In this document: positions 1 through 64,000 of the stretch, piece by piece
Layout of the letters: every line of letters begins with the position of its first letter
Numbering within the stretch: position 1 is the stretch's first letter
Origin: Gammaproteobacteria bacterium
GTDB lineage: Bacteria; Pseudomonadota; Gammaproteobacteria; Steroidobacterales; Steroidobacteraceae
Direction: 5' to 3'
NCBI GenBank assembly: GCA_947452065.1
Contig: CANGBB010000001.1
Location: 1-64,000, forward strand
DNA: 64,000 nucleotides
Translations under genes and position numbers: made by a program
The notes under the pieces: model-generated
What the model was told of the DNA's origin: nothing
What the model saw: the letters and a program-made list of their open reading frames with translations, nothing else
Databases searched by the model: none

Positions 1-150
1 GGACTGGCGGAAGGAATACAACGAGGAAAGACCGAAGAAATCACTCGGCGGGCTGACGCCTGCCCAGTATGCGAAGCAACTGGCCATAAAGGCCATTACA
101 ATGCCGGAAAACTCTAGATCCGCTCGCTACTAAAAGCGGGGGGACGTCGC
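1..150 (+). mobile_element. Right end of an IS3-family insertion sequence (left part outside window)
   Basis: The window opens inside an insertion sequence, recognised by the transposase C-terminus. The boundary is placed near position 150 because the sequence beyond it can be read as remnants of another gene (ribulose-phosphate 3-epimerase). No terminal inverted repeat could be confirmed without the left end, so the edge is approximate. Confidence 0.55.
2..133 (+). CDS. IS3-family transposase (OrfB), C-terminal 43 residues only
   Basis: This is the end of a DDE transposase. The reading frame is open from the left edge to TAA at 131-133. The stretch WRKEYNEERPKKSLGGLTP is the hallmark C-terminal motif of IS3-family OrfB proteins (W-x(4)-YN-x(2)-RPH-x-SLG-x-LTP). 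The catalytic acidic residues lie outside the window. It is unrelated in function to the secretion genes downstream. Identity to the family is secure; subgroup and completeness cannot be judged. Confidence 0.8.
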   Translation, partial: DWRKEYNEERPKKSLGGLTPAQYAKQLAIKAITMPENSRSARY

Positions 151-438
151 CTGAACCCTGACTGCAGCGGGTAGCAGCTCGTACCCGGGGTGTTACCTGA
201 GATCGCCGAGATGCGAAGGCGCGTGGAGGCCACTGCTCGTGAGGTGCACGTCGAGGTCTATGGTGGCGTGAAAGCCGACAACATGGGCGCCGTTGCTGAG
301 GAAGGAGCGGAAACCATGGTCTTGGTCCCGTCGAGTCCCACCGAGGACACTACGAACGATCGAAAAATAGGGCTAGGAGCGCGATATACCATGATCAATT
401 CTCGAATTGGCGGAGCGCGAAAGGTTTATTTGTTATAG
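148..438 (+). pseudogene. Decayed fragment of ribulose-phosphate 3-epimerase (rpe-like)
   Basis: Read in one frame, this stretch resembles the C-terminal third of ribulose-phosphate 3-epimerase, a pentose phosphate pathway enzyme. LNPDCSG aligns with the family's VNPGFGGQ loop, VPGVLPEIAEMRR with the helix after it, and VEVYGGVKADNMGAVAEEGA with the IEVDGGVK-DNI-x(5)-GAD motif. An in-frame TAG at 172-174 interrupts it, the GSAIF phosphate-binding end is not conserved, and the start is missing next to the insertion sequence. It is therefore a relic, probably truncated by the IS insertion. The short open frame from GTG 190 is part of this relic and is not a functional gene. Confidence 0.5.
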
Positions 439-487
439 AATTTTCTGTTGTCCGACCTGTGTTCAGTGTTGGCATGGATCTAATTTT

Positions 488-1759
488 ATGAACTTTTTAG
501 TGCGTCTCTTATCGCTGGCGCTGTTCGCTTGTCTATCCCCTTGGGCCGCCGCCGCACCCGATAACGATGAGCTGGCGTCGTTGGTTAATCGTGTGGTTGA
601 GACCCACCCGGAAGTTCGGTCTGCGCGGGCTCGATTAAAGGCTGCTGAAACGGACGTGAATGCCAGTAAGCTGGCGCGCCTGCCGAGTCTGACTGTTGAA
701 AGTTTTTCTGATAGCAATGCGAAGAATGGCGTTTCAAGCTCCATCGCCCTTGAGCAGCCAGTATGGGCAGGAGGGCGTATCAGTGCAGGCATCACTTATG
801 CGAAGGCGTTGGTTGAGGTTGCAAGAGCGGGCGTGGACGAGGCGTCGCTTAACGTAGCGCTGCGTTCCTCGGATGCCTACGTGGAGTATCTACGTCTGAA
901 TTCGCTGGCAAAAATTCTGTCAGAGGGCGTTGAGCAACATCAGCGCCTCGTGGATTCCATTAAACGTCGAGTCGAGCAGCAGGTCAGTCCTAGCTCAGAT
1001 CTCGACTATGCGGTGCAGCGTCTGCTGTCTATTCAGCAGGATGAGATGCAGAACCGGATCGGCATTCAGCTTGCTTTGAGTCGACTAAGGGAGCTGGCTG
1101 GCGATCAAGATCTAAGCTTGAACGGTTGGTTGCACTATTCATCCGATGAGCTGAAGGTCCGGACAGATAATTTATTGCGCGCTGCTATTGACTATGACCC
1201 GACTGAGCGGCGCTTGCGTGCTGAGATCAATGCCGCCCAGGCTGAGACGGCGGTCCGCAAGGGTCAGGTCTGGCCGCAGCTCAATGCTCAGGCTTTGCAT
1301 TACGCCGGTGGCGGCTACTCTGGCTTAAAGGATCGGATCGGGCTGGTGCTCCGACTACAAACTGACGGAGGCTTCGGTCGTTTAGCTGCGGTGCGCGCAT
1401 CTGCTCAAAGAGAGGAGTCAGCTCGCGCAGCCGCCGAGGCAGGGGTTCGTGATCTACGCGAAAAAGTGGTTGCGGATCTAAGCGATTATTCAGCCGCAGC
1501 CGCACGTCTTGACGCTGGGCGCTCCGCTGTCATGGCTGCGCTCACGGTCACAGAGTCGTATCTGCGACAATTTACAGCGGGCCGAAGAACCTGGCCGGAA
1601 GTGCTCAATGTCGTGCGCGAAGAAGTCACGGCGCGCTCTAACGAGGTCAACGTGCAAGCGAATGCTCTGGCTGCGGGGCTGCGTCTGCAGTTGCGTGCAG
1701 GCCAGTGGCGTCCAGGAGAGTCCTTGACCTCTGCAGCCACTAAGGAAATTTTGCCATGA
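488..1759 (+). CDS. TolC-family outer membrane protein of a type I secretion system
   Basis: This 423-residue protein is the outer membrane channel of a type I secretion system. ATG 488 was chosen because it begins a clear signal peptide (MNFLVRLLSLALFACLSPWAAA). The mature part shows the amphipathic coiled-coil pattern of TolC/OEP proteins, starting with LVNRVVETHPEVRSARARL and repeating in a second half near residue 240 (LRAEINAAQAETAVRKGQ). Its stop overlaps the ATG of the ABC exporter gene (ATGA), so the genes are translationally coupled and the three transport parts form an operon. An in-frame upstream ATG at 407 exists but would put 27 unrelated residues before the signal peptide. The length is typical for TolC/LapE-type proteins. 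Confidence 0.88.
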   Translation: MNFLVRLLSLALFACLSPWAAAAPDNDELASLVNRVVETHPEVRSARARLKAAETDVNASKLARLPSLTVESFSDSNAKNGVSSSIALEQPVWAGGRISAGITYAKALVEVARAGVDEASLNVALRSSDAYVEYLRLNSLAKILSEGVEQHQRLVDSIKRRVEQQVSPSSDLDYAVQRLLSIQQDEMQNRIGIQLALSRLRELAGDQDLSLNGWLHYSSDELKVRTDNLLRAAIDYDPTERRLRAEINAAQAETAVRKGQVWPQLNAQALHYAGGGYSGLKDRIGLVLRLQTDGGFGRLAAVRASAQREESARAAAEAGVRDLREKVVADLSDYSAAAARLDAGRSAVMAALTVTESYLRQFTAGRRTWPEVLNVVREEVTARSNEVNVQANALAAGLRLQLRAGQWRPGESLTSAATKEILP

Positions 1760-3873
1760 AAACCGTTTTGGCTATTCTGGAGGCGATCGCGCGTCGGCGT
1801 CATATCGAGTTGACGCCGGGTTGGCAGAGTCCTGTGCAGTCAGTCATCGTCGAATCCGGAGATGTGGACGATCAGGGCGCTGATTCTCTTGCTCGCGCGT
1901 GCAAGCTACTCGGTTGGCCTGAGCCAAAGCTTGTGCGCGCTCATCCCGGTCCGGAGTCCTTTCCATTGGTTGCCTGGTGTCCAGGCTTGGGTTGGGGCTT
2001 GGCTGAGCAATGGCAGAGCGAGAAGCTTGTTCGCGTGCTCACGGTGCGCGGCTTTGAAGAGTGGGAGGTGGGAAAGGGCGAGATTCTCTTTTTTGCGCCC
2101 CGAATGCCCGGTGCGCGAGACAGCAAGCTTCCGTCAAAGGCATTCTCGATTTTCATTCAAGCGATCCTTTCTAGAAAAAAAATGCTCGTCGAGGGATTTG
2201 TCTCGACGTTTGTGTTGAGCCTTATCGGGCTATCTACCTCCCTTTTTTCAATGCAGGTCTATGATCGCGTTATTCCGCAAGGGGGGCTTGCAACCCTCTG
2301 GGTTCTTGTAGTCGGTGTGATGGTGGCCTTGTTGATTGACACCTCTCTCCGCTTGGTTCGATCGATCACTCTTGATAACGAAGCCGCTTCAATCGACAAG
2401 GAGATCTCTGAGAAATTCTTTGCCCGCATGCAGGCTGTACGCCTCGATGCGCGACCTCCCTCAATCGGTAGCCTAGCCGCTCAGATTAAAGGTCTTGAGC
2501 AAGTCAGATCAGTGATGTCATCGGCATCGTTGTTGGTCTTGGCGGATCTGCCGTTCGCATTCTTTCTGATTTGGGTCGTTTGGTCTCTGGGCGGAATTGT
2601 CGCTCTGGTGCCGTTGGTGGCCTTCCCGCTATCTGTTGCATTGGCTTTTTTTGTCGCATACCAGATTAAGGAGAACACGCAGCGCGCTCAAGTTGGAGCC
2701 AATCGAAAGAATGGCCAATTAGTTGAGGCGCTTGATGCGGCCGAGACGATCAAAGCCACTCGTGGTCACTGGGAGTTGCTCGCCCGATGGAATCAATTGA
2801 CACGTGATGTACACAGGGAAGATCGCCACATCAGGCAATGGTCAGCAATCTCCAATGCTGGCGTCGGTGCGATTTCTCAGGTCACCTACGTCGTGATGAT
2901 CGTGGTTGGTTCTTTAGAGGTGATTCAGGGCCATATGACAACCGGTGCACTGATTGCCTGCTCAATCATCTCGGGTCGGATCACAGGACCATTGATCGCT
3001 TCACTTCCGGGCCTGATTGTGCAGTGGAGTTATGCGCGCGCAGCACTCGATGGATTGGATCGAATTCTTGCTATGCCTGTCGATCGAGAGCCTGGCGTGG
3101 AATATCTACGTCCTGAGTCGTTGCACGGTTCTCTGCGTCTTGACGCAGTTCGCTTCGGCTACCCTGGCTCACGTTCTGGTTTGGAGGTGCCGGCGCTTCA
3201 AATCAATCCCGGCGAGCGTGTTGCCATCATTGGCCCAGTAGGCTCCGGAAAGAGCACGCTGTTAAAGATTATGGCGGGTCTTTATCGCCCGCAGGCCGGG
3301 ACAATTCTACTCGCCGGCCTCGATGTGCATCAGGTGGCTGATGATGTGTTGCGTCGCGAGGTGGGCTACCTGCCTCAGGACTATCGCTTGATCAATGGCA
3401 CATTGCGAGAAAATTTACTGCTCGGTCGCTCCGATACGGGGGATCAAGCGCTGATGTCTGTAGCTGCATCGGTGGGGTTAGACGCCATGATCGCGGCCCA
3501 TCCCAAAGGGTTGCAGTTGCCGATCGCTGAGGGTGGCCAGGGCGTATCCGGTGGGCAGCGGCAGCTGGCTGGACTTACTCGGCTCCTGCTGGGTAAGCCA
3601 CGTTGGCTCCTGCTTGACGAGCCTACAGCGGCGCTGGATCCGGAAACTGAAAATCGAGTCATGGCAACGCTACAGCGTGCAGCTAGTGAAGCAGGGACGA
3701 TTGTAATGGTCACCCATAAGCTGTCGCTTCTTAACTACGTTCAGCGTGTGATTTTAGTTGTGGGTGGTCGCGTTGTGCTCGATGGGCCGACCAAAGCCGT
3801 ACTCGAGCGGTTGCAGGTGCCGCAAAGTGCATCGCCAACGGCCATCGCTGCCGGCAGTATGGGAGGGGCGTGA
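1756..3873 (+). CDS. Type I secretion ABC exporter (permease-ATPase fusion, LapB/HlyB type)
   Basis: This 705-residue inner membrane exporter energises type I secretion. Residues 1-125 form a C39-peptidase-like domain without a recognisable catalytic Cys motif, as in HlyB/LapB exporters that do not cleave their substrate. The transmembrane domain (about 140-430) contains typical motifs such as FSMQVYDRVIPQGG. The ATPase domain has Walker A GPVGSGKST near residue 493, signature GVSGGQRQ near 596 and Walker B WLLLDEPTAALDPE near 618. It overlaps its neighbours by ATGA upstream and GTGA downstream, so outer membrane protein, exporter and adaptor are co-translated. The adjacent RTX-type giant protein is the obvious substrate. 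Function is secure; substrate is inferred. Confidence 0.93.
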   Translation: MKTVLAILEAIARRRHIELTPGWQSPVQSVIVESGDVDDQGADSLARACKLLGWPEPKLVRAHPGPESFPLVAWCPGLGWGLAEQWQSEKLVRVLTVRGFEEWEVGKGEILFFAPRMPGARDSKLPSKAFSIFIQAILSRKKMLVEGFVSTFVLSLIGLSTSLFSMQVYDRVIPQGGLATLWVLVVGVMVALLIDTSLRLVRSITLDNEAASIDKEISEKFFARMQAVRLDARPPSIGSLAAQIKGLEQVRSVMSSASLLVLADLPFAFFLIWVVWSLGGIVALVPLVAFPLSVALAFFVAYQIKENTQRAQVGANRKNGQLVEALDAAETIKATRGHWELLARWNQLTRDVHREDRHIRQWSAISNAGVGAISQVTYVVMIVVGSLEVIQGHMTTGALIACSIISGRITGPLIASLPGLIVQWSYARAALDGLDRILAMPVDREPGVEYLRPESLHGSLRLDAVRFGYPGSRSGLEVPALQINPGERVAIIGPVGSGKSTLLKIMAGLYRPQAGTILLAGLDVHQVADDVLRREVGYLPQDYRLINGTLRENLLLGRSDTGDQALMSVAASVGLDAMIAAHPKGLQLPIAEGGQGVSGGQRQLAGLTRLLLGKPRWLLLDEPTAALDPETENRVMATLQRAASEAGTIVMVTHKLSLLNYVQRVILVVGGRVVLDGPTKAVLERLQVPQSASPTAIAAGSMGGA

Positions 3874-5102
3874 ACGTGACTAAAGACTCGCCTGTTGAGG
3901 CTGATCCATTTTCCCGCTCCGGCGATAATGACTTTGATGCCGATGACTCGATCTATCACGGCCGTGCTTCGCAGTGGGTTGTTTACGTCAGCTTTTCTTT
4001 TATCGTTGCCGTCGTCGTCTGGGGAAATTGGGCGCGTGTGGACCAGGTCAGTCGCGCTCCTGGATCAGTGATCCCTAGTGATCGCCTTCAGATTGTTCAA
4101 AGTGCAGACGGAGGCGTAGTTAAGGAAATCCTTGTTAAAGCCGGCGACAAGGTGGCCCGTGGCCAGCTTCTGGTCAAGTTAGACCGAGTCAAGATCTTGG
4201 CCTCCGTAGAAGAATCGCGAGCGAAGGAAGCGGCATTGCGGGCGCAGCTCGCTCGACTGAATGCGGAGCTGTATGAGAAGCCTCTTGAGTTTCCAGACAC
4301 GCTCAAGTCGTATCCAGAGCTCACGTCTAACCAAAGGATGCTCTTTGAAAAACGTCGCGCAGCTCTGCAGGGTGAGCTAAAAACCCTTGGTGAACTCAAG
4401 CAGTTGGCCAGTCAAGAGCTGCAGATGAATGAACCGCTTCTAAAAACTGGTGACGTCAGTCGCGCCGAAGTGCTGCGTCTGCAGCGACAGGTCGCTGATT
4501 TGAGTGGACAGATGCAAGCCAAGCAAGCGCGTTATCTGCAGGAACTGCAGACTGAAATTTCGAAAGCTCAAGAAGACTTGAACTCGGTCGAGCAAGGGCG
4601 TCGACAGCGGGAGGACCAACTCGCCTACACGGAGCTTGCTGCTCCAACAGACGGGATCGTTAAGAGCATTCGCCTCACGACGATCGGTGCTGTATTGCAT
4701 CCAGGCGACGAAATGTTGCAAATCGTGCCCACCGATGATGAGCTGATCGTTGAGGCCAAGGTAAAGCCGGCCGACATCGGATTCATTCGTCTCGGTCAGC
4801 CTGCCAGCATCAAATTCGACGCTTACGATTATTCGATTTATGGCAGCGCTTCAGGGCAAGTCAGCTACATCAGTCCCGATACCCTGGCGGACCAAGGAGA
4901 GAGGGGGGTAGAGCAGACCTATTACCGGGTCCATTTGAAGGTGGACGCTAGCCACCTACGGCCTCGTCGGTCAGGCGAGAAAATCGAACTGCAGCCCGGC
5001 ATGGTCGCGACCGTAGAGATCAAGACTGGCGATGCAACGGTCATGCACTATCTGTTAAAGCCAATAGTGAAGACCCTCAATGAATCAATGGGCGAGCGCT
5101 GA
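3870..5102 (+). CDS. HlyD-family membrane fusion protein of the type I secretion system
   Basis: This 410-residue periplasmic adaptor joins the ABC exporter to the TolC-like channel. It has a cytoplasmic N-terminal tail, a single transmembrane helix at about residues 36-52 (VVYVSFSFIVAVVVWGNWA), a biotinyl-lipoyl-like half (VKEILVKAGDKVARGQLLVKL), a long coiled coil at about 110-250, the second lipoyl half (LAAPTDGIVKSI) and a beta-barrel/C-terminal region with QPGMVATVEIKTG, all canonical for HlyD/LapC. It starts at GTG 3870, overlapping the exporter stop (GTGA). The gene ends the three-gene transport operon; a 304-base gap with its own promoter candidate precedes the substrate gene. Confidence 0.93.
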   Translation: MNVTKDSPVEADPFSRSGDNDFDADDSIYHGRASQWVVYVSFSFIVAVVVWGNWARVDQVSRAPGSVIPSDRLQIVQSADGGVVKEILVKAGDKVARGQLLVKLDRVKILASVEESRAKEAALRAQLARLNAELYEKPLEFPDTLKSYPELTSNQRMLFEKRRAALQGELKTLGELKQLASQELQMNEPLLKTGDVSRAEVLRLQRQVADLSGQMQAKQARYLQELQTEISKAQEDLNSVEQGRRQREDQLAYTELAAPTDGIVKSIRLTTIGAVLHPGDEMLQIVPTDDELIVEAKVKPADIGFIRLGQPASIKFDAYDYSIYGSASGQVSYISPDTLADQGERGVEQTYYRVHLKVDASHLRPRRSGEKIELQPGMVATVEIKTGDATVMHYLLKPIVKTLNESMGER

Positions 5103-5406
5103 TGCCAAGTTGCCCTCAGCGCCAGGCATATTCCACTGGAGGGCCCGATCTTGCGGACGCAGATCGAGCATTGGGTTCAGATGCCCCCTAGCCGGGCGCT
5201 AGGCGGCCCTCCTTACCACGTTATTTTAATAAAAGCAAGAATTTAATGGAGAATTTTGAGGCTGGTGAGGCGGTGCGGGCTTGAAAATTTTGGACTCCTG
5301 TACTTGCCAGCAATCCGGAACATTAGGTAATCTGCGTTCTACAAGGGGGGCCGGAAGGTCTCTTTGAGTTGTAAAAATCAATTTTTTTGGAAGGAAGCTG
5401 GCAAAC
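5103..5406 (+). other. Intergenic region between the transport operon and the surface-protein gene
   Basis: No gene is seen in these 304 bases. An imperfect GC-rich hairpin (stems 5183-5192 and 5198-5207, around GCCCCCTAGC/GCTAGGCGGC) may attenuate or stop transcription after the hlyD gene, but it lacks a clean T-run. The 3' half is AT-rich, holds the promoter candidate listed separately, and ends in an AAGGAAG ribosome binding site shortly before ATG 5407. Confidence 0.5.
5304..5333 (+). promoter_or_regulatory. Candidate sigma70-type promoter for the surface-protein gene
   Basis: TTGCCA (5304-5309) and TAATCT (5328-5333) are separated by 18 bases and lie 74 bases upstream of the ATG. The position fits separate, stronger expression of the structural protein than of its transporter. 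Assigned by eye only. Confidence 0.4.
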
Positions 5407-8400
5407 ATGGCAATCACAATCAACGTTAAGCCTTCGAGCGGCCACGCCAAAGGTAATTCTCTGGTTCTGCAAAAGGGCGTTAACAAGATTAGCGTCGCCT
5501 CAGGCGATGCAGTCCAGGTTGTGGATTCGGTGTCTCAGCAGGTTCCCGCGGATGCAGTGATGCATCGTGTGGGCAACGTGCTGGTCGTCGAGATTCCCTC
5601 TGAGGGCGTGCGGGCCGAGTTGGATGGCTTCTACGCTTCCGACGACAGCGGTAAGAGTGCTTCGATCGTTCTGCCTGACTTCGCTTCCTCGGGTGATGTT
5701 GCTGCTGCCTCGCTGGCGCCGCAGTCTCTTTCACTGGCCACTGAGTCGCTATCGTTCGTCACTGCCGATGCTTCCTCGGGCGGTGGTTCTTCGGGCAGCG
5801 GCGCTGCCTCTCACTCGGGTGGTCTGTCCACAGGGTGGCTGATTGGTGGTGCTGCGCTCATCGCGGGCGCCGCTGCGGCCGGTTCGAGTGGTAGTAAGTC
5901 CACGACCACTGCGGTTCCGGTTCCGGTTCCGACTCCCACTCCGGTTCCGGCTCCGGCTCCGGCTCCCCTGGCTGTCAGTGCCATCACCGCTGATGCTTCG
6001 GTGAATGAAGGTGCCGCTACGGTTGTCAAGATTCAGACGAATCAGACTTCTGGAACTATTTCCTACACGCTGTCGGGTACGGGCATTGCCGCTGGCGACG
6101 TGACGGGCGGTGCGCTCACCGGTTCGGCTTCGATCGGTGCTGATGGCATTGCGACCGTTCAGATCAATGTCGCTAATGACGTTTCGACCGAAGGCGCTGA
6201 GACGCTTGTATTCACCGCGGGTGGCAAGACGGCGAACATCACGATCAACGACACTTCTCTTACTCCGGCGCCAACGACGACCTTCAACCTCACAACGTCG
6301 CAAGACAAGGTTGCTGGTAGCTCACTCAACGACACGATCAACGCGGCGACCGTTTCAACTCTCACCGCGCTCGACAGCATCGATGGCGGAGCGGGCACCG
6401 ATACTCTCGCCATTTCTGACCCCGCCACAGGTGGGTCTACTATCAATTTCAACTCAGTTACTCTGGCCAACGTCGAAAACATCACCCTGGCCTCTGGCGG
6501 TGCTACCAGCATCGACACGACTTCGACCAATGTGACTGGCCTGACGCAGGTCACTGTGTCTCAGGCAACCTCGGCGACGGTGACTGCTGGAGCAACCACT
6601 GGCGTCTCGGTCAATTCGTCAGGCGCGGCTACGGTTAACGGCGGCCTTGCGGTCTCTGTGACCGCTGCAGGCACCACGAGCGTCGGTGCGACCACCGCTG
6701 CTGCCGGTGCTGTTAGCGTCACGAACACGGGCGCCGCTGCGGCCACCACAGTTGTGGGTGGTACTTCTCAGACGATTACTGCTGCTGGCGCAGTGACGCT
6801 GTCGAAGTCCTCGGGCGCGGTTTCCGTGACGGAAAGTGCCAACGCCGCGCAGACTATTGATGGAGGCACGTCGGTGACCGACGTGGCTACTTATACGCTT
6901 CTCTCTGGTAATACAGGCGGCACCATCACAGTTGGCGGTACCACCAAGCCGACGGGCGCCGTCACCATCACTCAGAACACCACGGGTGATGCTAGTGCCA
7001 ACCTCTCGGGCGACCAGGCCGCAGCCGGCATCACGGTGTCGGGTGGAACGACCGTTGCGGTCACGAGCAAGGTGACTAGTGGTGCTGCCGCGACAGCCAC
7101 CGCTACAAATTACAAGGTCTCTCAGGGCAACGTATCAGTGACCGGTGGTGGTACGGCCACCTCAGTTAACGTGTCCCAGACTGCAAAGTTGGCGACGGTC
7201 AATACCGTGGCGGCTGGCACCGGCACGGTCGAGGTTGATACCGTTCAGTTCGGCGCTCTCAATGCTGGAAGCTCAATTACGGTTGCAGGCTTCACCCTGT
7301 ACAACAGCACTGGTGGCAACCTGAATGGCAAGCAAGTTGCCGCTGCCTATGCGAACCTGACTAGCACGCAGTTGAGCTCAGGTGGTGGTTGGTCCAGCTC
7401 CGCCGCGGGCGGTACGGGTTCCGACACGGTTACCTTCACTGCGGCGAAAGCTGCGGCTTCTGCTGCCATCGTTGTGACGGGTACTGGTACTTACAGTGGT
7501 ACCGTGGCTGCAGTCACTGCAGGTGTGGCCGCTACCACCGCCACGGCTGGTGTGATGGGTGTGGACGTCGGGACTGTGACTGTCACCGATTCTTCAGCTA
7601 CCGTCGCATCGGTCACGCTGACGAACTTTGGAAACTCGACGGTTACCTCAGACGCACTGACAAGCCTGAGCCTTACCAACACCTCCGGCAGCGGTAACAA
7701 GGATGGTACCGTTACTGTCACCAACACTAAGGCGACCACTCTGGATCTCACGGTCAACGCAGGCAAGGGTGGCATCGGAACTGTAGACTTGGGCTCTACA
7801 TACACGACCCTGAAGGTTCATACCTCCGGTTCGGACTCCACGCTTGACAGGCTGACTGCCGGCGGCGTCACGTCTTTGACGATTGATGGTACCAACCAGT
7901 TGAAGCTGAGTGCCAACACGCTCACGAACCTCAAGACGGTTGCGGTATCCGGTTCAGCTTCTGTGAATGCCAACCTCAGTGCATCCAGCAGCTTGACCTC
8001 GGTTGATGCCTCTGCATCGACCGGTAATAACTCCGTGACAATTGGTAATGGCGTTACCTTCGCCGGCGGGTCAGGTAATGATTCGCTGACCGTCGGTGCT
8101 GCTCCGACTGCCGCAATCAGCGGCGGTGCTGGTACTGATACCCTGACGTTGAACTTCGCTGGCGGCGCTGGATACGCATCGTGGCAGAACGTCTACACCA
8201 GTGGCTTTGAGACGCTCGGTCTCGGTGCGTCCGGAAGTGGCACTTACGACGCCTCGGGCTTCACCGGTCTGACTCTCGGCTTAGTTACGGCTGCGGTCGA
8301 ATTCAGTAACGTCGCTGCGGGCGCAACATTGGCGCTCACGGCCAGCCCAGGGTTCAATACGACGTATACGCTGAAGGACGCTACTGGGTCGTCAGATGCC

Positions 8401-9216
8401 CTCACTGTTAATGCGAGTCATAACGGTGGTACGTTCACTGGCGGTACGATTACCGCCAACGGCATCGAGTCCGTGACCCTTAACATCAACGATACCGCTA
8501 GCTCCGCAAAGGCCGGTGGGAATAACGCCTCGATCACCCTGAGTGATGCGGCAGCAACCAAGATTGTTATCACCGGTAACGATAACATCACACTGAATAG
8601 CTCGAACACAGCGGTGACGTTGGTGGATGCTTCTGCGGTGACTGGTTCGTTCACCTATACCGCAGCAGGCACTGTTGCTGAGACGGTTAAGGCGGGCGCT
8701 GGTAACAGTTCGCTGACGGCCTCATCCGGTACCATCGCGGATACTCTAATCGGTGGTAAGGGTCACGATACTCTGACAGCTAATAGTGGCGCTGACACGC
8801 TGACTGGTGGTGCAGGAAACGACACTTTTGTGGTTGCCCAGGCCACCAGCAATCTGAACGTGTACACCACCATCACCGATGCCGCGGCTGGCGATCAGGT
8901 CAAGCTTGCTGACAAGGGCACTGAGACCTTCAATGCAACGAAGGTAACTCTTGCTGGAACTGCTGTGTTTGCTGACTACGCGAATGCGGTTGTCAATGCG
9001 GGAGGGAACTCAGCCACAAACGGAGCAATTGGTTGGTTCCAGTTCGGTGGAGATACCTACATCGTTGAGGCGATGCATGACGCTTCAACGACCAAGGACT
9101 TCTTGAACGGCACCGATTTGGTTGTCAAGCTCTCGGGTCTGGTGGATCTATCTACGGCTACGATGTTCGGTGCGATTTCCACCGCCAGCGTTGCGCCGGT
9201 GATTGTGCTCCACTAA
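5407..9216 (+). CDS. Giant RTX-type surface protein/adhesin, likely type I secretion substrate
   Basis: This 1269-residue Thr/Ser/Gly/Ala/Val-rich protein has no Sec signal peptide, as expected for type I secretion. Residues 1-120 form a compact N-terminal domain resembling BapA-prefix or retention-module regions. A Gly/Ala hydrophobic segment follows (140-159, WLIGGAALIAGAAAAG), then a Pro-Val linker (170-187), a Calx-beta-like domain (190-280, ending in AETLVFTAGGKTANITIND) and long beta-repeat sequence. RTX-like GGxGxD turns occur near 325 (IDGGAGTDTL), 885-915 and 1115-1140 (GGKGHDTLTANSGADTLTGG). The C-terminus, with DLVVKLSGLVDLSTATM, resembles the secretion-signal end of RsaA-type S-layer and similar RTX proteins. 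It could be an S-layer protein or a large adhesin; sequence alone does not decide. A strong terminator follows. Confidence 0.8.
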   Translation: MAITINVKPSSGHAKGNSLVLQKGVNKISVASGDAVQVVDSVSQQVPADAVMHRVGNVLVVEIPSEGVRAELDGFYASDDSGKSASIVLPDFASSGDVAAASLAPQSLSLATESLSFVTADASSGGGSSGSGAASHSGGLSTGWLIGGAALIAGAAAAGSSGSKSTTTAVPVPVPTPTPVPAPAPAPLAVSAITADASVNEGAATVVKIQTNQTSGTISYTLSGTGIAAGDVTGGALTGSASIGADGIATVQINVANDVSTEGAETLVFTAGGKTANITINDTSLTPAPTTTFNLTTSQDKVAGSSLNDTINAATVSTLTALDSIDGGAGTDTLAISDPATGGSTINFNSVTLANVENITLASGGATSIDTTSTNVTGLTQVTVSQATSATVTAGATTGVSVNSSGAATVNGGLAVSVTAAGTTSVGATTAAAGAVSVTNTGAAAATTVVGGTSQTITAAGAVTLSKSSGAVSVTESANAAQTIDGGTSVTDVATYTLLSGNTGGTITVGGTTKPTGAVTITQNTTGDASANLSGDQAAAGITVSGGTTVAVTSKVTSGAAATATATNYKVSQGNVSVTGGGTATSVNVSQTAKLATVNTVAAGTGTVEVDTVQFGALNAGSSITVAGFTLYNSTGGNLNGKQVAAAYANLTSTQLSSGGGWSSSAAGGTGSDTVTFTAAKAAASAAIVVTGTGTYSGTVAAVTAGVAATTATAGVMGVDVGTVTVTDSSATVASVTLTNFGNSTVTSDALTSLSLTNTSGSGNKDGTVTVTNTKATTLDLTVNAGKGGIGTVDLGSTYTTLKVHTSGSDSTLDRLTAGGVTSLTIDGTNQLKLSANTLTNLKTVAVSGSASVNANLSASSSLTSVDASASTGNNSVTIGNGVTFAGGSGNDSLTVGAAPTAAISGGAGTDTLTLNFAGGAGYASWQNVYTSGFETLGLGASGSGTYDASGFTGLTLGLVTAAVEFSNVAAGATLALTASPGFNTTYTLKDATGSSDALTVNASHNGGTFTGGTITANGIESVTLNINDTASSAKAGGNNASITLSDAAATKIVITGNDNITLNSSNTAVTLVDASAVTGSFTYTAAGTVAETVKAGAGNSSLTASSGTIADTLIGGKGHDTLTANSGADTLTGGAGNDTFVVAQATSNLNVYTTITDAAAGDQVKLADKGTETFNATKVTLAGTAVFADYANAVVNAGGNSATNGAIGWFQFGGDTYIVEAMHDASTTKDFLNGTDLVVKLSGLVDLSTATMFGAISTASVAPVIVLH

Positions 9217-9262
9217 GCGCCCTCCTAATTCGGTGTACCCAGTACGCTGATAGTGAGACTGT

Positions 9263-9300
9263 AAGCCCCGGCTTCCTTAGGAAGCTGGGGCTTTTTTTTT
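9263..9300 (+). terminator. Rho-independent terminator after the surface-protein gene
   Basis: A near-perfect hairpin (AAGCCCCGGCTTCC / GGAAGCTGGGGCTT, loop TTA) is followed directly by a run of nine to ten T residues. It lies 46 bases after the stop codon. Confidence 0.93.
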
Positions 9301-9322
9301 ACCAACTCGGGCGGCTTCAAAT

Positions 9323-10885
9323 ATGAGCAACTGGCGGGCAGGCTATGCTGAAGGTATCAGCTACCCAGCGTACTACCAAGCAGAGCTAAATCCTCTTCGG
9401 GTTAAGCTCGCATTGCTGAACGCTGGTTATGCACCACCTCAGATCGAGACGGCTTGCGAACTCGGTTTCGGGAAGGGCTTATCCATCAACATCCATGCTG
9501 CAGCATCGGACGTTCAATGGTGGGGAACCGATTTTGATCCCGAAAATGTATCCTTCGCTCACACCTTGGCTTCATGGAGCGGTTCGGGTGCCACTCTCCG
9601 CGACGATGCCTTTAAGGAGTTCTTCAATCGGTCGGATCTTCCAGACTTCGATTACATATGTCTTCACGGCATCTGGAGCTGGGTAAATGATGAAAATCGA
9701 TCGGCAATTGTGGACTTTCTCAAACGTAAGCTTCGCATTGGTGGGGTGCTGTATCTCAGCTACAACGCCCAGCCGGGCTGGGCGGACCTCTCGCAGATTC
9801 AGCACCTCTTGGCCGAACACGATTCGTCAATGGGTGGCAGTAGCACTACAGTCGCGGAAAGGCTTACTGCCGCGCTCGGTTTCGCTGAAGGGTTGCTAGC
9901 CGCGAGCCCGAGTTTTCTTAGAGAACTCCCAGGTGTCGCGGGGAAATTGAAAGCACTGAAAGATCTCGACCCCGCTTATCTCGCCCACGAGTATTTCAAC
10001 CGTAATTGGCAGGCGATGCATTTTGCTAGTGTCGCGAAATGGCTGGAGCCTGCAAAGCTACAGTTTGTGTGCTCTGCACGACATGTCGATGACATTGATG
10101 GGCTACAAATCACTGAGCAGCAAGCCAAGTTCTTAAAAGGCATCCCTGATCCATATTTTCGTGAAACAGCCCGTGACTATATGATCGGCCAGAAGTTTCG
10201 CCGAGATTTGTGGATAAAGGGTGGGCGACGTTTAAGTTCGTTAGACAGGCATGAAGCTCTGCGCGAGCAACAAGTTGTACTCGTAAACGAGCCAAAAGAC
10301 GTTGCTCGAAGTATTAAGACCAACTTAGGTTCATTAACCCTCCATGAGAATATCCACTCCCGTGCATTGGAAGTGCTGGCGGATCATAGACCGAAGAAGC
10401 TTTGCGAGCTTGAGGCATCGGTTGGGCAGAAGGGAGTGGGCTTTTCGCAGTTGCTAGAGACGATATTGATATGGACTTCGCCCGGTACTGTCGGGGGGCA
10501 TCAGACGGTTGGGCATGTTAATTTGGCGCAAAATGACACGGTTGCAAAGAGCGCAAGCCGCACGACCAAAGCTTTGAACCATCATTTGATGCAGCTCTCA
10601 CGAGGCAGTGCTGAGATCTCATATCTCGCGAGCCCATTAACCGGAGGAGGTATACCCCTTGGGCGCGCCGAACAGTTATTTCTCCAGGATTTTCATCGCG
10701 GGAGAAAGGAGCCGCGACAGTGGGCGGAGGCCATGTGGAATGTCTTAGAGTCCCAAGGCGAGCGAATCAATAAGGATGGTCGGGTGCTTGAGTCTGCTGA
10801 GGAGAATCTCGCAGAGATAACCCGTTGGGCAATAGTATTCGAGAAAAAATATCTTCCGATATTGAGCGCTCTAGGAATTAGCTAG
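9323..10885 (+). CDS. Class I SAM-dependent methyltransferase with methyltransferase-regulatory-type domain
   Basis: This 520-residue protein has an N-terminal Rossmann methyltransferase domain: motif I region ACELGFGKGLSINIHA (about 45-60), acidic WGTDFDPENV (about 67-76), and a post-motif FDYICLHGIWSWV followed by LRIGGVLYLSYNAQPGW. The middle (about 200-330) and Arg/Lys-rich C-terminal part match the layout of proteins with a methyltransferase regulatory domain (PF10119 type), which often accompany surface-layer or exported repeat proteins. It starts 22 bases after the terminator of the surface-protein gene. Its substrate is unknown; methylation of the surface protein or its glycan is an inference from position. 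Cytoplasmic, no signal peptide. Confidence 0.75.
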   Translation: MSNWRAGYAEGISYPAYYQAELNPLRVKLALLNAGYAPPQIETACELGFGKGLSINIHAAASDVQWWGTDFDPENVSFAHTLASWSGSGATLRDDAFKEFFNRSDLPDFDYICLHGIWSWVNDENRSAIVDFLKRKLRIGGVLYLSYNAQPGWADLSQIQHLLAEHDSSMGGSSTTVAERLTAALGFAEGLLAASPSFLRELPGVAGKLKALKDLDPAYLAHEYFNRNWQAMHFASVAKWLEPAKLQFVCSARHVDDIDGLQITEQQAKFLKGIPDPYFRETARDYMIGQKFRRDLWIKGGRRLSSLDRHEALREQQVVLVNEPKDVARSIKTNLGSLTLHENIHSRALEVLADHRPKKLCELEASVGQKGVGFSQLLETILIWTSPGTVGGHQTVGHVNLAQNDTVAKSASRTTKALNHHLMQLSRGSAEISYLASPLTGGGIPLGRAEQLFLQDFHRGRKEPRQWAEAMWNVLESQGERINKDGRVLESAEENLAEITRWAIVFEKKYLPILSALGIS

Positions 10886-11146
10886 TGTAATCGTTTTTAC
10901 TTGCTTGAAGCGGCTCTATGCGGCTACGCGTAGCTTTTGCATACATCGGGTTCATTAGAATATGCCGCATTACCCTAGCCGCATTGGCAGGCCATGCTGG
11001 TTGCAAATGCTCTTATCGCGAGCGAGCTATGCCGGGTGCGCTGCAAGCCGCTCAGTTCTCCAGGTCCTCTGCCTCACGCGGGATGAGCTGGCTTCAGTTT
11101 CGGGGTGGTTTTGCGCAGGTAACGACTTAATAATTCGCAGATAGAA

Positions 11147-13606
11147 ATGAAGTTAAATGTTGATCAGGTGCTTTTAAAGGCCGTTCAGGCTCACAAAGCA
11201 GGGCGCCTTCAAGCGGCCAAACAACTGTATCTGGCTATTCTTAAGGATCACCCCGGGCACCCGGATGCAAATCATAACTTTGGCGTCCTGCATTCGAGTC
11301 TAGGCCAACATCAGAGAGCTCTTCAGTTTCTGAAGAAGGCGCTTGATGGTGATCGGAGTCAAGGGCAGTACTGGGTAAGCTATATCAATGCACTCATCCT
11401 ATGCAACAAGTTCTCTGAGGCTTTGTCGGTATTGCGTGACGGTATGCATGTCGGCTTATCTGGAAGCGCAGTCACGCAATTGGCAGAGAGACTTGCAGAT
11501 AAAATAGGGCCAATAAAACATCTTCTGCAAAGCCCGTCTGAGCAGGACATCAATAATGTTCTCGCGAGCTTTGGTTCTGGTGACTATCTACTGGCCGAGC
11601 AGCAAGCAAGAACCCTCACCAACATCTATCCAAATCATGCTTTCGGATGGAAGGCTCTTGGGACTGTCATCAGAGCGACTGGGAGAGTGGAGGAGTCTCT
11701 TGAGTTTTTGAGGCAAGCGTTACAGATCAATCCACTTGACTCAGAGATATGTAGCAACCTTGGTAATGCCTTGTTGGACCTGGGTAGAGTGAAGGAGGCG
11801 GAAGAATATTATCGAGAGGCAATTCGTCTGAAGCCCGACTTTGCGGAGGCTCAGCATAATCTAGGAACCAGTCTTGTCGCTCTTCGTAGCCTGCAGGAGG
11901 CGGAGGTATGCTATCGAGAAGCTATTCGGACAAGACCAACCTTTGCGGAAGCCTACAGTAATCTAGGGAATGTATTGAAAGAGCTTCATAAAAGGTCTGA
12001 AGCCGAGGCAAGCTATCGTGAAGCTATCCGATTAAACCCGAAATTATCCGCGGCTCATAATAGCTTGGGAAGTTTTCTCAGAGAGAATGGAAAACTGCAT
12101 GAGGCAGAGGCGAGCTATCGCGAGGCGGTTAGACTGTCTCCTGGCGATGCTGGAGCTCACTGTAACCTAGGTAACGTACTCGATGATCTCGGCAGACCGA
12201 TCGAAGCGGAGGCGTGCTATCGGGAGTCACTTCGAATTCGACCGGACTATTCAGAGGTTCTCAGTAATCTTGGTGCTACGCTAAATAAGCTCGGACGCTC
12301 CTCAGAGGCCGAAATTAGCTATCGAGAGGCTATTCGATTACGGCCTGGCTTTGCGATTGCACATAGCAATCTGGGTAAGTTGCTCATGGAGCGTGGGCAA
12401 ATAGTGGAAGCTGAGGCGAGCTATAGAGAGGCGATTCGGATTGAGCCGAATTTCGCAGAGGCCTATAGCAATTTAGTTGATGTTTTATGTGAAAGCGGCC
12501 GGCTTGCAGAAGCAGAGATGGCCTGTCGTGAAGCTATCCGGCTCAAGCCGGAACTTGCGGAGGCGCATTACAATCTCGGGTTAGTTCTTGCAAATTTAGG
12601 ACGCATCAGTGAAGCGGAGAATAGCTATCGCCAATCCATCCATTTCAAGCCCAACTATGTCACAGCCTACTGGAACCTATCCCTAGCTCTGCTATTGATG
12701 GGTAAATTCGACGAAGGTTTGCAGCTTTACGAACTTAGGTGGGATGGGGCTAAAGAGGCCTTTGGGCAGCGACGCGAATTCCCACAGCCCCTATGGTCGG
12801 GGAGGGAGGCTCTCGCTGGAAAGACCATACTGATTCATGCTGAACAAGGGCTTGGAGACACTATTCAGTTTTGCCGATACTTGGCCAACGTGAAGGAGCT
12901 CGGGGCCACCGTCATTTTTGAGGTCCAACCGTCTTTAGTGTCATTGCTCTCTGGCCTTAGTGGTGTGGATATGCTCATTCCTAAAGGCCAGCCACTCCCA
13001 AATTTTGATTTGCATTGTTCACTCCTAAGTCTTCCATTGGCTTTTAAAACCCAGCTGATGACTATCCCGGCGTACAACACTTACATTGTTGCTCAGCCTG
13101 AGCGTATCGCTCGCTGGGCTAGTACTCTTGGAAGGGAGGGATTTAGAGTAGGTATTTGTTGGAGAGGTGCGGGTCATATCAAGGGCCGAGCCATCCCGAT
13201 TGAATACTTTGGTCAATTGTCATCAATTCCCGGGATTCGCCTTATCAGCCTTCATAAGGGAGAGGGCGAGGGAGATCTCGGTAATCTTCCGGGCCACATG
13301 CGTGTGGAAACCTTGGGCTCCAGTCTTGATGTGGATGGTGCATTTATGGATACGGCAGCAGTGATTAAATGCTGCGATCTGATCATTACGAATGACACAT
13401 CAATAGCACACCTGGCGGGAGCGCTCGGCGCCCCCACGTGGACCGTATTGAAAGCCGTCCCTGACTGGAGATGGATGATGGATAGAAGCGATTCGCCTTG
13501 GTATCCCACAATGCGGTTATTCAGACAGACCAAGATCGGTGACTGGGAGGGCGTTTTTACGCAAATTCGCGCGGCACTCGAGGCCGCCGTCGGCACTGCT
13601 GTCTGA
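11147..13606 (+). CDS. TPR protein with C-terminal GT9-like glycosyltransferase domain
   Basis: This 819-residue protein carries about eleven tetratricopeptide repeats (about residues 5-540), nine of them near-regular 34-residue copies built around YREAIRLxPxFAEAxSNLG. A C-terminal domain (about 560-815) has GLGDTIQFCRYL, VGICWRGAGHIKGR and ITNDTSIAHLAGALGAP, features of heptosyltransferase/GT9-like folds seen in TPR-linked protein glycosyltransferases. The TPR array probably binds the acceptor protein. It follows a methyltransferase and a Thr/Ser-rich exported protein, so O-glycosylation of that protein is a reasonable hypothesis. The 261 bases upstream contain no convincing gene; ATG 11147 is the only sensible start. 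Confidence 0.8.
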   Translation: MKLNVDQVLLKAVQAHKAGRLQAAKQLYLAILKDHPGHPDANHNFGVLHSSLGQHQRALQFLKKALDGDRSQGQYWVSYINALILCNKFSEALSVLRDGMHVGLSGSAVTQLAERLADKIGPIKHLLQSPSEQDINNVLASFGSGDYLLAEQQARTLTNIYPNHAFGWKALGTVIRATGRVEESLEFLRQALQINPLDSEICSNLGNALLDLGRVKEAEEYYREAIRLKPDFAEAQHNLGTSLVALRSLQEAEVCYREAIRTRPTFAEAYSNLGNVLKELHKRSEAEASYREAIRLNPKLSAAHNSLGSFLRENGKLHEAEASYREAVRLSPGDAGAHCNLGNVLDDLGRPIEAEACYRESLRIRPDYSEVLSNLGATLNKLGRSSEAEISYREAIRLRPGFAIAHSNLGKLLMERGQIVEAEASYREAIRIEPNFAEAYSNLVDVLCESGRLAEAEMACREAIRLKPELAEAHYNLGLVLANLGRISEAENSYRQSIHFKPNYVTAYWNLSLALLLMGKFDEGLQLYELRWDGAKEAFGQRREFPQPLWSGREALAGKTILIHAEQGLGDTIQFCRYLANVKELGATVIFEVQPSLVSLLSGLSGVDMLIPKGQPLPNFDLHCSLLSLPLAFKTQLMTIPAYNTYIVAQPERIARWASTLGREGFRVGICWRGAGHIKGRAIPIEYFGQLSSIPGIRLISLHKGEGEGDLGNLPGHMRVETLGSSLDVDGAFMDTAAVIKCCDLIITNDTSIAHLAGALGAPTWTVLKAVPDWRWMMDRSDSPWYPTMRLFRQTKIGDWEGVFTQIRAALEAAVGTAV
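11790..12710 (+). repeat. Tandem 102-bp DNA repeats encoding TPR units
   Basis: About nine consecutive units of 102 bases recur with the core TATCGAGAGGCTATTCG (variable) coding for YREAIR. Units have diverged at the DNA level, so this is an old protein-repeat array, not a CRISPR or a satellite. Confidence 0.85.
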
Positions 13607-13785
13607 TTTTTCGGACGCTGCGCCGATTAGAGCCTTCGTTAACACGCAAGGCTAGGTGGGAGGGAATCGGAGCCATCTGCATGCTGACTTACAAAACGAA
13701 CCCAATTCCGCTTCGTTTTTGGATGGACTAGGGCCCTAAACCGCTGTGGTTGCCTAGTGGCCAGCCAGCACTGACTTTTTTCCTG

Positions 13786-13799
13786 CCCCCCCCCCCCCC
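13786..13799 (+). repeat. Homopolymer of 14 C residues upstream of the autotransporter gene
   Basis: Fourteen consecutive C bases lie 132 bases upstream of the chosen start of the autotransporter and about 66 bases upstream of its promoter candidate. Tracts of this length are prone to slipped-strand mispairing, so length variation is possible. Confidence 0.95.
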
Positions 13800-13865
13800 G
13801 ACCTACCGGTATGTAGGACAGGTTTGGGCTTGATGCTCGGACCGGAGCCTGTGACCGCCTTCCCC

Positions 13866-13895
13866 TTGCAGGTTGCAGGTGATCGGTTGTATAAA
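13866..13895 (+). promoter_or_regulatory. Candidate promoter of the autotransporter gene
   Basis: TTGCAG (13866-13871), an 18-base spacer and TATAAA (13890-13895) stand 36 bases upstream of the GTG start. A second TTGCAG at 13873-13878 forms a direct repeat with the first. Confidence 0.45.
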
Positions 13896-13931
13896 TCCCT
13901 ATTGTTTTGTGAACTTTATCGTGGGGGAGCT

Positions 13932-16202
13932 GTGAAAAGAATATTTAATCTGAAGCAAATCTTTGCTGCGCTGTCGCTGTTGGTACTCTACTCGTGGTCT
14001 TCCCCTGTTCTGGCTCAGACCACTGTTGACTTAAGCAGTATGCCGGCCACTGCTACTGTCGGGGTGGCTTATAGCGGCACCATAAAAATAAACTATGGTG
14101 GTAAGGGCCCATCTCAATATCCTTGGACTTATTCCTTGGCATCCGGCACTGCCCCGCCGGGGTTGCCAGCCCTGCCCCAGACCGCGGGGGCCACTGGTAC
14201 AAGTTGCGCTCCCAGCAGCGTTTGCTCGCCCTTCACCTGGACAGGGACCCCTACGCAGGCCGGTACCTATGATTTCGCGGTCAACATCACCGACTCCAAC
14301 GGTAAGGCTGTCAATAGCACTCCTATTGCTATCACCATTGTTGTAGCAGCAGCTGGCGGTGGCGGAGGTGCATCGGCCCCGACTGCAACGGTGGCGCAGG
14401 CCGCTGTCAGTGGTACGGCCGGTACGGCGCTCACGGCAGTCACTCCGGTCACCGGTGCTGGCGGGACGGGCACCCTGACTTATTCGATCAGCCCTGCCAT
14501 TGCCGCGGGTCTGTCCTTCAGCACGTCAACCGGTCAACTCACCGGTACGCCAAGTGCGGCGCAGGCTGCGACCAGCTACACCGTCACGGTCACTGATACG
14601 GCCGGTAAGACGGCCAGCGCCAGCTTCACGCTCACCGTTGCAGCAGCAAGCGGCGGCGGTGCATCGGCTCCGACCGCAACGGTGGCGCAGGCCGCTGTCA
14701 GTGGTACGGCCGGTACGGCGCTCACGGCGGTCACTCCGGTCACCGGTGCTGGCGGGACGGGCACCCTGACTTATTCGATCAGCCCTGCCATTGCCGCGGG
14801 TCTGTCCTTCAGCACGTCGACCGGTCAGCTCACCGGTACGCCAAGTGCAGCGCAGGCGGCCACCAGCTACACCGTCACAGTCACCGACACGGCCGGTAAG
14901 ACCGCGACCGCTAGCTTCACTCTGACCGTTGCGGCGGCTGCCGCATCGGCCCCGACCGCAACGGTGGCGCAGGCCGCTGTCGTTGGTACGGCCGGTACGG
15001 CGCTCACGGCGGTGACCCCGGTCACCGGTGCCGGCGGGACGGGCGCGCTGACGTACTCGATCAGCCCTGCCATTGCCGCGGGTCTGTCCTTCGGCACCTC
15101 TAACGGCCAGCTCTCGGGCACGCCGAGTGCGACGCAGGCGGCCTCCAGCTACACCGTCACCGTCACTGATACGGCCGGTAAGACGGCAACCGCCAGCTTC
15201 ACTCTGACCGTTGTGGCGGCGCCTGTCGTCAATCCGGTCTCCCGTCCCGATCCTTCCAAGGATTTGGCGGTTCGCGGACTGCTCACCGCGCAGGGCCAGA
15301 TGGCGCAGCAGTTTGCGCGCTCGCAGCTGTCGAACGTTTCCTCAAGGGCGCACCAGCTCGGCTCCAATGGCGACTCCCAGTCTGGCTTCTGGGCTGGTGG
15401 TGAGACGCAGAACGCCTCGATGGACCTGGTTCACAAGCTGTCCTCCAATTCGCTGACGCTGGGCCTCGATGGTCGGCTTCAGGAGAAGCTCGTCGGTGGC
15501 ATCGCTGCCGGATTTGCCGATGATTCTGCCCAGATTGATAACTCTGGAAACCGAGTCGACGGGACGAGCTATTCCTTTGTCGCTTACGGCGCCTACAGTT
15601 TGCCCACGTTGCGGTTGAACGCGTCGCTGGGATACGGCACCAGTTCCTTGGATAGCCGTCGCTGGGTGGCGGTTGATGGGGCCTTTGTGTCCGGTTCTCG
15701 TCAGGCGCGAAGCACGTTCGGCTCTGTGGAGTTGAGCAAGCAAGCCCACGCCGGTGGCTGGGTTCTTGAGCCAAGCGTTGGGGCGGAATTCATCAATTCC
15801 GCTCTCCGTGGCTTCTCCGAAACGGATAAGTCCAAGGCGACTAATCTGTCTCTGACTTACAACGACTCCAGCGTGCGCTCTTTGGCCTGGCTCGTAGGCG
15901 CTCAGGCGACTTACGATGTCCACCTGTCTACCGGCCTCTTGACGCCCGTGGTCAAGGCCGTTTACCGGCAGATCAGTGACCAATCGCAGAGCCAGAGCCT
16001 GTTCTACAGTGATGCACCTAGCACGGTCTATACGACGGCCGGCAGCGGGCTGCCTGAAAGCCTCCTGTCAGCCGAAGCCGGGGTGCAGTTTGCCAATCGA
16101 TCCGGTCTGAATACCCGGGTTGTCCTTGGGTACGCGAGTGGCGGTAACGGTTACTCCGGAACGGCCATTAAGGCGACTTTCAATAAGGCGATCGGTCGTT
16201 AA
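13932..16202 (+). CDS. Autotransporter with Ig-like repeats and C-terminal beta-barrel
   Basis: This 756-residue protein starts at GTG 13932, which follows a GGGGGAG ribosome binding site and begins a signal peptide ending SSPVLA/QTTVD. The passenger has an N-terminal putative-Ig (He_PIG-like) domain with ATVGVAYSGTIKINYGG and FTWTGTPTQAGTYDFAV, followed by three almost identical copies of about 95 residues, each with GTAGTALTAVTPVTGAGG, LTYSISPAIAAGLSF and YTVTVTDTAGKTA. From about residue 445 a typical autotransporter barrel follows (FWAGGETQNASMDL, repeated amphipathic strands, LGYASGGNGYSG), exposing the passenger at the cell surface. An open frame from 13824 would add 36 residues without a signal peptide and is rejected. 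A hairpin terminator follows. The likely role is adhesion or autoaggregation; this is an inference. Confidence 0.82.
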   Translation: MKRIFNLKQIFAALSLLVLYSWSSPVLAQTTVDLSSMPATATVGVAYSGTIKINYGGKGPSQYPWTYSLASGTAPPGLPALPQTAGATGTSCAPSSVCSPFTWTGTPTQAGTYDFAVNITDSNGKAVNSTPIAITIVVAAAGGGGGASAPTATVAQAAVSGTAGTALTAVTPVTGAGGTGTLTYSISPAIAAGLSFSTSTGQLTGTPSAAQAATSYTVTVTDTAGKTASASFTLTVAAASGGGASAPTATVAQAAVSGTAGTALTAVTPVTGAGGTGTLTYSISPAIAAGLSFSTSTGQLTGTPSAAQAATSYTVTVTDTAGKTATASFTLTVAAAAASAPTATVAQAAVVGTAGTALTAVTPVTGAGGTGALTYSISPAIAAGLSFGTSNGQLSGTPSATQAASSYTVTVTDTAGKTATASFTLTVVAAPVVNPVSRPDPSKDLAVRGLLTAQGQMAQQFARSQLSNVSSRAHQLGSNGDSQSGFWAGGETQNASMDLVHKLSSNSLTLGLDGRLQEKLVGGIAAGFADDSAQIDNSGNRVDGTSYSFVAYGAYSLPTLRLNASLGYGTSSLDSRRWVAVDGAFVSGSRQARSTFGSVELSKQAHAGGWVLEPSVGAEFINSALRGFSETDKSKATNLSLTYNDSSVRSLAWLVGAQATYDVHLSTGLLTPVVKAVYRQISDQSQSQSLFYSDAPSTVYTTAGSGLPESLLSAEAGVQFANRSGLNTRVVLGYASGGNGYSGTAIKATFNKAIGR
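14370..15215 (+). repeat. Three nearly identical tandem repeats (291, 282 and about 273 bp) in the autotransporter gene
   Basis: Units begin at 14370, 14661 and 14943, each with GCATCGGCCCCGAC or a one-base variant. Copies 1 and 2 differ at only a few positions, implying recent duplication or gene conversion. Each unit encodes one Ig-like domain. Confidence 0.9.
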
Positions 16203-16220
16203 TCATCGCTGATGCTCTAC

Positions 16221-16282
16221 ATGGCTGCTGGCCGTCTATAGAAGCTCTTGCTTCGAGGCGGTCAGCAGCCATCTTCATTTTT
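16221..16282 (+). terminator. Hairpin terminator after the autotransporter gene
   Basis: The arms ATGGCTGCTGGCCG (16221-16234) and CGGTCAGCAGCCAT (16259-16272) form a strong stem, followed by CTTCATTTTT. It lies between convergent genes and may serve both strands. Confidence 0.7.
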
Positions 16283-16349
16283 CGACCCGCCAACCTTCAG
16301 TGGCTGGGTGCGAGCTTGAGTTTTTCTAGTTTCTAGGAATCCAGCTGGA

Positions 16350-17237
16350 CTAGCGCCAAGGCCGCTGGCGCAGCCACTTGGTGGCGATCCATTTCTCGCC
16401 GGCAACCACCGGCTCGCCGGCGTGCAGGGTTTTATCGTCCAGCTGGCCATAGCGGCTGTAGTAGGCGAAGTAGACCGCGGAGCCTTTCTTCGGGGCGACA
16501 CGCAGATTGCCGGCGCTTGGGAATGAGGTCTCGCCACCGGCCTCGACATCATTCAGATACAGCACCAGCGTCGCAATGCGCTGGCCCCCGCTTTTCAGAT
16601 GTTCCTGGCTCCCAGACTCATGCGGCGGGAAGTAATCGTAATGGGGCAGGTATTGGCCGCCCACCTGATAGTTCAGGATCTGCAGGCCTTCGCCCTGATT
16701 GGCTGGTACTCCGGTGAGCTCGGCGATCCGCGCCTCAAGGACAGGGACCACGGCCAATTCGCCGGGCTGAAAGAAGGTGCCGGAACTGGTTCTGACTGAG
16801 CTCACATCGCCTTTGCCAGTCTCGGGGTTGACCACGAGCGAGCGCTGAATCTTGGCACGAGACGCGGCCACGAGAATGTCGCACTCCTCGGCGCTCAGCA
16901 GATTGTCTATGGCGACCACATCGGGCCGGTCCGAACGCGCTGTGATGCGCACGGTGCGATCCTTCAGGACGATATGGTTACGTCGCGGGATGCGGCTGGC
17001 TTCGGGCACGTAGGCCGCATCGGGCGCTGCCGGGGGCGGGCTGCCAGGTGGCAGGATAGGCAGGGCTTGAGTCCGAAAGCTCTCTAAAGCTGCTGCGACG
17101 TTTTCCTCGGCAAATCCATACTGGCGCACTTGGCTTGAGACATCGCCCTCGCGACAGCCGCGCTGCAGGTTGGTGCGAATCCAATTCATCCACTCCGGCG
17201 GTAAGGGATCAGAGGGTGCGGATGTTGCGAGGCTCAT
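16350..17237 (-). CDS. 2OG-Fe(II) dioxygenase, prolyl 4-hydroxylase alpha-subunit type
   Basis: This 295-residue protein has a C-terminal P4Hc fold. The iron ligands are visible as H199 and D201 (LPHYDYFPP) and H272 (LHAGEPV), and the 2-oxoglutarate-binding Lys is K282 (GEKWIATKW). The signature GGETSFP precedes the distal His. Family members hydroxylate proline or other residues in proteins using O2 and 2-oxoglutarate. The N-terminal 80 residues are poorly conserved and include a Pro-rich linker; no signal peptide is seen. It is the last gene of a five-gene minus-strand set, 54 bases after the DUF6152 gene. The substrate is unknown. Confidence 0.85.
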   Translation of the reverse strand: MSLATSAPSDPLPPEWMNWIRTNLQRGCREGDVSSQVRQYGFAEENVAAALESFRTQALPILPPGSPPPAAPDAAYVPEASRIPRRNHIVLKDRTVRITARSDRPDVVAIDNLLSAEECDILVAASRAKIQRSLVVNPETGKGDVSSVRTSSGTFFQPGELAVVPVLEARIAELTGVPANQGEGLQILNYQVGGQYLPHYDYFPPHESGSQEHLKSGGQRIATLVLYLNDVEAGGETSFPSAGNLRVAPKKGSAVYFAYYSRYGQLDDKTLHAGEPVVAGEKWIATKWLRQRPWR

Positions 17238-17291
17238 GGGGCTGTCTTGAGAGATAAGGCGATCAGTAATTGGTGCAGTGATGGGGAGCGA

Positions 17292-17693
17292 TTATTTGCG
17301 TGCAGAGCAGGCCGGTGAGCCACCCAGCAGTTCGCGGCCGTCGCTGAGTTTGACGCTGGCGAATGAGCCGCCGTGGCGCCCGTCCTTGAGTGGGCTGTAG
17401 CGCACGCTCACCTTGTCGCCTTCCTTAAGGGTGCTGCGCGTCCAGCCCACGCGCTGCAGGACCACGGGCGATGCGCCTTCGAATCCCCACGGTGTCACGA
17501 CGCCTTTGGTGTCGGTGACGTTCACCCACAGCCAGGCGTGCGGATAGGTCCATTCCACCCGGTTGACGGTGCCTTCGAGCGACTGGCATTTGGCGGAGTC
17601 GAATTGCGAGTAAGAGTGATGCGCGAAAGATCGGGCAGAGCCCAGCCCTAGACAAGCGATGAGTGCCGTGAGGCCCAGAGTGCGTTGGTTCAT
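17292..17693 (-). CDS. DUF6152-like periplasmic protein
   Basis: This 133-residue protein begins with a signal peptide (MNQRTLGLTALIACLGLGSARSFA, cleavage before HHSYSQFD). The mature part has the HHSYSxFD start and VEWTYPHAWLWV stretch that I associate with DUF6152, a small periplasmic family of unknown function. ATG 17693 was chosen because the signal peptide starts there; an ATG four codons earlier (17705) is possible. It lies 28 bases after the lipoprotein gene and 54 bases before the dioxygenase gene. Two Cys residues near the ends of the mature chain could pair. Confidence 0.7.
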   Translation of the reverse strand: MNQRTLGLTALIACLGLGSARSFAHHSYSQFDSAKCQSLEGTVNRVEWTYPHAWLWVNVTDTKGVVTPWGFEGASPVVLQRVGWTRSTLKEGDKVSVRYSPLKDGRHGGSFASVKLSDGRELLGGSPACSARK

Positions 17694-17721
17694 CGTGCGT
17701 CCCATCCTATGGATACGTTTT

Positions 17722-18507
17722 TCAGCGCGCCGCGCCCGGCGGCGTGAGGTCGATGTGATCGTCGGTGTCGCGGTTATTGCGTGTGCAGCCGACGACGAAA
17801 TTCGCCTCGCCCACATGCGGATAACGGCGCGTGTAGCGATAGGGTGAAGAGAAAATTTCCGGGTCAGTGACTTCAGTGTCGATCTGTAGCGGACCTTCCG
17901 GTGTGCGGGTGATACGCTCGACGATATGCGTGTTCGGTGTGACGGTCAGGCCGTTCTCGAGGAAGAGCTCCGCGCGCGGATGCATACCAATGGTGTCGAC
18001 AACCAGAGTGTTGCCTTCCCAGTGACCGATGGAATGACCCGCTTCATCGATGTAGAGCTCAGACTTGTCGGGATGTGTGCGGCCGTCGGTGTGAATGCGC
18101 CGGATCTCGCCATCCTCAAAGATCATGGTGACGCGTCCGGGGGTGAACAGGAATTCAAACTGCACGCCATGGTTCATCAGCGACGGCATGCCGCTGGGCA
18201 GGCAGTGATGCAGTGCGCCGCCCGGAGGACCGCCTTGGCTCTTCAAGGCGGCGGTGCGGAGCGCCGCGTACTTGGGGGTGAAGGGTACGGCGCTGCCAGG
18301 CAGTCCGATGCTGTCGCGCACGGCGAGGAAGATGCTGTGCGGCGTTTGCGTGCCGGGCTCGAAATCGTCGGCATCCGCAGCCCAGGCACCGGACCAGTCG
18401 GGCAGGGTAGGCGCTGAGCCATTCTGCGTCGCGCTGCAGGCGCCGAGCAGAATGGACCCGCAGGCCGCAATAGTGACGCGCAATGCCGTTGAAAACCTCA
18501 TCACCAT
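17722..18507 (-). CDS. Putative lipoprotein of unknown function
   Basis: This 261-residue protein has a lipoprotein signal peptide with lipobox LLGAC at about residues 20-24, so it is probably anchored to a membrane. The mature part contains PDWSGAWAADADDF and the stretch GHWEGNTLVVDTIGM, a motif recurrent in uncharacterised proteobacterial proteins often encoded beside DUF6152 genes. Downstream it has LQIDTEVTDPEIFSSPYRYTR. I do not recognise a catalytic motif. It is transcribed with its neighbours, 43 bases after modA and 28 bases before the DUF6152 gene. Confidence 0.65.
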   Translation of the reverse strand: MVMRFSTALRVTIAACGSILLGACSATQNGSAPTLPDWSGAWAADADDFEPGTQTPHSIFLAVRDSIGLPGSAVPFTPKYAALRTAALKSQGGPPGGALHHCLPSGMPSLMNHGVQFEFLFTPGRVTMIFEDGEIRRIHTDGRTHPDKSELYIDEAGHSIGHWEGNTLVVDTIGMHPRAELFLENGLTVTPNTHIVERITRTPEGPLQIDTEVTDPEIFSSPYRYTRRYPHVGEANFVVGCTRNNRDTDDHIDLTPPGAAR

Positions 18508-18550
18508 TCGAGTCTATGCCCGGGATGCACGGCCCACAAGGCGAGGGCGC

Positions 18551-19357
18551 TCACGGCAAGGTGCTGAAGCCGGCCTTCTGGAATGCCGCGGTAGCGACTG
18601 GACTGCGGAGGAAGGCGGCGAATCGGTCAGCGGCGGGCGAGGCATTGTGGGTCAGGGCCAGCGGATAGACGATGGGCGGATGCGTAGCGGCGGGGAAAAG
18701 GTCCACCTCCCGCACCCGCGAGTCAGCACGGGCATCCGTGCGGTAGACGATTCCTAGAGGCGTCTCGCCGCGCGCGACAAAGGCCAGTGCACCGCGCACG
18801 TCCTCGGTCCGCGCGAGGCGTGTGGCCACCGTATCCCAGACCCCGAGCGCTGTCAGCGCAGCACGGGCGTAGCGCCCGGCAGGCGCGCTGTCCGGGTCAG
18901 CCAGCGCCAGCCGGCCCTGACCCAATGCGGACGCCAACGCGAACTGCGGGCCGATTCTGAGCGACACAGGGTTGTCGCGCGCCGCGACCAGCACCAGATG
19001 ATTGCCCAGCAGGTTGATGCGCGTGCCAGAGCGGATCAGTTGGCGCTGCGCCAGATAGTCCATCCATTCCTGATCCGCGGAGATGAAGATGTCCGCGCGA
19101 GCGCCGGCCTCGATCTGCCGTGCCAGCACTGCACTCGAGGCAAACGAGAGCACGGGGCGGGGGGCGCCGCTCCGTGCGTATTCAGTGGCGAGTTGTTCGA
19201 GGACATCGACCAGCGATGCCGCCGCATAGACGGTCACTTGCGCTGAAGGTGCTGATGCGGCCGTTGACGCCGGTGTTGCAGCGAAAGCGTGCGAGCTCAG
19301 CGCTACGGTGAATACCGTGGCCAGCAGCGCATACAGAACCGGTCGCCGATGCGGCAT
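18551..19357 (-). CDS. modA: Molybdate ABC transporter substrate-binding protein (ModA-like)
   Basis: This 268-residue periplasmic binding protein has a signal peptide (start at ATG 19357) and the ModA layout: VTVYAAASLVDVLEQLATEY, then SFASSAVLARQIEAGARADI, SADQEWMDYL and GIVYRTDA near the end. The SSA and AAAS segments supply oxyanion ligands in ModA. It binds molybdate or tungstate in characterised relatives. No modB or modC lies next to it, so either the transporter is elsewhere or this orphan does something different. It starts 7 bases after the DUF6491-like gene and is followed by the lipoprotein gene. The upstream frame open to 19534 lacks support as coding. Confidence 0.8.
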   Translation of the reverse strand: MPHRRPVLYALLATVFTVALSSHAFAATPASTAASAPSAQVTVYAAASLVDVLEQLATEYARSGAPRPVLSFASSAVLARQIEAGARADIFISADQEWMDYLAQRQLIRSGTRINLLGNHLVLVAARDNPVSLRIGPQFALASALGQGRLALADPDSAPAGRYARAALTALGVWDTVATRLARTEDVRGALAFVARGETPLGIVYRTDARADSRVREVDLFPAATHPPIVYPLALTHNASPAADRFAAFLRSPVATAAFQKAGFSTLP

Positions 19358-19364
19358 CGTGCGG

Positions 19365-19778
19365 CTAGGGCGAGGGCGCTTTCTTGGGTTTGGCGCCCGG
19401 AGGCGGTTCGGCGGCGCGGAGGCTCGTAAGAGTGCACTTGCCCGCCTGGTGACTGACCACCGAGCTCCATCGGTCAAAGGTTCCAATGCCGCCACCTGGA
19501 ACAAAACCCAGCGTGATGGCGAACTGGATGCCAAGGCACGGCGTCAGGAACTTGCCGTAGTACCACTGGCCACTGCGGGCCTGCACCCAAAGGCCGAGTT
19601 CGTCCTCGACATGGAAGTCGTAGATGCCGCCCTGATTGGCGAACGGGATCGAGGCCTCCGGACCGGTCAGCACCGGTGCGACTGAAGCGCCTTTCGAGTT
19701 AGCGCTCGGCTTGTCGGCCGCCGGCAGAGCCGCACTGACAGCCAGCAGGGTTAGACCTAGCACGATGCGGATGTTCAT
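19365..19778 (-). CDS. DUF6491-like small secreted protein
   Basis: This 137-residue protein has a signal peptide from ATG 19778 (MNIRIVLGLTLLAVSAALPAA). The mature part contains a YDFHVEDELGLWVQARSGQW segment and a Cys pair region (TPCLGIQFAITLGF and AGKCTLTSL) reminiscent of DUF6491 proteins, whose function is not known. It is the first gene of the minus-strand group and sits 7 bases before modA. The family call is from motif memory and is moderate. Confidence 0.55.
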   Translation of the reverse strand: MNIRIVLGLTLLAVSAALPAADKPSANSKGASVAPVLTGPEASIPFANQGGIYDFHVEDELGLWVQARSGQWYYGKFLTPCLGIQFAITLGFVPGGGIGTFDRWSSVVSHQAGKCTLTSLRAAEPPPGAKPKKAPSP

Positions 19779-19810
19779 GGGGTGAGCCCTCATGCGAGTC
19801 ACTCTACACA

Positions 19811-20222
<412 letters not shown>

Positions 20223-20354
20223 TGGAGTTGCCCACATTAGACCCGACAGGCGGCTGCCGGTTGATGGCAGTTCACGTGCTTAATGAAGCATCGCCTGGAG
20301 GCTGGAAGCAGACATGGCCTTGAATCCATATGGACTTAAAAACATAATCTATGC

Positions 20355-20735
20355 CTGCGCTGGACCGTAATCCTTCACGAGGACTTTGATGACGAGCTGG
20401 CCTTGTTGGCAGAGGATTTGCAGGACGAAGTTCTGGCTCACGCCAGCCTACTGGCGCAGTTTGGTCCCAACCTCGGGCGGCCTGCGGCTGACACGCTCAA
20501 AGGCTCGCGCCACGCCAACATGAAAGAGTTGCGGTTTGACTGGAATGGCGAGGTCTGGCGCGTGGCCTTTGCCTTCGATCCCAAGCGGCAGGCCATTCTG
20601 CTGGCGGGAGGGGACAAGGCAGGTACTGATCAGCGTCGGTTCTACAAGCGGTTGATCGCAATTGCCGATGATAGGTACAACGAGTACCTGACAACGTTGA
20701 AGAAGGAGTCAAAGCATGGCAAGAAAACTCGATGA
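20355..20735 (+). CDS. HigB/RelE-like toxin (Gp49 family), start codon apparently lost
   Basis: This ribosome-dependent mRNase-type toxin has the Gp49/HigB pattern: ILHEDFDDELALLAEDLQDE, then GSRHANMKELRFDWNG, WRVAFAFDPKRQAILLAGGD and RFYKRLIAIADDRYNEYL. Relatives start MWTV or MRWTV, but here the frame has no ATG, GTG or TTG before 20403. The only initiator-like codon at the right place is CTG 20355 (CTG-CGC-TGG). An ATG at 20351 is out of frame by four bases, as if CCTG had been inserted. The toxin may therefore be silent, start at CTG, or start at TTG 20403 and lack about 16 residues. It overlaps its antitoxin gene by 20 bases. Confidence 0.65.
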   Translation: MRWTVILHEDFDDELALLAEDLQDEVLAHASLLAQFGPNLGRPAADTLKGSRHANMKELRFDWNGEVWRVAFAFDPKRQAILLAGGDKAGTDQRRFYKRLIAIADDRYNEYLTTLKKESKHGKKTR

Positions 20736-21072
20736 CGTGATGGCTGCCTTGCCCAAGGCGCGGCGTGAGCGTATTGAAGCTCGTGCCATGGAGTTGGCCA
20801 CCCTGAAGGACCTGCGCCAAGCCGCGCAGCAAACACAGGAGCAACTGGCAGCGGCCCTGGGTGTCGGGCAAGACACCATTTCCAGGTTGGAAAAGCGCAG
20901 CGACATGCTGCTCTCGACGCTCCGTCACTACGTAGAGGGCATGGGGGGCGAGCTCAACCTGGTGGCGCAGTTCCCAAACCGTCCGCCCGTCGTAATCGAG
21001 CATCTGGGGTCTGAGCCGGTGGCGCGCAAGAAATCCACTGCCGGCCCGCGCCGAGCACGTGCGCTCGCCTAA
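20716..21072 (+). CDS. HigA-like XRE-family antitoxin
   Basis: This 118-residue antitoxin has a helix-turn-helix in the middle (TQEQLAAALGVGQDTISRLE, about 40-60), followed by DMLLSTLRHYVEGMGGELNL, typical of XRE antitoxins paired with Gp49/HigB toxins. It would neutralise the toxin and repress the shared promoter. It begins inside the 3' end of the toxin gene, the usual toxin-first order of hig modules. It looks intact. The C-terminal tail is basic (RKKSTAGPRRARALA). Confidence 0.85.
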   Translation: MARKLDDVMAALPKARRERIEARAMELATLKDLRQAAQQTQEQLAAALGVGQDTISRLEKRSDMLLSTLRHYVEGMGGELNLVAQFPNRPPVVIEHLGSEPVARKKSTAGPRRARALA

Positions 21073-21215
21073 CGGGTCTGGTAGAGCACGCTGCCACCCT
21101 AACTGGATATGAGCTATATCCAGAACTCCCCAATGATGGCAATGAGCTAGTAACGTTCCTCAACTTCCGGGTTGCCACCAATTCATAAACCCCAGCTCAT
21201 CTGAGTGGAAGTTTT

Positions 21216-21641
<426 letters not shown>

Positions 21642-21654
21642 TCTCTCCGAAACT

Positions 21655-21683
21655 CCACCCACGATCTGGGTGGGATGTTTTTG
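21655..21683 (+). terminator. Terminator of tRNA-Ala
   Basis: CCACCCA (21655-21661) and TGGGTGG (21667-21673) form a hairpin with a five-base loop, followed by GATGTTTTT. Confidence 0.85.
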
Positions 21684-21939
21684 GATTTCCCAATTTTGAC
21701 AATCACTTGCGCGCTGCATGGCGAGCGTCGGGTACCCTAGATTCCGGTGTTTTGCCTAAAAAACAGCCGAACTCTCTGTTTTTCTCCTCTGGCCTCGCGA
21801 GCGTTCTCTAGGCCAAATCCTTATAAATCAGCGACCTACGAGTGACAGGTTGGAACTGGCAGATATTCTCCAATTGGATTTGAAATATGAAAAATCATCC
21901 GCGCTGTCAGCCAGACGTGGGTCACCGCCTGCGCTTAAC
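21684..21939 (+). other. Gene-free stretch between tRNA-Ala and vapBC
   Basis: I see no gene, tRNA or clear repeat here. The AT content is higher than in flanking genes (for example around TCCTTATAAATCAGC), compatible with imported DNA. Confidence 0.5.
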
Positions 21940-21978
21940 TTGACTGGCCGTGCGCCGCCATATACAAATGCTATATAG
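21940..21978 (+). promoter_or_regulatory. Promoter and possible operator of vapBC
   Basis: TTGACT (21940-21945) and TACAAA (21963-21968) have a 17-base spacer. The -10 region lies in the near-symmetric CATATACAAATGCTATATAG, a plausible operator for autoregulation by the VapBC complex. The vapB ATG follows about 20 bases later with an AAGGAG site. Confidence 0.5.
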
Positions 21979-21998
21979 GTCTGCGCAAGGAGCACAAC

Positions 21999-22232
21999 AT
22001 GTCAATCGGCACCGTATTCGTCAACAACCGTACTCAAGCCGTCCGGCTGCCGTTGGACGTTCGTTTGCCCGAGGGTGTGCACAAGGTGGCGATACGCGTC
22101 AAAGGTCAAGAACGCATCATCGCCCCCATCGGTCAAACCTGGGACAGCTTCTTTTTGGATGGACCGCGTGTGAGTGACGACTTCCTGGCCGAGCGTGCGT
22201 CCCAGCAGCAAACAGAGCGGGAGGCGCTTTGA
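21999..22232 (+). CDS. vapB: VapB-type antitoxin
   Basis: This 77-residue antitoxin has a short N-terminal swapped-hairpin DNA-binding region (GTVFVNNRTQAVRLPLDVRL), as in VapB/MvpA antitoxins of the SpoVT-AbrB class, and a C-terminal toxin-binding tail (SFFLDGPRVSDDFLAER). It would inhibit the PIN-domain RNase encoded next and repress their promoter. A good AAGGAGC ribosome binding site precedes ATG 21999. Its TGA overlaps the vapC ATG by one base, giving coupled translation. It looks intact. Confidence 0.88.
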   Translation: MSIGTVFVNNRTQAVRLPLDVRLPEGVHKVAIRVKGQERIIAPIGQTWDSFFLDGPRVSDDFLAERASQQQTEREAL

Positions 22233-22642
22233 TGCTGCGTTACCTGCTCGACACCAACATCGTCATCTACGTGCTCAAGCGTCGACCGGTCGAGGTACTT
22301 CCCACCTTTAACGCCCATGCCAGTCGCATGGCCATCTCCTCGATCACACTGGCCGAACTGATGCACGGCGCCGAGAAAAGTCAACGTGTGAATGAGAACT
22401 TGGCGGCCATCGAGGACTTTTGTAGCCGCTTGGAAGTGCTGACCTATGGCATGAAGGCTGCCCAACACTATGGTGCCATCCGCGCGGCGCTTGAAAAAAT
22501 CGGTCAACCCATCGGGGTAAATGACCTGCACATTGCAGCTCACGCTAGGAGCGAAGGCTTGGTACTGGTCACCAATAACATTGCGGAATTTGAGCGGGTA
22601 CCAGCGCTCGAACTGGAGAACTGGGTCGCTGACTGCCAGTAA
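22232..22642 (+). CDS. vapC: VapC toxin, PIN-domain endoribonuclease
   Basis: This 136-residue PIN-domain RNase keeps the acidic metal-binding residues expected of active VapC: D7 (LLDTNIVIY), E42 (TLAELMHGA) and D98 (GVNDLHIAAHA), with NN at 115-116 in the last motif. Characterised relatives cut initiator tRNA or rRNA. ATG 22232 was chosen over the preceding TTG because it overlaps the vapB stop (TGATG). Of the three toxins in this island it is the only one without a visible lesion. Confidence 0.9.
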   Translation: MLRYLLDTNIVIYVLKRRPVEVLPTFNAHASRMAISSITLAELMHGAEKSQRVNENLAAIEDFCSRLEVLTYGMKAAQHYGAIRAALEKIGQPIGVNDLHIAAHARSEGLVLVTNNIAEFERVPALELENWVADCQ

Positions 22643-22717
22643 GTTATCGACTGACTGAGTAGCAGGGTGCTTGTAAGGAGAAGCCCTTACCATGAGCGCA
22701 TATTGAGGAGATCGGCT

Positions 22718-23038
22718 ATGCCAACCATTCACCAGGTTGCCAATATCACTTCCAAAGGTCAGATCACTTTGCCCAAGGCCATCCGTCAGGCGCTGGGCGT
22801 GGACTACGGTGGCAAGGTCGCGTTTGACCTGCGAGGCTCGCAAGTCATCGTCACCCGTGCCGATGATACATCTCACGAGGATCCGGCCATGGCTTCGTTT
22901 TTGGCCTTGCTCGAAAAAGACATCCGCACGGGTCAGAACTTGTGCAACTTGCCAGACGGGCTGGTGCAGGCCATGCAGGCCGCAGCGACGCAGCCTGTTG
23001 ATCTGGACGCCGACATTGAAGGCGATGTGGCACTGTGA
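22718..23038 (+). CDS. PrlF/SohA-like AbrB-family antitoxin
   Basis: This 106-residue antitoxin has an N-terminal AbrB swapped-hairpin domain (TSKGQITLPKAIRQALGV, about 10-27) followed by VAFDLRGSQVIVTRAD and an acidic toxin-binding C-terminus. The arrangement, upstream of a YhaV-type RNase frame, matches PrlF-YhaV modules. ATG 22718 has a TGAGGAG site at a good distance; the open frame to 22667 is not needed. Its CTG-TGA end contains GTGA, where the toxin probably starts. Confidence 0.85.
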   Translation: MPTIHQVANITSKGQITLPKAIRQALGVDYGGKVAFDLRGSQVIVTRADDTSHEDPAMASFLALLEKDIRTGQNLCNLPDGLVQAMQAAATQPVDLDADIEGDVAL

Positions 23039-23487
23039 TCCCGCGTCACGGCTAGAATCTGCTCTTCCACGAATGTCTGTGCGAGCAACTGCAAAAATTG
23101 CATGCCGCCGAGCAGCGGGCGCGGCAGCAAGACCCACAAGGGTTTGAGTCCAACGCCAACGTTCGGCTGTTTGCCGCGCTCTCGAAATTGATCTTTGATG
23201 CGGTGCCCAGTGATCCGAACAGGGAGCAGTACCGGCAAGGTAACACCATGGGGGCGGCATTTCGGCACTGGCGGCGCGCAAAGATCGGGCGGCGGTTTCG
23301 TCTATTTTTTCGGTTTGACTCCAAGACCCGGATCATCATCTTTGCTTGGGTCAATGATGAAAATACATTGCGATCTTCAGGCAGCAAGAGCGATCCGTAC
23401 ACGGTGTTTCAGCGCATGCTCGAACGGGGCCATCCGCCTGATGACTGGGCCGCACTCGTGGCAGAAAGTCGGGCCGATTGGCTGTAA
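23035..23487 (+). pseudogene. YhaV-type toxin interrupted by an amber codon at position 7
   Basis: The frame encodes a YhaV-like RNase: LLFHECLCEQLQKLHAAEQR, DPQGFESNANVRLFAALSKL, PNREQYRQGNTMGAAFRHW and RLFFRFDSKTRIIIFAWVND. Reading back in frame to GTG 23035, which overlaps the antitoxin stop (GTGA), gives V-I-P-R-H-G, then TAG at 23053-23055 where relatives have Trp (NGW), then NLLFHE. A single G-to-A change thus truncates the toxin. Reinitiation at TTG 23098 would give a 129-residue protein lacking the first strand and helix. It could also be kept deliberately silent or be suppressed; loss of toxin is the simplest reading. Confidence 0.72.
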
Positions 23488-23669
23488 TGGCTCGGGCCGT
23501 TGACCGGCTACCCAACATTGAGTTTTTAGTTTTTTGAAGTGAAACCGACCTGGCACTCTCTATCAACCCCGTTCATGCAGGCGCTGGGGGGGGGTTGGGG
23601 GCAATAATGGGGGCAGTGTTGTGAGCGGTATTTAAAATAAGTGACTCAGAGCAATCAGGTAGGCGCTAC
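23488..23669 (+). other. Gene-free right part of the island
   Basis: No gene seen. Contains G-rich runs around 23587-23607 and an A/T-rich stretch just before the tRNA 3' fragment. Confidence 0.5.
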
Positions 23670-23693
23670 GTTCGATCTCCTTCCGCTCTACCA
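23670..23693 (+). pseudogene. 3' end of a tRNA-Ala gene, including CCA
   Basis: GTTCGATCTCCTTCCGCTCTACCA matches the T-loop, T-stem, acceptor strand and CCA of the intact tRNA-Ala at 21566-21641 except for two bases. No 5' tRNA part precedes it. It shares GTTCGATCTC with the truncated tRNA at 20161-20222 and would complete it, so it is probably the displaced 3' end. Confidence 0.7.
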
Positions 23694-23699
23694 AAACAC

Positions 23700-23730
23700 A
23701 AAGCCCAACCGCTTTCGGTGGGGCTTTTTT
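23700..23730 (+). terminator. Rho-independent terminator after the tRNA fragment
   Basis: AAGCCCAACCG / CGGTGGGGCTT forms a hairpin with loop CTTT, followed by a T-run. It probably terminated the original tRNA-Ala gene. Confidence 0.88.
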
Positions 23731-23812
23731 ATGGGCGTGTTCTCACGCTAACAGCGCGATCCAGCGCGTAACAGCAAACGCCCGCCGCGGCGCACAACTC
23801 ACCGATTCAATC

Positions 23813-23842
23813 TTGACCGAACGGTAGAGAGATAAGTAAAGT
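23813..23842 (+). promoter_or_regulatory. Candidate promoter of the polysaccharide cluster
   Basis: TTGACC (23813-23818) and TAAAGT (23837-23842) have an 18-base spacer. The predicted start point lies about 60 bases before the ops element, so that element would be transcribed. A perfect palindrome TGTTCGAACA (23848-23857) sits at the expected start site and could be an operator. Confidence 0.45.
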
Positions 23843-23908
23843 GTTCATGTTCGAACAGAAAATTACTTCGACTCTCTTGTGCCGCGCTTGCTGAACGTGA
23901 AGCGTCAT

Positions 23909-23920
23909 GGCGGTAGCGTG
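23909..23920 (+). promoter_or_regulatory. ops element (RfaH recruitment site, JUMPstart core)
   Basis: GGCGGTAGCGTG matches the 12-base ops consensus exactly. It lies in the leader of the polysaccharide cluster, 50 bases before the first gene. In enterobacteria, ops pauses RNA polymerase and loads RfaH, a NusG paralogue, to prevent premature termination in long surface-polysaccharide and toxin operons. The same control is inferred here; no rfaH gene is in the window. Confidence 0.85.
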
Positions 23921-23969
23921 CCCAAAACACATGTAGCGCTGTACTGAGCAAAGAAATAGTTTCAATGTT

Positions 23970-24341
23970 ATGAAAAGTCGCCAAGCCAAGCTACAAGAAG
24001 ACACCTACTTTCAAGTGATGCGCATCCTGCAAGAAAACCCGGACCTTACCCAGCGTGAGCTGGCCGAAAAAGTGGGTATCAGCGTCGGTGGTCTGAATTA
24101 CTGCCTGAAAGCACTAATAAAAAAGGGATACGTAAAGATGAAGAACTTTGCCTATTCCAAGAATAAGTTCGGTTATGTCTATGTGCTAACCCCGAGTGGT
24201 ATGGCTGAAAAAGCCGATACCACCCATCGCTTTCTGCAACGGAAGATGGATGAGTACGAGGCGTTAAAGGCGGAAATCGAAGCTCTGAAAAAACAATACA
24301 TCGAATACAAAGCGCTTGGTTTGAGTGAATTCGATCAATGA
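23970..24341 (+). CDS. MarR-family EPS-associated transcriptional regulator
   Basis: This 123-residue winged-helix protein has [20 protein letters not shown] as the first helices, [20 protein letters not shown] as recognition helix and wing, and a C-terminal coiled coil ([19 protein letters not shown]). It matches the short MarR-like regulators found at the head of exopolysaccharide or O-antigen clusters (TIGR04176 type). It is the first gene after the ops element and is followed by tviB 43 bases later. It may tune transcription of the cluster; its ligand and operator are unknown. Confidence 0.82.
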
Positions 24342-24384
24342 CCAGCAAGCGTTGACGACCATCTTTTTACTAAAAGCAATCAAT

Positions 24385-25659
24385 ATGAAATTAAGCGATG
24401 TAAAACTGTCCATTGTCGGTTTGGGCTATGTTGGTCTTCCTTTGGCGGTGGAGTTTGGCAAGAAGCGTCCGGTGATCGGGTTCGACATCAATGAGCGCCG
24501 GATTGCCGAGCTGAGGTTAGGCAATGATTTCACTCTTGAAAATACGCGGGAAGAGCTCGCAGCGGCAGAACGCCTAACTTTCACGACCGATATCGATGAA
24601 TTACGCGTCTGCAACTGCTACATCGTCACCGTCCCAACTCCGATTGATGAATACAAGCGGCCCGATCTCACGCCGCTGATGAAAGCCAGCGAGACTGTGG
24701 GTAAAGTCCTCAAGAAGGGCGACATCGTCATCTACGAATCTACCGTTTATCCCGGATGTACTGAAGAAGACTGTGTGCCCGTTCTCGAAAACCATTCGGG
24801 CTTGAAATTTAACGTCGACTTCTTCTGCGGCTATAGCCCGGAGCGCATCAATCCTGGCGACAGGGAGCACAGTGTCACTAACATCAGAAAGGTCACCTCC
24901 GGGTCCAAGCCCGAGATCGCTGAACTGATCGACGCGCTCTACAGCCAGATCATAGTTGCTGGTACCCACCGCGCCGAGAGCATCAAGGTGGCTGAGGCAG
25001 CCAAAGTGATCGAAAACACGCAGCGCGACCTCAACATCGCTTTGATCAACGAACTGGCGCTGATATTCAACCGGATGGGGATCGACACCGAGGCGGTGCT
25101 CAAGGCGGCGGGCAGTAAGTGGAATTTTCTGCCCTTCCGTCCGGGTCTCGTAGGTGGCCACTGCATCGGCGTGGACCCCTACTACTTGACGCACAAGGCG
25201 CAGGCAATCGGCTATCACCCTGAAATCATCCTCGCCGGTCGGCGCCTGAACGACAGCATGGGCACCTACGTGGTGGCGCAGCTCGTCAAGGCGATGACCA
25301 AGAAGCGCATCCAAGTGGAGGGCGCGAAGGTACTGGTAATGGGCCTAACCTTCAAGGAGAACTGCCCGGACTTGCGCAACACGCGTGTGGTCGACATCGT
25401 GGCCGAGCTCAAGGATTACAACTGCGAGGTGGATGTCTACGACCCCTGGGTCACGGTCGAAGATGCGCAACACGAATACGCTATCACGCCGGTAGCCGAA
25501 GTCCGGCCAGGCCAGTACGACGCGATCATCCTGACGGTGGCGCACAACCAGTTCAAGTCAATGGGGGCGGACAATATCCGCGCCCTCGGCAAGCAGCACG
25601 CGGTGATCTACGACTTGAAGTACATCCTCCCAGCTCAAGCGTCGGACCTGAGGCTGTGA
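24385..25659 (+). CDS. tviB: UDP-N-acetyl-D-glucosamine 6-dehydrogenase (TviB/WbpO type)
   Basis: This 424-residue nucleotide sugar dehydrogenase oxidises C-6 of UDP-GlcNAc (or UDP-GalNAc) twice to the uronic acid, using NAD. The N-terminal Rossmann motif is [19 protein letters not shown]; the catalytic Cys lies in [12 protein letters not shown] (near residue 258); the C-terminal UDP-binding domain has [23 protein letters not shown] 24385 begins the Rossmann strand properly; an upstream in-frame ATG at 24325 overlaps the regulator gene. The next gene is the matching tviC epimerase, so the pair makes UDP-GalNAcA. Cytoplasmic. Confidence 0.92.
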
Positions 25660-25660
25660 C

Positions 25661-26692
25661 ATGACGGCGTATGAATCCATGAAACATCAACTCCGGACCG
25701 ATCGCCGCACGTGGCTCGTGACCGGGGTGGCAGGCTTTGTCGGCAGCAACCTTCTGGAAAGCCTGCTGAAACTGGATCAGCGCGTTATCGGCCTTGATAA
25801 CTTCAGTACCGGCAAGCAGAGCAACCTCGACGAGGTGAGCTCGATGGTTTCAGAGGCGCAGTGGGCGAACTTCGCGTTCATCGAAGGGGACATCCGTGAC
25901 CTCGCGACCTGCCAGCGTGTCTGCACCGACGTTCATCATGTGCTGCACCAGGCCGCGTTGGGTTCGGTACCGCGAAGCATAGAGAATCCGATTGCCACCA
26001 GTCAGAATAATATCGACGGCTTCCTGAACATGCTGGTTGCGGCGCGCGATGCCAAGGTCAAGCGCTTTGTGTACGCAGCGAGCAGTTCGACCTACGGGGA
26101 TCATCCGGATCTGCCCAAGGTTGAGGACAAGATCGGACAGCCGCTTTCGCCCTACGCCGTGACGAAGCTGGTGAACGAGCTTTACGCGAAGGTCTTCGCT
26201 AGGACCTACGGATTCAAGAGCATCGGCCTGCGCTACTTCAATCTCTTCGGGCGTCGCCAAGACCCGGAAGGCGCATACGCGGCGGTCATTCCCAAATGGA
26301 TTGCCGCGATGATCAAGGACCAGCCGGTCTGCATAAATGGCGATGGGGAAACGAGCCGGGACTTCTGCTATGTAGACAACGCGGTCCAGGCAAACCTGCT
26401 CGCTGCCACGGTCGAATCGGAAAGTGCGACCGACCAGATATACAACGTATCCGTGGGGGATCAGACAACTCTCAACGAACTCTACGAACACCTGCGCGCA
26501 AATCTCTCCGGCAGATATCCGCATCTAGAAAAGACGCGTCCTTCTTATCGCGAATTCCGTCCGGGAGACGTGCGCCACTCGATGGCCGACATCGCCAAGG
26601 CTAGGGAACGCCTGGGTTACGCCCCCGTATGGCGCGTACAGGATGGGTTGCGCGAAGCAATCGACTGGTACGCAAAGGCGCTCACCGCATAA
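25661..26692 (+). CDS. tviC: UDP-GlcNAc(A) C4-epimerase (TviC/WbpP type)
   Basis: This 343-residue extended short-chain dehydrogenase has the NAD motif [15 protein letters not shown] (about 22-36) and the catalytic YAVTK (near 165), preceded by [34 protein letters not shown] and the overall sequence match TviC/WbpP, which interconvert UDP-GlcNAc/GalNAc and their uronic acids. It follows tviB after one base, so the two act together to supply UDP-GalNAcA for the polysaccharide. Confidence 0.9.
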
Positions 26693-26711
26693 TCAAACAA
26701 CAGGATTACGC

Positions 26712-27710
26712 ATGCTCACCAATTCAACGATACTTATAACGGGCGGCACTGGTTCTTTCGGGAACACCTTCGTTCCCATGACGCTGCAACGATTTAACCC
26801 GAAGAAAATCATCGTCTTCTCGCGCGACGAAATGAAGCAGTGGGAGATGGCCAAGAGGTTCACTGGAGAAGAGCGCGTCAGATTTTTCATCGGCGACGTG
26901 CGCGACAAGGATCGCCTTTATCGGGCTCTTGATGGCATCGATTTCGTCGTTCATGCCGCGGCGACCAAGATCGTCCCGACCGCCGAGTACAACCCCTTCG
27001 AATGCATCAAGACGAATATAAACGGCGCGATGAATCTGATCGATGTCTGCATCGACAAAGGGATCAAGCGCGTGGTCGCTCTGTCGACCGACAAGGCCAG
27101 CAGCCCGATCAACCTTTACGGGGCGACAAAGCTGGCCTCGGATAAGGTGTTTGTCGCCGGTAACTCTTACGCGGGAGGACACAACACCCGGTTCGCGGTG
27201 GTGCGATACGGCAACGTGATGGGATCGCGCGGCTCAGTCATTCCATTCTTCATGGCGATCAAGGACAAGGGCGTAATTCCCATTACCGACCCGAGAATGA
27301 CCCGCTTCATGATCTCCCTCGAGAAAGGGGTTGAGTTGGTCTGGCACGCCTTCGAGGATATGGTGGGCGGCGAGACCTACGTCAAGAAAATTCCCTCGAT
27401 GAAGATCACCGACCTAGCTCGGGTAATCGCTCCCGAAGCGCGCCAGGAAGTGGTTGGCATCCGGCCTGGCGAGAAGTTGCACGAGCAGATGATCGGCTCG
27501 GAGGACTCCTTTTATACCTATGAGTATCTGAACCATTTCAAGATCCTCCCGGCCATTCATGAATGGGACCGGGATGCCAATCGCATCAAGGACGGTACGA
27601 AAGTACCGGAAGGGTTCAGCTACACCAGCGACAACAATTCTGAATGGATGACCGCGGCGGATCTGCGGGAGTGGATTGGCCGCAATCGGGAAAAAATCGG
27701 GAACATCTGA
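26712..27710 (+). CDS. pseB: UDP-N-acetylglucosamine 4,6-dehydratase (inverting), PseB type
   Basis: This 332-residue enzyme removes water from UDP-GlcNAc to give the 4-keto-6-deoxy sugar and inverts C-5, the first step towards pseudaminic acid and some 6-deoxy amino sugars. NAD motif GGTGSFGNTFVPMTL is at the N-terminus; TDKASSPINLYGATKLASDK holds the catalytic Y-x(3)-K; VRYGNVMGSRGSVIPFF and MTRFMISLEKGVELV are family signatures. ATG 26712 was chosen because it directly precedes the first strand. The genes after it provide a reductase, an aminotransferase-cytidylyltransferase and a NeuB-like synthase. The usual PseC, PseG and PseH partners are absent. Confidence 0.88.
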   Translation: MLTNSTILITGGTGSFGNTFVPMTLQRFNPKKIIVFSRDEMKQWEMAKRFTGEERVRFFIGDVRDKDRLYRALDGIDFVVHAAATKIVPTAEYNPFECIKTNINGAMNLIDVCIDKGIKRVVALSTDKASSPINLYGATKLASDKVFVAGNSYAGGHNTRFAVVRYGNVMGSRGSVIPFFMAIKDKGVIPITDPRMTRFMISLEKGVELVWHAFEDMVGGETYVKKIPSMKITDLARVIAPEARQEVVGIRPGEKLHEQMIGSEDSFYTYEYLNHFKILPAIHEWDRDANRIKDGTKVPEGFSYTSDNNSEWMTAADLREWIGRNREKIGNI

Positions 27711-27716
27711 GCCACG

Positions 27717-28583
27717 ATGAGGGTTGCTCTTGGAACGGTTCAGTTCGGTCTGCGCTACGGCGTGGCGAATGCTGGCGGCCCGGTTCCGCGTGACGAAGTC
27801 GCGCGCATTCTCACTGAGGCGCTGAACGCCGGCATCGACACTCTCGATACGGCCGTTGCCTATGGCAACAGTGAAGAGCGCCTCGGTGAGTTCGGTGTGC
27901 AGGGCTGGAATGTCATTTCTAAATTGCCGGAGCTGCCCAAAGATGTGGTGGACGCCGGCGCCTGGGTTAAGCAGCAAGTGCAGGGCTCGCTAGCCCGATT
28001 GCGCATCGACCGGCTGGATGGCCTGCTACTGCACAAGCCTTCAGACATTTTGGGAAGGCATCGGTCTGTATACGTGCGGGAGCTTGAACAGATCCGCGAA
28101 CAGGGGCTTGCAGGATCGATCGGGTACTCCATCTACTCACCCGACGAACTCCCCGAGCTTTGCAAAGCACTTGCGCCCGGTCTGGTGCAAGCACCCTACA
28201 ACCTACTTGACCGAAGGCTCGAGTCCAGCGGCTGGATGGCGAAGCTGGCTGGAGAAGGTGTCCGGATCCATACCCGTTCAGCCTTCCTTCAAGGACTGCT
28301 CCTGATGCCCGAAGGCGAAAGGCCGCCGCGCTTCGATCGCTGGCGGTCCCTGTGGCAAACCTGGACCCGCGCCTGCGCCGAGCTGCAAGAGGCGCCCTTG
28401 AAACTGTCGCTCGGATTCGTCCTGTCCCAGCCAGCCATCGAACGAGTCGTGGTCGGCGTGGACAGCGCCGTACACTTGCGGGAAATCCTAGCGTCCGCTC
28501 ATCCTCTACCGACGGATGGATTTCCCCAAATTGAGTCTCAGGATCTCGACCTGATAGAGCCATCCCGCTGGAGCATCACATGA
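27717..28583 (+). CDS. Aldo/keto reductase
   Basis: This 288-residue NADPH-dependent reductase has the AKR start VALGTVQFGLRYGVAN and the catalytic tetrad: D44 and Y49 in DTLDTAVAYGNSEERLG, Lys in VISKLPELP, His in LLLHKPSD. Members in sugar clusters reduce keto-sugar intermediates or aldehydes. Its stop overlaps the next gene's ATG (ATGA), so it is coupled to the cytidylyltransferase-aminotransferase fusion, implying a step in the same pathway; the exact substrate is unknown. Confidence 0.85.
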   Translation: MRVALGTVQFGLRYGVANAGGPVPRDEVARILTEALNAGIDTLDTAVAYGNSEERLGEFGVQGWNVISKLPELPKDVVDAGAWVKQQVQGSLARLRIDRLDGLLLHKPSDILGRHRSVYVRELEQIREQGLAGSIGYSIYSPDELPELCKALAPGLVQAPYNLLDRRLESSGWMAKLAGEGVRIHTRSAFLQGLLLMPEGERPPRFDRWRSLWQTWTRACAELQEAPLKLSLGFVLSQPAIERVVVGVDSAVHLREILASAHPLPTDGFPQIESQDLDLIEPSRWSIT

Positions 28584-30607
28584 AAGTCGTTGCCGTTGTC
28601 CAAGCCCGAATGGGCTCGATGCGCTTACCCGACAAGGTCTTGAAGACCATTTGCGGCAGGCCGATGATTGAGCTTCTCTTGGCGCGGTTGTCCCTGTCGC
28701 GAGAGATCGACCAGATTGTCGTCGCGACTTCGGTCGACCCGCGTAATATGTCCCTCGTGAAGTGCGTCGTCCAGTTGGGTTACGCTTGCGAGCAGGGTAG
28801 CGAGGACGACGTGCTTGAGCGCTATCTTCAGGCGTCCAAGAAGCACGGGGCGGAAATCGTGGTCCGCGTCACCGGCGACTGTCCGCTGATCGATACCGGC
28901 CTCGTGGACCAAGCCATCCGGAAATTCAAGGACGGGGACTTCGATTACCTCTCCAATTCCTATCCTCCGACTTATCCGGATGGTCTGGATGTCGAGGTGT
29001 TCACGTTCGCAGCGTTGCAGCGCGCATCCAAAGAGACGACCAAGCCGTTCGACCGCGAGCATGTCACGCCGTATTTGCGCACCCCCGGTGTGTTCAAGCA
29101 AGGGACGTTCTCAGGCAATGCAGACCTATCCGGTTTGCGCTGGACGGTCGACGAACCAGCGGACTTCAAGGTGGTTTCCGCTGTCTTCGAGCATTTCTCG
29201 CCCGACATCCACTTCGATTGGCAGCAGGTCCTGGAACTACAACGCACTCAACCCGAGCTGTTCTCCGCCAACCACAGCATCATTCGCAACGAAGGAGCCA
29301 CTCTAAATAAGGGCCAAAAGCTCTGGAAGCGCGCAAAGCAGGTCATTCCTGGCGGAAATATGCTCTTGTCGAAGCGTGCCGAAATGTTCCTGCCCGACCA
29401 ATGGCCGGCCTATTTCAGTAAGGCCAAGGGCTGCAAGGTGTGGGACCTAGACGGCACGGAGTATATCGACATGTCCATCATGGGCATCGGAACCAATATC
29501 CTCGGGTATGGCCAGTCGGAGGTCGATGACGCCGTGCGCAAGGTCGTCGACGCGGGCAACATGTCTACGCTGAATTGCCCGGAAGAGGTCTACCTCGCCG
29601 AGCGCTTGATCGAGTTGCATCCCTGGGCCGAGATGGCCCGCTTTGCGCGCTCCGGGGGGGAGGCCAACGCGATTGCGATCCGCATTGCACGCGCCGCCTC
29701 GGGCAAGGACAAGGTTGCTGTGTGCGGATATCACGGCTGGCACGACTGGTATCTTTCGGCGAACCTCGGGGGCGATGAACGGCTCGCGGGCCACCTGCTG
29801 CCCGGACTCGATCCGCGCGGAGTGCCTCAGAACCTGCGGAACACGGTCTTTCCGTTCAACTACAACAATTTCTCCGAACTCGAAGCCCTCGTGAGCCAGC
29901 ACGACATCGGCGTCATCAAGATGGAAGTCGTGCGCAACATGGAGCCGCAGGATGGATTTCTTCACAAGGTGCGCAAACTTGCCACCGATCGGGGCATCGT
30001 GCTGATATTCGATGAATGCACCTCGGGCTTTCGCGAGACTTTCGGTGGCTTGCACAAGAAGTATGGTGTCGAGCCCGATGTGGCGATGTTCGGTAAGGCA
30101 TTGGGAAATGGTTACGCGATCACCGCGACTATCGGCACCCGCGAGGTCATGGAGGCCGCGCAATCCACTTTCATCAGTAGCACCTTCTGGACGGAACGCA
30201 TCGGCCCCTCCGCCGCATTGCGGACACTGGAAGTCATGGAGCGCATGCAATCGTGGGACGCGATAACGCGCACCGGCCTGGAGATCCGCAAACGCTGGCA
30301 GAGCCTGGCCGATAAGCACGGCCTTCGCATTAGTCATTGGGGCTTGCCGGCGTTGACCGGATTCACCTTCGAAAGTTCATCTTCGCTCGCTTACAAGACG
30401 CTTATGACCCAGGAGATGCTGGCCAAGGGCTTCCTCGCGAGCAACAGCGTCTACTCATGCACGGAACACACGCCAGAGATTGTTGACCGGTACTTCGATG
30501 CCCTCGAATCCGTCTTTGCGCAGGTCGCGGAATGCGAAGCCGGGCGCGACATATCGGCCCTCCTCAAGGGACCGATCTGCCATAGTGGATTTAAGCGTCT
30601 TAACTGA
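28580..30607 (+). CDS. Fusion: SpsF/NeuA-like cytidylyltransferase + class III aminotransferase (GSA-aminomutase type)
   Basis: This 675-residue protein has two enzyme domains. Residues 1-240 form a cytidylyltransferase of the SpsF class (VAVVQARMGSMRLPDKVL nucleotide-binding loop, VVRVTGDCPLIDTGLVDQAI). Residues 255-660 form a PLP-dependent class III aminotransferase close to glutamate-1-semialdehyde aminomutase (RFARSGGEANAIAIRIARAA, IFDECTSGF, and PLP Lys K506 in MFGKALGNGYA). A sugar aminotransferase and a CMP-activation domain in one chain suggest a nonulosonate-like sugar that is aminated at an aldehyde or ketone and then CMP-activated. Typical pseudaminate pathways use a DegT-type PseC instead. 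The domain calls are firm; the product is not known. Confidence 0.85.
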   Translation: MKVVAVVQARMGSMRLPDKVLKTICGRPMIELLLARLSLSREIDQIVVATSVDPRNMSLVKCVVQLGYACEQGSEDDVLERYLQASKKHGAEIVVRVTGDCPLIDTGLVDQAIRKFKDGDFDYLSNSYPPTYPDGLDVEVFTFAALQRASKETTKPFDREHVTPYLRTPGVFKQGTFSGNADLSGLRWTVDEPADFKVVSAVFEHFSPDIHFDWQQVLELQRTQPELFSANHSIIRNEGATLNKGQKLWKRAKQVIPGGNMLLSKRAEMFLPDQWPAYFSKAKGCKVWDLDGTEYIDMSIMGIGTNILGYGQSEVDDAVRKVVDAGNMSTLNCPEEVYLAERLIELHPWAEMARFARSGGEANAIAIRIARAASGKDKVAVCGYHGWHDWYLSANLGGDERLAGHLLPGLDPRGVPQNLRNTVFPFNYNNFSELEALVSQHDIGVIKMEVVRNMEPQDGFLHKVRKLATDRGIVLIFDECTSGFRETFGGLHKKYGVEPDVAMFGKALGNGYAITATIGTREVMEAAQSTFISSTFWTERIGPSAALRTLEVMERMQSWDAITRTGLEIRKRWQSLADKHGLRISHWGLPALTGFTFESSSSLAYKTLMTQEMLAKGFLASNSVYSCTEHTPEIVDRYFDALESVFAQVAECEAGRDISALLKGPICHSGFKRLN

Positions 30608-30615
30608 GAACTGCA

Positions 30616-31488
30616 GTGGGCACTGTCGTTATTTTCGGAGCAACGGGACTACTCGGCAGCAGTCTTTGCCCGTATCTCGCCGACAGTGGATTCGAGGTCA
30701 TTCAGGCAGGACGCGACCCGTCTTCGAACCGGATCCTGGACGTCACCGATTCGAGCGCAATCGCGGACCTTTTCCGTGCCACCGCGCCGAGTTACGTCAT
30801 CAACCTCGTGGCGGCGACCGATGTGGACCGGTGTGAATCCGATGTCAAGTATGCTTACCTGGCGAACACGAAAGTCCCGGGAGCGATTGCCGCCGCGATG
30901 GACACTTGCGGTCACTTCGATATCCATGCCGTGCATATTTCCACCGATCAGGTCTACGCTGGCCCGGGAACTCACTCCGAAGGCAATATCAACCCGATCA
31001 ATGTCTATGGTTTGTCCAAATACGCCGGGGAACTGTTGGTGGCCGCGAAGACGACAGCGATCCTCCGCACCAATTTCTATGGCCGAAGTAAGCTGCCGAA
31101 TCGCAAGAGCTTCAGCGACTGGCTCGTCACCGCCCTGAAGAAACGAGAGGCCATCACCCTGTTCGAAGATGTTCTGTTCAGCGCTCTGAATATTCAAACG
31201 CTCTGCGATCTCGTTCTCGACGTCATGAAGCAGCGGGTGACGGGCACGTTCAACGTCGGTTGCGCCAACGGCATTTCAAAGGCCGAATTTGCCATTCAGC
31301 TGGCATCACGGCTTGGCTTGTCTACAGAGAATGCCAAGGTTGGCCGCCTTGCCGATCTGGCGCTCAAAGCCAAGCGGCCGACTGACATGACCTTGGACGT
31401 CAGGAAGTTCGAGTCCGCAATGAACCTCCGCTGCCCAGATATTTTCGATCAAATTTCGCTAACTGCTGAAGAGTACTCAGATGAATAA
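30616..31488 (+). CDS. RmlD-like NAD(P)-dependent sugar reductase (SDR)
   Basis: This 290-residue protein has a GATGLLGSSLCPYLADSGF nucleotide-binding motif, an NLVAATDVDRCESD stretch, and YGLSKYAGE with the catalytic Y-x(3)-K, giving the layout of dTDP-4-dehydrorhamnose reductase (RmlD). It probably reduces a nucleotide-linked or free keto-sugar. It starts at GTG 30616, nine bases after the fusion gene, and its 3' end overlaps the neuB-like gene by eight bases. It is not part of a rhamnose set here, since rmlA, rmlB and rmlC are absent, so a role in the nonulosonate-type pathway is more likely. Confidence 0.8.
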   Translation: MGTVVIFGATGLLGSSLCPYLADSGFEVIQAGRDPSSNRILDVTDSSAIADLFRATAPSYVINLVAATDVDRCESDVKYAYLANTKVPGAIAAAMDTCGHFDIHAVHISTDQVYAGPGTHSEGNINPINVYGLSKYAGELLVAAKTTAILRTNFYGRSKLPNRKSFSDWLVTALKKREAITLFEDVLFSALNIQTLCDLVLDVMKQRVTGTFNVGCANGISKAEFAIQLASRLGLSTENAKVGRLADLALKAKRPTDMTLDVRKFESAMNLRCPDIFDQISLTAEEYSDE

Positions 31489-32560
31489 ACCCTCGCACGA
31501 AATTACCATCGAGAATGCCATTATCGGTGAAGACCATCCGACCTACTTCATCGCAGACATCGCCGCGAACCATGACGGAGATCTTTCTAGGGCCATCGAC
31601 CTGATTCACATGGCGAAGGAATCCGGGGCGGACGCCGCCAAGTTTCAGCACTTTAAGGCCGATACAATTGTCAGCGATCGTGGCTTCAAGTCCTTGGGCG
31701 GACAACAATCGCACCAGTCGAAATGGAAAAAATCGGTCTTCGATGTATATCAGGACGCATCGGTCAGCACCGACTGGACGCCGACCCTCAAAGAGACCTG
31801 CGACAAAGCGGGCATTTCATTTTTCACCAGCCCGTATGCGTTCGACCTAGTCGATCACATTGATCCGTACGTGCCCGCTTACAAGATTGGTTCAGGCGAC
31901 ATCACCTGGATCGACATGATCAAACACATTGCCGGCAAGGGTAGGCCCTACATTCTGGCCACGGGCGCATCGACGATGGACGATGTGTACCGTGCGGTCG
32001 TCGCGGGCCTGGAAATCAACCCGGACATGGTCCTACTTCAATGCAATACCAACTACACCGGCTCGATCGAGAACATGCGCTTCGTGCAGCTCAATGTTCT
32101 GAAGTCCTACCGGGCGATGTTTCCATCGATGATTCTCGGGCTGAGCGATCACACTCCAGGCCACAGCACCGTCTTGGGCGCCGTCGCGCTCGGCGCATGC
32201 ATGATCGAAAAGCACTTCACCGATGACACCAAGCGGGTTGGACCCGACCATGCTTTCAGCATGGATCCGAATTCCTGGAAGGAAATGGTGGTAAGGACCC
32301 GCGAATTGGAGGCGGCGCTCGGAAGTGGCGTCAAAAAGGTTGAAGAAAACGAAAAGCAAACTGTCGTACTGCAACGCCGGGCGGTCCGCACGACGCGGAG
32401 ACTGGATGCGGGACACGTGCTGCAACGCGAGGACCTTTGCGTGCTCCGACCCTGTCCGGCGGATGCGGTCCTCCCTTACCAATTCGACGATCTGCTTGGT
32501 CGGCAACTGCTTCGCTGCAAGGAATCCGGCGATCACATAACGTTCAGCGACTGCGAATGA
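31481..32560 (+). CDS. N-acetylneuraminate synthase-family protein (NeuB/SpsE type)
   Basis: This 359-residue synthase condenses phosphoenolpyruvate with an aldose to form a sialic-acid-like nonulosonate in characterised relatives. The N-terminal TIM barrel shows YFIADIAANHDGDLSRAIDL, ADAAKFQHFKADTIVS, YKIGSGDITW, GLSDHTPGHSTVLGA and IEKHFTDD; the C-terminal SAF (antifreeze-like) domain covers about residues 295-355. It is co-translated with its neighbours (8-base overlap upstream, ATGA downstream). Which acyl-amino sugar it takes cannot be read from the sequence; the context (PseB plus a non-standard aminotransferase) hints at an unusual one. Confidence 0.88.
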   Translation: MNKPSHEITIENAIIGEDHPTYFIADIAANHDGDLSRAIDLIHMAKESGADAAKFQHFKADTIVSDRGFKSLGGQQSHQSKWKKSVFDVYQDASVSTDWTPTLKETCDKAGISFFTSPYAFDLVDHIDPYVPAYKIGSGDITWIDMIKHIAGKGRPYILATGASTMDDVYRAVVAGLEINPDMVLLQCNTNYTGSIENMRFVQLNVLKSYRAMFPSMILGLSDHTPGHSTVLGAVALGACMIEKHFTDDTKRVGPDHAFSMDPNSWKEMVVRTRELEAALGSGVKKVEENEKQTVVLQRRAVRTTRRLDAGHVLQREDLCVLRPCPADAVLPYQFDDLLGRQLLRCKESGDHITFSDCE

Positions 32561-33231
32561 CTACAAACGATCAACCGGGTCGTTCGAACCACTTCGCGGT
32601 GGTCATACCGGCCTTGAACGAAGCCCGGGCCATCAGCGAAGTGATCGCCGGGGTCGGTCAATACGGAGTACCCATCGTTGTCGACGATGGCTCGACGGAC
32701 GACACCGCTCAGCTGGCTGAGCGGGGCGGCGCGATCGTCGTCAAGCATGCAATGACCCGGGGCTACGACAAGGCGCTTGAGTCCGGCCTGTTCAAGGCAA
32801 TTGAGCTCGGATTCGATTACGCAGTCACCCTCGACGCGGACGGCCAGCACTTTCCGCAGACGATACTCAGATTCGAGACCGAGCTATCGAATAGCGCCGA
32901 TCTGGTCATCGGCTACCGCGATCGCCACCAGCGATTGGCCGAGTCCGCCTTTGCGATCCTAGGCAAGGCGCTATGGGGTATGGCGGACCCGCTGTGCGGG
33001 ATGAAGGGCTACAAACTCTGCCACCTGGAGAAACTGGGCCATTTCGATTCCTATCGCTCCATCGGCACCGAGTTCGCGATTCGTTGCGCTCGTTCAAGGC
33101 TGGATCTCCGCTATGTTCCAGTCCCGACCCGGGACCGCAGCGGAAGGTCGCGATTCGGATCGGGTTTCCGGGCCAATTATAAGATTTTCCGCGCGATGCT
33201 TATTGGGCTATTCAGAGCCACCTCCTTCTAG
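32557..33231 (+). CDS. Family 2 glycosyltransferase
   Basis: This 224-residue GT-A enzyme has VVIPALNEARAISEVI, the nucleotide-binding DDGSTDDTAQ and the metal-binding LDADGQHFPQ; PLCGMKGYKL and SRSRFG-like residues follow, as in DPM/DPG-synthase-like family 2 enzymes. It has no membrane helices and acts at the cytoplasmic face on lipid-linked sugar. ATG 32557 overlaps the neuB stop (ATGA); the longer frame from 32437 lies inside neuB and is rejected. Confidence 0.85.
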   Translation: MTTNDQPGRSNHFAVVIPALNEARAISEVIAGVGQYGVPIVVDDGSTDDTAQLAERGGAIVVKHAMTRGYDKALESGLFKAIELGFDYAVTLDADGQHFPQTILRFETELSNSADLVIGYRDRHQRLAESAFAILGKALWGMADPLCGMKGYKLCHLEKLGHFDSYRSIGTEFAIRCARSRLDLRYVPVPTRDRSGRSRFGSGFRANYKIFRAMLIGLFRATSF

Positions 33232-33234
33232 AAA

Positions 33235-34542
33235 ATGAAAACGGTATTGGGATTCGACAGTTGGACGGGCGGCGCACACAACTTCGCACGGTTGGTTCCT
33301 GCATTCCGTCAATTTGGGCTGGAACTCCGCCTCCTTCACATCGGCTCGTGGGGCGGCGATGTCGCAAGCCCCAAGGAAGAAACCATCGGCGAACTGCCGG
33401 TGCGGGATGTCTCCTGGTATGGCGGCAGAAGCATGGTTGAAATCCTCGACCTAGAGTCGCCGACTGCGGTTCTGTTTCTTTCAAACGATGTCTTTGCCCA
33501 CCGCGCCTTCAATCGCTATTGTGCGTTGCGGGGCATACCAACTATCCATCTCTATCACGGCCTGGTCGAGATCCAGTCGACGGTGGGCGACCGGATGTAC
33601 AAGGTGGACCCCATTACCCAGTTCTTTTACGTCCTGAAGCGCATGCCCAAGGCGCTAACGCGAGTATGGCCGCTATATGCGCAAGCGCTGTACCAGACCC
33701 ATGCCAGTTTTCAGGATTGGAAAAGGTTTACCTCGGACATCGTCAATCTGACGGTGGGCAAATACATCCCGGTGGCCGCGCCGGACTCGCAAACGAACGC
33801 ATGCGCTGTATACGCAGAGGCGGATGTGGGCCACGCGATGAAAAAATACGGCTATTCGAGGGCTGATGTGCACGTGGTTGGAAATCCCGATCTGTGCAAA
33901 TTCAAATTGACCGATCAGTTGTTGGGGATCGCCAATTCGACCGCGCGCACACCCAACGATGAAATCGTTTATATCGATACAGGGCTGATCTATGCTGGCA
34001 TGGTATTCGCTGGCCCTGCAGACTTCCTTGCCCATCTGACCGACTTGGCGAAGATACTCGCAGTACACGGTCTCAAGCTTGCCACTAAGCTGCACCCCGA
34101 TCACTATCGAACGAACGTCCCCGTCGAAGTCAATAAGCGGGGTATCCGCGTTATCAATGACGGGGACTTTGTCAATTCGCTTTTGAAGTGCAGGGCGGCC
34201 ATGGTCGAGCCCTCCACGGCTGCATTGATACCTTCTCTGTTGGGCCTTCCCGTGCTTATGGTGGCGTTTGGGAAGCTCCAAAACCAGAAGTATGGAAAGA
34301 TCCTGATGGACTATCCGCGTGGAGCGCTCCTCACCGATGCAACGGCCGTGATGCTCAATATCGTCCATATTGAGAAGGAAACTAAACCGGAGGTTGACGC
34401 CTGGATCAAGAAAAATTCCGGCCCCTTGCCTGCTGATGAAATGCCTACCCGCGTTGCTGAAATCGTGTGGCGTGTTTCCCGCCACTGGTTTACTACTGGA
34501 ATTGGACAGGCTCGAAATGGGAACGATCCCAGCTCATCTTAA
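33235..34542 (+). CDS. Putative GT-B glycosyltransferase (possible nonulosonate/polyglycerol-type transferase)
   Basis: I do not recognise this 435-residue protein as a named family. It begins MKTVLGFDSWTGGAHNF, contains IHLYHGLVEIQST and, in the C-terminal half, TKLHPDHY (His287-Pro288) and VEPSTAALIPSLLGLPV (about 324-340). An HP motif followed by a Ser/Ser-Thr motif before a small hydrophobic helix is also seen in bacterial sialyltransferases and in CDP-glycerol-type transferases, so it may transfer the nonulosonate made by the upstream genes. It starts three bases after the GT2 gene and overlaps the polymerase gene by 26 bases. Confidence 0.5.
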   Translation: MKTVLGFDSWTGGAHNFARLVPAFRQFGLELRLLHIGSWGGDVASPKEETIGELPVRDVSWYGGRSMVEILDLESPTAVLFLSNDVFAHRAFNRYCALRGIPTIHLYHGLVEIQSTVGDRMYKVDPITQFFYVLKRMPKALTRVWPLYAQALYQTHASFQDWKRFTSDIVNLTVGKYIPVAAPDSQTNACAVYAEADVGHAMKKYGYSRADVHVVGNPDLCKFKLTDQLLGIANSTARTPNDEIVYIDTGLIYAGMVFAGPADFLAHLTDLAKILAVHGLKLATKLHPDHYRTNVPVEVNKRGIRVINDGDFVNSLLKCRAAMVEPSTAALIPSLLGLPVLMVAFGKLQNQKYGKILMDYPRGALLTDATAVMLNIVHIEKETKPEVDAWIKKNSGPLPADEMPTRVAEIVWRVSRHWFTTGIGQARNGNDPSSS

Positions 34543-35725
34543 CCACAACAGGTACGACTTGGCTCAGATCGCTTTGTACTTGCTTTGTGTGTTACCTATT
34601 TCCATCGATGGTTTGGGGGTCAACTACCTGTTCACTTTGATTCCGGTTTGGGCCCTTCTGTCCGGGAGAGCCTTGCAGAGGCCATCGAGCGATGTCGTCC
34701 TGTTCATGTACGGCTGCATGGCCATGTTTCTTATTTCGAGCGCATATCAATACGAATGGATCGAGTTCTTCGATCGACGGCTTATCAGCTTCATTCTTTT
34801 CATGGCCATGTTCTTTATGTGTTTCGTTAGTATCACCGAAGAACACATCGCCTCGTTCAAGCTGGCCGTCCTGATCGGCGCGCTTCTTTTTTCCTTGAAT
34901 TCGCTACTCACCTTTTTTTCTCTCGGTCTGGCGGCGCAGGCCTTCGAATCCAAGGATATCGTTGGTAGTCAGCGTTATGGCTTTGTCTACATTCTGGCCT
35001 TCTGGGTCATTTGGTACGGCACCTCGCTGCGAGTGGGAAAGCTGGTGCGGCTGGTCATCCTGCTGACTCTGGTGCTAGGTATGACGCTGACGTTCTCCCG
35101 GGCCACGATCGTCGCATTCGGGGCAAGTGGCCTTGTCGCGATTGCGCGCGGCATCGTGACTTCGCGACGCTCAATCGTCAGCCTTGTCGGGCGCCTTGCT
35201 GCTGGATTGGTCTTTGCCCTGCTCGGCGTCTTGGCGGTGTATCTCGTTGCACCGATCATTTTCGATTTCTTTTACATACGCCTTTTTGATTACATCCTCT
35301 CCGGAGCCTCGGCTGAGGCCCTCGCGGATCCGGAGACTTCTGACGGAACGCGGGTCTTCATCTGGACGCACATCCTTGAATATGTGGTGCGCAATCCCGT
35401 GACAGGAGCGGGATTCCTAGGTGTCTGGGTATTGAATCTGTTTGAAGGATTCAGCGGCTCCTCCCACAGCCAATATTTCGACGCCCTCTTCAGGCTCGGG
35501 CCCTTGCTTTTCCTGGGATATCTCTATTTCATTCTAAAGATTCTTAAGCACTACGCCCGTACCGATATCGGACTGTTCGTCGGCATAACTGGCATGCTTG
35601 TGTATGGACTTTTCCATGAGACGTTTAAGGAATCCCATGGAACCTTTATCCTGTCGATGTTACTTGCGGGCTCGATGCGCCCCAGGGGCTCGAAGCCGTT
35701 CAAATACGTCGAGAATCCCATATGA
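34517..35725 (+). CDS. O-antigen polymerase/ligase-family membrane protein (Wzy-like)
   Basis: This 402-residue integral membrane protein has about ten hydrophobic helices and the family's periplasmic loop and following helix (EYVVRNPVTGAGFLGVW, GSSHSQYFDALFRLGPLLFL), matching the O-antigen ligase/Wzy superfamily. LTFSRATIVAFGASGL is the conserved Arg-containing motif. It likely polymerises repeat units on the periplasmic side. ATG 34517 was chosen for its position just before the first helix and the AGG-containing leader. It overlaps the previous gene by 26 bases and ends in an ATGA overlap with a methyltransferase gene. Confidence 0.82.
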   Translation: MGTIPAHLNHNRYDLAQIALYLLCVLPISIDGLGVNYLFTLIPVWALLSGRALQRPSSDVVLFMYGCMAMFLISSAYQYEWIEFFDRRLISFILFMAMFFMCFVSITEEHIASFKLAVLIGALLFSLNSLLTFFSLGLAAQAFESKDIVGSQRYGFVYILAFWVIWYGTSLRVGKLVRLVILLTLVLGMTLTFSRATIVAFGASGLVAIARGIVTSRRSIVSLVGRLAAGLVFALLGVLAVYLVAPIIFDFFYIRLFDYILSGASAEALADPETSDGTRVFIWTHILEYVVRNPVTGAGFLGVWVLNLFEGFSGSSHSQYFDALFRLGPLLFLGYLYFILKILKHYARTDIGLFVGITGMLVYGLFHETFKESHGTFILSMLLAGSMRPRGSKPFKYVENPI

Positions 35726-36453
35726 CCATAATCCTCAAAAATTACTATGAACGCGATGCGGACCGCTTCTGGGACCCGCAAAAGGGACTGACTGGCCGTG
35801 ACCTGGACGTCTATCCGCTCCTTGAGAGTACGCACGGCAAGCTCATCGAGTACGGATGCGGATCGGGATCCCTCCTTTTGGGCCTGGCACGCGAAGATCG
35901 GTTCGAGCAATGCCATGGCGTCGATATCAGTCAAAATGCGCTGCGCAAAATCGATGCCGCGTGGAAGGCGCTCACGCAAGACAATGGCCACGGCAACAAG
36001 GTGACACTTTCGACACCCGTGGATGACCGCCTGGCTGACATTCCCTCTGGTACGTTCGACGTCGTGATTTCAGTGGCGACGATAGAGCATGTCCTCGATC
36101 CTTACATCGTTCTCGATGAACTGCACAGGATCGCAAAGCCGGGCGGTCTGTTGATCTGCAGCGTTCCCAACTACGCGTATCTGAAACACCGAATTCAGCT
36201 GCTGTTCGGGATCCAGCCCCGCACCGGCACCGACGAACCGGTTGAAAACTGGCGCGAGGAAGGGTGGGACGGCATGCACCTGCACACCTTCACCAGGTCA
36301 TCGTTTGAAATCCTGCTGAAGGATTGCGGCTGGCAGCCAAGGAAATGGCGCGGCTGTGGCACGCGCTTCAACTCCATTGGTCTCGGAATCTTGCGCCGCA
36401 ATTTCCCGGGCCTCTGGTCTGGTGAACTGATTGTTTCCTGTCTTAAAGGCTAG
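35722..36453 (+). CDS. Class I SAM-dependent methyltransferase
   Basis: This 243-residue methyltransferase has motif I in LIEYGCGSGSLLLGLA (about 39-54), acidic VDISQNAL, motif post-I FDVVISVATIEHV (about 113-125) and KPGGLLICSVPNY. It resembles UbiG/Methyltransf_11-type enzymes common in polysaccharide clusters, where they methylate sugars or end-groups. It begins in the stop of the wzy-like gene (ATGA) and is followed five bases later by another methyltransferase gene. Confidence 0.82.
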   Translation: MTIILKNYYERDADRFWDPQKGLTGRDLDVYPLLESTHGKLIEYGCGSGSLLLGLAREDRFEQCHGVDISQNALRKIDAAWKALTQDNGHGNKVTLSTPVDDRLADIPSGTFDVVISVATIEHVLDPYIVLDELHRIAKPGGLLICSVPNYAYLKHRIQLLFGIQPRTGTDEPVENWREEGWDGMHLHTFTRSSFEILLKDCGWQPRKWRGCGTRFNSIGLGILRRNFPGLWSGELIVSCLKG

Positions 36454-36458
36454 CCTGC

Positions 36459-37316
36459 ATGTCACGTCCCCAATCCACCAGTCTTCCCGCAAAGATCACC
36501 CCGGAAATCAGGGATGGCTCCCACCTCGTCGGAGACGACTTCACTGCAGCACAGTTGCAATGCTGGTTCTCGGAGGAGCAGGAAGCCTTCTTCGAAGGCG
36601 ACTCGGGAAACAGTGAAGAGGACCCGTGGTACGCCTACATGCGCTACGTGAACCGGGTCTTGGGATTTTCAGCCGTCAAGGAAAAGATGACGCAGGCCGA
36701 CAACATGCTTGTGCTCGGCCCCGGATCGGGCAAGGAGGTTGAGGAATTCGCGGTAGAGCATCCGGATTGCCGGCTGCATTTTCTCGAAGCATCGGAAAAT
36801 TTTCAGAGGATTCTCAAGGAACGCTTTCCAAGTTCGAGAATCGTGGTTCCTCAATTCAGCGGCGACATTGCCCTGGCTGATAACACGCAAAATTTCGTTT
36901 GCGCCTTCTCCGTGTTGCATCACATACCGAATGTCAGCAAGGTGATCAATGAAATCGGCCGAGTTATGCGGCAAGGCGGACTGCTGATGGTGCGGGAGCC
37001 CTGTTCCTCGATGGGGGATTGGCGTGGTCCTCGTTCCGCAACCCCCAATGAGAGGGGCATCAGCCGCGCCCTTATCAACCATTTTGCCGAGCGTGCTGGG
37101 TTCGAATTGGAGCGGGCGCCGACGCCAATCCTCCTCGAACCATTGAACAAGATATTTAAGAAGTCCCTGGGGTTAAAGGTAATTCCCCATCCAGCCCTGT
37201 ATGCCGTTGACCGCGTCCTGTCCCGAATTTTGTCCTTCAACGACTACTACTGGCGGGATACCTTCTATAAAAAGCTAGGGCCCTCTTCGTATTTCTACTT
37301 ATTCAGGAAGATTTGA
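36459..37316 (+). CDS. Class I SAM-dependent methyltransferase
   Basis: This 285-residue protein has motif I in MLVLGPGSGKEVEEFA (about 83-98), FVCAFSVLHHIPNVSKV (post-I) and MRQGGLLMVREPC. It is a different subfamily from the preceding methyltransferase, with an N-terminal extension of about 75 residues and a long C-terminal tail (about 190-285) without recognised motif. Cytoplasmic. Its substrate is unknown; the position in the cluster suggests sugar or glycan methylation. Confidence 0.78.
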   Translation: MSRPQSTSLPAKITPEIRDGSHLVGDDFTAAQLQCWFSEEQEAFFEGDSGNSEEDPWYAYMRYVNRVLGFSAVKEKMTQADNMLVLGPGSGKEVEEFAVEHPDCRLHFLEASENFQRILKERFPSSRIVVPQFSGDIALADNTQNFVCAFSVLHHIPNVSKVINEIGRVMRQGGLLMVREPCSSMGDWRGPRSATPNERGISRALINHFAERAGFELERAPTPILLEPLNKIFKKSLGLKVIPHPALYAVDRVLSRILSFNDYYWRDTFYKKLGPSSYFYLFRKI

Positions 37317-37352
37317 TGAGCCACCCGGGCCGACGCTGAGGAGATTACTGAA

Positions 37353-38663
37353 TTGGTAGGCTACGCGCTCCTCTATGCCGGATCGGCGGCCCTTCTCAAG
37401 GGCCTTGGATTCCTGTTGTCCCTATGGGTCGCGAAGGTCCTGGCACCTGAACAATATGGCTTGTGGGGGCTTGCCTATGCATCCCAGGTCGGCATCGGCA
37501 CCTTTGGGATTGTTGGTATCCAGGAAGCGATAGTCGGTTTGCTGCACAAATATTCGCTGCACAAATATTCAAAGGATGCGGGCCGCCAGAGTCTTTACGC
37601 CGCTGCAATGAGAACGTTAGCTTCGACGCTTTCGATCACCTTGGCGTTAAGCGTCTGCGGGATTTTTTTTATCTCTAGCCAAAAGGAGATTGGCTTCATC
37701 GGCATAGCCGGGGTGATGTCCTCCGGCGCCCTGCTAGCGCTCGCGACACTGCAGGCGCAGATTTCCCGCCTGGAAGAAGATCATCTCTCGTCGCTCGCCT
37801 TCAGCTTCCTGATTCCCCTCGCGGGCGTGGCGGGCAGCGCGATTGCATTTACGCTTAGTCCTGCGACGGGCGCATTCTTCTTGGGCTCGGGACTTGGTAT
37901 GCTGCTTCTCGCGCTGGTACTCAAGGGCCGGTTGAGGGGTCTATCGGGTTCGGTAGGTGAGCTGCCCGCCATACGAGGCGAGTTACTGCAACGCATTTGG
38001 CCGTTCATCCTTGTGGCTTTTTTCGGCTGGGTCAGTGGATATGGTAGCAACTTCATCGTGGATCGCCTGTTCGGCCTGAAGGATGTGGCTCAGCTGACGT
38101 TTCTGCTGACGATTGGCTCGGTGCTGCAATTGTTGACGACCGCGCTTAATCAGGTCTGGTCTCCCCGCTTTTACCGACTGGTTCATTCCAATGCCGATGG
38201 AGCGGCGATCGAACGGCTCAATCGTCGGTTCTACAGTTACCAAAGTTGGGGATTGGGCGCGTTCGCAGCCGCATGCTTGGCCGGAATGCCCCTTCTGCTC
38301 GACTTTGCCGGTGGTCAACTCAGCAATTACCGGGATATGAGGCTGGAAATGTGGCTCATTTTTTCCGGCTATATCATTCTCGTGCTCTGGACCCACTGCC
38401 AGAATTATCTGCTTGTGTACGACAAGGGCAACCTGTTGATGCATGTGGTCCTTATTACCAGCCTTATCGGGGTGGCGGTCTGGATTCCTTTGATGCTGCT
38501 CCTTGGGCCGATCGGAATCTATCTCGGATTTTTTTTTCAAATGTTGGTCAGAACCTTGGGGATCATCATTGCCGCGCGCAAGTGGCACCTCCGGCTCTGT
38601 TGGGCCAGCACCGCCGGTGCCATAGTCCTCGCCGCCATACCCATCCTTTTTCCGATTGCCTGA
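37353..38663 (+). CDS. Oligosaccharide flippase (Wzx-like)
   Basis: This 436-residue membrane protein has twelve or so predicted helices and the polysaccharide-biosynthesis-protein start LLYAGSAALLKGLGFLLSLW. AKVLAPEQYGLWGLAYA is typical of Wzx/MATE-like flippases that move undecaprenol-linked repeat units to the periplasm. It starts at TTG 37353, with a GAGGAG site nine bases upstream and no better in-frame ATG. An exact 15-base in-frame duplication (37541-37555 and 37556-37570) doubles LHKYS in the first cytoplasmic loop. Stop and the next start are three bases apart. Confidence 0.82.
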   Translation: MVGYALLYAGSAALLKGLGFLLSLWVAKVLAPEQYGLWGLAYASQVGIGTFGIVGIQEAIVGLLHKYSLHKYSKDAGRQSLYAAAMRTLASTLSITLALSVCGIFFISSQKEIGFIGIAGVMSSGALLALATLQAQISRLEEDHLSSLAFSFLIPLAGVAGSAIAFTLSPATGAFFLGSGLGMLLLALVLKGRLRGLSGSVGELPAIRGELLQRIWPFILVAFFGWVSGYGSNFIVDRLFGLKDVAQLTFLLTIGSVLQLLTTALNQVWSPRFYRLVHSNADGAAIERLNRRFYSYQSWGLGAFAAACLAGMPLLLDFAGGQLSNYRDMRLEMWLIFSGYIILVLWTHCQNYLLVYDKGNLLMHVVLITSLIGVAVWIPLMLLLGPIGIYLGFFFQMLVRTLGIIIAARKWHLRLCWASTAGAIVLAAIPILFPIA

Positions 38664-38666
38664 TCT

Positions 38667-40532
38667 ATGTGTGGACTCGCAGGGATTGCCTCCAGTAGAT
38701 TCATCGAGAAAAGAGACTGGCTCATCGCGGGCCGTGACGCGATGCGCCACCGCGGTCCAGATGATGCGGGCGAGTGGTGGTCGGCGGATGGACGTGTCGG
38801 GCTGGGTCATCGGCGGCTGTCGGTCATCGATTTGTCCGGCGATGCCCACCAGCCCATGATCGATCGGACAGGCGAGCTTACCATCGCCTTCAATGGTGAG
38901 ATTTACAACTTCGCGGACCTGCGCACCACCCTAGAGCGCGCCGGAGCCAGCTTCACTTCCCACAGCGACACCGAGGTGCTGCTAGCCGCCTATCGAATCT
39001 GGGGCGAGGATTGCCTGTCGCGCCTCAATGGCATGTTCGCCTTCGCGATCTATGACGTGCGCCGCGGCACGCTGTTTCTCGCCCGGGACCGGGCCGGAGA
39101 GAAGCCGCTCTATTATCACCTGGCATCCGGCACGCTCAGTTTTGCCTCCGAACTTAAGGCGCTGATGCGGAACCCTCGCATCGAGCGCCGCATAGATGCC
39201 TCGAGCCTAGACTGTTTCCTGGGCATGGGGTTTGTGCCAGGCAACCGCTCGATCCTGGCAAAGGTGTGCAAACTGCCTCCGGCGCATGCCATGCGCTTTG
39301 ATCTGGCAAGCGGCAAGCTGAAACTGTGGCGCTATTGGTCCTTGCCACCCGCGCCGGAGCCGCAAGCCGCGACCGACGCGGATGCCTTGTGCGCTGAGCT
39401 CGAGACCCTGCTTGGCAATGCGGTGCGCAGGCAACTGGTCGCCGATGTACCCGTCGGCATCCTGTTGAGCGGGGGCCTGGATTCCAGCATCGTCACGGCA
39501 CTAGCTGCCGCTGCGCGCTCGCAGGTCAAGACCTTCACGGTCTGCTTCCCCGGTGCGGGCAAGCTGGACGAAACGGAACATGCCCGGCGTGTCGCCGAGC
39601 ACTTTGGCACCGACCACTCCACCCTCGTCGGTGAGCCCTCTACCGTTGAACTGTTGCCGCTCCTAGCCCGGCAGTTCGACGAACCGATGAACGATTCGTC
39701 AATGGTGCCGACCTTTCTGGTTAGCCAGCTGATCCGGAAGCACTGCACGGTGGCTTTGGGCGGCGATGGCGGCGACGAACTCTTCGGGGGCTATACGCAT
39801 TACGATCGGATGTTGAAATTGCAGGAGCAATTCGGCGCGGTGCCGCTCGCCCTTCGCCGCCTCGCTGCAGCGGCGGGTTCCGCCTTGCTACCCATGGGTT
39901 TCAAGGGGCGCAACTGGGTGCGGGCGCTGGGGACGGATTTTCAGCGCGAAGTTCCGCTGATTGCCAGCTACTTCGATCGTGGTGCCCGCAGCATTCTGCT
40001 GAGCCATGCTTTCGAAGCAATCGGCGCAACGGAGAAAGCGTGGGCCGCTAGTACGCCTGCAGGCGCGGATCTGCTCGATCGTGCCATGCGCCTCGACTTC
40101 GGCAGCTACCTGGCCGAGGACATCCTCGTCAAGGTAGACCGGACTAGCATGCTCAATTCGCTGGAGATACGCGCCCCGATGCTCGACATCAACGTGATTG
40201 AATTTGCCTTCGGGCGCGTCCCGTCGCGCTTGAAGGCATTTTCGGGCGTGCGCAAGATCCTGCTCCAGCGTCTTGCTCGGAAGCTTTTGCCAGCATCGTT
40301 CGATGCCACCCGGAAGCAGGGCTTTTCTATCCCCATCTCCAGCTGGCTGGAATCGGGGCCGTGGCGACAATTTTTTCGGCAGGTATTGCTCGATCCCAGT
40401 CAGGAGATGTTCAATCACGCCTACTTGGAAAAGCTGTTACAAGGCCAGGCGGATGGGCGCTCTAACGGTGAACGTCTGTTCGGGCTGGTGATGTTTGAAC
40501 TCTGGCGACGTGAGTACTCCATAAATTCGTAA
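38667..40532 (+). CDS. Glutamine-dependent asparagine synthase-like amidotransferase (AsnB/WbpS type)
   Basis: This 621-residue protein has an N-terminal glutaminase domain (catalytic Cys2 in MCGLAGIAS, RHRGPDD, FNGEIYNF) and a synthetase domain with PP-loop LLSGGLDSSIVTAL (about 268-281) and GGDGGDELFGGY. In polysaccharide clusters such proteins often amidate uronic acids, as WbpS does in Pseudomonas aeruginosa O6. The presence of tviB/tviC supports a GalNAcA-amide role here. It could still be a true asparagine synthetase. It is followed by a 17-bp tandem repeat. Confidence 0.82.
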   Translation: MCGLAGIASSRFIEKRDWLIAGRDAMRHRGPDDAGEWWSADGRVGLGHRRLSVIDLSGDAHQPMIDRTGELTIAFNGEIYNFADLRTTLERAGASFTSHSDTEVLLAAYRIWGEDCLSRLNGMFAFAIYDVRRGTLFLARDRAGEKPLYYHLASGTLSFASELKALMRNPRIERRIDASSLDCFLGMGFVPGNRSILAKVCKLPPAHAMRFDLASGKLKLWRYWSLPPAPEPQAATDADALCAELETLLGNAVRRQLVADVPVGILLSGGLDSSIVTALAAAARSQVKTFTVCFPGAGKLDETEHARRVAEHFGTDHSTLVGEPSTVELLPLLARQFDEPMNDSSMVPTFLVSQLIRKHCTVALGGDGGDELFGGYTHYDRMLKLQEQFGAVPLALRRLAAAAGSALLPMGFKGRNWVRALGTDFQREVPLIASYFDRGARSILLSHAFEAIGATEKAWAASTPAGADLLDRAMRLDFGSYLAEDILVKVDRTSMLNSLEIRAPMLDINVIEFAFGRVPSRLKAFSGVRKILLQRLARKLLPASFDATRKQGFSIPISSWLESGPWRQFFRQVLLDPSQEMFNHAYLEKLLQGQADGRSNGERLFGLVMFELWRREYSINS

Positions 40533-40564
40533 TCCTCCCCTAAATGTAATCCTCCCCTAAATAT
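40531..40564 (+). repeat. 17-bp perfect tandem duplication spanning the asnB end and next gene's leader
   Basis: TAATCCTCCCCTAAATG occurs twice in a row (the second unit ends AT instead of ATG by one base). The first unit includes the asnB TAA; the second ends at the ATG of the methyltransferase gene. Confidence 0.9.
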
Positions 40565-41561
40565 GAAAACCTCGCTCATCCCCCTCCTGCGTTGTCCCGT
40601 CAGCGGTCAGCCACTGCACGTTCAGGATCCGCATGGCGAGCCAACGCCTTCGTCCGCACTGGAAATCGAAGAAGGTTGGCTGATCTCCGAAGATGGTAAG
40701 AACCGTCATCCGGTGCGAGGCGGCATCCCACGTTTCGTGCCGGAAAGCAACTACGCCGACAACTTCGGTATGCAATGGAATAAGTTCAGCCGCACCCAGT
40801 TGGACAGCCACTCAGGCCACCCGATCACGGCCGAGCGTTTCTGGGCCGCTACCGGGTGGAAGCCGGAAGACCTGAAGGGCCGATGGTTGCTCGATGTCGG
40901 TTGCGGCTCAGGCCGCTTTGCCGAAGTGGCGTTAAGCGCCGGCGCGAATGTAGTCGCATTGGATTATTCCAGCGCGGTCGATGCGGCCGCCGCCAACCTC
41001 GGGCAACACGAGAGGTTGCATATCGTGCAGGGTGACATCTATGCATTGCCCTTCGCGCAAGCATCGTTCGATGCTGTCTATTCGCTGGGCGTTCTGCAAC
41101 ACACGCCAGACGTTGAGCAAGCCTTTATGGCGCTGCCGCGAATGATCAGGGCCGGTGGCGCACTCGTGGTCGACTTCTATGGCAAATCGTGGAAGAGCGC
41201 GTTGTTGCCGAAATATTGGTTGCGACCGATCACGAAACGACTTCCCAAGACCGCGCTCTTCCGCCTCCTGGAAATGGTAGTACCGGTGATGCTGCCGGTG
41301 AGCAACCTGCTTGCCGAGATACCGGTTCTGGGACACCTGCTACGCCGCCTTGTGCCCGTTGCGAATTACACAGGAAGGCTCCCGCTTTCGAGGCAACAGA
41401 TTCGCGAATGGGCTTTGTTGGATACGTTCGACTGGCTCTCTCCCACCTATGATCACCCCCAAACACCGGAGACAGTGAATCGTTGGCTCCACGCTGCTAA
41501 CCTCCAGCAGGTCGAGGTGCTGCACGCAGGCCACTTGGTGGGGCGAGGACGGCGCTCCTGA
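40563..41561 (+). CDS. SAM-dependent methyltransferase with Trm112-like N-terminus
   Basis: This 332-residue protein begins with a Trm112-like region (SLIPLLRCPVSGQPL and HPVRGGIPRFV, about 1-60) and continues with a class I methyltransferase: LLDVGCGSGRFAEVAL (about 101-116), FDAVYSLGVLQHTPDV and RAGGALVVDFYG. This architecture is common for sugar-cluster methyltransferases. The C-terminal 100 residues contain a hydrophobic stretch (LLEMVVPVMLPVSNLLAEI), perhaps membrane-associated. The ATG is preceded by CCTCCCC rather than a normal ribosome binding site. Its TGA overlaps a CTG that probably starts the next gene. Confidence 0.8.
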   Translation: MKTSLIPLLRCPVSGQPLHVQDPHGEPTPSSALEIEEGWLISEDGKNRHPVRGGIPRFVPESNYADNFGMQWNKFSRTQLDSHSGHPITAERFWAATGWKPEDLKGRWLLDVGCGSGRFAEVALSAGANVVALDYSSAVDAAAANLGQHERLHIVQGDIYALPFAQASFDAVYSLGVLQHTPDVEQAFMALPRMIRAGGALVVDFYGKSWKSALLPKYWLRPITKRLPKTALFRLLEMVVPVMLPVSNLLAEIPVLGHLLRRLVPVANYTGRLPLSRQQIREWALLDTFDWLSPTYDHPQTPETVNRWLHAANLQQVEVLHAGHLVGRGRRS

Positions 41562-42718
41562 CACGCCAAGCCGTCATCGTCGGCATCGATGCATCGCGCA
41601 ACCGCTCGGGTGGCGCAAAGGCGCACCTCATAGGAATCCTCGGAAAGGTCGATCCGCGCGATCATGGCATCGGAACCGTGCATGTTTGGGCCTACAAATC
41701 CCTCCTCGATAGCATTCACGACCGACCCTGGCTGGTGAAGCACAGCCCGCCCGAACTCGAGCAGGGCCTGCTGCGCCAGGTGATCTGGCAGGTATTCAAA
41801 TTCCCTGGGGAGGTTGCGCAGGCCGGATGCGACATCGTGCTAAATACTGATGCTGGCACCATGTCTCATGTGCGGCCGGCGGTCACGATGAGTCGAGACA
41901 TGCTTTCTTATGAGCCCGGCGAGATTGAACGCTACGGCTGTAGCAAGGCACGTGTGCGGCTTGTGCTGTTGCGCTATGTCCAAAACCGGTCCCTTCGCCG
42001 CTCGGATGGCGTCATCTTCCTTACACGCTATGCGTCCGAGGTGATCCAGCGTTCCAGCGGCTTGGTGCGGCGCATTGGGCTGGTGCCGCACGGGGTTGGA
42101 CCTAACTTCCAGAACCTTCGGCGCACTCTCCCTTGGCCCGCCAAGGGGGAACGTGCTATCCGTCTTCTCTATATTTCCAATGCCGCCTGGTACAAGCACC
42201 AGTGGATGGTAGTGCGCGCCGTCGAGCAGTTGCGAAATCAGGGAATTAATGTCTCACTCACCCTTGTGGGCGGAGGCAGCGGGCCGGCACAAGAGCGGTT
42301 GCGTGCGCAAATGGGCCATTCTGATCCGCATGGGGAATATATTACCCAGAAGGAATTCGTTCCCCAGTCGGACCTGCCGGGCTATCTACTCGATGCCGAT
42401 ATCTTCGTGTTCGCTTCCAGCTGCGAAAACATGCCCAACACGTTGGTCGAAGCCATGGCCGCGGGATTGCCGATCGCCTGTTCCCGGCGCGGCCCGATGC
42501 CAGAGGTGCTCGAAGATGGGGGAGAGTATTTCGATCCCGAGATCTCCGAGTCAATCGCTGCGGCGCTGCGCAAATTAATCGACGACGAGGGATTGCGGCA
42601 ACGCCTGGCTAGCCGGGCAAAGACACTGGCCGCACGTTATTCCTGGGAACGCTGCGCCCGGGAAACCTGGTCGTTCCTTGTCGAAACCCACCAACATGTG
42701 CATCGGTCGATGCGATAG
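41558..42718 (+). CDS. Family 4 glycosyltransferase, probable CTG start
   Basis: This GT-B enzyme of about 386 residues has C-terminal nucleotide-sugar motifs LLYISNAAWYKHQ, SLTLVGGGSGPAQERL and FVFASSCENMPNTLVEAMAA (the E-x(7)-E region). The first recognised start (GTG 41675/ATG 41678) cuts off the N-terminal strand and Gly-rich loop, yet the frame upstream clearly encodes them: RQAVIVGIDASRNRSGGAKA. No ATG, GTG or TTG exists in that frame upstream; a CTG at 41558 overlaps the previous stop as CTGA, the position where ATGA is used elsewhere in this cluster. Initiation at CTG by coupling is therefore likely; otherwise the gene is damaged. Confidence 0.75.
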   Translation: MTRQAVIVGIDASRNRSGGAKAHLIGILGKVDPRDHGIGTVHVWAYKSLLDSIHDRPWLVKHSPPELEQGLLRQVIWQVFKFPGEVAQAGCDIVLNTDAGTMSHVRPAVTMSRDMLSYEPGEIERYGCSKARVRLVLLRYVQNRSLRRSDGVIFLTRYASEVIQRSSGLVRRIGLVPHGVGPNFQNLRRTLPWPAKGERAIRLLYISNAAWYKHQWMVVRAVEQLRNQGINVSLTLVGGGSGPAQERLRAQMGHSDPHGEYITQKEFVPQSDLPGYLLDADIFVFASSCENMPNTLVEAMAAGLPIACSRRGPMPEVLEDGGEYFDPEISESIAAALRKLIDDEGLRQRLASRAKTLAARYSWERCARETWSFLVETHQHVHRSMR

Positions 42719-42744
42719 AAACTGAAGCTAGTGACGAACAGCCA

Positions 42745-43884
42745 ATGACTACCCGCCCTTACCAAGTCTGCACTTCGTGCGTAATGGACACGACGGACTC
42801 GAAGATCGTCTTCGACAACCACGGCATCTGCGATCACTGCAATACCTTTAATACTGTCACACTGCCTAGCTGGGATACCAGCGCGGCCGGCGAAGTCAGA
42901 CTGAACGGCTTGGTCGAGGCAATTAAGCAGGACGGGCACGGCAAGGACTTCGACTGCATCATCGGCATGAGCGGCGGCATCGACAGCTCCTACCTGACGT
43001 ACATCGCCAAGGAAAAAATGGGTCTGCGTCCGCTGGTGTTCCATGTCGACGCGGGCTGGAATTCGCAGATCGCTGTCAATAATATCGAACGCCTGATCGA
43101 CGGCCTCGGCCTCGACCTGTTCACCGAAGTGATCGACTGGCAGGAGATGCGCGACCTGCAGCTCGCCTTCTTCAAGTCGGGCGTTCCGCATATTGACACG
43201 CCGCAGGACCATGCCTTCTTCGCGACCATGTACAAGTTCGCGACGCAGCACAACGTCAAGTACATTCTGACCGGTGCCAACCTGTCGACCGAGTGTATCC
43301 GTAACCCGATCGAGTGGATGTACTACCAGTCGGACTCGCGCCAGCTGCTCGACATCCAACGCCGCTTCGGCACGCGGCCGCTGAAGACCTTCCCGGTGAC
43401 CTCGATTCTGTGGCACAAGGTATGGCTGCCGTACTTCAAGGGAATCAAGGTTGCCCGACCGCTGAATATGGTGCCCTATATCAAGGCCGAGGCACGGCAG
43501 TTGCTCATGGACCGCTTCGGGTGGCAGCCGTATCCGCAAAAGCACTTCGAGTCGCGCTTCACCAAATTCTACGAAAGCTACTGGCTGCCAAAGCGCTTCG
43601 GTTACGACGTGCGCCGGGTGCAGTACTCGAGCCTGATCGTCACGGGGCAGATGACTCGTGAAGAAGCCATCGAGCTTCTTAAGCAACTAAGTTATGACGA
43701 GGCCACCATTGGTCACGAGATCGAGTTCGTTGCTAACAAGCTGGGAATTTCGGTTGCTGAGCTCAACGGCTATATGACGCTGCCACACAAGACCTACATG
43801 GACTACAAGAACCAGCGGCAAATCTATGAATATGGCGCGCGCGCAATGAGGGCTCTGGGTCTAGAGATTGGAGGTAAACGATGA
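42745..43884 (+). CDS. wbpG: N-acetyl sugar amidotransferase (WbpG/LfnA/PseA family)
   Basis: This 379-residue enzyme has an ATP-pyrophosphatase loop GMSGGIDSSY (about 74-83) and Cys pairs CTSC and CDHC in the N-terminal 35 residues. It matches the TIGR03573-type amidotransferases that, with the ammonia-producing HisH2-HisF2 pair, convert an acetamido group on a sugar to an acetamidino group. The next two genes are exactly that pair, overlapping by four and one bases, so the three form one functional unit. Targets in Pseudomonas are ManNAc3NAcA- or FucNAc-derived sugars; here the target is unknown. Confidence 0.92.
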   Translation: MTTRPYQVCTSCVMDTTDSKIVFDNHGICDHCNTFNTVTLPSWDTSAAGEVRLNGLVEAIKQDGHGKDFDCIIGMSGGIDSSYLTYIAKEKMGLRPLVFHVDAGWNSQIAVNNIERLIDGLGLDLFTEVIDWQEMRDLQLAFFKSGVPHIDTPQDHAFFATMYKFATQHNVKYILTGANLSTECIRNPIEWMYYQSDSRQLLDIQRRFGTRPLKTFPVTSILWHKVWLPYFKGIKVARPLNMVPYIKAEARQLLMDRFGWQPYPQKHFESRFTKFYESYWLPKRFGYDVRRVQYSSLIVTGQMTREEAIELLKQLSYDEATIGHEIEFVANKLGISVAELNGYMTLPHKTYMDYKNQRQIYEYGARAMRALGLEIGGKR

Positions 43885-44495
43885 TCGCCTTGGTTGATTA
43901 CGGTCTTGGCAACATCGAGGCCTTCGCCAACATCTATCGACGCCTCGGTATCGAGGCGTGGGCCGCACGCACCGTCGATGATTTGCAGCGCGCGTCCCGC
44001 ATCATCCTGCCTGGCGTCGGTGCCTTCGACTGGGCTATGACCCGTCTGCAGGAATCGGGCTTGCGTGAAGCCCTTGACGCGCAAGTCCTCGGCGCGAAAA
44101 AACCGGTGCTAGGCATTTGCGTGGGCATGCAGATGATGGCCCGCTCCAGCGAGGAGGGCGAGTTACCCGGCCTGGGCTGGATCGATGCGACCGTGGTGAA
44201 ATTCGATACCGCGGCATTCGAGGGCTCAACTCACCTTCCGCACATGGGCTGGAACGACACTAGGCCCGCCAGCACGGAGACGCTCTTTTCAGGACTGGGT
44301 ATGCCGCGCTACTACTTCCTGCACTCCTACTTTATGCAACCGGATCGCGAGGAAACCATCCTAGCCACTTCCAGCTATGGCGTCGCCTTCACGGCGGCCG
44401 TCCGCTCCGGCAATGTGTATGGCACACAGTTTCATCCGGAAAAAAGCCATCACTGGGGCGTGCAGCTCCTGAAGAATTTTGCGGAGCTGTGCTGA
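43881..44495 (+). CDS. hisH2: HisH-like glutamine amidotransferase (HisH2) for acetamidino synthesis
   Basis: This 204-residue class I glutaminase has catalytic C80 (LGICVGMQMM), H185 and E187 (GTQFHPEKSH), so it can release ammonia from glutamine. It resembles HisH but lies between wbpG and hisF2 in a polysaccharide cluster rather than with histidine genes, which assigns it to sugar modification. Start and stop overlap both neighbours (ATGA-type and TGATG). Confidence 0.9.
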   Translation: MIALVDYGLGNIEAFANIYRRLGIEAWAARTVDDLQRASRIILPGVGAFDWAMTRLQESGLREALDAQVLGAKKPVLGICVGMQMMARSSEEGELPGLGWIDATVVKFDTAAFEGSTHLPHMGWNDTRPASTETLFSGLGMPRYYFLHSYFMQPDREETILATSSYGVAFTAAVRSGNVYGTQFHPEKSHHWGVQLLKNFAELC

Positions 44496-45262
44496 TGCTG
44501 CGCCCCCGCCTGATTCCCTGCCTGCTGGTCCATAACGGTGGCTTGGTTAAGACCGTCCATTTCGGTGACCCTAAGTACGTAGGCGATCCCATCAATGCGG
44601 TGCGGATCTTTAACGAAAAGGAAGTCGATGAGCTGACGGTGCTGGACATCGATGCCACTGTGAAAGGTGCGGAGCCTAACTACCAGTTGATCTCCCATCT
44701 CGCCTCCGAATGTCGGATGCCGCTCTGCTATGGGGGCGGCGTACGTACGGTCGCCCAGATCGAGCGCATCATCAGCTTAGGCGTGGAGAAGGTGGCCATC
44801 AGCGCGGCGGCCGTGGAAAATCCCTCGCTGATCGCCGATGCCGCGGCGCGGGTTGGTAGCCAGAGCGTGGTGGTCGTGATCGACGTCAAGAAGGCGGGCA
44901 TGCTGCGTCGGCAAGAGGTGCTCACGCATAATGGGTCACGCCAGACTGGGCTGCAGCCGGTCGATTTCGTCAAACGGGTCACCGAGTTGGGTGCAGGCGA
45001 AATCGTGATCAATTCAGTGGACCGCGACGGCGAGATGAAGGGGTATGACCTCGACCTGATCGAGCAGATCCGGCACGCGGTGCATCTGCCGCTCACGGTG
45101 CTAGGCGGGGCAGGCTCTCTCGATGACATCAAGAAGCTGATCGGCCGCTACGGCATCATCGGCGCCGCCGCCGGAAGCCTGTTCGTGTTCAAGGGCAAGT
45201 ATCGTGCAGTGCTGATTAACTATCCGAACCGCGAAGAGAAAGAGGCGTTGCTGCCTACCTGA
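44495..45262 (+). CDS. hisF2: AglZ/HisF2-family acetamidino modification protein
   Basis: This 255-residue TIM barrel resembles HisF, with YGGGVRTVAQIERII, IVINSVDRDGEMKGYDLDLI and VLGGAGSLDDIKKLI. The first strand reads PCLLVHNGGLVKTVHF, where true HisF has the catalytic Asp (PCLDVKDGRVVKG); this replacement is characteristic of the HisF2/AglZ group. It channels ammonia from HisH2 to the WbpG enzyme. ATG 44495 overlaps the hisH2 stop; a GTG two codons earlier is also possible. Confidence 0.9.
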   Translation: MLRPRLIPCLLVHNGGLVKTVHFGDPKYVGDPINAVRIFNEKEVDELTVLDIDATVKGAEPNYQLISHLASECRMPLCYGGGVRTVAQIERIISLGVEKVAISAAAVENPSLIADAAARVGSQSVVVVIDVKKAGMLRRQEVLTHNGSRQTGLQPVDFVKRVTELGAGEIVINSVDRDGEMKGYDLDLIEQIRHAVHLPLTVLGGAGSLDDIKKLIGRYGIIGAAAGSLFVFKGKYRAVLINYPNREEKEALLPT

Positions 45263-45272
45263 TGGGTTCACT

Positions 45273-47402
45273 ATGAAACAGATCCTGCAAAGCCTCAAGA
45301 CCGGCGCCACCGAGGTGGCCGAAATTCCCGTGCCCGCGGTGAAGCGCGGGCAGTTGCTCATCCGCACCCATCAGACACTAGTGTCCGCCGGAACCGAGCG
45401 CATGCTCGTCGAATTCGGTAAGGCCGGCTGGATCGAAAAAGCCCGTCAGCAGCCCGACAAGGTTCGCATGGTCCTTGACAAGATCCGGACCGACGGCCTG
45501 CAGCCCACCATCGAAGCGGTGTTCAATAAGCTCGATCAGCCTTTGCCGCTTGGGTACTGCAACGTCGGCCGCATTGCCGAAGTAGGTGCCGGGGTGGTTG
45601 GCTACTCCCTAGGGGAGCGCGTCATCAGCAACGGCAAGCATGCCGAGGTTGTGAGTGTACCCATTAACCTGTGCGCTAAGGTCCCGGACGCGGTAACAGA
45701 CGAGGAAGCCGCCTTCACGGTGCTGGGCGCCATCGCGCTGCAGGGTATCCGCCTCACACAGCCAACGCTCGGCGAAACCGTCGTGGTGACGGGCCTGGGC
45801 CTGGTCGGGTTGATGACCGTACAACTGCTGCGTGCTCACGGCTGCCGCGTGCTCGGCCTAGACTTCGACAAGGAAAAGCTGGCGTTGGCGCACCAGCTCG
45901 GCGCCGAGGTCGTGGACTTGGCTGCGGGTCAGGATCCGGTCAAGGCTGCCGAGCTGTGCTCCCGCGGCCGCGGTGTCGATGCAGTGATCGTGACCGCGGC
46001 TACCAAGAGCAGCGAGCCTATCCACCAGGCTGCACTTATGTGCCGCAAGCGCGGCCGGATTGTGCTGGTCGGGGTCACGGGGCTGGAACTGTCGCGCGAT
46101 GATTTTTTCAAGAAGGAGCTGTCCTTCCAGGTCTCTGCTTCCTACGGTCCGGGCCGTTACGACCCGAATTATGAAGAGAAAGGCCAGGACTACCCAGTGG
46201 GCTTCGTGCGCTGGACGGAACAGCGCAATTTCGAGGCCGTGCTCGACATGATGGCCGATGGTCGGCTCGACGTGAAGCCGCTGATCACGCATCGATTCGG
46301 TATCGAAGACGCAACCAAAGCGTACGAGCTAGTGGGCGGTGCAGGCCCGTCGCTGGGTATTCTTTTGAAGTATCCGGGAATCGAAATCGGTGAGGGTTCG
46401 CGCACGGTACGTCTCCAGCCCGTCTCGCCTGCCGCAAACGGAACGTCTGGTAAGGCCGGAATCAGCTTTGTCGGTTCCGGCAACTATGCGACGGCGGTAT
46501 TGATCCCGGCCTTCAAAGAGGCCGGCGCACATCTGCGCAGTGTTGCCTCTAGCACCGGCGTTAGCGGAGTGCACGCGGGACGCAAGTTTGGTATTGAGGA
46601 AACTACGACCGACACCAACGCCTTGTTTGCGGATGGGTCTACGAAGGCCGTCGTGATCACCACCCAGCACGACAGCCATGCGCGTTTCGTTATGCAGGCG
46701 CTCGAACACGGCAAGCATGTCTTCGTTGAAAAGCCTTTGTGTCTTACCCTTTTCGAGCTGGCCGGGATCGAAGCCGCGCACGCGGCTACTGCAAACGGTA
46801 CAACACTGACCCCCATCGTGATGGTCGGCTTCAATCGCCGCTTCGCCCCGCAGGTGCAGAAGATCAAGCAGCTCCTCAATGGCGTGGCTGGCCCAAAATC
46901 TTTCATCGTGACGGTGAATGCGGGTGGCATCCCCGCCGACCACTGGACCCAGGATCCGGAAGCTGGTGGTGGACGGATCATCGGCGAGGCTTGTCACTTT
47001 ATCGATCTGCTGCGCTTCCTTGCGGGCGCGCCCATTGCGAACTGGCAGCGCATGGTAATGGAGTCGCCGACGCGCGATACCGTCACGCTCCACTTGCGTT
47101 TTGCCGATGGTTCTATCGGCACCGTGCACTACTTCGCCAACGGGACCAAGGCCTTTCCAAAGGAACGGCTCGAGGTCTTCGCTGCGGGACGCGTCTTGCA
47201 GCTTGACAATTTCCGCAAGCTGACCGGGTTCTCATGGCCAGGATTTCGCAAGATGAACCTGTGGCGGCAGGACAAAGGACAGAAGGCCTGCGCCAAGGCC
47301 TTTGTCTATGCCATTGAAGGCAGGGGGCCTGTTCCGATTCCCTTCGAGGAAATTCTGGAAGTAGCCCGTGTCAGTATCGAACTCTCGGGAGTGAGCCGGT
47401 GA
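45273..47402 (+). CDS. Bi-domain oxidoreductase: MDR-type dehydrogenase + Gfo/Idh/MocA oxidoreductase
   Basis: This 709-residue protein has an N-terminal medium-chain dehydrogenase/reductase (VLGAIALQGIRL, NAD motif VTGLGLVGLMTVQLLRAHG near 170) without the usual zinc-binding GHE motif, and a C-terminal Gfo/Idh/MocA domain from about residue 392 (ISFVGSGNYATAVLIPAF, HVFVEKPLCLTLFELA). Such fusions recur in O-antigen clusters beside WecB-like epimerases and heparinase-family proteins, as here. It probably catalyses a redox step on a nucleotide sugar. The next gene starts in its stop (GTGA). Confidence 0.85.
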   Translation: MKQILQSLKTGATEVAEIPVPAVKRGQLLIRTHQTLVSAGTERMLVEFGKAGWIEKARQQPDKVRMVLDKIRTDGLQPTIEAVFNKLDQPLPLGYCNVGRIAEVGAGVVGYSLGERVISNGKHAEVVSVPINLCAKVPDAVTDEEAAFTVLGAIALQGIRLTQPTLGETVVVTGLGLVGLMTVQLLRAHGCRVLGLDFDKEKLALAHQLGAEVVDLAAGQDPVKAAELCSRGRGVDAVIVTAATKSSEPIHQAALMCRKRGRIVLVGVTGLELSRDDFFKKELSFQVSASYGPGRYDPNYEEKGQDYPVGFVRWTEQRNFEAVLDMMADGRLDVKPLITHRFGIEDATKAYELVGGAGPSLGILLKYPGIEIGEGSRTVRLQPVSPAANGTSGKAGISFVGSGNYATAVLIPAFKEAGAHLRSVASSTGVSGVHAGRKFGIEETTTDTNALFADGSTKAVVITTQHDSHARFVMQALEHGKHVFVEKPLCLTLFELAGIEAAHAATANGTTLTPIVMVGFNRRFAPQVQKIKQLLNGVAGPKSFIVTVNAGGIPADHWTQDPEAGGGRIIGEACHFIDLLRFLAGAPIANWQRMVMESPTRDTVTLHLRFADGSIGTVHYFANGTKAFPKERLEVFAAGRVLQLDNFRKLTGFSWPGFRKMNLWRQDKGQKACAKAFVYAIEGRGPVPIPFEEILEVARVSIELSGVSR

Positions 47403-48511
47403 AGCTGGTCGATGTCATCGTCGGGGCGCGGCCCAATTTCATGAAAGTCGCGCCGATTATCCGCGCCATCGAATGCAGCACTGCATTGAGCGGAAAGATC
47501 TCGTATCGGCTGATTCATACGGGGCAGCATTACGACCCCCGGATGTCGGGCGAATTTTTCCGCCAGCTTGGGATTCCGGAGCCAGATGTGAACATGGAAG
47601 TAGGCTCGGGCACCCAGGCCGAGCAAACAGGTGCAATCATGGCTCGCTATGAACGGCTGCTACTCGAGTCGCCTAGCGACCTGTGCCTAGTGGTTGGCGA
47701 CGTGACTTCAACCATGGCATGCGCGATTGCGGCGCAGAAGCTGCAAGTCCCGGTAGCGCACGTGGAAGCTGGCATCCGGTCTGGCGACTGGTCCATGCCA
47801 GAAGAGATTAACCGACTGGTGACGGACGCTGTTACCAACTGGTTCTTCACCACTAGCGAGGTGGCCAATGCCAATCTGCACAATGCTGGTGTGGGGGAAG
47901 AGCGGATCTTCTTTGTTGGCAACACGATGATCGACACCTTGCTAGCAAATCTGCCGCGCCTACAGAAGCCGGACTTCTGGGACGACCGGGGCTTGAAGGC
48001 TGGCGAATACTTTGTGGTGACGCTGCATCGCCCGGCCAATGTGGACAAGGACGATAGTTTTGCCTGTCTACTGCGAGCGATTGCGGAGGGCACTCGCGGG
48101 CTTCCTGTGGTGTTCCCCGTGCATCCGCGCACGGCCAAGACGCTACGCGAACTGAAAGAGGTACCAGACAGCTTCCGCCTAGTGGATCCGCAGCCGTATC
48201 TAGAATTTAACTATCTTGTAAAGCACGCTAAGGCGGTGATCACCGATTCGGGCGGCATCACCGAAGAGACGACGGTGATGGGCATCCCGTGTATGACGCT
48301 GCGTGACAACACAGAGCGCCCCGAAACGGTGAGCACCGGCACCAATGAGCTGATCGGTACCGACCCTGCAGCCCTGTTGCCAGCGCTGGAGAAACTCTTC
48401 GCCGGGCAATGGAAAAAGGGCGGGATACCGCCGCTGTGGGATGGCAAGACCGGAGAGCGAATCGTGGCGATTTTGGAAGAGCTGCTGGGCGTCAAGCACG
48501 GGACGAACTAA
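47399..48511 (+). CDS. wecB: UDP-N-acetylglucosamine 2-epimerase, non-hydrolysing (WecB/WbpI-like)
   Basis: This 370-residue enzyme has GARPNFMKVAPIIRAI at the N-terminus, HTGQHYDPRMS, THRPANVDKDD-like LHRPANVDKDDS, and SGGITEETTVMGIPCMTLRD with TERPETVSTGTNELIG, all canonical for non-hydrolysing 2-epimerases. It interconverts UDP-GlcNAc and UDP-ManNAc, or C-2 epimers of modified sugars such as UDP-FucNAc. GTG 47399 overlaps the preceding stop. Its neighbours suggest a role in making the precursor of the acetamidino sugar. Confidence 0.88.
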   Translation: MKLVDVIVGARPNFMKVAPIIRAIECSTALSGKISYRLIHTGQHYDPRMSGEFFRQLGIPEPDVNMEVGSGTQAEQTGAIMARYERLLLESPSDLCLVVGDVTSTMACAIAAQKLQVPVAHVEAGIRSGDWSMPEEINRLVTDAVTNWFFTTSEVANANLHNAGVGEERIFFVGNTMIDTLLANLPRLQKPDFWDDRGLKAGEYFVVTLHRPANVDKDDSFACLLRAIAEGTRGLPVVFPVHPRTAKTLRELKEVPDSFRLVDPQPYLEFNYLVKHAKAVITDSGGITEETTVMGIPCMTLRDNTERPETVSTGTNELIGTDPAALLPALEKLFAGQWKKGGIPPLWDGKTGERIVAILEELLGVKHGTN

Positions 48512-48517
48512 GCGGCC

Positions 48518-50203
48518 ATGGGTTTATTGAACAAGGCCCGACTCTACTGGGACACCATAAGCTATTTGCGCCCGGTGCAGTTTTATGGCCGGATATGGTT
48601 CCGATTTGCGCGGCCCCAACCCGATCTGAGTCAGGCACCTGAACTGCGTGAACGCACTTGCGCATGGCAGGCGCCGGCGCGTCGGCTTGCGAGTATGATG
48701 GGGCCACGTCAGTTTGTTTTTCTGAACGAGTCTGGTGAGCTGGACGAGATCGGTTGGGACGGCCCGGAGCGTGAAAAGCTGTGGCGTTACAACCAGCACT
48801 ATTTTAACGACCTCAACGCCATGGATGCTGGGGCGCGCAAGACCTGGCACCTGGCGCTGATTGAGGACTGGATCTCCCACAACCGACCGGGGCAGGGAAA
48901 CGGCTGGGAGCCTTACCCACTCTCCCTGCGCGTGGTCAACTGGATAAAGTGGGCACTATCGGGTAGTGAGCTATCGCCGGCGTCGTTACACAGTCTGGCA
49001 GTACAGGTTCGCTGGTTGACCAAGCGGCTTGAGATCCATCTGCAGGGCAACCATCTGTTCGCAAACGCCAAAGCGCTGCTCTTTGCCGGGCTGTTTTTCG
49101 AGGGCGCAGAGGCAGACGGCTGGCGCAAGACCGCCCTAGAGATCCTGGCCCGCGAAATTCCCGAGCAGCTTCTGCCGGATGGCGGTCATTTTGAGTTAAG
49201 CACGATGTACCACGCAATGGCCTTGGAAGATGTGCTGGACATAGTGAATGTGTTGGCGTGTTACGAGAGGACAGCGCCAGCTGAGAACTGCAAGCAGGTT
49301 CGCGTTTGGCTGTTGCCTCGCCTGCAGGCCATGCGGCGCTGGCTCCGGGTGATGTGCCACCCGGACGGCGATATTGGGCTGTTCAACGATGCAGCAACAG
49401 GCATGGCGCCGGCAGTTGCGGAGCTCGAGGCCTACTTCACGCGCTGTGTTCAGGAGGCTTCAGATATAAAAATAGTGGCTATGGAGCTGCTGGCAGACAG
49501 CGGCTATGTGCGGCTGTCTCACGGTCCTGCGGTGGCGCTGCTTGATGTGGCACGCGTGGGGCCAGATTACCTTCCGGGACATGCGCATGCAGATACGTTG
49601 AGCTTTGAGCTGTCAGTAGGCAGGCAACGGGTTTTGGTAAATTCGGGCACTTCTTGTTACGGCAACAGCTCCGAAAGATTTCGCCAACGTGGCACCGCAG
49701 CCCACAACACGGTGGTGGTGGATGGACAGGATTCATCCGAGGTGTGGGGTGGGTTTCGGGTGGCACGTCGGGCCTATCCTTTCGGGCTGCGCATTCTGGA
49801 GGCTACGGACTCGGCCGCCACTGAGGTGAACTGCGCACACAATGGCTACACCCGCCTGCCTGGAAACCCAGTGCACCACCGCACCTGGCGCATGGATGAC
49901 CAAAGTTTGACCGTAATAGACCGTGTGGAAGGCTCGTATCAGACCGCCGAGGCAAGATTCCATTTTCATCCTGCAATCCAATTGCAGACAACGCAGGCAA
50001 ATGCAGATAGCGGTACCGCCATGCTGCCCGACGGCACTGAATTAATTTGGCAGATCGAACAGGGCCAGGCACGTCTGGAAACCAGCACCTGGCACCCTCG
50101 GTTTGGAGAAGCAAAACCGAGTTTCTGCCTCGTCGTCCAGCTTTTTAACAGATCCAGCAGCCTGCGTTTTACCTGGAGCTCTTCAATTGGCGAGTACGCC
50201 TGA
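48518..50203 (+). CDS. Heparinase II/III-family protein (putative polysaccharide lyase)
   Basis: This 561-residue protein has the alpha-helical toroid followed by a beta-sandwich of heparinase II/III proteins: YNQHYFNDLNAMD, FELSTMYHAMALEDVLDI (catalytic Tyr/His region) and GHAHADTLSFELSVGRQRV with TAAHNTVVVDGQ. No signal peptide is seen; MGLLNKARLYWDTISYL may be a membrane-proximal helix. Members in O-antigen clusters often accompany the bi-domain oxidoreductase and a WbuB-like glycosyltransferase, as here. It could trim or modify polymer, or act as a non-catalytic assembly factor; the role is not established. Confidence 0.8.
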   Translation: MGLLNKARLYWDTISYLRPVQFYGRIWFRFARPQPDLSQAPELRERTCAWQAPARRLASMMGPRQFVFLNESGELDEIGWDGPEREKLWRYNQHYFNDLNAMDAGARKTWHLALIEDWISHNRPGQGNGWEPYPLSLRVVNWIKWALSGSELSPASLHSLAVQVRWLTKRLEIHLQGNHLFANAKALLFAGLFFEGAEADGWRKTALEILAREIPEQLLPDGGHFELSTMYHAMALEDVLDIVNVLACYERTAPAENCKQVRVWLLPRLQAMRRWLRVMCHPDGDIGLFNDAATGMAPAVAELEAYFTRCVQEASDIKIVAMELLADSGYVRLSHGPAVALLDVARVGPDYLPGHAHADTLSFELSVGRQRVLVNSGTSCYGNSSERFRQRGTAAHNTVVVDGQDSSEVWGGFRVARRAYPFGLRILEATDSAATEVNCAHNGYTRLPGNPVHHRTWRMDDQSLTVIDRVEGSYQTAEARFHFHPAIQLQTTQANADSGTAMLPDGTELIWQIEQGQARLETSTWHPRFGEAKPSFCLVVQLFNRSSSLRFTWSSSIGEYA

Positions 50204-50213
50204 CATTCGATCG

Positions 50214-51443
50214 ATGCATATATTATTTTTGACCGACAACTTCCCCCCGGAAGTGAACGCTCCGGCGAGCCGAACCTTCGAGCACTGCCGCGAGTGGGTC
50301 AAGGCCGGACATCGTGTCACAGTGATCACCAGCGCTCCAAATTTCCCCAAGGGCAAGGTGTTTGAGGGCTACCGGAACCGGATTTGGCAGCGTGAAACCA
50401 TGGCTGGCATCGACGTGATTCGTGTCTGGACCTACATCACAGCCAACGAGGGTTTTGCAAAACGCACTCTGGACTACGTAAGCTATATGGTGACTGGTTT
50501 CCTGGTCAGCCTGTTCGTACAGCGTGTGGACGTGATTGTGGGAACTTCTCCGCAGTTTTTCACTGTGTGTGCGGCATACGCAAGCAGCGTATTCAAACGG
50601 GTGCCCTGGGTGTTCGAACTTCGCGACATCTGGCCCGAATCTATTCGGGCTGTGGGTGCGATGAAGCAAGGCAAGGTGCTGAACTTGCTTGAAAAGGTGG
50701 AGCTTTTTCTTTATCGCAAAGCTGGTGCTATTGTGGCGGTAACCAATGCGTCCCGCACTTCACTAATGAGGCGTGGCATAAATGGAGATAAGATTCACGT
50801 AGTAACCAACGGCGTGGATATCAGTCGCTTCGCGCCAAGAGAGAAGGACGCCAAGCTGCAGAAAAAGCTTGGGCTGCAAGGCAAGTTTGTGGCAGGTTAC
50901 ATTGGCACTCACGGTCTGGCACATGCGTTAGATACTCTTCTAGACGCTGCTAAAGCACTCAAAACTGCTCCCGATGGTGACCGCTTCCGCATCATTCTGG
51001 TTGGAGACGGCGCTAATAAAGCTTTACTTCGCCAGCGTGCGCAAATCGAAGGGCTAGACAACGTTGTCTTTGTGGAGTCGGTATCTAAAGATCAGGTGGT
51101 ACGATATTGGTCGATATTGGATGTATCCGTTATCCACCTCAAGAAAGACGAACTTTTTACCACCGTTATCCCATCCAAGCTTTTCGAATGTATGGGTATG
51201 GCCATCCCTGTGCTGTACGGCGTAGAGGGTGAGTCGGCTGACATCGTCGAGCGTGAAGAAGTTGGTTTATTGTTTGAACCAGAGAGCCCGGAGGCACTTG
51301 TCGCTGGGCTTCGGCGACTCTCCGACGACTCAGAATTGCTAGCTCGCTACAGAGCAAATGGTCCCGTGAGCGCCAAGCGCTATGACCGATCATCCCTTGC
51401 TGTGGCGATGCTGAAGATATTAAAGACCCAGGCTGAGAGGTGA
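50214..51443 (+). CDS. WbuB-like family 4 glycosyltransferase
   Basis: This 409-residue GT-B enzyme has a GT4 N-terminal domain (HILFLTDNFPPEVNAPASRT, VITSAPNFPKGK, VFELRDIWPESI) and a C-terminal domain (VAGYIGTHGLAHAL, IILVGDGANKALLRQRA, SKLFECMGMAIPVLYG), closely patterned on WbuB/WcaI L-fucosamine-type transferases. ATG 50214 is placed just before the first strand; the frame open from 50103 lies in the heparinase-family gene. It is the last gene of the cluster and is followed by a strong terminator. Confidence 0.88.
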   Translation: MHILFLTDNFPPEVNAPASRTFEHCREWVKAGHRVTVITSAPNFPKGKVFEGYRNRIWQRETMAGIDVIRVWTYITANEGFAKRTLDYVSYMVTGFLVSLFVQRVDVIVGTSPQFFTVCAAYASSVFKRVPWVFELRDIWPESIRAVGAMKQGKVLNLLEKVELFLYRKAGAIVAVTNASRTSLMRRGINGDKIHVVTNGVDISRFAPREKDAKLQKKLGLQGKFVAGYIGTHGLAHALDTLLDAAKALKTAPDGDRFRIILVGDGANKALLRQRAQIEGLDNVVFVESVSKDQVVRYWSILDVSVIHLKKDELFTTVIPSKLFECMGMAIPVLYGVEGESADIVEREEVGLLFEPESPEALVAGLRRLSDDSELLARYRANGPVSAKRYDRSSLAVAMLKILKTQAER

Positions 51444-51671
51444 CGTGGAACAGGTCAGTCACCCGAACCTCTACTCACTGCCCCATCTCCCAGCTTTGCT
51501 CTGGCTTTGAGGGAATTGGTTCGAAACCAGTCGCCTCTGCAACTGGCCCGCGGCCAATCAGCTGGTCAGCTGACCCTCCAAGTTACTTCTGAGGGCCGAT
51601 TTTCAAAACGAACCCAACTTGAAGCGCGCCCAGCCAAAAGGCGGAGAGAGTCGCTCGGTCAGTAGCCAAAA

Positions 51672-51705
51672 AAGAAGCCCCGCCTAAGCGGGGCTTCTTC
51701 GTTTT
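51672..51705. terminator. Bidirectional terminator at the end of the polysaccharide cluster
   Basis: AAGAAGCCCCGC and GCGGGGCTTCTT form a perfect 12-bp stem with loop CTAA; T-rich sequence follows on the plus strand and A-rich sequence precedes it, so it can serve both the cluster and the convergent EF-hand gene. Confidence 0.92.
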
Positions 51706-51740
51706 GGCGACCGATTACGATCGGACTGCAAAGGCTTGGA

Positions 51741-52175
51741 TCAGCCTCCGCCCATGCCACCGCCGCCCATGCCGCCACCACCGCCGGTGTCGCCGCCACT
51801 ACGGCCAGCGCCACGCATGCTCTGCATGTAGGCGGTGAGTTCTTCGACGGTCAATGAGCCGTCTTTGTTGGTGTCGGCAGCCTTGAAGCGGTCCGCCATC
51901 GACATGGCGGCCGGTGCGCCGGCTGCTCCAGCGGTTGCACCGCCAGCACCACCGCCACCAGCGGCAGCACCGCCCGCACGCCCGACGGTCATGGCGCTGA
52001 ACTCTTCGAGGCTTAGCTTGCCGTCGTTGTTCTTGTCCAGTTCCTTGAAGCGAGCCGCCGGATCCATGCGGCCAGCACCCTTACCGCCAGCGCCGTCTGC
52101 CGGCGGTGCGTTCTGCGCCAGCGCCAGGGTTGCGCCAGCCATCAGCACCGCAGTGGTCATGATCTTGTTCAACAT
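51741..52175 (-). CDS. Secreted EF-hand calcium-binding protein with Gly-rich tail
   Basis: This 144-residue protein starts at ATG 52175, which has GGAGGGG at a proper distance, and has a signal peptide MLNKIMTTAVLMAGATLALA. Two EF-hand loops follow, DKNNDGKLSLEEF and DTNKDGSLTVEEL, separated by an Ala/Gly-rich linker, and the end is GGGGGMGGGGMGGG. It probably binds Ca2+ in the periplasm or outside the cell. It stands alone, convergent with the polysaccharide cluster. An ATG two codons upstream is possible but too close to the ribosome binding site. Confidence 0.82.
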   Translation of the reverse strand: MLNKIMTTAVLMAGATLALAQNAPPADGAGGKGAGRMDPAARFKELDKNNDGKLSLEEFSAMTVGRAGGAAAGGGGAGGATAGAAGAPAAMSMADRFKAADTNKDGSLTVEELTAYMQSMRGAGRSGGDTGGGGGMGGGGMGGG

Positions 52176-52368
52176 GTTCATCCCCTCCGTGAAGGAAAAA
52201 AGGTCAATGAAATAGTGACCTGCCGGAAGGTTAGGGCAGATCGCCCGGAGGGAGTTCCGGGATGTACGAAAATTCACTTTCGGTCGGCAATCTTTGCTCT
52301 GGCAGAGCAGGGGTGCATGAGGGGGCGTTGCGCGCGGTGGTGCGGCGAACCCGCTACAATTCAGGGAA

Positions 52369-52444
52369 GCCCCCGTAGCTCAGTGGATAGAGCGACCGCC
52401 TCCTAAGCGGTAGGTCGTCGGTTCAACTCCGGCCGGGGGCGCCA
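52369..52444 (+). tRNA. tRNA-Arg, anticodon CCT, with encoded CCA
   Basis: Seventy-six bases form a complete cloverleaf: acceptor GCCCCCG/CGGGGGC, D-arm GCTC/GAGC, anticodon stem ACCGC/GCGGT with loop CTCCTAA (anticodon CCT, codon AGG), T-arm with GTTCAACTC, discriminator G and CCA. A TACAAT box at 52355-52360 is a good -10 element. Confidence 0.96.
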
Positions 52445-52758
52445 CTCTCGCTGAACTGCTTCTGGCTTCTGCCACGAGCTATACGCCGTAAACATCCTGC
52501 TTGCTGTCTCGCGAGCTATGGCGCACACCCCAGACGGTCTGTTAAAAACGCTTGGAATGCCTTTAATTCCAGTGTTTTCCACTTGCCCGGAGAGTTCTCG
52601 ATTCGTTGCTCGGGCGTTGAATTGGATGCGAAGTTTTCAGTCAGTCATTTTGACCATATGCACCAAACGGGTGATTTACCGCAGGGATTCAATCGGTAAG
52701 ATTTGTAAAGTTTAGGTGTCGCGACGCGTGACACAGGCATTGCGGCGGTGAAGTTCGA
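52445..52758 (+). other. Intergenic region upstream of the LuxR-type regulator
   Basis: No gene or RNA recognised in these 314 bases. A weak promoter candidate (TTGACC 52650-52655, 18-base spacer, TTTACC) and an AT-rich stretch near 52697 lie in the proximal part. No tRNA terminator hairpin is obvious. Confidence 0.4.
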
Positions 52759-53436
52759 GTGACCAACTCCAGCGATACGGAATTCAGGCAGAAGACGGTA
52801 CCAGCGTCATCGGACGAATCAGTCCGCGCCGAGTCAGATCGTCGCATGGACGGGCAGTTGGGCGCCTGCGCTGCACTTCGCTTTCTCACTGATCAGTTGG
52901 GCTACGGTGTGCTGATCGCCTCGCCGGAGGGTGAGTTGCTGCACTCGAATGCGGCGACGGCGGAACTGCCGTCTGGTGACTCACCGTTCAGTGTCTCCAA
53001 GCGGCTGCTCTTGGTCCAGGGCATGGTCTGCACGCAGTGGGTGGAGCAATTGCCGTCGGGCCCACATTTTTTCCGGTGTGCGGTCATTAAGCACCGCTCG
53101 ACCGAAAACAATAAATTCGATGCGGACTATCGCGTGGCGGTGACTTACGGCGCTCTGAAGCGAGCCGGCGATCCGATGGTCATGTGTGTGTATTCGACTC
53201 TGCTCCGTCGCAAGGTGGAGCCGGAGATTCTGCGCGCCCTGTACGGCCTCACGCCGGCCGAGGCGGCCATGGCCATTGGCGTCTATGACGGGCATTCGCT
53301 CTCGGATCTGGCCCGTGATCGATCCACCTCAATTCATACAGTGCGAACCCAACTGAAGCGGGTCATGAACAAGTGTCAGGTCCGATCGCAGCTAGAGCTG
53401 TGTCAGCTCCTGACATCCGGGCCCGGGGTGTTCTGA
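52759..53436 (+). CDS. LuxR-type helix-turn-helix transcriptional regulator
   Basis: This 225-residue protein has a C-terminal LuxR/GerE DNA-binding domain (LTPAEAAMAIGVYDGHS at about 165-181, then TSIHTVRTQLKRVMNK) and an N-terminal half with a PAS-like start (LGYGVLIASPEGELLHSNAA). It has neither an autoinducer-binding nor a receiver-domain signature. It starts at GTG 52759. It converges on a cassette of small double-glycine peptides and is the only regulator nearby, so control of that cassette is possible; a palindrome at 54156-54168 could be its site. Confidence 0.78.
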   Translation: MTNSSDTEFRQKTVPASSDESVRAESDRRMDGQLGACAALRFLTDQLGYGVLIASPEGELLHSNAATAELPSGDSPFSVSKRLLLVQGMVCTQWVEQLPSGPHFFRCAVIKHRSTENNKFDADYRVAVTYGALKRAGDPMVMCVYSTLLRRKVEPEILRALYGLTPAEAAMAIGVYDGHSLSDLARDRSTSIHTVRTQLKRVMNKCQVRSQLELCQLLTSGPGVF

Positions 53437-53590
53437 AATAGCAGCGATCGCTGCTGAGATTCGCCGCGCTGGTGGCGGCCCTGGCTGGGTACCTCGGACG
53501 CTTCCTTTTCAGGGCATGAGCCCGGACCGGGACCGTGACCAGGGCGCCACGCGATACGGCGTCCCAGCTCTAGATCATGATCCGGCTAGC

Positions 53591-53794
53591 TCATGAGGTC
53601 ATGAGAAATACATCCATGCCGCACTGCTGGACATATTCGACGTACGCACGTTCCGCCACGCCGAGCTTGTAGCCGATCCACTTGAAGTAGTCGTAATAAA
53701 TGGTGCCGCCGGCCACGTGATCCAGCAGCTCTGCTGGCAGCAGCGTTGCCTCGAGGGGCAGGGAGCAGTCATTGACAAGCGCGTTTGAAGACAT
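53591..53794 (-). CDS. Small double-glycine-leader peptide (cassette gene 3)
   Basis: This 67-residue peptide starts at ATG 53794, preceded by GGAGGG eight bases upstream (inside gene 2). Residues 1-30 look like a leader ending LLPAELLDHVAGG, the double-glycine processing motif of bacteriocin- and microcin-type precursors. The mature part would be 37 residues, aromatic-rich (TIYYDYFKWIGYKLG), with one Cys. The reading overlaps gene 2 by 26 bases, so the three genes are probably co-expressed. No database family is recognised. It could be the second peptide of a two-peptide bacteriocin or a signalling peptide. Confidence 0.6.
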   Translation of the reverse strand: MSSNALVNDCSLPLEATLLPAELLDHVAGGTIYYDYFKWIGYKLGVAERAYVEYVQQCGMDVFLMTS

Positions 53795-53933
53795 TGATGA
53801 ATCCCTCCATGGAGTCAGTGATTTCTTGCAAGTAAGTGAACAGCAGCGCGAGCGTGACCAAAACGGCCAGTGTGAGGGGTCGCACACCCGCCTTTTCAGC
53901 CAGCTGCTGCCAAAGGGCCTTTAGGGACGGCAC
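53769..53933 (-). CDS. Small single-span membrane protein (cassette gene 2)
   Basis: This 54-residue protein starts at GTG 53933 with GGAG five bases upstream. It has a basic N-terminus (LKALWQQLAEKAGVR), one transmembrane helix (about 18-34, PLTLAVLVTLALLFTYL) and an acidic-amphipathic C-terminal part (EITDSMEGFINVFKRACQ). It overlaps gene 1 by 13 bases and gene 3 by 26 bases, which supports real coding. Its C-terminal motif YLxxIxDSxxGF also occurs in the gene 1 peptide, suggesting common origin. It may be an immunity protein or a third active peptide. No family is recognised. Confidence 0.5.
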   Translation of the reverse strand: MPSLKALWQQLAEKAGVRPLTLAVLVTLALLFTYLQEITDSMEGFINVFKRACQ

Positions 53934-54106
53934 ACGGGCTCCGCCGAGGGCATCTCTCGGCCCATGAAACCGGCTTCGAACCCGTCCCTGAATCCGCGCA
54001 GGGAGTCGCTGATCTTCTCGAGGTTGAGGTAGACGAACGCCAAACCGGCAACCCAGTAAGCACCGCCCGATACCTGATCGAGCTTTTCTTCGTTGAGAAC
54101 TTCCAT
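53921..54106 (-). CDS. Small bacteriocin-like peptide with double-glycine leader (cassette gene 1)
   Basis: This 61-residue peptide has an excellent AGGAGGG ribosome binding site five bases before ATG 54106. Its leader MEVLNEEKLDQVSGG is a textbook double-glycine leader (L-x(2)-E-x-L-x(2)-V-SGG). The mature 46-residue peptide AYWVAGLAFVYL... begins hydrophobic and continues with an amphipathic segment (KISDSLRGFRDGFEAGF). Such leaders are cut by C39 peptidase-containing ABC transporters; none is nearby, and the exporter at 1756-3873 seems to lack the catalytic Cys. Bacteriocin is the leading hypothesis; a signalling peptide is an alternative. Confidence 0.7.
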   Translation of the reverse strand: MEVLNEEKLDQVSGGAYWVAGLAFVYLNLEKISDSLRGFRDGFEAGFMGREMPSAEPVCRP

Positions 54107-54155
54107 ATTCCCTCCTGTTTGGGTGTGACTTGATGTCCGCTCCCGGGGCGGACAG

Positions 54156-54168
54156 GGTGCATTGCACC
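54156..54168. promoter_or_regulatory. Palindrome upstream of the peptide cassette (possible operator)
   Basis: GGTGCATTGCACC is a perfect 6-bp inverted repeat with a one-base centre, 50 bases upstream of gene 1 on the minus strand. A GC-rich hairpin (GTCCGC/GCGGAC, 54135-54153) lies between it and the gene. Either could act as a regulator site or leader structure. Confidence 0.4.
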
Positions 54169-54230
54169 TGATCAGTGCATCCCTCTGCCAGCCGCAAAAT
54201 GGATGTTGATGCACAGTTTCTGGGGTTGCT

Positions 54231-54260
54231 TTGCTCTTGGCTGGCCGGTTCCGCTAAACT
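54231..54260 (+). promoter_or_regulatory. Candidate promoter of sucAB-lpd
   Basis: TTGCTC (54231-54236) and TAAACT (54255-54260) are separated by 18 bases, about 60 bases upstream of the sucA ATG. Confidence 0.4.
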
Positions 54261-54319
54261 AATAGGCCCTCCAGGTCGCTGCGTTCGTAGTGCCTTGAGC
54301 CGTAAAGGTATTTCCGTCC

Positions 54320-57144
54320 ATGTCCAACTCGCTGTTGTCCATTGGCAATGCGGATTACGTCGATTCGCTCTATCGCCAGTACTTGGCGGATCCAAACGCC
54401 GTAGGGGCGGAGTGGCAGCGCTACTTCGCGTCGCTAGAGGCGTCGCCGAGCGAACGTACCGACCGGTTGGTTGCTCACACCGCGCCGTCCGCGGGGTTGA
54501 CCTCATCTCAGGCCGATGTCCGGCAGGCTGCGGTTTCGCGTCTGATGGTCTACTACGCAAATCGCGGGCATCTTGCTGCGAAGATCGAGCCGCTGGGGCT
54601 TTCACCGCGTGTGCGGCCCAGTGTGCTGGAGTTGGAGAACAGCGGTCTCGGCACTGCGGATCTCGACACGGAATTCTTCACTGGCAGCAAAAGTCATTGG
54701 CTGCCGCGCTTCGCATCACTGCGCGAGATCCTGCGTCGCTATGAGCACGTTTATTGCGGCAGTGTCGGGGCAGAGTTTGCGCATGTGTCGGACACTGACG
54801 AGCGCATCTGGTTGCATGAGGAGTTTCAGCTCGGACGCATGGGCCAGCGTTTCGATGCTGAGACCCAGAAGACCATTCTCTGGCAGCTGACTGCAGCCGA
54901 GGGTCTCGAGCGTTATCTGCATACCCGTTATACGGGACAGAAGCGCTTCTCGCTGGAGGGCGGCGAGGCACTGATCCCGCTGCTGGATGATCTCATCCAG
55001 GAGTCGGGTCGCGGTGGTGTCGAGGAAGTGATCATCGGCATGGCTCATCGCGGGCGGTTGAATGTGCTGGTCAACACGCTTGGCAAGTCGCCGGGAAAAT
55101 TGTTCACCGAGTTCGAGGGTCAGTACGAGGTCCTCGGCGCCGGCGACGTGAAGTACCACAAAGGATTTTCTTCTGACCTGAAGACGCCGGGCGGCAATGT
55201 GCATGTCTCGCTGGCCTTCAATCCCTCGCATCTGGAGATCGTCGATCCGGTGGTCGAGGGGTCGGTGCGGGCGCGGCAGGATCGCCGCCGGGGCGAGTTG
55301 CCTAAGAACGCCGTCGACAAGGTGATCCCGGTGCTGATCCACGGGGACTCGGCCTTTGCGGGGCAGGGTGTGGTCATGGAGACGCTGCAGCTGTCGCAGA
55401 CGCGCGGCTATGGCACGGGCGGCACGCTGCACATCATTGTCAACAATCAGGTCGGCTTCACAACCAGCGATCCGCGCGATACGCGCTCGACGATTTACTG
55501 CAGCGACGTGGCCAAGATGATCGAGGCGCCGATTCTGCACGTCAATGGTGATGATCCGGAGGCAGTGTTGTTCGCCGGTCGACTGGCGCTGCGTTACCGA
55601 CAGAAATTCAACAAGGATTTCGTCATTGATCTGGTCTGCTATCGCCGGCTGGGTCACAACGAGGCTGACGAGCCGTCGGCGACGCAACCGCTGATGTACA
55701 AGGCGATCCGTGCACATGCACCGGTGCGTCGTTTGTACGCTGAGCAGTTGATGAGTGCGGGAGTGATCGCCGCTGCTGAAGCCGAGCAGATGATCGAGCA
55801 GTATCGGCAGGCGCTGGATGAAGGTCGTCAACAGCGCCATCCATCACTGGGCATGATCGGCAACAAATACACCGTCGACTGGAACCGATACACGGCCGTC
55901 GACTCGGGTGAGCCGGTGCGTACGGCGGTGGAGCCTAACCGTCTTGCAGCGCTGGGTCAGAGGGTCCTCGCGTATCCCGCGCACTTCACTCTGCATCCGC
56001 GTGTGGCGCAGGTGGTTGCGGGTCGCGGCAAGATGCTGGCCGGCGAGCAGCCGCTGGACTGGGGCTGCGCTGAGACGCTGGCATACGCTTCCCTAGTAGA
56101 TGAAGGTCATGCGATTCGTCTGAGCGGTCAGGATTGTGGCCGCAGCACATTCTTCCATCGTCACGCCGTGTTTCATGATCAGAACAGCGGCGAGAGTCAC
56201 GTGCCCTTGCAGCATGTGCGCGAAGGGCAGGCGAGCTTCTTAGCCATCGACTCGCTGCTCTCCGAAGAGGCAGTGCTGGGTTTTGAATACGGTTACTCCA
56301 GCACGAGTCCCGATTCGCTGGTGATTTGGGAGGGGCAGTTCGGCGACTTCGTCAACGGCGCCCAGGTGGTCATCGATCAGTTCATCAGTTCGGGCGAGTC
56401 CAAGTGGCAGCGGCTATGCGGCTTGGTTCTGTTCCTGCCGCATGGCTACGAGGGGCAGGGTGCCGAGCACTCCTCGGCACGCCTCGAGCGCTTCCTGCAA
56501 TTGTGCGCCGAGAACAACATGCAGGTCTGTGTGCCATCGACGCCGGCGCAGATGTTTCACATGCTGCGGCGGCAGATGCTGCGGTCGATCCGCAAGCCGC
56601 TGATCGTGATGACGCCCAAGAGCCTGTTGCGGCACGAGCTAGCGGTTTCGCCGCTGGCGGAGCTGACCACCGGGCGGTTCCAGCGTGTGATCGGCGAGAC
56701 GGACGAGTTGGCCGCTGACAAAGTGCGCCGCGTCGTGTTCTGCAGTGGCAAGGTTTATTTTGATCTGCTGCGCGCGCGTCGTGCGGCCAAACAGGACGAT
56801 GTTGCACTGGTGCGCATTGAGCAGCTTTATCCGTTCCCGACAGAAGAATATCTGGCCGTGCTGTCGCGGTATCCGACCGCGGAACTGGTCTGGTGTCAGG
56901 AAGAGCCGCAGAATCAGGGTGCCTGGTTTCAGATTCGTCATCGCTTGCAGGAACTCGCTGGCGAGCAACGTCCGATTTACTACGCTGGACGTCCGCCGGG
57001 CGCGGCGCCGGCCACCGGCCTAGTCAGGCTCCATGAGATTGAACAGCAGCGGCTGGTGGTGGCGGCGCTCAGCGCCGTGGCCTCCGAGCCGGAACGCAAA
57101 AGCGGCAAGCCTGCTGCGAAAACTCGCGCGATGAGGAAAACATC

Positions 57145-57148
<4 letters not shown>
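54320..57148 (+). CDS. sucA: 2-oxoglutarate dehydrogenase E1 component
   Basis: This 942-residue thiamine-diphosphate enzyme decarboxylates 2-oxoglutarate in the TCA cycle and passes the succinyl group to E2. Visible landmarks are the N-terminal E2-binding region ([20 protein letters not shown]), [19 protein letters not shown], the TPP-binding [35 protein letters not shown] and [20 protein letters not shown]. The length is normal for the family. It overlaps sucB by four bases (ATGA), and sucB overlaps lpd, so the three complex subunits are coupled. Divergent from the peptide cassette. Confidence 0.97.
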
Positions 57149-59807
<2,659 letters not shown>

Positions 59808-59828
59808 GAGACGGGCGAGCTAGATGAA

Positions 59829-59860
59829 GCCGAGGTGATGCCAGTGGGCATCACCTCGGC
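59829..59860. terminator. Perfect hairpin between convergent lpdA and the peptidase-like gene
   Basis: GCCGAGGTGATGCC and GGCATCACCTCGGC form a 14-bp stem with loop AGTG, 21 bases after lpdA and 16 bases from the end of the convergent gene. There is no T-run, so termination could be weak or Rho-assisted. Confidence 0.65.
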
Positions 59861-59876
59861 CGTCGCCAGCGCAGAT

Positions 59877-62249
<2,373 letters not shown>

Positions 62250-62358
62250 GAAGGGGTATCTATGGTCAGAGGTAGGGGAAAAGATTGCAGCAATTGAACT
62301 GGACCATCATATACGACAAAGAGTTCCCTGATCCCGGTGCTGGAATTGAAGGGATTTT

Positions 62359-64000
62359 TCAGTCGATTCGACTGGCACTGATGACACTTGGCACACGGCC
62401 CAAGGCCTTGAGCAGCGCCTCGAGTTGCGTCTGATCCCGCACGGCGGTCTCGAGCGTCAGCAGCGTGCTGTGTTCAGCGGTGTTGCGCGTATCGAGTCCA
62501 TCCAGCCACAGGTCAGCGAGCGCCAACTGATCGGTGACGTCCCGCAGCAGATCGCGGCGCTCGAAGGCCTCGATGCGCAATCGGACCGGCATGCGCTCGT
62601 CGGCGCGCAGATTCCAGCGGGCGCGGAGCAGGCGATCGGGGCGTTGTGCGGTCATGCGCGCCAGACTCGGGCATTCGGCACGATGCACGGTGACGCCGCG
62701 GCCAATGGTCAGGTAGCCGGCAATCGCCAGCGGCGGCACCGGACCACAGCAGCGGGCCAGTGTGCTGGGCAGATCGTCCACGCCCTCGAAAAGCACTGGC
62801 GAGAGCGGCCCGCGACGTGTCGCGGGCTTGCGACGCAGTACCCTGACCGGTAGCACGGATGTCTCGCTTGGCGGTGCGCTGGCTTCGGCTGCAGCCGCCG
62901 GCGGTGCACTGCGCGCGGCTTCATCCTGCTGGTGAAACCAGGCGCGCACCTTGGCACGACTCCGTGGCGAGGCCAGATAGCCGGACTCCGGGTTCAGCCA
63001 GTCGCGACTCGGTCCACCGCTGCGCCCGGCGATCACCTCGACGATGGCGCCGTTGGCCAGTGGTGTGTCCAGCGCGACGATGCGGCCGTTGGCCTTAGCA
63101 CCACGGCAGCGATGACCGAGGCTGGTGTGGATGTGATAAGCGAAATCGAGTGCGGTCGCACCCTGCGGCAGATCGACCACATCACCCTTCGGCGTGAGCA
63201 CATAGATCCGGTCGGCGAAGAGTGTGCGGCGCAGCTCGTCGAGGTGGTCCTCGTCGCTCTCGTCAGTCGTCACAGCTGCCATGCGCGGCTCAAGCAGCTG
63301 ACGGGCCCACTCAATCTTCTGCTCATAGCGGGCGTCGCGACCGACACCTTCCTTGTAGCGCCAGTGTGCTGCCACGCCGAGCTCGGCGTGTTCATGCATC
63401 TCGCGCGTCCGGAACTGGATTTCTACCGCCTTGCCACCGGGGCCGGTGACGGCGGTGTGGATGGAGCGGTAGTGGTTGTCCTTGGGGGTGGCGATGTAAT
63501 CATCGAATTCGCTGGGAATGTAGGGCCAGCGACCGTGCACCAGTCCCAGCGCCGCGTAGCAGTCGGCAACGCTGCCAAGCACGATGCGCAGTGCCCGCAC
63601 GTCGAAAACCTGATCAAAGGCCAGATGTTTGCGCTGCATCTTCCGCCAGATGCTGTAGATGTGCTTGGGTCGGCCGTACACCTCGGCCTTGATGCCGGCC
63701 CGCGCCAGCGCATCACGCAGTTCGGCGCAAAGCTCGGCAATGTAGCGCTCGCGGTCCACGCGCCGCTCCGCCAATGCGCCGGCAATGGCTTGGTATGCCG
63801 ACGGATGCTGGTAGCGGAACGCCAGGTCCTCGAGCTCCCACTTCAGGCTCCAGATACCGAGCCGATTGGCCAGCGGTGCGAACAGCAGTTCAGTGCTGCG
63901 GGCCAGCTGTTGCTGCACCTCGGGCGGCTGTTCACGCGCCTCCTGCAGTTGCAGCAGCTGTTCGGCGAGACGGGCGAGGATCAGCCGCGGGTCATTGGCA
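62359..64000 (-). CDS. relA: RelA, (p)ppGpp synthetase, C-terminal part (N-terminus beyond the right edge)
   Basis: At least 547 residues are in view; the frame continues past 64000. The synthetase domain shows PLANRLGIWSLKWELEDLAF, YGRPKHIYSIWRKMQRKHL, IPSEFDDYIATPKDNHYRS and MHEHAELGVAAHWRYKEG. The EFDDY motif is typical of RelA rather than bifunctional SpoT. A TGS domain (DRIYVLTPKGDVVDLPQGAT), the helical region and a C-terminal ACT domain ending at 62359 follow. RelA senses uncharged tRNA on stalled ribosomes and makes (p)ppGpp. The N-terminal pseudo-hydrolase domain is not visible. Confidence 0.95.
   Translation of the reverse strand, partial: ANDPRLILARLAEQLLQLQEAREQPPEVQQQLARSTELLFAPLANRLGIWSLKWELEDLAFRYQHPSAYQAIAGALAERRVDRERYIAELCAELRDALARAGIKAEVYGRPKHIYSIWRKMQRKHLAFDQVFDVRALRIVLGSVADCYAALGLVHGRWPYIPSEFDDYIATPKDNHYRSIHTAVTGPGGKAVEIQFRTREMHEHAELGVAAHWRYKEGVGRDARYEQKIEWARQLLEPRMAAVTTDESDEDHLDELRRTLFADRIYVLTPKGDVVDLPQGATALDFAYHIHTSLGHRCRGAKANGRIVALDTPLANGAIVEVIAGRSGGPSRDWLNPESGYLASPRSRAKVRAWFHQQDEAARSAPPAAAAEASAPPSETSVLPVRVLRRKPATRRGPLSPVLFEGVDDLPSTLARCCGPVPPLAIAGYLTIGRGVTVHRAECPSLARMTAQRPDRLLRARWNLRADERMPVRLRIEAFERRDLLRDVTDQLALADLWLDGLDTRNTAEHSTLLTLETAVRDQTQLEALLKALGRVPSVISASRID

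Follow-up and report, generated by a model that had tools for sequence, protein, structure and literature searches.

Three short minus-strand genes overlap end to end across positions 53591-54106 of the window (the whole 64,000-nucleotide stretch of DNA that was analyzed). The question they raise is whether they encode a bacteriocin with its immunity protein, a secreted peptide signal, or nothing at all.

Organization of the cassette and coding evidence

The genes and their immediate surroundings were as follows.

53921..54106, minus strand: gene 1, a 61-aa precursor with leader MEVLNEEKLDQVSGG and a predicted 46-aa mature peptide with GxxxGxxxG
53769..53933, minus strand: gene 2, 54 aa, GTG start, a single-span membrane protein and candidate immunity protein
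53591..53794, minus strand: gene 3, a 67-aa precursor with a predicted 37-aa mature peptide with GxxxG
54107..54319: divergent intergenic region from gene 1 to sucA, 213 bp, assigned by gene order
52759..53436, plus strand: LuxR/NarL-type helix-turn-helix protein, 225 aa, convergent neighbor of the cassette
54320 (start), plus strand: sucA, divergent from gene 1

Genes 1 and 2 share 13 bp (53921-53933) and genes 2 and 3 share 26 bp (53769-53794); the leader of gene 3 has 30 residues and ends in PAELLDHVAGG. The lengths of 61, 54, and 67 residues, both overlaps, and the leaders were all exactly as first described in an earlier note on this DNA. By SucA sequence, the nearest named matches were 57-60% identical and belonged to Steroidobacteraceae or to unclassified gammaproteobacterial MAGs. 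The 213-bp divergent region is presumed to be the promoter region of the cassette; no consensus sigma-70 site was found in 54107..54319, and a promoter and terminator scan gave nothing beyond chance level. The LuxR/NarL-type neighbor, which matched GerE weakly (E 0.016) and NF040749 in its C-terminal part (E 1.6e-4), is a possible regulator of the cassette.

Elsewhere in the window, tRNA-Arg(CCT) at 52369-52444 was considered as an integration site and rejected, no flanking direct repeat of it having been found. Adjoining this tRNA gene is an EF-hand protein (51741-52277, minus strand), which probably has a signal sequence and ends in a tail rich in glycine and methionine. The minus strand at 59877-62249 encodes a 790-aa protein in which a very long run of glycines follows the signal sequence and the C-terminal part is peptidase-like by eye.

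Each gene possessed its own ribosome site, as had been claimed: a strong AGGAGGG directly 5' of the ATG of gene 1, a moderate GGCGGAG 5' of the GTG start of gene 2, and a GGAGGG upstream of gene 3, slightly far from its ATG. Codon usage was scored with frequencies taken from 18 long genes of this genome, and the assigned frame was the best of six for all 3 genes, with scores of 0.18 for gene 1, 0.15 for gene 2, and 0.29 for gene 3. The wrong frames on the same strand scored about -0.4 to -0.7, and all three genes were within the 5-95% range (0.07-0.60) of known genes cut in 62-codon stretches. Chance open frames would be compatible with the lack of a homologue in every collection searched, but the codon usage in 3 of 3 genes, the ribosome sites, the first and second ranks under the leader model described below, and the tiling of three frames with overlaps make chance an extremely improbable explanation.

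Leaders and mature peptides

A regular expression combining the leader, a ribosome site, and acidic leader residues selected just genes 1 and 3 over the 64 kb. We also built a leader position matrix from 6 leaders of peptides near C39 exporters in other Steroidobacteraceae, with genes 1-3 left out. Over 83 kb of this genome, which gave 793 open-frame groups, the matrix placed gene 1 first at 27.3 bits and gene 3 second at 14.4 bits, the next best reaching 12.2. Only the 6 training peptides outscored gene 1 in 670 kb of DNA from relatives, and about a dozen of the 5,666 groups there reached the score of gene 3, half of these being training peptides and some of the others likely leader peptides. 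The leader score of gene 1 is decisive, whereas that of gene 3 alone is near noise. TIGR01847, an NCBIfam bacteriocin leader model, accepted gene 1 (16.5 bits against a cut-off of 15.7). The Val-4/Leu-7/Leu-12 pattern of a C39 co-crystal peptide (PMC6363468) was present in both leaders, and the leader of gene 3 had Gly-1, Gly-2, Ala-3, Val-4, Leu-7, and Leu-12 as in that peptide. Genes 1 and 3 carry C39-type double-glycine leaders.

A whole-genome leader profile search revealed no further comparable leader; its alignment included gene 1, so its top match was circular. None of the full-length bacteriocin families of Pfam and NCBIfam reached its cut-off (PF10439, 16.3 bits against 27.1; NF038034, 13.5 bits against 37). 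A double-glycine leader alone cannot tell a bacteriocin from a signal.

The net charge of the predicted mature peptides was -1, whereas class IIb peptides are mostly cationic. In shuffled sequences, the GxxxGxxxG of the gene 1 core had a probability of 0.02 and the GxxxG of the gene 3 core a probability of 0.14. Structure prediction for gene 1 gave two helices with low confidence.

Gene 2 and its likeness to gene 1

The description of gene 2 as a single-span protein held, with one hydrophobic span at about residues 17-35 (Kyte-Doolittle 1.9). A single-sequence prediction (pLDDT 78) gave a short helix at residues 2-14 and a long one at 20-53. Assignment to the Pfam families Col_cuticle_N or Bromo_TP was rejected as below cut-off and implausible.

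Residues 28-50 of gene 2 aligned gap-free with residues 22-44 of gene 1 (LALLFTYLQEITDSMEGFINVFK / LAFVYLNLEKISDSLRGFRDGFE), with a score reached by 3 of 20,000 shuffles in a comparison chosen after the sequences were seen, which qualifies that probability. Gene 2 resembled gene 1 only. At the DNA level, the best match to the gene 2 segment in the window was the gene 1 segment (39 of 69 bases identical), with more identities at the second positions of codons (17 of 23) than at the other two (11 and 11). This likeness would fit either an old duplication or selection for a common residue pattern, and the data do not choose between the two.

An exporter in the same genome

The earlier note had advised a search for a C39-containing exporter elsewhere in the genome, which comprises 2.17 Mb in 10 contigs and is 96% complete, and this search recovered one, along with an HlyD-type adaptor and TolC. 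The sole C39 match is a 790-aa peptidase-ABC exporter with PF03412, ABC membrane, and ATPase domains (PCAT). Alignment to PCAT1 (4ry2) placed Cys41, His114, and Asp130 as a full catalytic triad, and their spacing is identical to that of Cys32/His105/Asp121 in CvaB (PMC9746304). The HlyD-family adaptor gene overlaps the exporter gene, and a TolC-type protein scored above cut-off. Exporter, adaptor, and TolC are all on contigs other than that of the cassette, and no double-glycine gene was found adjoining the exporter.

The exporter gene (L002:7642-10014, minus strand) overlaps the convergent gene for cytochrome oxidase subunit III (L002:6955-7839, plus strand) by 198 bp, its last ~60 codons being antisense to the 3' end of the latter, and its similarity to other exporters stops near residue 733. 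The antisense overlap and the end of similarity suggest a rearrangement that took away the exporter's own end and whatever was downstream.

Distribution in relatives

No homologues of genes 1-3 were found in a family-level genome search, which for one protein was extended to order and class level, and one of the three proteins had no homologue when scanned against the genome's own contigs. Matches with E values of 0.02-0.1 were discarded because they were inside longer, unrelated frames. Plasmids, phages, and viral contigs searched for the cassette proteins yielded nothing, as did PADLOC and the PDB. The author of the earlier note recognized none of the three sequences. The note had also pointed to sucA in related genomes as a place to look for the cassette; it was absent from there in 13 of the 13 same-genus genomes examined, and the cassette is lineage-specific.

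C39 exporters are scattered within Steroidobacteraceae. A C39 match with E <= 1e-10 was present in 29 of 217 genomes of the family, and among 15 same-genus genomes only this one and one other (G143) had a strong match. Several relatives in the family (L158, L161, L162, and L168) possess orthologous exporters, 47-49% identical to that of this genome. Peptide genes adjoin these exporters or lie a short distance away, and their leaders, for example MQVLTNAEIEQVSGG, are close to the gene 1 leader MEVLNEEKLDQVSGG. The peptides near those exporters, with double-glycine-type leaders and glycine-zipper-like cores, are located as follows.

L161:8082-8336
L162:9118-9309
L168:7827-8078
L158:12299-12526

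Their cores matched Bacteriocin_IIc and MccV weakly, under curated cut-offs, and they are candidate bacteriocins in their own right. Small membrane-protein frames lie near the peptide genes in L158, L162, and L168, overlapping the peptide gene by 23 bp in L162. An arrangement of peptide, small membrane protein, and exporter of the same type thus recurs in the family. In contrast to these relatives, the cassette has its peptide genes apart from the exporter. At another locus, L166, two double-glycine precursors lie in tandem beside a C39 exporter (7540-7698 and 7785-7946); their leaders are almost the same, and their cores are short (QRMIPTWVSGPNAKPDEWAYP and VRMEVTWTCGSQGKADEWDIKN).

Proposed function and alternatives

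We favor, with moderate confidence, an unmodified class II microcin-type bacteriocin operon in which genes 1 and 3 encode the peptides, gene 2 provides immunity, and export occurs in trans. The bacteriocin is probably a two-peptide one. The class II microcin features found were double-glycine precursors, a C39 exporter with its triad, and an adaptor and TolC. Gene 2, with its 54 aa, single hydrophobic span, and overlap with the peptide genes, is a candidate for the small membrane immunity protein. Encoding two leader peptides in a single presumed operon is a class IIb feature, and here gene 2 stands between them in the overlapping tandem. Killing, two-peptide action, and immunity are what we infer from these sequence features.

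Genes 1-3 would be expressed as one operon. The exporter on the other contig is predicted to recognize and cut the double-glycine leaders of genes 1 and 3, and the mature peptides of 46 and 37 residues would exit via the HlyD-type adaptor and TolC. Together they would probably act on the inner membrane of competitors, which is a weaker inference. Gene 2, as a 54-residue inner-membrane protein made from the same overlapping message, may protect the producer. Protection could involve gene 2 pairing with either the peptide or the target of the peptide, given the likeness of its C-terminal half to the peptide 1 core.

The two-peptide bacteriocin with immunity protein proposed in the earlier note thus stands as the best-fitting reading from the architecture, but its GxxxG motifs are statistically weak and its peptides are not cationic. 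Together with the position of the exporter outside the cluster, these two points weaken a strict class IIb reading.

The main rival is a peptide signal. In this reading the C39 system would export the peptide of gene 1, of gene 3, or of both, and the producer would sense what is exported; gene 2 would be part of a receptor or a membrane accessory, and the LuxR-type neighbor would serve as response regulator. Signals use the same leader type, a LuxR-type gene adjoins the cassette, and the mature peptides are non-cationic. However, that gene is convergent and outside the operon, no sensor kinase is among the immediate neighbors, and the exporter-linked peptides of relatives are glycine-zipper, bacteriocin-like ones. 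Two precursors with a small membrane protein are also better fit by toxin and immunity, and we regard a signal as unlikely. Held to be no likelier is that gene 1 is the bacteriocin and gene 2 its immunity protein, with gene 3 an independent double-glycine peptide or helper instead of an obligate partner. The likeness of gene 2 is limited to gene 1, the leader of gene 3 is longer and scores near noise, and microcin pairs in one strain can use a common export system (PMC9746304); yet gene 3 shares 26 bp with gene 2 within the same presumed operon, and the three recognition residues are in both leaders.

Peptides directed at the producer itself or its surface, like Neisseria Naps or Cdz-type surface aggregates, seem very unlikely. 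Double-glycine peptides of Gram-negative bacteria do not in every case act against other bacteria (PMC11798529); Naps promote producer autolysis. GxxxGxxxG is also in CdzC/D (PMC5380434). However, Naps are cationic, and small residues predominate in CdzC/D, which are far more glycine-zipper-rich than the peptides of genes 1 and 3. A more specific form of the two-peptide bacteriocin, in a Gram-negative host and with export in trans, would have as its immunity protein a membrane-anchored decoy copy of the producer's own toxin peptide. We consider this doubtful. Under it, the immunity gene is encoded between the two peptide genes, and the idea of a small membrane protein protecting by toxin imitation is open to direct test.

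Comparison with known systems

The cassette is new in sequence and ordinary in kind; its peptide-immunity-peptide order and its unlinked exporter are unusual. With class II microcins of the MccV/CvaC type from Enterobacterales, it has in common a Gram-negative host, a double-glycine leader, an unmodified peptide, and a C39 exporter with adaptor and TolC; those microcins have a small membrane immunity protein nearby (PMC9746304), for which gene 2 is the candidate here. It differs in that two precursors share an operon and flank the immunity candidate, the exporter is unlinked, and sequence similarity is confined to the leader.

The class IIb bacteriocins of Gram-positive bacteria, such as lactococcin G and carnobacteriocin XY, combine two GxxxG leader peptides with one small membrane immunity protein, a set to which genes 1 and 3 and the immunity candidate gene 2 would correspond. 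Full activity of a class IIb pair requires equal amounts of its two members. Gene 1 weakly matched the model for lactococcin G-beta/enterocin 1071B, at 13.5 bits against a cut-off of 37. In carnobacteriocin XY, the immunity protein CbnZ has 42 aa, and topologies of one to four spans have been found (PMC6957408). The cassette differs in its Gram-negative host, its non-cationic peptides, and its immunity candidate between the peptide genes; class IIb clusters contain the exporter and accessory genes, whereas here the exporter is on contig C3 and the cassette on C1.

McbC/McbI of Moraxella catarrhalis is a Gram-negative double-glycine bacteriocin gene overlapping a small immunity gene (PMC2761928), a likeness by description, although Moraxella has one peptide with the exporter genes in the same operon. 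In Caulobacter, CdzC and CdzD are two small exported GxxxGxxxG proteins accompanied by the small membrane immunity protein CdzI (PMC5380434). They differ from the cassette peptides in being 86 and 84 aa, rich in small residues, and described as RTX-like at the N-terminus; the Cdz system has a linked exporter, is contact-dependent, and its CdzI has three predicted spans. Class II microcins counted as verified number only ten and come almost entirely from Escherichia coli and Klebsiella (PMC9746304); the Steroidobacteraceae cassette extends the candidates to an environmental family.
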